Assembly: GCA_963678705.1 (NCBI GenBank)
Contig: OY783204.1
Span: 24,066,759-24,130,758 of the forward strand
Length of the DNA: 64,000 nucleotides
Source of the DNA: Panorpa germanica
Lineage: Eukaryota > Arthropoda > Insecta > Mecoptera > Panorpidae
Reading direction: 5' to 3'
Positions 1 to 64,000 of the stretch are shown piece by piece. Each line of letters opens with the position of its first letter. Positions within the stretch are counted from its first letter, which is position 1. The position numbers were made by a program, and so were the translations under genes. Below the pieces are notes generated by a model, which saw only the letters and a program-made list of their open reading frames with translations, searched no databases and was not told the DNA's origin.

Positions 1-555
1 TAGCTATTATAGTAGATAAGAAAAAAATTATCAAGATCTATCCATCTATAAAAAATACGGATATAATACAGTGACACTCTATTAAATAATTATATAGTCT
101 AAAAAAATAATTTGAATTATTATATATTTATTTCTTTAGGAGTATATTTCAAAATGTGAAACTTACATTACATATAATTAAAACTAAAATCGGTTAAGAT
201 AGAGACCATTAACACATAGATCGACCTTAACTGAAATTATTTATTATTCATAATGAATAAAATAATAATCTATGTAAATACAAATTAAATGCTGTTCTTT
301 GCTAAGCACTTCACTTGACAACGGTTGGACCGATTTGACTAATTTTTTTTAAATGTTTGTAATAGTCTGAATAAGGTTTTTAGGGAAATAAAAATTGCAA
401 AATTGTGGAAAAATTGATAGTGCTCTTTCTCTATTAGATTTTTTTAATAGAGAATAGATTTTCAGTGAAATTATGAAAAAAACATTATTGAAATTTGAAC
501 AGGACAACAGGTCTGTCGAGTCGGCTAGTATAATAATATAGGGCTAACACAACAT
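1..555. other. AT-rich stretch without recognisable gene
   Basis: No open frame with family features and no splice-flanked exon that I can support. It is AT-rich noncoding sequence to the left of the first inverted-repeat element. Confidence 0.5.
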
Positions 556-837
556 CCCTACAAACAATTTTGATCGAAATCCAATTAGATGCGAATCGTA
601 TCACTCTGAATGGTGATTGGAATCCTATTAGACATTAGTGAGACATTACATGAAGCTTTGGACAGCATGTCTGCACCGGCCGGAACGCTCCGTACCCCCT
701 CTGATTGCCTTCCTAATACTTTCCAAACGAGGTTTGCCGAGGTACAAGTCGTGATACTACCCAGTACTACCACATATACTCTCACATATACACTCTCTGA
801 TACGAGATTGCTAAGATACGACAAATTGTTTGTAGGA
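556..837. repeat. Short inverted-repeat element, CCTACAAACAATTT ends, copy 1
   Basis: The left end reads CCTACAAACAATTT and the right end is its reverse complement AAATTGTTTGTAGG. The interior (about 593-760) is nearly identical to 19373-19541, where a second copy keeps the same right end. The overlapping open frames on both strands are by-products of this repeat and are not genes. Superfamily not determined. Confidence 0.7.
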
Positions 838-2113
838 ATGTATTACCTACATATAAGTCTAAAATTTGAGCAGCTTTGGTATAACAAATTGGTGCCATAA
901 AATCAACCTAATGTAGTTGTTTTTCATAGTTTCAGTTTTTTCCTAATTAATCCGAATATGTTATTAATTTATTCACGATTCATATCCAATGATTAATTAA
1001 CATTGTGACACTCTAATTGATGCTTTATACACAATGGGGTGATCTTTACCTACCCTTAGGCAATTAGTTATATGTCTCAGATAATAGTCTATACATATCA
1101 GTCGCAATGAATGTAAATTAAGCCTAACTTAAACCTAAATTTAAATCATTTATCCTGGAAGAATTTACTGATTAAGTTTATACTGTGTTTTATTTGTCCA
1201 ATGCTGAGTACTATCACCAACGATCTCCTACTATATTGGCAGTATTTGTAGTGTCATGAACTCATACATGTGAACTACACCGCTCCGTAATAAGTTTATG
1301 ATTATGTATGTTCATAATCAATATAACTTAATAACAACCAAACCTAGAAAATATAGCACTGGTCCGGGGATAACACAGCATTCGAGCGATAACATTATTT
1401 TATTTTCTATAAAACTGTACCGTATAGTGATAACGTTGTCTTGCTTAATAAATCGCAATATTATAGGAGATATTAACAATTAAATATTTTCTTTAATTAT
1501 TGAAGGACAAGTTATAAAAAATAAGTAGTTCCTTTTAAAGTCACGTTCGATTCATAACTCTTTTATGCAACAAAGCGTAAAAGAGATGCATACAACCGCT
1601 AGCAAACATTTGTTACTACTTACAGCTATATCGTACAAGACATAGAGTTTTGATGTTATGGACGTGGTGAACAAAGATAAATAAAATCGATTACTTATTA
1701 ATCTACAGATTGTTATACTTATTTCGTGACGTAAAACGATAAATGAATATGTAGCAGCAAATAAGAAAATAAATTTTTTAACAGTTTTATATCTCTATAA
1801 ATTTTTAGATTTAAAAAAAATAAAAAATAAAGACAGACGTATATTTTAATAAAATTTTATTTCATACACAAAGAAATATGTCTATGTCTATGTTGTCTAT
1901 GATAATTGTGTCTTTCAGTAGACTTTATTTGATCTTGAAGGGTAGGCTGTCGTGTGTGTATTATCCTAGATGTTGTGCTTTAAAAAATGAGTTTAGAGGC
2001 GCGTATTATATAAGATAATATTTTTTTTATTATTGTTATTACTCATCTGTGAATCATTTTATTTCAGCGCTTCAAATCGATTTATAAAAATTGTTTGACG
2101 ATCAAAATAAAAT
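838..2113. other. Noncoding 5' flank of the first gustatory receptor exon
   Basis: AT-rich sequence with no supported gene. A short piece near 1200-1250 recurs near 14767-14800, and a piece near 1560-1610 recurs near 55560-55620, so old repeats are present. Any promoter or 5' UTR of the receptor beginning at 2114 should lie here, but I see no decisive motif. Confidence 0.45.
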
Positions 2114-3136
2114 ATGAAGTATCTACTAAAACCATTCATCAAAATCTTAACAAGATGGAGGGACCCAAAAAATATTTTAGATGCTCTATATCCTTCATAT
2201 CTCGCTGCAAAAATATGCGGATTGGCACCCTTCCCATTTAAAAAGAAATCTGAAGAGAGTTATTGGAATAAAATCTATTTTACTATCATCTCCTTAATAT
2301 ACTTCTATTTACTAGTCAGAAACATAACATTTTTATTCATCTACAGACTTACTTACGATTTATATTCTTACGGACAACAAATACAATCCACTTTAGGAAT
2401 TGCTTTTGCAAATATTTCACTACTTTTAAATTTAATTAACAGAAAAAAATATAGATTTATATTTGAAAAACTATATGAAATTGATAACAATTTTCTTAAA
2501 ATTGGAGCGAAAATAAACTACAAAATAATTTCAAAAACGGTTTTGTTAGAAGTGGGCATTTATATCCTTTGCATATGGTTGCTTATGTTTATAAGTTATA
2601 TAATATACAACTTTATTTTACAAGAAGATGTCACGTTATTAACCTGGATGACTTACACTGTAGCAAACACTGTACTTTTTACAATTGCTTCACAATATTT
2701 TCATTGTTTATTTATTATTAAAACATATTTCCATAAAATAAATACAATCTTGAATGACTTGTTTTACGAAGAAGAGTTTCCAGTTTTTAGTGGACATGTT
2801 TTCACAGTTACGATTATGGATGGAAAACAAAATTATTCTAAGAAGACTATTAGTGAGTGTGACCAGTTAATAATCGTGGAAAATTTATGTGCAATTCATG
2901 CAGCGTTGTGCGATTTGGCGGAGACAATTAATAAGTGCTTCGCTGTTCAGTTGATGGCCCAGATAACAGATTTATTTGTTTATATTTTATTTGGGTTATT
3001 TCATATGTACCGAACAGTAATTGATAAGGATAATCCATGGAGATGGTACTTAGTGTTTTGTCATACAATCTGGTCAGTGTTTTATGTTTGCCTGATTCTA
3101 GGGGTCGTTTCTATTTCCAGTGTTACAACAAGAGAG
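2114..3136 (+). CDS. Gustatory receptor, large first coding exon (probable alternative first exon)
   Basis: Codes for 341 residues of an insect gustatory receptor (7tm_7 family), a ligand-gated cation channel subunit of taste neurons. The exon starts with ATG and ends in phase 0 at a good donor (GAG|GTACGT). It has the family's pattern: a Gly-Leu-Ala-Pro-Phe-Pro-Phe stretch near residue 35, about six hydrophobic segments, a long loop around residues 220-260, and the NKCFAVQL stretch near 277. It resembles the exon at 4601-5602 throughout. The last membrane segment with the TYxxxxxQF motif is absent. No exon for it lies between here and 4601; the next compatible exons are at 6090, 6240 and 6400. 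Splicing to those would give 414 aa. The alternative is a truncated relic, but the exon has no internal stop or frameshift. Confidence 0.8.
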
Positions 3137-3215
3137 GTACGTAGCCTTTTATAACACTTTTTTTTATTATTATATTTCCTATATTATAATCCTCATACAG
3201 TGTATAAATCTCATA

Positions 3216-3300
3216 CAGTGGTGTATTGATAAACATTAAAGTAGAAACGTACTCTCATGATAAAGTGTTAAAGTGCAACTACACCCTCGAATGTCACAAG
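3216..3300. repeat. Fragment of a dispersed element
   Basis: The stretch beginning GTGGTGTATTGATAAA, followed by AAAGTAGAAA and CTCATGATAAA, recurs with changes at about 28018-28100, 29448-29530 and 54860-54950. The 28 kb copy lies inside a Harbinger-like MITE, so this is probably a fragment of that family. Confidence 0.55.
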
Positions 3301-3929
3301 GAGTCGCTTCCCAGTGTGAGAGAGGTTTACGATCTCTTTTATAAATTGATTATAATCACACATTTTAATAAATACATAATTCCTAAAATCGAATATGATA
3401 ATAGATAACATGTAAAAATTATCACCACAAATTTAATTTTCTATTCTAATTTATTATTCATAACTCGTAATTAATAAATGATTTGACATCTGAAAACTGT
3501 AATAAAAGAAAAATTTAAATAAAATAATTTTATAAAAGCGTAGATGTTAAATAAATTGATATAATATTATTTATTGTCAATTGTGAAAAGTTGGTGTCAC
3601 TTAAGCAATCCCAGTAAACGCGTTTTGTAAAATAATCTATGTAGCAGATACGTAATGGCTATGGTCAAACCATAAAGCTGCGTTTGTGAGAATTATATAA
3701 ACTATTAATTGTACAAATCGACCAAAAGTAAAGAAACATTTTATTCTGAAGCAATATACCGAGTATATTTGATGAGGCACTTGTCTCACGACCTGATGAG
3801 GCGCTAGTGGGGAAGTAACGTTACTATCTCACCAGGCCTTACCATGCAAATACAATCTATGAGCCTTATAAACGAACATTTATAGAAAATAAAACATTAA
3901 TCCTCCAATTATATTAAGATAGTTAGGTT

Positions 3930-3976
3930 GCTATTTATCGTCTTTACATAGCTTTAAAAATATATAGTTTAGTATA
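3930..3976 (+). pseudogene. Decayed fragment of a gustatory receptor first exon
   Basis: About 47 bases here align with few mismatches to the exon start at about 4649-4696. Both read GCTATTTATC, one base, TCTTTACATAGCTT, then AAAAAT-type sequence and GTTTAG. It is not open in the receptor frame and the similarity stops on both sides. I read it as the remains of a third tandem copy of the first exon. A stray duplication of a short segment is the alternative. Confidence 0.5.
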
Positions 3977-4012
3977 GTCAGAACATTTACTATTTTCAAA
4001 CTATGTAGACGC

Positions 4013-4262
4013 ATCCCAGTAAACATTTGGTGAAGTGTCCCTTTTAGTGAAGTTTCTATCACTATTTCACTTCAATTATAGTTCGCATCGACTTTATCTT
4101 CATTTGTATTCCGACAGGTGGAGTGGATCTGTAGCCGATAAAACAGACATTTCATATGAACGATTGTGAGAAACTGAACTATAAATGAACTCTTTCATGA
4201 CAAAAAAAATCATACGCATCTCCAATATGATGTCAAAGTGACTCCAAAATGTTTACTGGGAT
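4013..4262. repeat. Small MITE with ATCCCAGTAAACATTT ends
   Basis: The left end ATCCCAGTAAACATTTGG mirrors the right end CCAAAATGTTTACTGGGAT. Related single ends occur at about 3607 (ATCCCAGTAAACG) and near 52240-52270 (AAAGTGACTCCAAAATGTT). It is a nonautonomous DNA element lying between the two receptor first exons. Confidence 0.7.
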
Positions 4263-4600
4263 ATTATCAAATATTTTCGGGAGTGGTCTTCCACCAACGT
4301 TGCAAGATGCATAAAATGTTAAAAGTGCATTAATATCATCAAAGATTCCCGTTCTGATAAAACAAAAATTATATTCTCAATAATTATATCTCGAATACAA
4401 AATGATAAAGTGCTAATTTTTGTAATTTGTTTAAAAAACATTCTTCACTATCCTAATTTTTTATAAAATTCTATCGAGAGATTTTTTGTGTATAATAGAA
4501 AATAGTTGGGCAGACAGAAAGTTTTTGGATACTTCAATTCAGGATTTATTAGTAAATGTTATTCTTAGGTTATAAACCAATATTTTAAAACATCCTAAAA

Positions 4601-6465
4601 ATGGAAACTATCCTAACAAAATGGAAGAATCCACAAAATATCTTGGACGCTATTTATCCTCTTTACATAGCTTCAAAAATTTATGGTTTAGCACCATTTC
4701 CATTTAAAAGAAAATTCAAAGAATCCCCTTGGAATAAAATCTATTTCATCTTAATTTATCTATTCAGCAGCTTCCTTTTAATAAGAAACATAGCATTTCT
4801 TTTTATGCACAATTTGCTTTTTGATTTATATTCATATGGGGAACAATTACAACGATCTTATGGCATATCTTTAGCAAATATCTTTTTAATTTATAACGTA
4901 ACAAACAGGCACAAATACAGATCGATATTACAAAAGTTACTAGACGTTGATGACACTTTTATTGAAATTGGTAAAACAATAAACTATAAAAAAATATCAA
5001 GATTAATTTTGTTGCATTTGCTTTTTTATTTATGCGTTTCAACTTTGCTCATGTTCTCCAGTTATATAATCTATTGCGTTGTATTAAATATAGAAATAAC
5101 ATTTCTAACTTGGATGTCTTACAGTACGGCTAATACAATTCTATTTATTGTTGGTACACAATATTATTATCTCTTGTTTATAATTAAAATATATTTTGAA
5201 ATGATAAAGATTACTTTAAATGAAATGTACAATGAAATGTATGCTAAAGCAATATACAATCACGATTTTACCGGCACCAATATGAATATAAGACGAAATC
5301 ACTTCAAGAAGATTTTCAGCGTGTCAGAACAACGAAACATTATAAAAAAATTGTGTTTTATCCATGATACATTGTGCGAAATTGCTGACACAGTCAACAA
5401 GTGTTTTGCGATTCAATTGTTGTCGAAAATAACAGTTTTCTTCTTGTTTATTTTATTCGGGATGTATCATATTTATCGGACAATTATTACCAACAATAAA
5501 CCATGGATGTGGTATTTGGGCATTTCCCATATTTCATGGTCAATTTTTTACTTTGGTCTGATTTTAAGAGTTGTTATTATTTCCAGTATGACGACTAAGG
5601 AGGTATGTGTGATGATATTTGTATTTATATAACATTTTTGCAATTAGATATTACTTTCTTCAATATTTATTCTACCAATTACATTGCATTAAGCGAAACC
5701 TAAAACTAAAAAGGTCAATTTGAAGATACTTCTTAAGAAGATGTTAAAACGCAAAAAGGTAGATTTATTTTTCAAAAAACAGTAAAACAGGTTACAACAC
5801 GTTTTACTTAAGATAACATTAAATAACATTAGTAATGTTACGTAACTTTTGGTATGTAAGATAAACCTTAAATACATGGAACTGAGTTTAACGTGTATTA
5901 TTATTTAAAAAAAAATTATGCACGGATATTGAAATGAAACTTCTATTACGTAAATAAATGCATGTGACATATATAACTTTGCTATGCTATGCTATGACAC
6001 ATAACTTTGGCAATCTTTTTTATAATCTAATTTACTAATAAGAGAGTTGTATATTTGCGCTAACTCAAGATATTTTTCAATTTGTCTAGGGATCATCTAG
6101 TGCATACATTATACACAGGCTAATCAACAAGTCGTGGGACCCACTACTGATAAAAAAGGTAAATATTTTTATCAGACAATTTTTATAAAAACTACAAAAT
6201 TAATATATACCAAATCTTTCTTCTACTAATTCTTTTTAGCTGGAATCTTTCTCGCTGCAGCTAAACCATCGTAAAGCTATCTTTTCTTGTGGTCTATTTC
6301 CTTTTGATTGGACGCTAATTTATTCGGTAATTCTGTATGATCAGGCATTTAACCAGTAGATTGATACAGTTAGAATAAAACATAGTTCTTTTTCTACAGA
6401 TGATTGGAGCTGGAACAACGTATTTGGTGATTTTAATTCAATTTGATATGAATACTGATACCTGA
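4601..6465 (+). CDS. Gustatory receptor, four exons, 407 aa
   Basis: Insect taste receptor (7tm_7), complete when joined as 4601-5602, 6090-6158, 6240-6326 and 6400-6465. The frame is open across all junctions and all introns are GT-AG in phase 0. Exon 1 carries about six membrane segments. Exon 2 gives a 23-residue loop ending in KK. Exon 3 holds the [10 protein letters not shown] stretch. Exon 4 holds the family hallmark TYLVILIQF in the last membrane segment, then a short tail and TGA. The length is usual for the family. AATAAA follows at 6495. Exons 2-4 may be shared with the first exon at 2114-3136. The overall type resembles Gr28-like, possibly bitter or orphan, receptors; the ligand cannot be read from sequence. 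Confidence 0.88.
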
Positions 6466-6978
6466 ATGAAACTACATAAACTGCAAGCATCTACAATAAA
6501 ACAACATCGCCATAGAATTAGTTATTTCGTGTTAATAGAAAAGTGTTCTTAATAATAATTGTTAGTATCTAGGAAAAGTATAAAATATAGATCTATTGAC
6601 TTGGTGCTAAAAGAGTCAATGTCATTCTTTTCTCTTCAAAATATTATTTTTTTTAAAACATGAAATACTGTACCAGATTCTAAGCAAACATATTTTTGAA
6701 AAGTTGAAACAGACATTCTACTTTATGTCAATTGAAGTTAAAATAATAAATAAATAAAATAATTTTAGAATTGGCCCTTTTAGCGCGAAATCATGGTCAG
6801 TGCACTATCTTGTAAGAAGAAGAAACGACAAATGTAATGTTTTGTTATTCACTACCGCGGAAATTTGGATAGATGGATATTTAACATTTCTAATATTTAA
6901 TTAAAAATAATTTAAAAAAAGGAATAAATAAAAAATATCACTTTATTATTACTTGTATTTCTCCGTAAATATAAAAAA
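6466..6978. other. Convergent 3' intergenic gap
   Basis: Noncoding space between the receptor ending at 6465 (+) and the P450 ending at 6979 (-). It holds the receptor's AATAAA at 6495-6500 and, read on the minus strand, an AATAAA at 6942-6947 for the P450. Confidence 0.5.
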
Positions 6979-9900
6979 TCATCTCAGAATAAATTTAATC
7001 TTCACTGGATCTCTTGGCCTTAACAAAAGATCAGCGTGAAACACCATGTCTTCAGGTTTAGTGACCGCCTCAAGTTTATAATTCCGCAAAATTTGTGAAA
7101 TAATTGACTTCATCTCCAACATAGCAAATTTTTGTCCTAAAATAAAAATCAACAGAAAATTAATTATTTTCATAGTACTTTGAAGATTGCAATTTTTTAC
7201 ATGCCTATACAATTCCTGGGTCCAGCACTGAAAGGAATATACGCAAAAGGATGTCGATTAGCACAATTTTCCGGGAGAAATCTATCCGGGTCATATTTTT
7301 CTGGATCGGGATAAAGCGTTGGATTTCGATGGATATCAAAAATATGCACATGCACAATTTGTCCAGCAGGAATCGTATAATTTGCTGAAAAGAAATTAAT
7401 ATCAGAATTAATATGGTCGAAAAAGTATAAATATATATAATAAAGATTACCTAGCTTCAAAGGTTGAGTCAAAAATCGAGAAATAAATGGAACACTAGGA
7501 TAAAGACGAAGGGATTCTTTAAGGCACTGCTCCAAGTAACGCATTTGATTTAGATCTTGAATATTGGCTGACCGATCAGATGTTTCAAAGATATCAATGA
7601 GTTCCTTATAAACTTTATCCTGAAATAACAATTTAATAAATTAAAAATTGTTAAGTGAGAAGAAATTAAATGTGGTAATCTTACCTGAACATCAGGATTA
7701 TTTGCTAAACATAATAATCCGAAAACCATTCCCATTGAAGAGGTATCATGACCCTGGAAATAATATTCTTTAATTCTGCTTTTCACATAGTAAATAATGT
7801 TTCTAGTGGCTTCTATTTTCACACTGTTTTTGGTCTTGTAAAACCTCCCCTACCTCAAACATGAATGTGTCAACTTCTTCTCTGATCCCGTTCTCATCAA
7901 TCTGTCCATTGGCTTGAGCAGACAAGAGTAGATCCAACATGGCCAGTCGTTTGTTACTCTTCGTCACTACTTCAACTTCATCACTGGAAACCTGCTTTAC
8001 TTTGACATAATTCCGTTTCCTGTCCGAGATGACCGTTTTAGTGAACGAATGAAGCTCTTCTAAAACTGATTCCTGTTCACGACCCTTTGATGTCATATTG
8101 AAGAGAATGTTTGGGAGCAACCAAGGACGGACAATTCGATAAATCAATAAATGACCCATTCTGTTAATTATTATTAAATCAGAATATAGACAGAAGTTTT
8201 CTTTAAAGTTATTTCATAAAACTCACCGATGGATCGCATTTTTATATACGTCAGCACCAGCAATAGTGCTCAAGTTTGTTCCCATTGCAGTTTCTAAGAA
8301 GGAAATGATTGTTTTATTAAAAGAATTATCCATTGTTTTAAAAAATATATTGTTTAACATACCACATAAAGAATTTAGCGCAAAGTCCGTAATTATAGGA
8401 GTGATAATGGTTTCTTTGTTGTTACATTCCAACTGTAAATTCTCGACAAGCTGTTTCCCGTGTTCTTCAATGACGGTCACAAACTGCTGCAGGATGTTGA
8501 AGTGAAAAGCAGGGGTTAAAATTTTTCGCCGATTTTGCCATTTATTACCTAGAAATTATTTATTTATTCGTTAAGTTTGAGCTGCTTTTGGAGTTGTGAA
8601 CCATGTCTTAATTTTTATAAAACTGTTCAATATACAATTTGGATAAGGTAGACTATCGGGACCTCAATTCTCTATTGTCTCATTATTTTTTAACAAAGTT
8701 TCAGTATTATAAAAGATATAAAATTTGAGAATTTGCAAAACAGTAGATAGAGACCTAAATAAAAAACGTGTAAATAATTTACACGTTTACTTAGCTATAG
8801 TAACAATATGGATCTCATGATGTTACTCTTTATTGAAATTGTTTTATATTTGTGTAATAAATTAGGTATTTGTAGTTAGAATTGGATGTTTATTGTATAT
8901 ATCGATATGCAAATATAATTAATACTTATTAGATACTAGCTGAAGAATTTGTCAACTCATTGTATTTAAAAGGAAGGAGTTCCAGGAAGGCATTCAAATA
9001 TAAGAATATGTGTTTACCAAATGAAGTCAGTAGACCATCCTTCAACCACGGATGAAGATAATCGTAGAGGACACTCTTCTGAATGTGTTTCATACTGGAC
9101 AGCAATGCCTAGAAATTTATCCAATCAATACTTTTCTTTTTCTAATTAAAATAATTAATAAATAAGACGTAAATAATTACCTCAATATCATCTGGTTCGA
9201 AAATACAAACGACAGATCTAGTGAGGACTCGTAAACGGTAAATCTTAGGGTACTTCCTGGCCATCTTACGGAGAAAAATGAATAATTCATCTAATGCAAT
9301 AATAAAATAAATTAACTCATGCAAAACTACTTGCTAAAACTACTAAAACACACGCTAATTCAAATTAAGAATATTTAATATGTACTTTACATAACAATTT
9401 TTTTTAATTTCTTAGTGCCGATTTCGCAATAGTCTTGTAATTGTGGTTTATTATAAACCTTGGTTGATACTTTTGTATCTCAAGTCTTATTTTTGTTCGA
9501 GTGGAATATTACATTTACATTTTATGCTAGTTAAATGTGGTCGGTCTCTGACAAAATTAGAATTTAAACAACTAATTTTTTAGGTTAATGTCATAACTAT
9601 ATTTTAACTGCCTATCAAAAAACCGGCTCTTAGTAATATTACTATGCATTTTGGGTTAATTGTACAATAAACACAATTGATTAAATACATTTAAGTCGTT
9701 TAAGAAAAAGATTCCGGTGCGAGTATAATTCCCATCCTCATTTTTGTACATCCGTTTTAGAAAGGGTTACCAGATTTTAATTTAAGTCTCGCGGCAAATA
9801 TGAAAAAAAGGTCCTACGCGAAATTAATTCACGCTAAACTCAAAACTTACATTTATATAATATTTTACTTAAGTGAAAGTGTTAGGTAAACCTTAAAACA

Positions 9901-10455
9901 CGTGACTAAGTGTTTAGCGGGAATCCATTAAATAACAATTAACAAATAGCCTATCTTTAAGAAACAACAAATAAAAAATATTAAGGATCATCCACCGATA
10001 ACATTTAATTACTGTTTGTGTACACAAATAGTTTTATAAAAACATATATTAGGTCAATAAAACCATTAATACTGACCACTATGTTTATTTATGTGATACA
10101 CATGTCAAAGTTTACATACAGAGATATATTATCACTTATTTTTAATTTTTTTAATTAAAAAGCGAAATATGTACCCTTTAGTAATAGTTCTGATATATGT
10201 GTATGGTAAAAAGGTCGACAAAATAAAGATCATTGCATCAAAAACTAGTATATTCATCAACTTTAATTCATAATACAAAATATATAACTAACCTGGTCCA
10301 TGATATGTAAACTCCAACATGTTACCGATTATAGGGTAACCTTTTGGGCAAGGTATGTGTTCTATTAATTTCACATTAAGCATTCTTTTTAATTGATAAT
10401 CTAGCAGGTACAAACAGGCTAGCAATATTACCACCAATATCACAAGAATCATCAT
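6979..10455 (-). CDS. Cytochrome P450, CYP4 clan, ten exons, 499 aa
   Basis: Membrane-bound microsomal monooxygenase using NADPH-P450 reductase; the substrate is unknown. Exons on the minus strand: 10455-10293, 9290-9181, 9108-9018, 8548-8363, 8293-8227, 8160-7854, 7753-7685, 7619-7451, 7384-7205, 7136-6979; total 1500 nt, open to TGA. Visible motifs: hydrophobic anchor at residues 1-18, hinge IPCPKGYP near 34-41, I helix [15 protein letters not shown] (Gly309), K helix ESLR at 366-369, and haem loop [10 protein letters not shown] with ligand Cys446. Two oddities: the hinge has Cys where most P450s have Gly (PGP), and the last intron begins GC instead of GT (TATAG|GCATGT). [13 protein letters not shown] marks the CYP4 clan. 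The exact subfamily (CYP4, CYP340, CYP341 or another) needs a tree. Confidence 0.92.
9291..10292. other. Intron 1 of the first P450
   Basis: About 1 kb of AT-rich intron. I see no gene and no element with recognisable ends in it. Confidence 0.5.
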
Positions 10456-11023
10456 TTTTAAGTATTTATTATTAGCACTGAGTAATTATTAAATTGTTAA
10501 AAAAAAACACCACATACGTCTGCACTTATCAACAGAACTGGCTCGGTCTGACTAAGATTGTACAATGTACAGTAATGTTGACCTGTGGAAACCCGCTTGA
10601 CTTGTGTACGCGCGGCGTTGAACAACGTGTATACATATACCGCAATCTCCTCTCCGCAAACTTGTTGAATCTTCTCCTGCTCTCACTACTATGTAAACGC
10701 GATGTGTCATCTTGTTGATATACAAATAAACACATGTTGACCTTGCACTTATTTGACCTTGCTTGGCCAGTTAATTACTAATATTTATTACATACAAAAT
10801 GATGTTGAAACATTAATGTCATATTTGAAATAACATTATTAATTACTGCATAAAAGTTTTATTATTATACATTAGTATAAAAATTGAAGGTTTGTCACGT
10901 TTAGATCTCGTAAACCATAAATGATAATCTAATATGGTAGGATATTTGGCTCTATGGATGCTCCTAGTACAACCCTGTGCCTTCAGATTAATGATAACAT
11001 CATTCAGAGAAACAATTTGAATT
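10456..11023. other. 5' flank of the first P450, with probable promoter
   Basis: Upstream region of the minus-strand gene that starts at 10455. The stretch 10550-10700 is less AT-rich than its surroundings, which would fit a promoter or 5' UTR, but no motif settles it. The short open frames on both strands have no family features. Confidence 0.35.
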
Positions 11024-11523
11024 TGTAACAGTTTGAATTGTAGTTTTAGCACTAGAAATGGTCGGCCATATTTGTATGACGTGAAATGCATTTTAACGTC
11101 AGTTATTTGTTGAGTAGGTCAGTGCTAGGGTAATGTTTTGTAGCTGTTGGTAGTCGAAATAATCAAATCAAGTCAAAGAATAATAAGTTTTTATTTTATT
11201 TAACCCTGCTAAGGCAGACATAATATAGGAATTTGATTGTTCCTTGAAATAGCTGTAAATAATATTTGATATTTTGATATATAAATACATATAGCAGAGA
11301 TTTATGAGCTGTAATGTTGACAGCGATTGTGATGTCACATGCATTTGGAATGTGTACAACGTTGAATCCGTTTAATAGAGACAAAATGACTTTTTTAATT
11401 GTTAATATATCTTAACATATAAGGAGTTATTAAAAATTAATTGAACATTTGAGGTTCTAGTAACCCACTTTATCAATATATATTACACTTTTATAGAAAT
11501 TAAGACATAGGACACAAGCCCAT
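11024..11523 (+). mobile_element. GGGCTTGTGTCC-family MITE, 5'-truncated copy
   Basis: Shares the family interior (GTAGTTTTAGC, AAATGGTCGGCCATATTTG, AACCCTGCTAAGGCAGACA) and ends in GGACACAAGCCCAT. The left end is missing. It lacks the TAAGGTTGGTAACCTTA palindrome and so belongs to the shorter subfamily. It sits just past the 3' end of the second P450, so transcripts of that gene may run into it. Confidence 0.8.
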
Positions 11524-11581
11524 TTAACGCAATCAACAGTATAGATTCAAACCAAATTAATCATTTTTAAAAATATGTTAA

Positions 11582-14500
11582 TTAATTCCTTGCTCTGAAA
11601 GTAATATTTACAGGATCACGCGACCGTAGCAGCAAATCAGAATAAAAGACTATATTCTCAGGTTTTGTCACTGGTTCCATCACAAAATTTCGTAAAATTG
11701 TTGAAATCATTGATTTCATCTCCAGCATGGCAAATTTTTGACCTGAACAAAATTATTCAAATAAATAAGCAAAATTTTGATGTAGTAATTCTTTATTAAC
11801 ATCTTACCTATACAATTTCTAGGCCCAGCACTAAATGGTATATATGCAAACGGGTGTCGTTCAGCACAATTCTCTGGAAGAAATCGATCAGGATCAAATC
11901 GATCTGGATCTGGATAAATTTCTGGATTACGATGGATATCATAAATATGAACGTGAATTATTGCTCCCGCAGGTAAGGTATGATTTTCTATAAGCAAATA
12001 AACAAAATTTAGTATAATATCTTAACTATCGATGTATCTTTTAATATTATTACTTAGTTGTAAAGGTTGAGTAAGCACTCTGGAAATGAAAGGAACACTT
12101 GGAAATAATCTTAAAGATTCTTTAATGCACTGTTCCAAATAACGAAGCTGGTTTAAATCTTCCATGGTAACAGTTCTGTCAGAAGTTCCAAATACCTCAA
12201 ACACCTCCTGGTAGACTCTTTCCTGAAACCAATTCACTGCTAAATATATGAATCATCTAATTTTATTTCATGAAATTATTCTTACTTCATTATATTGTAT
12301 TTATGAAGAAATTTTAGCAATGGAGAGTAGTAATCGGTATAAATAAATTATGGGTTGTAAAGGAGCTGTATTAAGTGTATAAAATACACCTTTATTTTAA
12401 GATAATTGAATGCCAAACATGCATGCATCAATATACTTTTATTCACAAAGCTAATTTCTTTAGTAAACTTAATTTAAACTTATAATTGGTTTGTGACCAT
12501 CTTTAGAATAAATAATAATATATAATAAGTCAATATACATGCATATTAGGATGTCTTTCAAAAATAATTAAGCAATTTAAAAACATTATTCACAAGACCC
12601 GTGGCCTAGCCAGGTAAACGACCAGTTGATCAATGATAATAAGAAAAATAAATGTATTTGTATCATACCTGAATTTTCGGATGATTTGCTAAGCAAGCAA
12701 GTGCGTATACCATAGCCATTGATGAAGTATCATGACCCTGCAACAAATATTTGGATAGGTTAATGTTATGTAAGGTTGCAAAACAAAAGTTATCTTTCTT
12801 TTTCTGACATTAATGCAAGATGATAATGCTACTTGGTCTATTTCACATTAAAAATCAATGCTTTATCAACACACGAAATGGGATTGTATCCTATGTCTTC
12901 ATTTCCACTGACCTACTCAACAAATAACTGACGTTAAAATGCATTTCACGTCATACAAATATGGCCGATCATTTCTAGCGTTAAAACTACAATTCAAATT
13001 TTTAATTGCTATATTTCCATCAACATTTAGATATTTAATAAAATAGATACGCCAATATACATTTATGAACATCAATTTCAATCAACAATTGAAAAATCTA
13101 CCTACGTAAAAAATTAGGACACAAGCCCATTTGAATGCAAAACTTAAACATTCGTCATAAACAATTAAGTATTGTTAATTAATTTTGTTTCACGGTTTAT
13201 ATTATGTTGTTCAAAAGCATTGATGCTTGACGCTGAATATCTCTTCAGGTTTGAATCCCGGATCAGAGTTATTTTTTCTGGATTTGGTTGTTATTAAGCC
13301 AATTAATATTAGCGTTACCATGTCTTAAATGACAAACTATTACAATCTATGACGTATATATTAAAGTCTACCTCTTACCTCAAACATAAACGTGTCAACT
13401 TCTTCTCTAATTCCATCATCATCAATTTGTCCTAAGCTATGAGCTGACAGTAACAGATCCAACATGGCCATTCTTTTATTACCTTTGCTTAGCACTATTT
13501 CTTCATCATTCCTTACTTGTTCTAATTTCATATGACTCTTTCTTCTGTCAGAAATAACTCTACGTGTAAATGAATGAAGATCGTTCAAGATTTTGACTTG
13601 CTCTTGCCCTTCCTTTGTCAGATTGAACATCCTGTCGATCATTAGCCAAGGGCGAACGAGTCGATGAACTAATAATTCACCCATTCTGTGAAATCACACA
13701 TAATAACTGATTAAAACATTTTGTAATATATATAAAGAATATAGAAAAATCTTAATCTACCTATCTTTATTTTAATACCTATGAATTGCATTCTTATATG
13801 GTTGAGAACCCGGTATTCTGTCCAAGTTTGTTCCCATGGCCGTTTCTAAAACAAAGACAAATATCTTTTTCATAAAATTAGGACCAAATTTTCAATATCA
13901 GTTGTAATTTACCGCAGACTGATTGAAGGGCAAACTCAGTGATAATTGGAGTGATGCTAGTTTCACAGTTATTATTGTCCAAACGCATTTTATTCACTAC
14001 TGTTTTACTGTGTTCTTGAAAAATTGCAACGAATTGTTGAAGAATATTGAAGTGAAATGCAGGCGTAAGAATCTTACGACGATTTTGCCATTTGCTGCCT
14101 AAAACAATAACATATATGATTAAATAAGGATATAGTATGTAATTTTATAATTAAAAACTATAGAATTCATTTTTGACACTCACCAAAAGTAGTCAAAAGG
14201 CCTTCTCCTAACCAGGGGCGTAGATATTCATAAATCAAACTCTTCTGAATATGTTTCATGCTTGATAACAAAACCTGGAACCATAAAGGAACGATAAATG
14301 ATAATTGTATTATATTAATATGCAGTAATAGTATTAATTGTAGATGATAAAGAAACAATTTCGAAACACTATGAACTCAAGCTCGTATTCTATAGCAGTC
14401 AATATAGTACATTTTTATTTAGATAGCCTATATTTACATAGCCTAAATTAATAATTAGGTACCTCTACATCATCCGGATCCAATAAGCAAACAACAGTTT

Positions 14501-15866
14501 TATTTAATCCTTGTAAACGATATATTTTGGGATATTTTTTCGCCATCGCTCGTAGAAATATAAACAGCTCTTCTGTAAAAAAAGTTATACAAGCTTAATA
14601 AGTATAGAAATATAATGTAATTATATAGAACGAGTTTCTGATATAGCCATATTATCTGTTGTTCACCTTGATCAAGAGATCAGCTATAATTACTGTGTTT
14701 AAAAATTATATCTATTAAAGAAATTTAATGTTATTATATTTAATGCGCATAAATATTTATTTAAAATAATGCTGAGTCCTATCACCGACGATCTCGTATA
14801 TTGTAGAAAGTCTCATATCACACTAAAAAGGACTTCTTATGTCTTAATTTCTATTAAAATGTACTATATATTGATAAAGTGGGTTACTAGAACCTCAAAT
14901 GTTCAATTATTTTTTAATAACTCCTTCTATGTTAAGAGATATTAACAATTAAAAAAGTCATTTTGTCTCTTTAATTATTAAAGGGATTCAACGTTGTACA
15001 CATTCCAAATGCATATGACATCACAATCGCTGTCAACCTTACAGCTCATAAATCTCTGCAATATGTATTTATATATCAAAATATCAAATATTATTTACAG
15101 CTATTTCAAGGAACAATAAAATTTCAATATTATGTCTGCTTTAGCAGGGTTAAATAATATAAAAACTTATTATTCTTTGACTTGATTATTTGACTACCAA
15201 CAGCTACAAAACACTACCCCAGCACTGACCTACTCAACAAATAACTGACGTTAAAATGCATTTCACGTCATACAAATATGGCCGACCATTTCTAGCGCTA
15301 AAACTACAATTCAAACTCTTAATTGCTATATCTTTGTCAACATTTAGAAATTTAATAAAATAGACACGCCAATACACATTTATTAAAATCAATTTCAATC
15401 AACAATTAAAAAATCGACCACTAAGAATAAGGACACAAGCCCATTCTTTAATAGGTGTTCTTAAGAACTTTTATAGGTATGCGCAAAATAATAGGTGATG
15501 TATTTTATAGAAATAGAAAAATAAGTTACAAAACGTTGTATATATATTAGGTAAAATCGTTTACCTAATATACATACAAGTCACAACATGACTGTGTTTT
15601 GTCAGAAGTATGTTTGACAGTTCTGGAAACACACACATACGCAACAGAAATACAGCTGTTTAATAATGTAATTGAAAATACCATATGTTTTAATATAAAT
15701 AAATGATCATACCTGGTTTTTTATAAAGAATGCTTAACGAATTTCCAAGAATTGGGTAAACTTTAGGTCCGGGTATATTCTCAACCAATTTTAACTTGCG
15801 CTTACATATTCTATCAAACCAAAACAATGCACCGGCTATCACAAAAACAAGTAAAACAAGAATCAT
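11582..15866 (-). CDS. Cytochrome P450, CYP4 clan, ten exons, 497 aa
   Basis: Microsomal monooxygenase, tandem neighbour and close relative of the gene at 6979-10455. Exons on the minus strand: 15866-15713, 14572-14463, 14274-14184, 14098-13913, 13845-13779, 13685-13379, 12737-12669, 12222-12054, 11987-11808, 11742-11582; 1494 nt, open to TAA, all introns GT-AG. Motifs: anchor at residues 1-17, canonical hinge IPGPKVYP, I helix EEVDTFMFE then GHDTSS (Gly306), K helix ESLR at 363-366, haem loop [10 protein letters not shown] with Cys443. Introns 1 and 6 carry copies of the GGGCTTGTGTCC MITE. No AATAAA is evident within about 60 bases of the stop, so the polyadenylation site may lie in or near the MITE downstream. 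Confidence 0.92.
12878..13130 (-). mobile_element. GGGCTTGTGTCC-family MITE, internally deleted, in intron 6 of a P450
   Basis: Begins AATGGGATTGTATCCTATG (a diverged end) and closes with GGACACAAGCCCAT. Only about 250 bases remain because the middle of the element is missing. Orientation is reversed relative to the copies at 24 and 42 kb. Confidence 0.75.
14835..15445 (-). mobile_element. GGGCTTGTGTCC-family MITE in intron 1 of a P450
   Basis: Nearly full length, reversed. The left inverted repeat is damaged; the right end is GGACACAAGCCCAT. It carries the shorter-subfamily centre (TGTGATGTCA-type sequence next to CAACCTTACAG, without the palindrome). Confidence 0.8.
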
Positions 15867-16376
15867 GTTGCACAGACACTTTAAACTTTCTACAATGTAT
15901 TAAGAAATCAACATCTTCAATACAAAAAAGCAGAAAAATGAAAGAATATATTAATAACTTGTTTATATTCTAATTTTAACACTTATCGGATAGAGATTAC
16001 TAGCAAATTTTGTAATAATGATGTATTTGTTATTGATTAAAATTATTTTGTTTGTGCTCTGCTGTCTAACAGATGACTGACCTCAAGTTATCTGGAGTCG
16101 TGTGTAATAAATGGAATACAAGGCCTTGGCTGCTTCAGTGAGCCTACGACGACAGCGTGTTAAACCTCAGCGCAGGTCGTGCTGTTTGATTCAGCAGCAG
16201 CTTGTATATTACTCTATGCAGTACTATTACTAATTAGTTTTAAGCCCTGTTTTTGTTTTAATTTTTAACTTTTATTTTGAATGTACTTAGTGTGCATGCG
16301 TCGTACGTTAGTAATATACTTTATTTAATATTATTTATTATATTCAATATAATTATTTTTATTTCTTTATAACTTA
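15867..16376. other. 5' flank of the second P450
   Basis: Noncoding. It should hold the promoter of the minus-strand gene starting at 15866; no clear element recognised. It ends at the TTA that flanks the next MITE. Confidence 0.4.
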
Positions 16377-16739
16377 GGCACTCCGCACACGAGTCGACTG
16401 ATTGCAAACTAGTCGAGCAACGAAGTTTCCAACGAAAATGTAAAACGAGCCATGTCGAGCTGTGTTTCGTGACTCTATAGATGTTTTAACAATAGCATAA
16501 TAGGAGATTTTATTGTGTCGTATTTGTCACCATCAAAAGCATGCCCTGCGACATAGAAACACAGTCGCCCAAAACGTGCTCAAAACAAGTTTGAAATCAG
16601 TTTTCTGTCCTTCGTGCCGTGTGTTTCTCCCACTCGTATACACGTGCGTTCTCTCACGAACAACACAGTTGCATTCTCATCCGGTTCGGGCAGACCCGTG
16701 GCTAAGGTTTGCAATCAGTCGACTCGTGTGGGGACGGCC
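16377..16739. mobile_element. Harbinger-like MITE with TTA target duplication
   Basis: The left end GGCACTCCGCACACGAGTCG mirrors the right end (reverse complement GGCCGTCCCCACACGAGTCG), both followed inwards by ACTGATTGCAAAC. The element is flanked by TTA on both sides (16374-16376 and 16740-16742), as in PIF/Harbinger insertions. A related, degraded copy lies at 56339-56511. An open frame across it is coincidental. Confidence 0.75.
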
Positions 16740-17401
16740 TTACTTACAACATTTATGTTTAAAACATAAAATTAAAATTAAAACTCAGTACGTATTCATT
16801 TATCTGCATTGTACGCATCGTATTCTTAACAAAACAATGAAAGGAGCGAATGCCTTGTTGTGCTTACTGTATGCTCGCAGAAGAGGAATTAGTGACTTTT
16901 AGTTTGTAAAAATATTACTTTTCATTTTTTAACAGTTAACTTTTGCATCTGGTACCTGTAAAAGGGCCCCACTTTCAAGCTAGCAAGTACGCATACGTTT
17001 TTAACAAAAATTGATTTGATACGGTGCATTCGATGGATGTGTGCTAATATATGAACGCTTTTCTTTTTGATTACCATGCTGATACGTTAACGCATATATT
17101 TACCTACCTCACTTGTTTATTTTTCTAGATATAGATCTGTCATAACAGTCATTCTATTGCTTATCATGTACTCTATAATTTTAATCTATTCCATAAAAAC
17201 TAACATTGTTTATTTTTGATCTCAATCTTAATTTCCCAATTATAAAGTGTACCTACACATCAAATTGATAATATCATAAAATAACAATTACCAAAAATTG
17301 TTCGAAATGTATTTAGGTTCATTTGGATGTGGAAAACCATTCTCGTCTCTTAAGTGTAATTCACCCGTTCATTTGTCTTCTCCGTTTCGTTTTCTTGAAC
17401 C
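16740..17401. other. Upstream flank of the third gustatory receptor
   Basis: Noncoding sequence between the MITE and the receptor start at 17402. No motif that I can defend. Confidence 0.4.
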
Positions 17402-20282
17402 ATGGTGCTTGTTAAATACTTACGTAAAACCATTAAAGATCGTTGGAATCCCCAGTCTATTATGGAACTGATGACGCCCTTTTATTGGCTATCTAAGTTA
17501 TTTGGGCAAGAGCCATATCCTATGACAAGGAAATTCGAAAACACTGTTTGGAATATCTTGTACAACACTTTGTTGATTGGAATTTGTATTTCTCTTCTAA
17601 TTGTTAACATCGTGTCCGTTGGCAGCATCAAAATCAACGATGATTTATACTTCATCGCCGATCGAATGCAAACCGTTATGGGAATTTCCATGGTAACATT
17701 TAACTTGTTATTTAATTTAACTAACAGAAACAAATCATGGTGTATAGCAGAATCGGCTCTAAAGATAGAAGCCAAATTTATACAAGCTGGCATTAAACTT
17801 GATTATTGCATGTTGGCGGAACATTTATGTTACATGTTTGTAACTTATACGGGGCTAGGTATTTTCATGATAATACATGAATTATTTACATTGGTAATTA
17901 TCCTAAATGTTAATCCAGCTGTTATAAAATTCTGCACTGATAACTTGTCCAATATAATACTGTTCATAACAATTATGAAAGTCATACACCTCCTGTACGT
18001 TATCAAGTACTGGTTTGAGGAAGTCAACAAGAAATTCAACGAAATATCTATGGAAAATGAAAACCAGCCTAATAATTTAAGACAGTCCACCATTTCTCTT
18101 ATTAACGAAGACTTCCAACGAAAAAGTTTGAAGAAGGGAAACTCATCGAACGATCAATTGACTCGCCTGGAAGAACTGATCAAGATCCATGATGCGATCA
18201 CTGAAGTGGCTATTGCCATCAATAGCTGCTATGCATTGCAGATATTGGCTGCTTTCGCTAGATCATTCATTTACATCGTTTTCCAGTTATTTCTTATATA
18301 CCGTGCAGTAAACGCTGAACAAGATTTTACAGTTTGGTACACTATATACGGCCATATTATCGTATTTCTCTTTTATTTGGGGACAAATTTCGTTGCCTTT
18401 CGAATTGTGACACTTACCACCGCACAGGTTTGTTATTCCAACACATTATTAATAATACGATAGCCTTAGATAAATATATATGTATATACATTATCATAAA
18501 TCATCATCAGTTTACTTATTATTATATTAATTAATTGTGTGCCTTTCGGCTTTACAATCTACAATATTATATTTTTTAATGCATTTCATATAAATTCAAA
18601 GTTAAAACTAAACTTAAACTATTCTAGACTATTACTACTTCGAATAGTACTTTCTGTTTCTTCTTTTCTTGATCCTCTCTCTTCCTGTCCTCTACTCCTC
18701 CTTTATTCACACCGTTTCCTGCTTCTCCATCCTTATTGCCTGTATCTTCATCTATCACCCCTTCCCTTCCTTGTCTCCTCTCGACAAACCCTCTATTATC
18801 TTTTCACTATCCTTCCTGCCTTCCCTTTTCGTTTTCACTTCTCCACTTATGTCTATTACAGACAAAAACGCTCTATCTTTACTATTTCCTCTTGACTCTC
18901 TTACTTTACTATTTCTTCTTGACTCTCTTCCTTTACTATTTTATTATTGTCTCTATCTCCGTCATCCACCTCTTGTCCTTATCGCCTTTCCGCAAATCCT
19001 CTATTTTTCTGGACTGAAGTTTAACTGTTTTCTCGCTACTTCTTTCTTTCTCCTGCTTCCCTTCACTGCCTCTTTTAGTACTTCCTCTCTCTTCATGTTC
19101 CTTATGCAACCCAGCTACGAGCTTATTTATTGTCCTGTTTTTTCTTTTCTTTTTTCTATTTCCGCCATCCACCTCTTTCCTTCACACCTCTTTCCTTCAC
19201 TTTCATTATCAGTTTATTTAGTAACAGAAATTATCTCCTTCCAGATGCTTGCAGATGACTTTATTCATGATCTTACCCAAAGAACATCGAACAGATTGAT
19301 AATAAAAAAGGTACGTATAATATGTCAGCTCATGATTGTGCCACCATTTCAGGAAGCCACAACCGTGTGCGAATCGTATCACTCTGAATGGTGATTGGAA
19401 TTCTATTAGACATTAGTGTGACATTACATGAAGCTTTGGACAGCATGTCTGAACCGGCCGGAACGCTCCGTACCCCTTCTGATTGCCTTCCTAATACTTT
19501 CCAAACGAGGTTTGCCGAGGTGCAAGTCGTGGTACTACCACTTCTACTCAGATTTCAATCTAACCACACGTCCAAACGATCGTACACGTGTAGAACACGA
19601 GCAATAACGACTTATATGCATATGCCTTTACATGCGGACAGAGATCTCCACATCAAAAATAAGTTGCAGCCATCTTGAATATACCGAATCTTCGTAAATG
19701 TTCGGCTAACACGAAACTAATATTCTTGAAATCGTATAAATAAATAACACCCCTACTGTCTAACCACCATCTGATACCAGATTACTTAGATACGACAAAT
19801 TGTTTGTAGGGCTAGTACATCAACTTAATTCATCTTCTTACAATAAAGTGTACTTCAATAATATTTCATCTCCTTTAATTTGAGTGACTTAAAATTAAAG
19901 CAGACTTTACTACTGCAAATCGTATGGACACTTCTCCAAATACTGGCACCAAATTTAGTCCAATGATCATACAATTTTTGCATTTATTGAATTTCATTTT
20001 CAGCTTGAGTCCTTTTCTCTTCAGTTATCTCATCGTGATGTGATATTTACTTGTGGATTCTTTCCCTTTGATTGGACTGCATTTTCTTCGGTAAATACTG
20101 TTTGCAATTAATTTACTATGTGAATTAACGTTAATATTTTATGTAGTTCTATTTTCAATTTACAGATGATAGGTGCTAGTACAAGCTATTTGTTCATTTT
20201 GATACAATTTGACATGGTCGATGCTTCTAGAGGTTGTGGTGTTGGAACCAACACATCGATGGTTATAAAAAGTGAAAAATAA
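17402..20282 (+). CDS. Gustatory receptor, four exons, 431 aa
   Basis: Complete insect taste receptor (7tm_7). Exons 17402-18427, 19245-19310, 20004-20090 and 20166-20282; phase-0 GT-AG introns; total 1296 nt ending in TAA. Exon 1 (342 aa) gives about six membrane segments. Exon 3 has GFFPFDWTAFSS. Exon 4 has the signature TSYLFILIQF (a Ser variant of TYxxxxxQF) and a longer polar tail of about 20 residues than the receptor at 4601. The exon pattern is identical to that gene, so the receptors in this window are paralogues. Intron 1 is dominated by a pyrimidine-rich tract and intron 2 by a repeat (copy 2 of the element at 556). AATAAA lies near 20399. Ligand unknown. Confidence 0.9.
18655..19240 (+). 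repeat. Pyrimidine-rich tract in receptor intron 1
   Basis: Almost 600 bases dominated by C and T on the + strand (TTCCTGCTTCTCC-like runs). Such composition leaves several long open frames, one of 241 codons, but these are rich in Leu, Ser, Phe and Pro with no family features, so I do not count them as genes. Similar tracts occur at 26020-26420, 39948-40135 and 46670-46815. Confidence 0.65.
19370..19811. repeat. Inverted-repeat element, AAATTGTTTGTAGG end, copy 2
   Basis: The interior 19373-19541 nearly duplicates 593-760. The right end AAATTGTTTGTAGG is the same as in copy 1, and the left inverted repeat is lost. It lies in intron 2 of the receptor at 17402-20282, where extra sequence separates the shared block from the right end. 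Confidence 0.65.
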
Positions 20283-20580
20283 TCTCATATATCATAAATA
20301 ATTACTTATTAGCTTATAGGTATGGCTTGATTACCTCCCAATTTCTTAGTTGTGTTTCAGTAGATAATTTAAATTAATTGTGTTGACTTATTTATGCAAT
20401 AAATGTCAAGTATAATCTTATCAAAAATGATATAATATTCCTAATAGATAGATTATCAATTATGTAAGGTTTTAATTAATTTTAGTGTTGATATAAACAG
20501 TAGCGTGTTTGTTTTTATTATTGATTGTGACGCAATACCTTCTCAAACTATACATAAATATTGAAAATAATTGTGTAGGT
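20283..20580. other. 3' flank of the third receptor
   Basis: AT-rich noncoding sequence containing the probable polyadenylation signal of the receptor (AATAAA near 20399). Confidence 0.45.
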
Positions 20581-21435
20581 CAGCGGTTCTCAAACTTTTT
20601 ACTTCGAGCCCCCCTGCATAATCCAGCTGTAAGCCGGGCCCCCCTACATGTAAGCGTACTATATATTATAAGTTGCATTTGACATTTTACAGTCAATTAT
20701 TATTTGGTTAAGTTTTACACATTCTATGCATACTCTAATGGGGCAATGTTTGATTTAATCGTAATCAAACAACAAATTCTATACAAACTATTACAATTTA
20801 TTTAATTATTTTAGCTACTATAGTACATAATTGATATTTGTAACTCAAAGCAATAATAATTAAAAGAGCTTCAGTGTGAATATCAAGCCCAGTGTCACCT
20901 TGGAGGTCAATGAGATTTTCTATTTCCTTCATGTTGAGGGAGCACTCATCGACTGATGGTTTGAACGGGTTTTGAATCCATGCCAAACCATCCAAGTTCT
21001 CATTAAAATATTTTTCAAAACGAAATTTAAGGATTTCTAAGTGTTTAAGAAAGCATTTCTTTGCATTGGTTGGAATAGTTTTGAGATCCATTTCTTCAAT
21101 CATAATTTTAAGATTAGGAAATAGCTCCAAATAATCACTTTTCAGACCGCACTCGTACAAACTTAGATCCATTACAAAGCTTTTCACCTTTTCAGTCCAT
21201 TGCAGAAGGTTTGCATCTTTTTTCTGTATTTTCTGATAAACTAAAAAAAATAAAATATTCGGCACTCTTACGAGGTTGACTAAAAATTATACACTTGTTG
21301 TGATTTTAAAAATAAAAAGTTAGCTTTAATATTTTGTAAGTAAATTTAATTAATTTTTCAACAAAGCTTTGAGCCCCCCCTAAGCCTTCATTGCGCCCCC
21401 CTTGGGGGTCGCGCCCCACACTTTGAGAACCGCTG
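20581..21435. mobile_element. hAT-like transposon remnant
   Basis: Both ends carry the 14-base inverted repeat CAGCGGTTCTCAAA, typical of hAT elements, with GC-rich CCCCCC runs just inside. I see no matching 8-bp flanks (GTGTAGGT and TATTAATC), so the target duplication is lost or mutated. The interior holds a fragment of transposase on the minus strand (20798-21265). The element is internally deleted and cannot be autonomous. Confidence 0.8.
20798..21265 (-). pseudogene. hAT transposase fragment (ZBED5/SCAND3-like), about 155 aa
   Basis: An open frame of 155 codons inside the hAT-like ends. It has the spaced pattern FLKHLEILKFRFEKYF followed by WIQNPF, which I associate with the C-terminal half of domesticated and active hAT transposases of the ZBED5/SCAND3 type. 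The N-terminal BED finger and the hAT dimerisation tail are not visible. The frame is open, but it is about a quarter of a normal transposase and is flanked by noncoding sequence, so I call it a relic. Confidence 0.6.
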
Positions 21436-22306
21436 TATTAATCCATATAAATTGATTAAGTGCTACGATTATGAAGTATGAGCATTATTTATCAAATAAA
21501 AACATCATTTTAATACTGGATGTCAATTCGAATGTGAATATGTCATTAACTGTTTGTTCATTAAGTCTTTTAATAACGACTAATTAACGTTACTACAGTA
21601 ATTACACTTATCATTTAATTCCGTTAATTAATTATTCGTTAGGACACTTTATGTTACAATTAAATTTGTGTGGTTCCTTTACATTTATTTTATTTTTAAA
21701 ATGAATTTTAAAATTTATACCATAAAACATAGTGAATGAATATCACAACGCAACGAAATTATCACTGGATGTAGTGCAAAAAATTTATAGCTTGTTTTTT
21801 GTGATGTGCCTTTTATGAGATATCAGTTTATACAGAGGATAATATTCACCATTTTAAACAAAAAGCAAAGAAAACAAAGTTATATGTATATTTAATTTTT
21901 AACTTTTAAGCTGAATAATTTTGGATATTAAAAAAATTTGAAGAAATGTGTAATATGTAGAAATTACTAAGAAATACGTAATATGTAGAATTATTAGGAT
22001 GTGACGTCACAAATTTAATTAATCCTCCTGACCCCATGTCACATCTTGTCACACTTTGAGGATTTCATTCCCCCACTGCTCAGTGTGTGACGTAATTAAT
22101 GGATGGTCCCCAAGTATAAATTATCAATATTAGTAAAAAGATGTTCATGATAAAATAATATTCAAAAATTGACAAACTATGACCTAATTAACGCATTGTG
22201 GTTGAATATATACTTAGCTAAACGACAGCACGACTTAAATAATGAAACATGATTCTCATATTCTACCGCAAGGTTTAAAATTTGTATTTTAGGAAAGTCG
22301 TCCTTA
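21436..22306. other. Intergenic sequence upstream of the fourth receptor
   Basis: No gene or element with recognisable ends. If the receptor at 22854 uses its ancestral promoter, that would now be separated from the start codon by the MITE at 22307-22855 and could lie here. Confidence 0.4.
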
Positions 22307-22855
22307 ATAGGCTTGTGTCCTCATTTTTTAGTGGTCGACTTTTCAATTGTTGATTGAAATTGATGTTATTAAATGTGTATTAGCGTGTTTATTTTATTAA
22401 ATATCTAAATGTTGACGGAGATATAGCAATTAAAATTTGAATTGTAATTTTAGCGCTAGAAATAGTCGGCCATTTGTATGATAATCAAATCAAGTCAAAG
22501 AATAATAAGTTTTTACTTTATTTAACCTTGCTAAAGCAGACATAATATTGAAATTTTATTATTCCTTGAAATAGCTGTAAATAATATTTGATATTTTGAT
22601 ATATGAATACATATAGCAGAGATTTATGAGCTGTAAAGTTGGCAGCGATTGTGATGTCACATGCATTTGGAATGTGTACAACGCTGAATCCCTTTAATAA
22701 TTAATTAAAGAGACAAAATGACTTTTTTAATTGTTAATATCTCTTAACATATAAGGAGTTATTAAAAAATAATTGAACATTTGAGGTTCTAGTAACCCAC
22801 TTTATCAATATATAGTACACTTTTATAGAAATTAAGACATAGGACACAAGCCCAT
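22307..22855 (+). mobile_element. GGGCTTGTGTCC-family MITE ending at a receptor start codon
   Basis: The left end is AATAGGCTTGTGTCC and the right end GGACACAAGCCCAT. It is of the shorter subfamily, with a deletion between the GGCCAT block and ATCAAATCAAGTC. Its last two bases (AT) form the start of the first ATG of the receptor exon at 22854, so the element replaces or abuts the receptor's 5' UTR. Confidence 0.85.
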
Positions 22856-25766
22856 GATGTCTTTCTCTTTTAAAGGTCTCTTCCAATATAAGAACTGTCT
22901 AAATATGGAACATGTGGTAGATCTTATATACAGGTGGTCTAAACTTTTCGGATTGGAACCATTTTCTTTAGAACGGACTTCTAAATTCTCATCGACAGGT
23001 CTAATGCAATACATCCTAATTTATCTAGCTTGCGTTTATTTTACAATTCGAAATGTAACCTACTTCTTTGCAAATGATCGATTCTCTGATTTATATTCTT
23101 ACGTTGCAGAACTTCAAGGAATTTTCGCGCTGCTCTTAGCTAATTTTTACTTAACGTACATTTTATTTAATAAAAAAAGATTGTGTTTAATTGTTGAAAA
23201 TGTTTTGGAAGTCGAATGTGAGTTAAGGAAACTTGGTGGGAAAATAAAATACAAAAATTTATCAAAGATAATCATAATTGAAAGAATGGTATCGACAATT
23301 ACTCTTAATTTGATTATGTTTACGACAGTAGTCATTTACAATATTATATTAGAAGTAAATACATCTCTGCAAACGTTTTTATCATATTCTGTAGGTAATT
23401 TGATATTTTCTTCAATAACTTATAAATATGTTCATTTATTATTCATAATTCGCGCCTATTTTAAAAGTATTAACGTAAAATTACACGATATGTATGAAGA
23501 AAATCATCATGTAAAACAAACAAGATTAAAAATCATCGCTATATCAGAACACAGGACCAGATGTTCTCGGAATATTAAAATTGATGATGTTTTGGTAATG
23601 GAAAAGTTGGGAGAAATTCATAGCGTCTTGTGTGAAGCTTCTGTCATGGTGAACGAGTGCTTTGCGGTTCAATTACTGGTTGGGATAGCAAGAGGTTTTT
23701 TATTTATTTTGTTAAGTATGTTTTTTGTTTATCGTACAATCAATGCGAAGAATGTTTCGTGGATGCTGTGGCTTGCTGTTGTTCATGTGTTGTGGAGCAT
23801 CTATTATCTTGCAGTGGTGATAAGCATTGTTGCAATTTCAGCTTCAATTACGAAAGAGGTATGTAAGAAAATTGCTTCTTATGTAAAATGTACCGTATTT
23901 GTAATTGGGTTGTGATCGGTTTTTTAAAACGTCGGCGTTTTGATGAAATATCCAAATATTGGCGGATATATATCTATTTAAAGTTTGAATTTTGTTTTAC
24001 TGCAGATATTGCTGTTGACAATAAGTCAAGAAGTAATTTTATTTATTTCCATTTCATATCACGACTTTTTATTGAAACATTATGGGTCATCCTAACAGCT
24101 GCTGTAGCTTTGTTGTTTAATTCTGCATCTCTTTTGCACTTCTTTTATTTAACAGTGGTGATAAAAGAAGGCAAATGGTAGTCGGGAAGAAGGTGAGAAA
24201 AGAACTACGTGAATTAGTCAATGGGCTTGTGTCCTCATTTTTTAGTGGTCGATATTTCAATTGTTGATTGAAATTGATGTTAATAAATGTGTATTGGTGT
24301 GTCTATTTTATTAAATATCAAAATATTGACGAAGATCAATTAAAAGTTTGAATTGTAGTTTTAGCGCTAGAAATGGTCAACCATATTTGTATGACGTGAA
24401 ATGCATTTTAACGTCAGTTATTTGTGAGTAGGTCAGTGCTGTGGTAATGTTCTGTAGTTGTTGGTAGTCAAATAATCAAGTCAAATCAAAGAATAATAAG
24501 TTTTTATTTCATTTAACCCTGCTAAGGCAGACATAATATTGAAATTTTATTGTTCCTTGAAATAGCTGTAAATAATATTTGATATTTTGATATATAAATA
24601 CATATAACAGAGATTTATGAGCTGTAAGGTTGGTAACCTTACACAAGGATTGTGATGTCACATGCATTTAGAATGTGTACAAAGTTGAATCCCTTTAATA
24701 ATTAAAGAGACAAAATGACTTTTTTAGTAGTTAATATCTCTTAACATATAAGGAGTTATTAAAAAATAATTGAACATTTGAGGTTCTAGTAACCCACTTT
24801 ATCAATATATAGTACACTTTTATAGAAATTAAGACATAGGACACAAGCCCATTATGTTTTATAAATCTTTACCACTTCAATTATTAAATGATTAAAAATA
24901 ACTCAAAACTAATTTGATTCAAAACCAAATTCTAGATTTTATACCAGAGACTCAAAACCGATAATATTCCCCTTTCCGGTTACATTCGGTTATTACGCAA
25001 CCGTTTTCGAAACGATTCTAGTCCTTGTTTTGTTTGTATATCATACACATGGATTACAACATATTTACATAAATGTAAATATAGTAATTTACATAATGAA
25101 CCGCATATTTCTTTTAAACGAATTAATTTTACAAATACCTCTACAGGTAGTAAATTGTCTTGCAGTGCTGTTTCACCTTGGTAACTTGCTACAAGCTAAT
25201 TTTAAGGTTCATTTTGTACCTCTCACCTGGAAATTGTAACGCTGTGTGCAACGGCAAGCTAGCTTTTTATCTAAACGTATTTGTTATTTAGATACACATA
25301 ATAAAATTTATCTTTTACAGTGCTTGTCAAGTTCACTGTCAATCCAGAAACTAATGACACTACCATGGAGCTATTTGCTGAGAAAAAAGGTCACTACATT
25401 ATTTATAATGCGTATTATAAATAATATACATCTTTAAATTTATCTTATATGTATATTTTTCAATTCCAGTTGACGTTCTTTTCGATGCAGTTATCTCACC
25501 AGATAGTTGTGTTTTCTTGTGGGCTTTTTCCTTTTGATTGGACGTTAATTTACTCTGTAATTATTCCATAACTATTAACATACTCATACGCGTATATCAC
25601 ATTTATTTAGCGCGTTACATTTATCTATTTTTAATCCTTGCAGATGATTGGAGCTGGCGCAACATACCTTGTCATATTGATACAATTTGACATGAGCAAT
25701 ATGGCGTTGACTTGTTCAGATGGTACAAATACATCGATTCCTAAATTTGCATATGCGTACATTTAG
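22854..25766 (+). CDS. Gustatory receptor, four exons, 427 aa
   Basis: Complete insect taste receptor (7tm_7). Exons 22854-23858, 25321-25389, 25470-25556 and 25644-25766; phase-0 introns; ends in TAG. Exon 1 has the GLEPF stretch near residue 42 and the NECFAVQL stretch near 265. Exon 3 has [13 protein letters not shown]. Exon 4 has TYLVILIQF plus a 24-residue tail. Two adjacent ATGs (22854 and 22857) open the frame. The first shares two bases with the end of a MITE, so 22857 is an equally good start. The donor of exon 2 (AAG|GTCACT) is weak. Intron 1 holds another copy of the same MITE. AATAAA at 26000. Ligand unknown. Confidence 0.88.
24221..24852 (+). mobile_element. GGGCTTGTGTCC-family MITE, full length, in receptor intron 1
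   Basis: Intact inverted ends ATGGGCTTGTGTCC and GGACACAAGCCCAT, about 630 bases. It contains the TAAGGTTGGTAACCTTA palindrome of the longer subfamily. Bases next to the ends are A on the left and T on the right, as in most copies; no longer target duplication is evident. Confidence 0.88.
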
Positions 25767-26549
25767 CTACCAACCAAATCGAGAAGGATTTTAATGAATC
25801 GTAGCACTTCGCTTCTTTAAAAACTTGCGCAATTTTAAGTTTACTCGCGTATTAGTATTTTAACAGTATATAAGAGAACTGTCTTGTTACACTTACCATC
25901 AAGTACGAAAAAAATGATGTTGTAGATATTTTGTAACATATGAAAATTCAAATTAAACGCATTTAATTTATATTCTAAACTAGTTTGCTATATTTTACCA
26001 ATAAACATCTTTACGCAATTTCTCTGTATCCTTATTTCCTTTCTCTCCTTTTTTCTTTGCCTTCTGCCAACAATTTCTTTAGCTCTCTTTTGCTGTCTAC
26101 CTTTCCCTCACCTTAGCTCTTCATATGTTCCTGCGTTTTCTCTGCTTCTTTGCAGATTCTTCCCTCCTCTCTTCCCAGCATCGGTTTCCTTCTCCTAATA
26201 ACCCATTCTCCTCTGGCTATTATTCTTGTGGCTCTATTGTTCTTTCCTGTATATATGCTGGATCCCCCTATCCCCAACCCTTTTATACGTTATGACATAT
26301 TTCGCTTACCCTATTTTCCACATCTCTTCCTGCTGCATTACCTTCACATCCCTTTCCCTCAGTTCTGCCCCTTTCTTTTCTCTCACTCTATACCTCTTTT
26401 ACCGACATTCTAAGTCAACATCATCGTTGTTATCATTTTATGTTATCATAACCTCACTTTCTGCTTTCATATTTTTTTATATTAATAATATACCAACAAA
26501 GCATCCCAATAGAAAGCTGCTGATTTATGAAAGCAGTATTAGAAAAAAA
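25767..26549 (+). other. 3' flank of the fourth receptor, with pyrimidine-rich tract
   Basis: Contains the probable polyadenylation signal (AATAAA at 26000-26005). From about 26020 to 26420 a strongly C+T-rich stretch on the + strand resembles the tract in the third receptor's intron 1. Overlapping frames here are low-complexity and not genes. Confidence 0.5.
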
Positions 26550-27033
26550 TGAAATGAAAAATTGACAAGACAAGTGGGATAATTCTGATAAAGGTAGAGA
26601 ATTTTATAAAATACAACCACTACTGAGACGTAATCCATGGTTTGCCAAACTAAAATGGCCAAGAAGATTAATAACAATGACCTCAAGACTAAGAATGAAT
26701 CATACTGGAGCTCCGAAACATCTAGCAAGAAACAAAATCATTCCAAACTCTAAATGCGAATGTGGTGAAGAGGAGGCAGATCCTGACCACATTCTGTGGC
26801 AATGTAAAAATACAGCAATGGCAAGAAATGGACTCCAAAGGGCGGTACTACAGACTTCGCAGACGATTCCTGTTAACACCCCCTTTTTGATAGAGAAACC
26901 GAAATTTATAACTGTAGTAGCCATGAATAGATCATTCTTGTTGTCTGGACATAACGTATAAGAAGAAGCAGAACAATATTAGGGGCGATAAAAAGCTACG
27001 TGCCTAGGAAGCCCGAGAAACTATATATAAAAA
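26550..27033 (+). mobile_element. 3' end of a non-LTR retrotransposon (LINE), with poly(A)
   Basis: An open frame in one phase from 26566 to 26961 (132 codons) reads like the C-terminus of a LINE ORF2. It has WDNSDKGREFYKIQP, then a run of basic residues, then RLRMNH, and a Cys-rich tail CECGEEEADPDHILWQC (C-x-C-x9-H-x4-C). It is followed by about 60 bases and an A-run near 27023-27033. The 5' part (reverse transcriptase) is absent, as usual for 5'-truncated insertions. A related tail lies at 50540-51060. Confidence 0.75.
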
Positions 27034-27550
27034 AAAAAAGCTGCTGATGTAAGTCACAAAATAAACCCATATTTTTTTTGCTAAATCTATTTCGGAAAGA
27101 AAGTAACTTAAAACGGATAATTCCTGTTCAAAGCGGGAAATATAGTGTTCACTTCAACTACAATTGTTATCTCGTCTGATCTATTTTTTCACTACTAATC
27201 ACAAGGACATAAAATAATACTCAGAATACTGTAATTTCCTCTATGTTTGAGTCATATTTTAGAAATAATTCTTTATATGATAATTTACAACACAACTTGC
27301 GTTCTAGATCTTTTAAAAGGTAAACAAGTGCTTTGATCAAATTCCAAAGTACAAATTATATAAAAATCATCAACGCTTGCAATACTTGCTGTTGTTACTG
27401 CTATATTACATGCTATACTTGCTATCATTATTATCTAATTATATAGATAAGTCCCCACCAGAATTGTAAATGTATCACTTTGTTGCAATCGATCTAAATT
27501 TACGTCGCAAATTGCCGCAAAAAATGTGTTGAATTCTATACGTTGACTAA
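27034..27550. other. AT-rich intergenic sequence
   Basis: No gene or repeat end that I can identify between the LINE tail and the Harbinger-like MITE. Confidence 0.45.
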
Positions 27551-28220
27551 GGCCTGTCTCAGTATGGCACCGTATTTAAGCGAATTTCTGCCGGACGTAT
27601 ACGGGCTACTACGCTTTACCTATTGGAACCCTGTAAATGTAATGAGATCTCTCTGGAGCTCTCAGACTGCACGCTACAAAGCCGTCCGAATACGGGCGGC
27701 ACTACCTCGCACATTAGAACCGTATAAAGACGAATTTTATCGAAGCGTTACCACCACTACAACGATATTCTATCCGAACCTTTGTAAATGCAAACAGCCG
27801 CCTCAGACTGGAGGGGATACTTAAGATCGCTTGTTGTTACGCTGCAATACGGTTCAAATGAAATCTATCGGCGACATCGCTATGTTCTGCATGCAGTTTA
27901 TGTTTGTATTTCAGTGAATCATGGACACCGATACCGATACCGATACGATAGAACTAAATTTAAATTCACGACAACGAGAACTCAGATATATAATAAATGC
28001 TAAAGTCCCTTTAATACCAGTAGTGTATCGAAAGAAATTAAAGGTAAAGTTTGCTCTCATGATAAATTATATAAGTGCTAAAGAACTCCAATACACCCCC
28101 TAATACACGACTACAGACATCTGTGACACACATAGGCGGTTTGCTTTGTAGCTCATCCAACCCGCCGATTTACGTCCGAATACGCCGTCGCTTAAATACG
28201 GTCCCATACTGAGACAGGCC
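27551..28220. mobile_element. Harbinger-like MITE with TAA target duplication
   Basis: The ends are GGCCTGTCTCAG and CTGAGACAGGCC, each followed inwards by a TATGG-type base run and an ACCGTATTTAAGCGA block (imperfect over about 33 bases). TAA flanks both sides (27548-27550 and 28221-28223), the PIF/Harbinger hallmark. It is 670 bases long and has no transposase. Partial relatives occur at 29215-29570, 54750-54990 and 3216-3300. Confidence 0.82.
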
Positions 28221-28598
28221 TAAGGATGAATATTGAATATTTATCATAATGCTGTTGTTCATTGTAAAACAACATTACATCAATTTTCGTTATAACCACT
28301 CTAAATGTCTGTACTTTATCTTTCTTATCAACTAACTATGTATTTGAAAAGTCATTCAATATGTATAAATCATTTGTTCTCCAAGTGATCAACTTGAACT
28401 CTTTGTACTTGAAATTTCTTAATCATATTTCCGTAAACTTGATCTTGTTTTCCTTTTTTCTTTATAAGAAGTGCTAGCTAATTATAGTCACATACTTGAA
28501 AGCGGTTATAAAAGCCGTATAAATTTATTATGCGAGGGTGAATTTTATCTAATTCGTTCCTGTATACATTATAAATTAATAATGAGACAATCGTCGTA

Positions 28599-29123
28599 AT
28601 GGGCTTGTGTCCTTATTTTTTAGTGGTCGATTTTTCAATTATTGATTGAAATTGATGTCAATAAATGTGTATTGGCGTGTCTATTTTATTAAATATCTAA
28701 ATGTTGACGAAGATATAGCAATTAAAAATTTGAATTGTAGTTTTAGCGCTAGAAATGGTCGGCCATATTTGTATGGCGTGAAATGCATTTTAACGTCAGT
28801 TATTTGTTGAGTAGGTCAGTGCTGTGGTAATGTTCTGTAGCTGTTAGTAGTCAAATAATCAAGTCAAGTCAAAGAATAATAAGTTTTTATATTATTTAAC
28901 CCTGCTAAAGCAGACATAATATTAGAATTTTATTGTTCCTTGAAATAGCTGTAAATAATATTTGATATTTTGATATATAAATACATATAGCAGAGATTTA
29001 TGAGCTGTAAGGTTGGCAGCGGTTGTGATGTCACATGCATTTGGACATTTGAGGTTCTAGTAACCCACTTTATCAATATATAGTACACTTTTATAGAAAT
29101 TAAGACATAGGACACAAGCCCAT
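28599..29123 (+). mobile_element. GGGCTTGTGTCC-family MITE, internally deleted
   Basis: Both inverted ends are present (ATGGGCTTGTGTCC and GGACACAAGCCCAT). A deletion joins TCACATGCATTTGG directly to ACATTTGAGG. The centre is of the shorter subfamily. Confidence 0.85.
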
Positions 29124-29214
29124 TGGAACTATACTGTACACAAAATTAATCTGTACAAAAATGTTTTAGACGCCTCTTTCTTAGACAAAGGCTGCGCTGC
29201 GAAAAAGAATAAAG

Positions 29215-29570
29215 CCTGCTGTACACTGCAAGCATATTTAAGCAAATTTCAGCCGGACGTATACGCGCTACTACGCTTTACCTATCCGAACCCTGTAAAT
29301 GTAATTAAATCGCGTTATATAGCTCTCATACTGGAAGCGTATATCAGCGAATTTTAACCAAGCTACAAAGCTAAACCTATCCGAACCTTGTAAATACAAT
29401 CAGCCGTCTCAGACTGGAAGAGAATGCAATAGTCTCTTTCATAACAGTGGTGTATCGATAAAAATTGAAGTAAAAGATTGCTCTTATGAAGAATTATGTT
29501 AGAGCAAGACAACTCCAATACACCCTACAGTACACAAGTTTGACTTGGCGTACTGTCGTATCGGTACACT
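29215..29570. repeat. Fragment related to the Harbinger-like MITE
   Basis: Shares the GCCGGACGTATACG and CTACTACGCTTTACCTAT blocks with 27590-27630, and shares CTCCAATACACCC plus the block around 29520-29570 with 54935-54990. No clear ends, so it is a degraded or partial copy. Confidence 0.6.
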
Positions 29571-30303
29571 TGCAGGAAATAAACATCTGCCTTTTCTGTA
29601 TATTGTTAGCGATATTACGCTCTAAGACTCTAAGTACAATCCTGCAGCTACTTTTGTTTCAGCTTAATCTCAATTTTCAGCTTAATCAACATAAACAACT
29701 CTAGAACGCGTACCTCTGCCTGAGAGAATTACGTAATAGACTTAGACCCTTGCCTGGTCCATGCTTCCCCCTTCCCTCATGTTCAGCGATAAATTTGTAC
29801 ACAAGTGAGTATGAAATACACTCTCAATAAAAAAAATTCATTCCTATTTAGAATTTTTGTTATTGTTTATGTTTTTGTTATAAAAGTTTTGTATGCATTG
29901 TCGGGAATAACTATTTACTAAGAGTATTACTTCACTGTGAAACCGTTAAAATATAAATATAAGTTATAAAAGTCCGAGGGCCCCCTGAGCTTGGGGGCCC
30001 CGGTGCACTGCACCGACTCGCCCATACCTAGCTACCGCCAGTGGCAAGATGACTTAATTTTTACAAACAGTGAATAAGCATTCTCACATAGCGATAACCC
30101 ATATGTTCATTAATTACCAATTCATCCTAAACAAATATAACAAATATATTGCTTTGCTATAATGAAATCGTGTTTATGTGGAGTCATTCTCTGCCAAGAT
30201 GTTATCTCCTCGTTATGTGATAGCTCTATATTAATGAAGTCTGCTAATGTTCATTAATTAGTCGTTCTCTAAACGAGCAACACGCAGTTTTAGCGCGTTA
30301 AAA
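29571..30303. other. Intergenic sequence before the plus-strand P450 array
   Basis: Contains a short GC-rich stretch (29975-30050) unlike its surroundings, probably part of a degraded repeat. The last 300 bases should include the promoter of the P450 starting at 30304, but no motif is decisive. Confidence 0.4.
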
Positions 30304-37551
<7,248 letters not shown>

Positions 37552-37988
37552 TAGAAAATAGTATTAAAATATTTATATAATATTTTAACAATAAATTTCT
37601 AACTAACTAAAACGTATTTTTAATTATTCCAAAAACTTTATTTCCTTTGTATTTACTACTAAAGAAACTGCTAACTTCATAGATTTATCTTGCAGTTGAT
37701 TCGTAATAATACAGACGCTGCTGTTTCTGTAAGGACCAGTGCCTTATTCATGATTTACGTGCGCTAATGTCATGGAAACTCTACTTCTTTTTCTTATGAA
37801 ATTTGATCATAAGAAGAAGTGGCTTTCATCACATTACTAGTGAGTGAAACTCAAGAATAGAGTCCCAGGAAATCCCCAGGGTCCGAGCTTTGGCGTGTCT
37901 CTTCTTTTCTTTAAATAAACATATTCAATTACTCAGTAGATAACACCTAAAACAATCAAATGCTCAAGAAATAACAAATCTTACTTAA
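37552..37988. other. 3' flank of the first plus-strand P450
   Basis: Noncoding; AATAAA at 37590-37595 is the likely polyadenylation signal. It ends at the TTAA flanking the next element. Confidence 0.45.
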
Positions 37989-38734
37989 GGGAGGGGTTAG
38001 GGTTTTCACTTTCGAAAAATCCATTTTTTTTTTGTCTTATCTTATTGTTTAACATTTCAAGAATACGTCCTTAAAATTTTAAGCCGATCTAAGCAATATT
38101 CTTGAAGTTATTGTCTTATTAATCCGGTATATTAAATCGTATTATATGTTAATCAGGTATACAGTTTACTCATTGCTATTGTCCTGAAGCGTTTTTCTCA
38201 AAACTACTTTTTCAAAGTCCGTGTTCACAGCCATTTAAAAACTAATTGACCGATTCATTTCAAACTTCGTACACATTTTCTACATATAAAATACCTCCCC
38301 CCAACGTTTAGATAATTTTTTTCTTTTACATTAAGGGTGTTTCCCACCCACAAAATGGCGGAATTTTTCGTGGAAAATAACAGTTCACACTTTAGATGGC
38401 TGCCAAAAAATTTTAAATGAAAAAAAAAATTATCAGAGATCGTTGGGGGGAAGATTTGATTATAATTTAACTAAATTTTAATGGTTTTTCATTTTCAAAT
38501 AATTTCCGGCCGAGTTATAGTGAACACCGCAAATTGTCTTTTTCCCAAGACCTTCTGGAGGAAGCTCTGTTACCGGCTTATGTTTCAATATTGCTGCATG
38601 ATAAAATTATACAACATAGTCAAAAGTATTCTGAATAATGTAAAAAAAGTTCGAATAAAATTGCTCAATCTATACTTGAGAAAAAAAATCGCAAAAATAG
38701 TGTTTTTTTTTACGCTGAAACCCTAACCCCTCCC
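37989..38734. mobile_element. Inverted-repeat element flanked by TTAA
   Basis: The ends are GGGAGGGGTTAGGG and CCCTAACCCCTCCC with TTAA on each side (37985-37988 and 38735-38738). TTAA duplications are typical of piggyBac-type insertion, but these ends are not the classic piggyBac CCCTTT ends, so the superfamily is uncertain. About 750 bases, no transposase. Confidence 0.7.
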
Positions 38735-38738
38735 TTAA

Positions 38739-39588
38739 AGAATATATTTTCAACACGTTAATTTTGCCGGCAGTGACTTCCAAATCTCTTCTGCCGCTTC
38801 TGAATTAGAACGTTGTATTAATTTTATGTTATAATACCCTGTGGTTTTAGGTAAATTAGAATTTGTATGCCAATGAATTCCAATTCCAATATTTTTACTA
38901 CAGTATCAGTTCATAAATGATTGGTTTTCTCCCCTGTGTACCAGATTTCATACCAGCTAGAAGTGGCGTTCCTACTCGTTTTGGTAAAGTCTGCGAAAAG
39001 ACATATGCCGCCACACAAATGCCTTCCAAACTATCTGAAATTCCATTTTTATATACCCTTTTGGATGCCACCTCCTCCCTCTCTTTAAATGGTCATTTTG
39101 CAACGAGCATCTTAATACTTTGATTCCGGTAAAATTGTTTGCCTATACATTGCATGCATTACCTATTGTATGCTAATTTTATGCAAGGAAACTTTTAAAA
39201 ATTTACATTTAATGACTGTGTATTTTAGAAATCAAATTAATTACAATGACTACATTATGAACAACGAAAGGCCTTGAGAGATGCACACATAACACTGATA
39301 ATTGTTGAAAGATTAAAATCAATTAATATAATCTATATATACTCGTATATATATTTGGCAACGATATTTCAACGTTTGACAGTTTCAATGATAACACAAT
39401 TTACTTCACACACTTCAATTTGCATAACAAACATATGTGTGAACATATGTTTATCAGTAAATATGGTACTAAATATGTCGTTATCTCATCTCTAAAGAAT
39501 AACAAGACTATTATCAAGTTTGTTTACCACATTTATAAGTTTAATTGCACACTGCACTCGGGAGTTCAAGAAAGAAACAAAGCTAACA
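38739..39588. other. Upstream flank of the second plus-strand P450
   Basis: AT-rich noncoding sequence without a supported gene or element; it should contain the promoter of the gene at 39589. Confidence 0.4.
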
Positions 39589-41869
39589 ATGTCTTATTTT
39601 ATTTTAATAGGAATTTTAAGTGCATTGTGTTTCTTGCATTATTTATTAAAACATATTGCGAATATCAAAGCTGTGGAAGACATTCCAGGTCCTGCAGGAT
39701 TTCCTGTTATTGGAAATCTTCCAGAGTTTCTGCTATCATCCGGTAAGTTTAAAATGAGATGATTAATTAAATAATATTAGTAATAAATCAGCGATATTGA
39801 TGCGTTTGAAAATAAATTGGTTTTAGATAAATTATTCAATAAGATTCGTCAACTAGCTAAAGATCATCGAGAAATTTATCGGTTTTGGATTTTGAAAGAC
39901 TCTGTAATAAATTTACTTCAACCGGATGATATCGAGGTTAGTTGATTTTCTTCTCCTCTGTTCTTGCTCTCCTTCAGCAATTCCTTTATCTTCTTTTTAC
40001 TATCTATCTTAAATTCAATTTTTCTTCTCATATGTTCCAGCTTCTTCTCTCGCACTTACTCCTTCTTTACTCTTCTAACTTACCACTTTGCTTTTCTCTC
40101 TTCGTTCCATATCCATATTTCTTCTTCCTGTACCAAACCCACTCATCAGCAACACTTAAAACTTATTGGAACTTTTTCAAAACGAAAGAAATCTTATTCT
40201 TAACACAGGTTCTACTTTCAAGTCGGAGAAATATAACAAAAAGTTCTTTGTACGACTTCCTGCGTCCTTGGTTACGAGATGGATTACTCACAAGCACAAG
40301 TAAGATGTAGAATAAAAATTATAAATCAATTCTCTCTTACCTATAACATTAAAGTTAATAATAATGATATCTAAATTTCCAGGCGATAAATGGCAAAAAC
40401 GAAGAAAGATCCTGACTCCATCATTCCACTTTTCTATTTTAAAAGATTTCGTTGTTATTTTTGGAGAACAGAGTAATAATCTAGTCGAAAAATTACGTAT
40501 CGAGTGCGAAAAAGATGAAACTAATATTGGACCATTTGTTACGGAATTTACCCTTAACTCGATATGTGGTAACTATAATTGCCTAAATCTGAAACAGTTA
40601 ACTTCCTAAAATTCATTCAAAATTTTCTATTATAGAAACAGCGATGGGGACATCCCTGGATCCCACGAAAATATCGGCGCAATCTTATAAGAAATCCATT
40701 TATCGGTATGTATTCTTTAATTGTTGGTACATCATATTCATTCAAGATCAGTAAGTAAATACTATCTATAGATGCAATGGTTTACAGTATAGGAGAACTA
40801 ATAGTTCATCGGTTCGTAAGATTCTGGTTGCATCCTCCATTTTTATTCAAACTATCACCAAGTGGACGCGAGCAAAAAGATACTCTAAAGACTCTTCACT
40901 CCTTTACACAAAACGTCATCAACGAGAGGAAAATGAACTACGTCAAAGTTGCCTCGGTGTCTAATGATGAAGTTGAAGTCATTGGGAAGAGTCAGCAGCG
41001 ATTGGCAATGCTGGATTTGCTGTTATCCGCCCACGCCAATAATGATATCAGTGACTTAGGTATCAGGGAAGAAGTGGACACCTTCATGTTTGAAGGTCAT
41101 GATACAACATCAATGGCGATTACGTTCTCTTTAATGTGTTTAGCTAACAATCCTGAAATACAGGTAAAGAAAGCTACAGAAATTTTCATAAAAACATGAT
41201 TGATAATTCTGCTTCTTTTAAAGGAAAGGGCTTATGAGGAAATACATGAAATATTCGGCACATCAAACAGAACTGCGACAATTCACGAATTGCAGCAGAT
41301 GAGATATTTGGAGCAATGTTTGAAGGAAACTCTCCGTTTATATCCCAGTGTTCCATTTATTTCACGAATTATTACAGAGTCTTACAAACTTCGTAAGTAT
41401 CACTTTAATCTCCTGGAACCTCGCAAACAATTTAAGGAATTCCATACTTTTCTAGGTAATTGCACAGTTCCACCTGGCACAAATGTGAATGTTCATATAT
41501 TTGACCTTCATCGAGATCCAAAACTGTATCCAGACCCAGAGAAGTTTGATCCGGAAAGATTTACTGCAGACAACTGTGCTAAAAGACACCCGTTTGCGTA
41601 TATCCCATTCAGCGCCGGACCTAGAAATTGCATCGGTAATTTAGCAATTTAAAATTACTGCAACTTTTTTCTATTAAAGTAATTTTAATTTTGTTGTCTT
41701 AGGTCAAAAATTTGCGCTGCTGGAAGAGAAATCAGTTGTATCAACAATTTTACGCAATTATCGGTTGGAAGCAATCACTCGACCTGAGGACATCAAATTC
41801 TTTGCGGACTTAGTGTTAAGAACAAGTACGCCGGTCAAAATGAAAATACGACCACGAATTATTAAGTAG
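39589..41869 (+). CDS. Cytochrome P450, CYP4 clan, nine exons, 500 aa
   Basis: Microsomal monooxygenase and the most compact gene of the array. Exons 39589-39742, 39827-39936, 40209-40299, 40383-40568, 40636-40705, 40788-41163, 41224-41392, 41456-41635, 41703-41869; 1503 nt, open to TAG. The exon at 40788-41163 equals exons 6 and 7 of the other array members joined without an intron, exactly at GAA|GGT before GHDTT. Motifs: hinge [23 protein letters not shown] (Gly307), K helix ETLR at 364-367, [10 protein letters not shown] with Cys444. AATAAA at 41962. Its closest relative is the gene at 44141-47629; about 60 residues around the I helix are identical between them. Substrate unknown. Confidence 0.93.
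39948..40135 (+). repeat. Pyrimidine-rich tract in P450 intron 2
   Basis: C+T-rich sequence on the + strand (TTCTTCTCCTC, GCTCTCC, TTCCAGCTTCTTCTC), resembling the tracts at 18655, 26020 and 46670. Noncoding. Confidence 0.5.
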
Positions 41870-42245
41870 TCGCAGTAACCACAAAGGCTTGTGTGTAGTT
41901 TCTTCATAAATATTACTTCTATGGTAATTAAGCGCATGTAAGATTAATGTAAAATTTACTTAATAAATGGTTTTGTAAAAATACTTTGATATCTAAAACG
42001 CTTTATGTTGTTTTATTATTATCCTTCCTTAGTATTTAAGACGTCACGAACCTAGAAAATATTGCGCTGCTCCAGGAACAGAACGTGAATTCTCTCAGTC
42101 TTTTGTAAATGATTTTTAAGAATATGTTTAAATCTGTTTCTATGCCATAATACTCTATTAAACATAATAATACTATTAATTCAAATTGAAATTATCGTAT
42201 AAATGTATATATATATATGTTTATCTAATATCAGACTATTATAGA
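41870..42245. other. 3' flank of the second plus-strand P450
   Basis: Noncoding; contains AATAAA at 41962-41967. It ends where the outermost of three nested elements begins. Confidence 0.45.
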
Positions 42246-42367
42246 CAGTGGCGTACCTAGAAATATTGGGTTCTTATGTTTGGTTTTTTTTTAGCTGTAT
42301 ACGTTTTTTTGCAGTATAAACGTCGTGTGAATGATTCTATATAAAATGTATGCGCCACTATTATAAT

Positions 42368-43803
42368 CAGAGATGTGCACAAATACTTTTCAAAAGAATT
42401 TAAATACAAAATACAAATATTTCGTTATTTTTCTATTTCAAATACAAAATATATTTCGTTATTTTTCTATTTCAAATACAAAATATATTTTGTATTTGAA
42501 ATAGAAAAATAACGAAATATTTGTATTTTGTATTTAAATTCTATATTTCTATAGAAAATAATAACTAAATAACAAATACACAAACAAATACTTTTGAAAA
42601 AATAGAATACTCTTTATGTTACTACTATAAATGTTATTTTTTATTAATAATGAGAATTTTCATAAAATATAAATGTTATTTATGTCACGGATTTTAATAC
42701 TACTATTTTTTCAAACAATTTATCTTCTTTTTTTTCGACCATGAGGTCTCATTATCGTTCCACCAAACCAAAAGAGATGTTCTACTGAGGCTGAGATATT
42801 TTTAAAATATTTTCTTTATGTATGAATAATTAATTAAAGAATCTAAACAAGTAACAGGAAGAATAATAAAATAATAGAAACATCTATAATTTTAAATTAG
42901 AATTATTAAGACAATGGGCTTGTGTCCTCATTTTTTAGTAGTCGATTTTTCAATTGTTGATTGAAATTGATGTTAATAAATGTGTATTGGTGTGTCTATT
43001 TTAATAAATATCTAAATATTGACGGAAATAAAGCAATTCAAAATTTGAATTGTAGTTTTAGCGCTAGAAATGGTCGGCCATATTTGTATGACGTGAAATG
43101 CATTTTAACGTCAGTTATTTGTTGAGTAGGTCAGCGCAGTGGTAATGTTCTGTAGTGTTGGTAGTTAAATAATCAAGTTAAGTCAAAGAATAATAAGTTT
43201 TTATTTTATTTAACCCTGCTAAGGCAGACATAATATTTAAATGTTATTATTCCTTGAAATAGCTGTAAATAATATTTGATATTTTGATATATATATAAAT
43301 ACATATAGCAGAGATTTATGTGCTGTAAGGTTGGTAACCTTACACAAGGATTGTGATGTCACATGCACTTGGAATGTGTACAACATTGAATCCCTTTAAT
43401 AATTAAAGAGACAAAATGACTTTTTTAATTGTTAATATCTCTTAACATATAAGGAGTTATTAAAAAATAATTGGACATTTGAGGTTCTAGTAACCCACTT
43501 TATCAATATATAGTACAGTTTTATAGAAATTAAGACATAGGATACAAGCCCATTTGCGCAGATACTTTTGGATCATAGATGGTGCTAATGTTGGTGGGGT
43601 TTTAAGTTTATATTCAAAAAATAATGTTTATGGATTAACACTATGAAGTAACAAAAATTAAAAAAAGTATTTTGTATTTTCCAAAAGTTTTCAAATAAAA
43701 TATAAAATGTAAAATTCTATACTCTTAAGAGGTATTTAAATACAAAATAGGTATTTTGTATTTGTATTTTGAGTATATGTATTTGCAAAATGCACATCTC
43801 TAG
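42368..43803. mobile_element. Middle element of a nested set, hAT-like, (C/T)AGAGATGTGCA ends
   Basis: The left end is CAGAGATGTGCACAAATAC and the right end reads TAGAGATGTGCATTTTGCAA in reverse. The flanks ATTATAAT and GTTATAAT agree in seven of eight bases, as expected of a hAT 8-bp duplication. Just inside the left end, 42415-42535 holds a long palindrome built from TTTGTATTTGAAATAGAAAA-type units. It contains the MITE at 42914-43553. Confidence 0.7.
42914..43553 (+). mobile_element. Inner element of a nested set: GGGCTTGTGTCC-family MITE, full length
   Basis: Starts ATGGGCTTGTGTCC and ends GGATACAAGCCCAT, 640 bases, longer subfamily with the TAAGGTTGGTAACCTTA palindrome. It is the most recent of the three nested insertions. 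Confidence 0.88.
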
Positions 43804-44140
43804 TTATAATACTTATAGAAAACTTTTGGACCTAGAACTAGAACTAGAAAACGTGCAGTAAAATGTCGTGTGAACCTAGTCTTACTGTAACTACGCTACT
43901 GGGTACAGACTATTATGAACCAAATGCTTGATCTATTCCATGCCCGTCCCCTCTCCCCTCATATTTTATCGCGTCGTATCTGCGGCCATGAAAATAACAC
44001 TTTGTAAAAATTATGGTTTATCAAATGACTGGGAAAAATGCGAGAGTACTTATTTTATTATCTTCTATGTAAAATATATAATTATATTTAGTATAAAACG
44101 GATAGTCGACTGGACATCTCAATAAACGAGAAAACTAATA

Positions 44141-47100
44141 ATGATATTGATTTTAGTCAGTATTTTAAGTGCGTTATGTTTTCTTCATTATTTTTTGAAA
44201 CATATAGCTAATGTTAAAGCTGTGGAGGACATTCCAGGTCCTGCAGAACGTCCAATAATTGGAAATATTCCAGATATTCTGTTATCTCCTGGTAAGTTTC
44301 AATTCTACTCCTAACTAATATAAGTCGCTATGATGTTATTTATAAAAATCAAATTTTTTAAGAAAAATTGTTCTATGCGGGACGAAAATTTGCAAAAGAA
44401 AATAATGATATTTATCGCTTATGGGTTCTGCAGGACTCTATAATAAATTTACTTCAGCCGGATGATATCGAGGTTAGTTGAAAATTAATTTAATATATGG
44501 CTAATAAAATAATAAAACAACCTGCAAAACACCTTGCATACCTTAAATTTATGTAATATTTTACTTAAACGAAAAGTAGCAATATTTAATTTAAAAAGGT
44601 CTTATTTTATTATTTTACTGTTATTTTAAAAGACTTAATTCTTACAACTTAGGTCACAAAAATTTTGTTATATTAGATAAACAAATCCTTTGTTATATTA
44701 GATAAAATTTAAATACACATAACTGAAATTAGTGGGATTGCACAAAAATGGGTCTATTTTATCCTGCATTTATGTAATATTCCCACTAAATACAAAATTC
44801 CTACAAATATAAAACATAAATGTAACCTTACATTCGTCAAATATTTTACATAGAGGCAATATAATATTTTTATTATTTTATTTTAATGGTTTTGCCATTG
44901 GACATTACATTCTTCTGCCTTACATCAATAAATTACATATTATTGTGCTTAATTACATTTTATTTGTGATCCTTATTCTATAATATACATTTTCACTCTT
45001 TCCAAAAAAAAAAAACTTAAAGGCAATATAATATATTTAATCTAATAAATTAATAAATTATTTTATAGCCTTTATTTTATTTTAATTATTATTTTAAGAC
45101 TTATAAATAGTCTTTCAAGAAGAACTACTTTCGATTTCTTAATCCTTTAAAAGTTTTATGAGTATGCTAACGCGAAAATGTGAAAATTTATTTTTCAAAG
45201 AGCAGTAAGTTGATCGCAGTGCTTACGTAACATGCAGTTCTTCAAATGTTAGAAAATATTAAGTACACTTAAACACAAAATACTGTGTATAGCGGATTTC
45301 TTATTTGTTGATAAGAGCAACATATTTCTTTCTTTTCTAAACTTTTAATAACCTTATAAAACACTGATATAAAATAAAGAAGACACACACACAACCAAAG
45401 AAATGAATTCGATTTTCGAAAACACGCGCGTATTCGAATGCAACATTGTGTCAAAATTTCAAGTCAATCGACCGACTATTTTTCGAGTTTTACGAGCACA
45501 AACCTACGCAGGCAGAATTTGTAATTTATAATCCAAAGAAGAATAGTATTAATAATATTTTAAATTCGTACAATACGATTTTAACCAAATAATGTTGATA
45601 TAATTATATTCTGAATACAGGTTCTACTTTCAAGTAGAAAAAACATCACAAAAAGTAAAATCTACGACTTCCTGCATCCCTGGTTGCGAGATGGTTTGCT
45701 CACAAGCACAGGTAATTCAACAAGTAATATCTCAGAACTTGCACAGTTACTCTACTAATATGATATCCAAATTTCCAGACGATAAATGGCAAAAACGAAG
45801 GAAGATCTTAACTCCATCATTCCACTTTTCTATTTTAAAAGAATTCGTTGTTATTTTTGGAGAACAGAGCAATAATCTAGTGAAAAAATTGCGTGTTGAA
45901 TGCGGGAAAGATGAAACCAATATAGGACCATTTGTTACCGAATTTGCTTTGAACTCCATATGCGGTAACTTAGTATAAACATAAATTCCTATTTACATTC
46001 TATTACATAGTGAAACTTTTAATTTAGAAACTGCTATGGGAACTTCTTTGGATTCCACCAAAACATCAACGCAATCCTATAAGAAATCAATTTATCGGTA
46101 TGAATTGTTTACCTAATTGTTAATAACATATTCTTTCCTTACAAAAAGACAAATCAATATTTGCAATAAACTTTGCTTATAGTATAGGAGAGCTGTTAGT
46201 ACATCGTCTAGTTAGGGCTTGGTTACATCCTCCATTTTTATTCAATCTATCACCAACTGGACGTGAGCAAAAGATAACTCTAAATACTCTCCACTCCTTT
46301 ACACAAAACGTCATCAACGAGAGAAAAATGAACTACGTTAAAGTTGCCTCGGTATCTAATGATGAAGTTGAAGTCATTGGGAAGAGCCAGCAGCGATTGG
46401 CAATGCTGGATTTGCTGTTATCCGCCCATGCCAATAATGATATCAGTGACTTAGGTATCAGGGAAGAAGTGGACACCTTCATGTTCGAGGGTCATGATAC
46501 AACATCAATGGCGATTATGTTTTCTTTGTTGTGTTTAGCTAATAATCCTGAAATACAGGTAATATATATAAATACATTGTCCTGTATTTATTTAAATGCT
46601 TGGTCAGGCTTTACATTCTTCCATATAATCATTCATGACTTCTGGAATATACTTGGAAACTAATTAGATCTCTTCACTTTCTCTATTCCATTCTAAACTC
46701 TATGTTTCTCCTCTCTCTTCTTCCTTCCTCCTTGTGTCTCCTTCATTTAGCTTCTTCCTTCTCTTGCTCCTTTCATCAGCTCGTCTATCTTCTTCTCCCA
46801 GCCAAACTGAACATTCTCCAAATCTGCACTGCCATCCGTATCATTATTCATTTCTGGTTTCTTCTCAGCAGTATGTATTTAAATATATATATATATGTCA
46901 GAAAAAAATCCAGAACATTTAATAAATAAACTGTAAATAATTCCGTTTCTGTTAAAGGAAAGAGTTTATCAAGAAATCTACGAAATTTTCGGCACATCAA
47001 ATAAAATAGCAACAATTCAGGAGTTACAGCAGATGCGCTACTTGGAGCAATGTTTGAAGGAAACTCTGCGATTGTATCCCAGTGTTCCATTTATTTCACG

Positions 47101-47629
47101 AACTCTTTCAGTTCCAATGAATCTTCGTAAGTTATCCAAAGCAAATAATTTATAAAATGCCTTCTATTGACTTACATTTATTTTTTCAGCTAAATACACA
47201 ATTCCTGCTGGTGCTATTTGTCATGTTCACATATTTGATCTTCATCGAGATCCAATACTGTATCCAGATCCAGAGAAATTTGATCCAGAAAGGTTTACTA
47301 CAGATAGCTGTGCTAAAAGACACCCTTTTGCGTACATCCCATTCAGCGCCGGACCTAGAAACTGCATCGGTAATTTGGGATCAAAAATTTAAGATCAAAA
47401 CAATATTTTTTTCAAAGATAAAATTAGATGTTAATAAAATCGCTTTTTCTCTGTTTTATTAGGTCAAAAGTTTGCGCTGTTGGAAGAGAAATCAGTTGTG
47501 TCAACAATTTTACGCAATTATCGGCTGGAGGCTATCACTCGACCTGAAGACATTATATTTTTTTCGGATTTAGTGTTGAGAACCAGCACCCCAATCAGAA
47601 TGAAAGTACGACCACGAATTATCCAGTAA
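44141..47629 (+). CDS. Cytochrome P450, CYP4 clan, nine exons, 499 aa
   Basis: Microsomal monooxygenase, tandem sister of the gene at 39589-41869. Exons 44141-44291, 44363-44472, 45621-45711, 45779-45964, 46028-46097, 46183-46558, 46958-47126, 47190-47369, 47463-47629; 1500 nt, open to TAA. Exon 46183-46558 shows the same exon 6/7 fusion as its sister. Motifs: hinge [23 protein letters not shown] (Gly306), K helix ETLR at 363-366, [10 protein letters not shown] with Cys443. AATAAA at 47767. The N-terminal exons differ clearly from the sister gene, while exon 6 is nearly identical even at silent sites, which suggests gene conversion. The exon 3/4 intron is only 67 bases. Confidence 0.93.
44473..45620. 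other. Intron 2 of the third plus-strand P450
   Basis: AT-rich intron of about 1.1 kb; I see no gene or element with clear ends. Confidence 0.5.
46670..46815 (+). repeat. Pyrimidine-rich tract in P450 intron
   Basis: C+T-rich on the + strand (CTCCTCTCTCTTCTTCC, TTCTTCCTTCTCTTGCTCC), like the tract in the sister gene's intron 2. Noncoding; overlapping frames are low-complexity. Confidence 0.5.
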
Positions 47630-48650
47630 TCACTAATAGCAATTACATATTGGATACGTTTTCATAGATACTTAACTGCAACTTAAATTTTACTTTCATA
47701 TTTACTGGATTTATATTTTTGTTTTAAAAATTGTGTAAAGTGGTATTAATATTTTTTTATATTTATAATAAAGAATATGTATCATATTTATTTTTCTACC
47801 TATCTAACAAACACTATGTGAAACCAAACACTGCACTCGATAATCTTAATGTAACTTTAAACAAAACTTCAAAATAATTATTACACTTTCAACGCCTAAA
47901 ATCTATGCAACTAATATTACAAGATAACATCATACTTTTCCAAAAACAAAACGAGTTCGTTAAAATTTAAATATTCAAATCATACGGAATTCAGAGAATA
48001 AAACCGATGTTAGCGTTCGCTGCGGATAAATCTAACATTACATGATGCTGTTTTGTACCTTGATGTATTAGAATCTTAAGGGTTATTGATTGGAATCCTT
48101 ACTAATTTAAAGTAATTTTACATTTGTATTAGCTATTATATTTTATTATGTATACTTTCATATTTTGTTGAAAGCTAAGCAAGTCTCTTAAAGATAAGCA
48201 AGTTATCATAACTTTTGACCTATAAAATGACTAGGTAATGATTTTTAAAATATTTTTTTTATAATTATTTTAATTGCTACTTAAGGTGAAACGATACTTG
48301 GCCATTTTTTCTCGCGAATAGCGATTATTTTATTACGTTGTGGCACAACAGTATTACACACAAGTATAGCATATTTAATTTTTTTAATAAAACTTATAAT
48401 ATCACCTTTACTAAAGCTACGACGCCTGAAGTTATGCAATCAATATTACAAGAAATATATTTGCATTTATTTTTATTATTGTATTTATTTGAAATTATTT
48501 TTACTAAACATATCCAAAGAAAATTAAGAAACCTTTATTCATGTAGGTGAGGATAATACTGTACAAGAGAAGGATATGTTCCAGTTCTCTCACACACAGT
48601 TTTCCATCAAGATCTGGGTTCTTTTATTTTTATTTCATTTAATTTCTGTA
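47630..48650. other. Intergenic sequence between P450 genes
   Basis: Contains AATAAA at 47767-47772 for the upstream gene; the remainder is AT-rich with no supported gene. Confidence 0.45.
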
Positions 48651-49233
48651 ATGGGCTTGTGTCCTATGTCTTAATTTCTATAAAAGTGTACTATATATTG
48701 ATAAAGTGGGTTACTAGAACCTTGAATGTTTAATTATTTTTTAATAACTCATTATATGTTAAGAGATATTAACAATTAAAAAAGTCATTTTTTCCCTTTA
48801 ATTATGTGCATGTGACATCACAATCCTTGTGTAAGGTTACCAACCTTACAGATCATAAATCTCTGCTATATGTATTTATATATCAAAATATCAAATATTA
48901 TTTACAGCTATTTCAAGAAACAATAGAATTTCAATATTATGTCTGCCTTAGCAGGGTTAAATAAAATAAAAACTTATTATTCTTTGATTTGACTTCATTA
49001 TTTGACTACCAACAGCTACAGAACATTACCACAGAACTGACCTACTCAACAAATAACTGACGTTAAAATGCATTTCACGTCATACAAATATGGCCGACCA
49101 TTTCTAGAGCTAAAACTACAATTCAAACTTTTAATTGCTATATCTCCGTCAATATTTAGATATTTAATAAAATAGACACGCCAATACACATTTATTAACA
49201 TCAATTTCAATCAACAATTGAAAAATCGACCAC
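48651..49233 (-). mobile_element. GGGCTTGTGTCC-family MITE, right end truncated
   Basis: Begins ATGGGCTTGTGTCCTATG and runs in reverse orientation to GAAAAATCGACCACGAA, where the last bases including the inverted end are missing. Longer subfamily with the palindrome. Confidence 0.82.
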
Positions 49234-49655
49234 GAAATAGAGCTAAGAGAACATGGTTTCAGATAAGCTTGAAGGTAAATGTAGTCTGTTGTAGTGTGAG
49301 AACAGCCATATATTTTTATCAATTTATTCGACATCCGTATTTTAAATTTGATTACGCAACAAATGATTACATTTAGTTAAGTCATGCCATGAAATATATG
49401 CATGTTATTTTTAGATAAAATAAAACGTCTTTTAATTTCGGCCAAAGATATTACCATTATCAATATTCATGAAAGAGAATCATCATTAGATAAACACTAG
49501 ACAATGTTAAAAAAATATCTACATCAATCTACAAACTTTGCAATTATAAATAGTCGAGACTTTGTAGGCAAACTGAGATTGCGGCGGTTCAGTTGTGAAT
49601 CGCAAGGCGAAGCGGTTTCTTCTATTTTAAAAGTCAAAACACTGTAGAATTAATT
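49234..49655. other. 5' flank of the fourth plus-strand P450
   Basis: Noncoding sequence between a MITE and the start codon at 49656; the region 49560-49640 is less AT-rich and may be 5' UTR. Confidence 0.35.
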
Positions 49656-58252
<8,597 letters not shown>

Positions 58253-59530
58253 GAAGTATTATATACTAATATTAGTATAATAACAATTCAAAATATGTAA
58301 CAATAATGTAATTTTTGTAATGTTGTCTTGTTATATTATGGGAACGGGGTAACCTAAATTTAATAAATATATATTCCATACAGACTTAATTATAATGTGT
58401 TCTTGTTTTAAAGGGGTTGAGGAGCCATAACTTATTTTATCTATTTTTATTCTAAATGTATTTAGAAATGACAAATGTCTGTTCTGACAAAACTTGCAAA
58501 CTGTTTAACTGTATTAATATATACAAACTCACAAACAATAATATTAATAAAACTTTCCAAATATAATAAATACTACTCAATAAAATCTTTTTTATTAATT
58601 AAATTTCTATTAAAATAAGATTTAAACCAAAGTAGTTTAAATTAAAAGTAATACCAGCAGATGGCTACTAATATATTTTTATTGAGCCGGCCGGTAATAG
58701 CGGTTGCGCATGCTCTAAAAAACATAATGCAAATAAAATAATTTTTTAATCACTTGAAGAAAAGTAACATGGCCGCATGTTGATAGCTCGTTTTCTTTAC
58801 TGTTTGCCAACGTAGTTGAAGTGTATAAAAAGTGCGACGTTTTGTATCTATTTCATTACAAAAACTTTATTAATATTGAATTAAATCTTTGAAGTGAAAT
58901 AGACAATAATTTGGTGGGTATTTTAAGTGCAATAGATATTATATTATGTGATTTTTTTTCTTTGTCATCTATGCAAAATTTCCCGGTGAACATCTACTAC
59001 GTAATAAGCAATTATATGAAATAAATCATTTTAATTTATATTTATAACATTATTTTATTTCATAATTTCGTGTTAACTAAACAATTTGGGTTTATTTGAC
59101 GTTTTATTACTATTGACTTATGGTATTAATTACTTATCTGTCAGAAAACTGAAGTAACAAAACATAATTTTTGTAACTTCTTTAATTCAATTTAAATAAA
59201 TGTATTATAACACTTTACAATAACAATAGAACATAACATATAAAAGTATAGCTCTTTCTGATATTTGGAATAATATTCATTAACCTTTATCTTGTTTTAT
59301 ATTTAATATATGTATTATATAAATAAGTATATTTTTATGTCATTTTTATCATAAAAGTATACATAGTTACCTGAAAAGTATAACACATGAATTATTATTT
59401 TTTCTTTATTATATTCTTATAAGTATTACAGTTGTTATTGTAAAATATAATATGAATGCAGTTATCAGAAGTTCGGTGTGATAATGAGTAATAATCTAAA
59501 TATAAATTAACCATATATTTTATTGATAGT
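58253..59530. other. Intergenic sequence, P450 array to next gene
   Basis: AATAAA at 58362 closes the P450. The gene that follows has its first recognisable coding exon at 59531 behind an acceptor-like ATAG, so an untranslated first exon probably lies here. A candidate ends near 58912 (TTG|GTGGGT), unproven. Confidence 0.4.
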
Positions 59531-62500
59531 ATGATGCATCACCCACATGCCCGATCTCACCCACCACAGCATCCTCATCATGGTCACGGTATGCACGGGA
59601 TGAATGTCCCCACAGCTCATCCCGTTCAACAGCCCCATCAGGTACAACCCCAGATGCACCGTGATCAAAATAGGTCAGTAGATATTTAAGTACATCAACT
59701 CGCATGAAGTAAATTCTTTATAAGAAAGAAAATGATATTAAAAAGCGCAAAAGATTTTTATGTTAGCAGAAGTTAAAACAAAAGTAACAGATACTTTTTC
59801 ACTGATGATAGATTAAACTGTTGTATCATTACTTATTTATTTAAATATTATAGGTTTACCGCCTCACAAATAAAACTGTTATAAAATATTCCAGGTATAA
59901 ACTGATCATAAGCCTGTCCGTACGGGTTTTATACCTGGTATAAATTTTACAACAGGTTCATTTGTAAAGCGGAATATAAGTATACATATCAATCAAGTAG
60001 GAACTGAAAAAAAACAATTTTACAATGTATTAATTTTGTGAATTTAATAAAGTAATAGTATATTGGACACACATTGCCTTGTATGCAATTCTAATCATTG
60101 CAAATACTATTATAGAAATTATTAAAATATTTTAAATATAAAATCTTTTAAATCTAAATCAATATTTTCAATTAACATTTTTTGCAATCATGGATTATAA
60201 TATTGCATAAAGATTGGCAGCTGCCGTAGTAAAATAAATATGAAAATCATCATCAAGATTGACGAATAGAAATAAAATATACGCAATTCTTTGTTATGCT
60301 CTTGGAAAGAAACTATTACAGAGACAATAATGAAGCCTGGTACCCAAAAGTATATTATTCAAAAACATTTACTGAGGTATTTGATGCGTAGAAAAGGGTG
60401 AGGCTCATATACCAAAGTGAGGGGTGACTGGACATTCCCAATCCTCCAAGAATATACCAGACTAGATTAATAATCTAGATATTTGTACATAAAATAGACT
60501 AGAATAAAATTTTATATTCAAAACTTCAATTTTTCACAAAAGTCGCAGGAAAAGTTTAAACTTAAATTCTATAATTCTATGTAACAAATATTTAATTTAT
60601 AAGTATTATATATTTACAAATTCAATTATATATATATATTAGGTCAAGAAAAAATATTTTTATTGAGATATTTAAAGATTATCTTAACAACATTTTTTTG
60701 TTTTCTTTTATATATTTATATAAAGTCACCTAACCGTATTTAATTCGACATTTAATAAAAACAAGTTTTAAGATCAGTTCTCGACAGTAGTCAAAACCCT
60801 TTTAGGTCACTTCTTCAGGCAATATGCTTAACATTAGCATAATATTGGACCATATCATAAAAACTATACATAATATAAATATATATAAAAAAATTATATC
60901 AAATTGTATGTGTGTTTATAATAATACATTAAGAATGAGGGTTTCCCTTTATAAATAAGGGTATATCTGTATAATTCTTTTAACAGGTTTTGTACTCTCA
61001 TCTCCGTTATGATAATAGAAAGTATAATAAGATGCTCATGTGTTAAACACTATATATATTGTAATAAAAATCAGCGCTTCTAAATTATTACTGTATATAC
61101 TCGCTAAGCAAAGTTACATATATTTAAATTTATTTAAAATAAGTAACTAAATATTTATGTTAATATAATGTAAGATTACATAAGAAATGTTATCTTTCGA
61201 TGCAAATTTACGTAAGATTATATAATGCTACATATACAATATATATATTAATAAACATTTTTTTGTTTATTTGCATTTATTTAATGACTATGCAACAGAA
61301 TTATGTAAAACTTCGGTAGTAACGTTAGGTAAAAATATTACTTTAAATAATACTGGAGTATATTCTTATTTCCATAAAGAGTTTCATTGTAAGTTAGTAA
61401 AAAAACGTGCTATAGTTCAAATTACGAGAAGTTGTGGGGTATAAACTGCTGATATAACTAAAAAGCACTGATTCACTTATTTTTCTAAAACGAATAAGAT
61501 AAAATTCATTATCGTATTATACATTTTACCGCCCTTATAACCTCTTAGTATACTACTACTACGACTTATATATATATATACGTATAAGTCGCCGCCGAAC
61601 TATCGTAACTTGGACTATATTTATGTAACTATGGCACCTATTTTGCAACTTGTAAAAATTGGGCGCCCTTTTATATTAGGCAATTTCAAAGAGGCAGAAT
61701 CCAAAACTATCGACCTTAAATAAAATAATAATTGCCTAATTTAGAACATTGACTTTTAAAAAGTAACAAAATTGGGATCAAAGACTATTTATTTCAGAAA
61801 TGGTATCTTTTTTTTTAAGTTAAGCATTAAAATAAATAGAAAAGAGTAATACATTTTGAGAAGCACTTATAATCAATCTAATACTCTGGTCCAGATGTTT
61901 AAAACCAGAAACTGTGTATCATTTTTTAAATGGACACGAGATATAATAAAAAATTCTTTTGTATTCTTTTCATCTCTTAATACACCTCGTGTTATTTATT
62001 ATTTAAAACGGCCAGTATTTTGGCCAGAATCTAGATCTACATTTTATTCAATGATTTTTTTTTATCTATAATTTTAACAGGAATGGTGTGAATGCAAAAC
62101 CATATACATATTCTTAGTTCTTATTGTGAGGGTTGTCTTAAGTAAATATACTTCGTCATCCAGTAGCATTCTAGAATTCTTGTGTATATTTATTTGCGGT
62201 TAAATGATTAAATATTTACGCTATAGATAATTTACGGAATTTAATTTATATATAGGGTATAATATATTATTTATGTTTAATATATAAATATATTGTATAA
62301 TTACTACGTATTTATATAATATTTCAGATTAAATCAACGTTTTCCGTCACATGCTCATTCCCTTCAGCAGAGGGCCAATCTTCAGGCACCCCAAGCTCTG
62401 CTTATGGGTATAGCACCTCCTCATACACATGCTCCTCCACCTACTCATAATATGCCACCACCAACACAAAGTGGTAAGTTTATTTTTCTGTTAATTTTAT

Positions 62501-64000
62501 GCTTGAAAATAAAAATCTAATATTTGAATACCATAAAAATTCGAATTTTGTCAGTGTTTTTCCATTATTTATTTAGTGTTTTTCTTTATTCATTGTTTGT
62601 GTTTATGGTAATATTTGCTGTCCGTTATTATTTATTATTAAGTAAAGGGAGACAATACCAAATTGGCAGGTACGTTTAATTTCGTTTTTTAATCATGCAA
62701 ACTACCATTTATCAACCCATATTGCTTTCAGTTTTGGTCCAGTTTTCAATCTATGAAGAATTTTGAATGTATATACGAAAATTTGTTATTTTTGTCCAAA
62801 TAACAATGCAACAACTGAAATTAAAACGTAGATACTAGTCTTCCTATTTAAAAGAATATTTTTGCTACTTTCAGTGGCTTTTTTTATTAATATATGTTAC
62901 TAAACATATGATTATAATATAGCTTTGATGTTTATATGTTAGAGCGGCTGATCATTTACTAGCACTCTTTATTTTTTTGTGTTACACAGGCCCAGGCCGC
63001 CCTCCTAATTTGAAGTTTAGATACAATGTTCTAAACTTTCTTGCCATTTTATACATTTTTATGGTTACGCAAAGTGTAACTTGGACTATCACCGAAGGAC
63101 GTAAGCTAGATTCAACAATATTTACATTGGATGATCTTGAACAAATGTTTGGAAGTAATGGTTGCATTGAAGGTACGAATTATATTGAATTCGACCTTTT
63201 TTAATATATGTATCATTTTATAATTATAAAATTTCTGTCTTACCACGGTATACTGTTATCCAAATTACACTATGCAAAAATGTGGCTTTAAACAATTCAC
63301 TCGAAATTTTAACGAATAAAAAATTTGTTGTAACCTGTTATTTTTATTCCTTTTGGTTTTTTTTTAAATTTTATGATTAAATTACCTATTTTTATAATTT
63401 TTTTTATAATAGCTACATTTATGCAAGTTGCTCAGAAAATATTTAAATGTATTTATGTTGTTACTTAAACAAATCTAAACTTCTATACTAAAAAATAAAC
63501 ACTTAAATACATATTGCTTTAAATTTATTTTGGGACCGCAATTATTTCAAAGAGATAATTAAATATGCATGCAGCTTTTTACTATATATATGTGATTCAT
63601 TCAAATTTTAATTGTGCTGTGCTTTTTCTAGTTATGACACTAACATAAAAATTATATTAAGTATTATTTCATTTCAGTAATTGTTACAATGTGTAAACCA
63701 ACATTCGCATCAGGCCATTTAAATTAGAAAATTATTTCTTAGTGTGACTAATTGTTACATATTTTTTTTTAGGTGTTTTAGTAACTATGAATACTGGAGC
63801 AGCTCCTGTGGTATCAGCACATCCGCAGGTTTCTGTGGGAGGTACAAAACCATTAATGCCTCCTCTATCTCAGACAACAGTGAACACAGTTTCCACCCCG
63901 ATACCACCGCCTGAGGTAGAGGTAGCTGAACCAAACGTACGCCCCGAAAACACTACACACAACCCATCTGCCCAAACCTTGGCCAACAATAAAGAGAAGA
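59531..64000 (+). CDS. His/Pro/Gln-rich protein, N-terminal part, runs off the window
   Basis: Four exons join in one frame: 59531-59673, 62328-62473, 62990-63172 and 63773 onward past 64000. The first two give a low-complexity His/Pro/Gln/Met-rich start (MMHHPHARSHPPQHPHHG, then LNQRFPSHAHS and PPPTHNMPPPTQS). The third begins GPGRPPNLKF and then turns hydrophobic (NVLNFLAILYIFMVTQSV). The fourth returns to Pro/Thr/Val-rich sequence (STPIPPPEVEVAEPN). Splice phases match at every junction. The third exon is 183 nt with phase 1 on both sides, so it could be skipped without loss of frame. I do not recognise the protein. A disordered regulator such as the N-terminus of a translation factor like eIF4G is one guess. 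The start is chosen as the first ATG after the acceptor. Confidence 0.6.
59853..59973. repeat. Short palindromic repeat
   Basis: ACCGCCTCACAAATAAAACTG on the left mirrors CAGGTTCATTTGTAAAGCGG on the right, and CCAGGTATAAAACC-type arms face each other in the centre. The whole can fold as an imperfect hairpin. Probably a small inverted-repeat element. Confidence 0.6.
61561..61590. repeat. Short perfect palindrome
   Basis: CGACTTATA and TATAAGTCG face each other across an alternating TA run. Possibly the ends of a microsatellite-bearing element; function unknown. Confidence 0.5.

Follow-up and report, generated by a model that had tools for sequence, protein, structure and literature searches.

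A Gr locus of Panorpa germanica with two large first exons before one set of C-terminal exons: probable alternative first exons

Two large paralogous first exons of gustatory-receptor (Gr) genes, here called 1a and 1b, precede a single set of small C-terminal exons, and the question raised by this locus is how exon 1a is completed. The earlier note suggested that both are spliced to the same exons 2-4, making two receptors. Our analysis supports this reading, and we consider it quite likely to be correct: one Gr locus with alternative first exons, in the style of Drosophila Gr39a, is the best explanation. It is favoured by the anatomy of the locus, by the lack of a second ending, by the conservation of both first exons together with that of the donor, and by the presence of the same arrangement at other loci. 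The window below is the whole stretch of DNA that was analysed (64 kb), and its relevant features are as follows.

2114..3136, + strand: first exon 1a, 341 codons, own ATG, phase-0 donor GAG/gtacgt
3137..6089, + strand: intron proposed for transcripts from 1a (2953 nt), with the whole of exon 1b inside
4013..4262, no strand assigned: MITE-like insertion bearing perfect 16-bp terminal inverted repeats, inside the 1a intron
4601..5602, + strand: first exon 1b, 334 codons, own ATG, phase-0 donor GAG/gtatgt
6090..6158, + strand: common exon 2, 23 codons, in phase 0 at both ends
6240..6326, + strand: common exon 3, 29 codons, with LESFSLQL (70.9 bits)
6400..6465, + strand: common exon 4, 21 codons plus the stop codon, containing TYLVILIQF (43.0 bits)

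The two intact first exons described earlier, with 341 and 334 codons and phase-0 donors, were recovered at these coordinates, and both match the Pfam domain 7tm_7 (PF08395), 1a with 1.6e-28 and 100.5 bits and 1b with 6.5e-23 and 82.1 bits (cut-off 26.6). Exon 1a alone spans positions 1-296 of the 370 in 7tm_7. With exons 2-4 added, 1a scores 179.9 bits instead of 100.5, and 1b 161.5 instead of 82.1 (about +79), both products then reaching position 369/370, and splicing in silico gives the expected lengths of 414 and 407 aa. The C-terminal Gr motif, defined in PMC3732137 as TYhhhhhQF, is present at the C-terminus as TYLVILIQF, and this segment of common exon 4 is, by analogy, the putative last membrane segment. 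A profile of nine spliced paralogues (with 1a and 1b joined as proposed) matches solved Grs (8vc1, 5.8e-25; Gr43a, 8jm9, 6.5e-21), and no real match to the solved structures was obtained with a single sequence as the query.

The donors of 1a and 1b score 10.1 and 11.8, respectively, the 35 training donors spanning 3.8-12.7. The acceptor of exon 2 at 6090 scores 4.16, below the lowest of the 25 training acceptors (4.7), in a small in-genome matrix. Each training site contributes to the matrix by which it is scored, so that the matrix is biased against left-out sites; the acceptors of exons 3 and 4 are likewise low in the same matrix (6.1 and 7.5). Six other acceptor-like sites within 3150-6090 outscore the exon-2 acceptor, among them one of 9.8 in exon 1b and one of 9.0 in the MITE-like insertion. 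This insertion, which carries an acceptor-like site at 4048 according to the in-genome splice matrix, has very many copies in the genome (40 scored matches besides itself, with 91-96% identity; 2957 first-look candidates). When seven acceptor candidates are read in phase 0 after the 1a donor, a Gr continuation appears at 6090 only, and the other six stop within 0-19 codons. The reading frame and the donor of 1a are both intact, and no signs of a pseudogene (stops, frameshifts, a lost splice site) are seen.

That only one downstream set of exons 2-4 exists, as the earlier note also held, was confirmed by a six-frame scan of the whole 64 kb. Profiles for exons 2, 3 and 4, built with this locus included and with the window's two other Gr genes left out, match the set at 6090-6465 at 46.7, 70.9 and 43.0 bits, while the best remaining matches outside the sets of those two genes score 7.3, 6.7 and 7.9 bits (25 matches listed per profile). 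The two other Gr genes have endings of their own, with exons 3/4 at 63.9/36.2 and 50.7/33.1 bits; their exon 2, absent among the 25 exon-2 matches listed, was chosen by eye from the splice-site enumeration. In the interval 3137-4600, neither the exon profiles nor looser thresholds reveal an ending belonging to 1a, and among exons of 63-75 nt the splice-site enumeration contains none that is in phase 0 and flanked by AG and GT. An exon-4-like string, YIIILIQ, lies at 3177-3200, with scores of 7.2, 7.8 and 9.0 bits in different scans; it overlaps a short tandem repeat and was treated as a chance match rather than a relic exon 4 of 1a, the best other exon-4 match in the window having 7.9 bits. 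In one of four non-coding comparisons, 3137-4012 has an A/T-rich match to the common 3' flank, with a score of 40 (shuffle mean 28.4; 40 was reached in 0/100 shuffles). Both the string and this match hint weakly at a 1a ending that has decayed.

Exons 1a and 1b are 52% identical. Their pairwise dN/dS is 0.18 (NG86), 0.20 (YN00) or 0.34 (LWL85), with dS of 1.9, 1.8 and 0.9, respectively, which on this pairwise measure suggests purifying selection on both first exons; pairwise dN/dS is an average over all history, and a recent loss is compatible with a low value. The relative rates are equal, with 35 vs 28 unique changes when Gr4 is the outgroup, and 25 vs 27 with Gr3. The coding parts align throughout, while the similarity of the 5' flanks and of the intron starts is not above that of shuffled sequences, and no promoter sequence common to 1a and 1b was found in the 5' flank comparison.

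First exons without an ending of their own recur in the same assembly. Among 39 classified first exons, 30 have their own ending and nine, here called orphans, have none; each of these nine is followed, on its own strand, by an ending, with only further first exons in between. The eight orphans other than 1a, all placed in this way, comprise seven open exons and one interrupted. For the best 24 of 44 matches the counts are 20 and four, all four orphans being directly upstream, on the same strand, of a complete gene, and in a simple model of placement, which takes no account of shared descent, four such placements out of four have a chance of 0.0005-0.0014. The search for endings scored 50 candidates only, so that a missing match in it does not mean a missing ending; for the four orphans among the best 24, the absence was confirmed by local checks. 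The evidence is thinner for three of the 20 own endings, namely C12:3337598 (one exon-4 match of 11.2 bits), C12:4784571 (matches of 11-23 bits) and C7:10678184 (one exon-3 match, 4.4 kb distant). A further candidate orphan, C17:9926932, was rejected, as its own exons 3 and 4 lie further on.

Two arrays on C8 were inspected because they are clusters. The one near 9.09 Mb has 12 first exons and nine endings, four first exons (one of them interrupted) preceding the first ending, and the one near 19.95 Mb has three first exons and one ending. So far, six loci have fewer endings than first exons, with two to four first exons each. Among the partners, only 1a with 1b and those of the C12b pair come out as sisters in the tree. 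Of the three pair loci besides this one, two thus have partners that are not sisters, and the tree gives no age for these as shared loci. The divergence of partners (24-30% identity) was rejected as a sign of old shared loci, since it dates the exons and not the loss of an ending.

The alternative that survives best, though we regard it as unlikely, is that 1a was recently orphaned by deletion of its own exons 2-4 (or their loss in assembly) and is now decaying toward a pseudogene. Tandem Gr genes that each have an ending are common here (C8 has nine in a row), which makes it probable that 1a had an ending at one time or arose from a gene of this type; the weak relic-like strings after 1a are in line with such a history, and neither pairwise dN/dS nor partner divergence dates the loss. 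The intact frame, however, limits neutral decay to about 1-2% divergence, as 19% of neutral simulation runs keep the 1a frame open and unshifted when divergence is 1%, and 4% when it is 2%. Random recent losses should also leave orphans without an ending downstream, and none was found among the 39 classified first exons.

Less probable again is a short unspliced receptor, in which readthrough of the 1a donor for five codons would give a product of 346 aa with a stop at 3154. This length is inside the range of 200-350 aa of the short intronless Type 3 bitter Grs of Helicoverpa armigera, of which Xu et al. describe seven with complete frames in transcripts, together with RT-PCR for 20 genes and 3' RACE for two (PMC4817054). 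Seven AATAAA/ATTAAA hexamers in 3137-4600 make an early end of a 1a transcript possible, though at the shuffled frequency (mean 6.4). Such a protein would nevertheless be without the end of the 7tm_7 domain and the conserved last segment. Moreover, the strong donor (10.1) is intact and is found at the homologous place in 1a and three other orphans of the top 24, which argues against this alternative, as an unspliced gene needs no donor.

Run-on or mixed splicing, in which 1a is joined to 1b or its 5' leader via 4543 or 4569 and the upstream exon is regulatory or non-productive, is very improbable: these acceptor-like sites score 6.1 each vs 4.2 for exon 2, but the joints hit stops after 10 and 9 codons, which would leave the conservation of the 1a protein unexplained.

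With alternative first exons, each of 1a and 1b would be used with a start codon and a donor of its own and, presumably, a separate promoter, and the choice between them would probably be made by these promoters. In a transcript started upstream of 2114, position 3136 would be joined to 6090, exon 1b being removed as part of the intron, while in one started upstream of 4601, position 5602 would be joined to 6090. The products of 1a and 1b would be mutually exclusive, since no tested acceptor-like site in exon 1b or just before it gives a readable joint with 1a. The two predicted receptors would be distinct in their first 341 or 334 residues and have the last 73 in common. By analogy with Gr39a and solved Grs, the variable part likely comprises membrane segments 1-6 and the ligand pocket, and the common part the pore-lining last segment; known Gr structures thus suggest that the two receptors have different ligand-binding parts. 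Receptors of this type would be natural domain swaps, in which differences in tuning must stem from the first exon.

The locus is of a known kind, being best explained as a new example of Gr39a-type alternative first exons. No report of a recurrent shared-ending layout in Lepidoptera was found in the open-access literature searched. That lepidopteran Grs use alternative first exons habitually, and not as an exception, is somewhat less likely than not, the suggestion being based on six loci of one genome, here that of Panorpa germanica (Mecoptera). If it is true, some Gr models in moth genomes considered partial, pseudogene or short intronless are first exons spliced to a neighbour's ending, and receptor counts in Lepidoptera and the set of distinct pores need revision. 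If the layout is common there, orphan first exons would be real receptors and not debris, and receptor counts linked to diet breadth would change. In a study of Spodoptera littoralis Grs, partial genes in the middle of scaffolds are ascribed to misassembly, missed exons or pseudogenes (PMC9339325); sharing of endings is a further possible reason.

The precedent invoked for this locus holds for Gr39a, described in PMC2204066, and Gr23a and Gr28b are named as alternatively spliced in the literature. Drosophila Gr39a has several large first exons with their own start codons and donors, the first acceptor occurring only at the common block of three small exons, which encode the seventh membrane segment, and the alternatives are under purifying selection (PMC2204066). 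As in Gr39a, several large first exons with their own start and donor precede one set of small exons here; there are two of them, whereas D. melanogaster Gr39a has four and some species have a larger number. The expression of Gr39a is known, while the present locus is described here from its DNA sequence. The Gr39a exons are not claimed to be orthologous to 1a and 1b, and the resemblance may be convergent. Unique N-terminal exons before common C-terminal exons are also described for the beetle loci TcasGr214, AglaGr99 and DponGr38a-d (PMC6720082; TcasGr214 also in PMC6307266), with one or two common exons in Dendroctonus compared to three here, and up to 30 variants in TcasGr214 compared to two. 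Finally, lepidopteran Type 1 bitter Grs, like BmorGR58, have about 400 aa and 3-4 exons (PMC4817054); the products of 414 and 407 aa, with four exons each and the TYhhhhhQF end, resemble them in structure, and unlike the Type 1 genes, which are described singly and without exon sharing in the relevant part of that paper, 1a and 1b share exons 2-4.

The two gustatory receptor (Gr) first exons, 1a and 1b, are each headed by their own ATG, preceded by an in-frame stop, and each lies within a stop-to-stop frame of 347 aa. Both frames, both phase 0 donors and exons 2-4 had been described correctly in the earlier note, and its junction from 3136 to 6090 is correct at the sequence level. The predicted spliced products are 414 aa (1a) and 407 aa (1b). 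The assembly holding the window (C1:24066759-24130758) is of 464 Mb, its gene structure being suggestive of a moth or butterfly, and the MITE-like element in the window has very many genome copies.

2114-3136, plus strand, exon 1a, 341 codons, phase 0 end at GAG/gtacgt
4013-4262, MITE-like element bounded by perfect terminal inverted repeats of 16 bp, inserted in the proposed 1a intron (3137-6089)
4601-5602, plus strand, exon 1b, 334 codons, phase 0 end at GAG/gtatgt
6090-6158, plus strand, exon 2, common to 1a and 1b in the model
6240-6326, plus strand, exon 3, common to 1a and 1b in the model
6400-6465, plus strand, exon 4, common to 1a and 1b in the model
17402-20282, other Gr gene, complete, four exons, own ending (exons 2-4), same clade
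22854-25766, other Gr gene, complete, four exons, own ending, same clade

The earlier note's single downstream set of exons 2-4 was borne out by a profile scan of all six frames of the 64-kb window, with profiles built from loci of this genome (exon 2, n=8; exons 3 and 4, n=10 each), the two-start locus itself being included in all three. The window contains four large Gr first exons (starts 2114, 4601, 17402 and 22854) and three exon-3/exon-4 sets (6240/6400, 20004/20166 and 25470/25644), the last two of which belong to the other two Gr genes; the exon 2 of these genes was placed at 19245-19310 (chosen among four candidates) and 25321-25389 (among two), respectively. Profiles and splice-site enumeration found no second exon 2-4 set for 1a in 3137-4600, where the sole exon-4-like string is weak (7.2-9.0 bits).

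Alone, 1a matches positions 1-296 of 370 in Pfam 7tm_7 (100.5 bits) and 1b positions 2-298 of 370 (82.1 bits), and with exons 2-4 added the match reaches position 369, at 179.9 and 161.5 bits, respectively. By this measure, both first exons appear to need exons 2-4 for the full domain. The seventh membrane segment of gustatory receptors lines the pore. Nine spliced paralogues, headed by 1a and 1b in their modelled spliced form, were combined into a profile and compared with solved gustatory receptors; the best match is 8vc1 (5.8e-25), the alignment extending as far as the end of a ten-residue string, and Gr43a (8jm9) follows at 6.5e-21. In Drosophila Gr39a the seventh segment is encoded by small exons like exons 2-4 here (available part of PMC2204066).

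Among seven acceptor candidates read after the 1a donor, six lead to a stop within 0-19 codons, and 6090 alone continues as a receptor. Since only 6090 among these seven gives a readable 1a joint, the choice between the two receptors would most simply be a choice of promoter, a promoter upstream of 2114 giving a transcript spliced from 3136 to the usable acceptor. The weak point of this model is the 6090 acceptor, scoring 4.16, just below the lowest training acceptor (4.7), in a matrix that was built from 25 acceptors of this Gr family and is biased towards these training sites. Six acceptor-like sites upstream outscore it, three of them inside or at the leader and coding part of exon 1b (the best of all at 5587) and two within the MITE-like element; the exon 3 and 4 acceptors of this locus are also low in the same matrix. 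As exon 1b must also use 6090, the acceptor is presumably functional, and 1a transcripts may be partly mis-spliced.

The two first exons are 52% identical, with dN/dS of 0.18, 0.20 and 0.34 by three methods (dS 1.9, 1.8 and 0.9, respectively). Their rates are equal, neither being faster: unique changes number 35 in 1a and 28 in 1b with Gr sequence Gr4 as the outgroup, and 25 and 27 with Gr3. The likeness of their 5' flanks and intron starts is no greater than that of shuffles. Under a simple neutral model that assumed 0.12 indels per substitution, simulated frames of 1a length were still open and free of shifts in 19% of runs when divergence was 1%, and in 4% when it was 2%. The dN/dS values, equal rates and simulation thus argue that 1a has been a coding exon over most of its history, any release from constraint having been short.

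A serious alternative is that 1a is a short unspliced receptor of 346 aa, as genes of this kind, with expression, have been reported from Helicoverpa armigera (available part of PMC4817054), but its donor is intact at the conserved place, and the end of the 7tm_7 domain would be missing. Recent orphaning of 1a by loss of its ending, with which the dN/dS, rates and simulation are compatible if the loss was very recent, is possible for this locus alone, but is a poor general account, because orphan first exons (those without own exons 2-4) recur, always upstream of an ending.

Probable sharing of one ending by several first exons was traced through 44 genome matches to exon 1b, the best 24 of which were classified as a set by exon-3 matches and exon profiles; of the remaining 20, four lie in a C8 array described below. 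An own ending is present in 20 of the best 24 (three on thinner evidence) and absent in four: 1a, C12:3600451, C12:4775047 and C18:12780192. All four orphans have an open frame and a donor at the homologous place, and each immediately precedes a gene on its own strand that has the next ending. With random placement the chance of this is 0.0014 or 0.0005, according to the distance rule used, shared descent being ignored and eligible places counted by hand among the 44 matches. The three further pair loci (cut as L006, L007, L061, L022, L013, L024 and L012) are:

C12:3600427-3606216, two open first exons and one exon 2-4 set
C12:4775038-4778672, two open first exons and one exon 2-4 set
C18:12780006-12785922, two open first exons and one exon 2-4 set

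Identity between partners at these loci is 24-30%. A tree of 27 first exons shows partners as sisters only at 1a/1b and at the C12:4775047 pair; C12:3600451 clusters with another C12 gene, and C18:12780192 falls among the C2 genes. Since these partners are not sisters, sharing at the latter two loci would not have originated by copying of the partner's first exon; loss of an ending between neighbours seems more likely.

Two C8 arrays, listed here with one on C10, were picked afterwards because they are clustered, and are not an unbiased sample.

C8:9091360-9098874, minus strand, four first exons in a row (the second interrupted), then one ending (L044, L065)
C8:19952681-19960982, minus strand, three first exons, then one ending (L066, L050, L067, L056)
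C10:16126188-16134590, minus strand, four Gr copies in tandem, each with an N-terminal part of two exons, and only one ending that can be recognised (L068)

The array near 9.09 Mb comprises 12 first exons and nine endings. Its nine consecutive genes with their own ending (the frame at 9085562 being short, 277 aa) are a good check on the power of the method to detect endings, and the ending after the four first exons is the first of this row. In the array near 19.95 Mb, candidate donors, picked by a rough rule, occupy the corresponding place. The best 24 matches and the two C8 arrays together comprise 39 first exons, of which 30 have an ending and nine lack one, and each of the nine orphans is followed on its own strand by nothing but first exons until the next ending. 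The C10 array may consist of two-exon cassettes sharing an ending or of copies with diverged endings, and in view of the latter possibility was left out of the count.

A Gr gene on the reverse strand of L016 (C15) has two consecutive exon-4 copies (34.1 and 34.3 bits) at 2853 and 3015, i.e. C15 near 14429228 and 14429066, possibly alternative last exons, a mirror image of the two-start layout. The translated string VSSFFSGRFFN, probably a dispersed repeat, follows four different Gr first exons (L005 ~2917, L014 ~2613, L017 ~2494, L022 ~2494). A weak zf-RVT match at 50533-50862 of the window (24.4 bits, cut-off 27.5) is perhaps a retroelement remnant. Four of ten window frames scanned match Pfam p450; these cytochrome P450 exons represent several genes on both strands, interleaved with Gr genes:

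7197-7640, minus strand, P450 exon
34213-34548, plus strand, P450 exon
40759-41199, plus strand, P450 exon
46127-46663, plus strand, P450 exon

Gr first-exon sharing is unmentioned in the available parts of these papers on lepidopteran receptors or genomes (PMC4817054, PMC11102633, PMC9500883, PMC7687262, PMC9339325, PMC10210156, PMC5613006). The available parts of other papers describe one planthopper Gr with alternative first exons (PMC6307266), beetle Gr loci of this layout (PMC6720082) and Drosophila Gr39a (PMC2204066), whose large exons are spliced to a set of three small ones encoding the seventh segment. The two-start locus would work in the manner of Gr39a, its large first exons likewise having a start codon and a donor apiece. 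Within the open-access literature, the layout is already known from Gr39a and beetles, and the part new to a specialist would be its recurrence within one lepidopteran-like genome.
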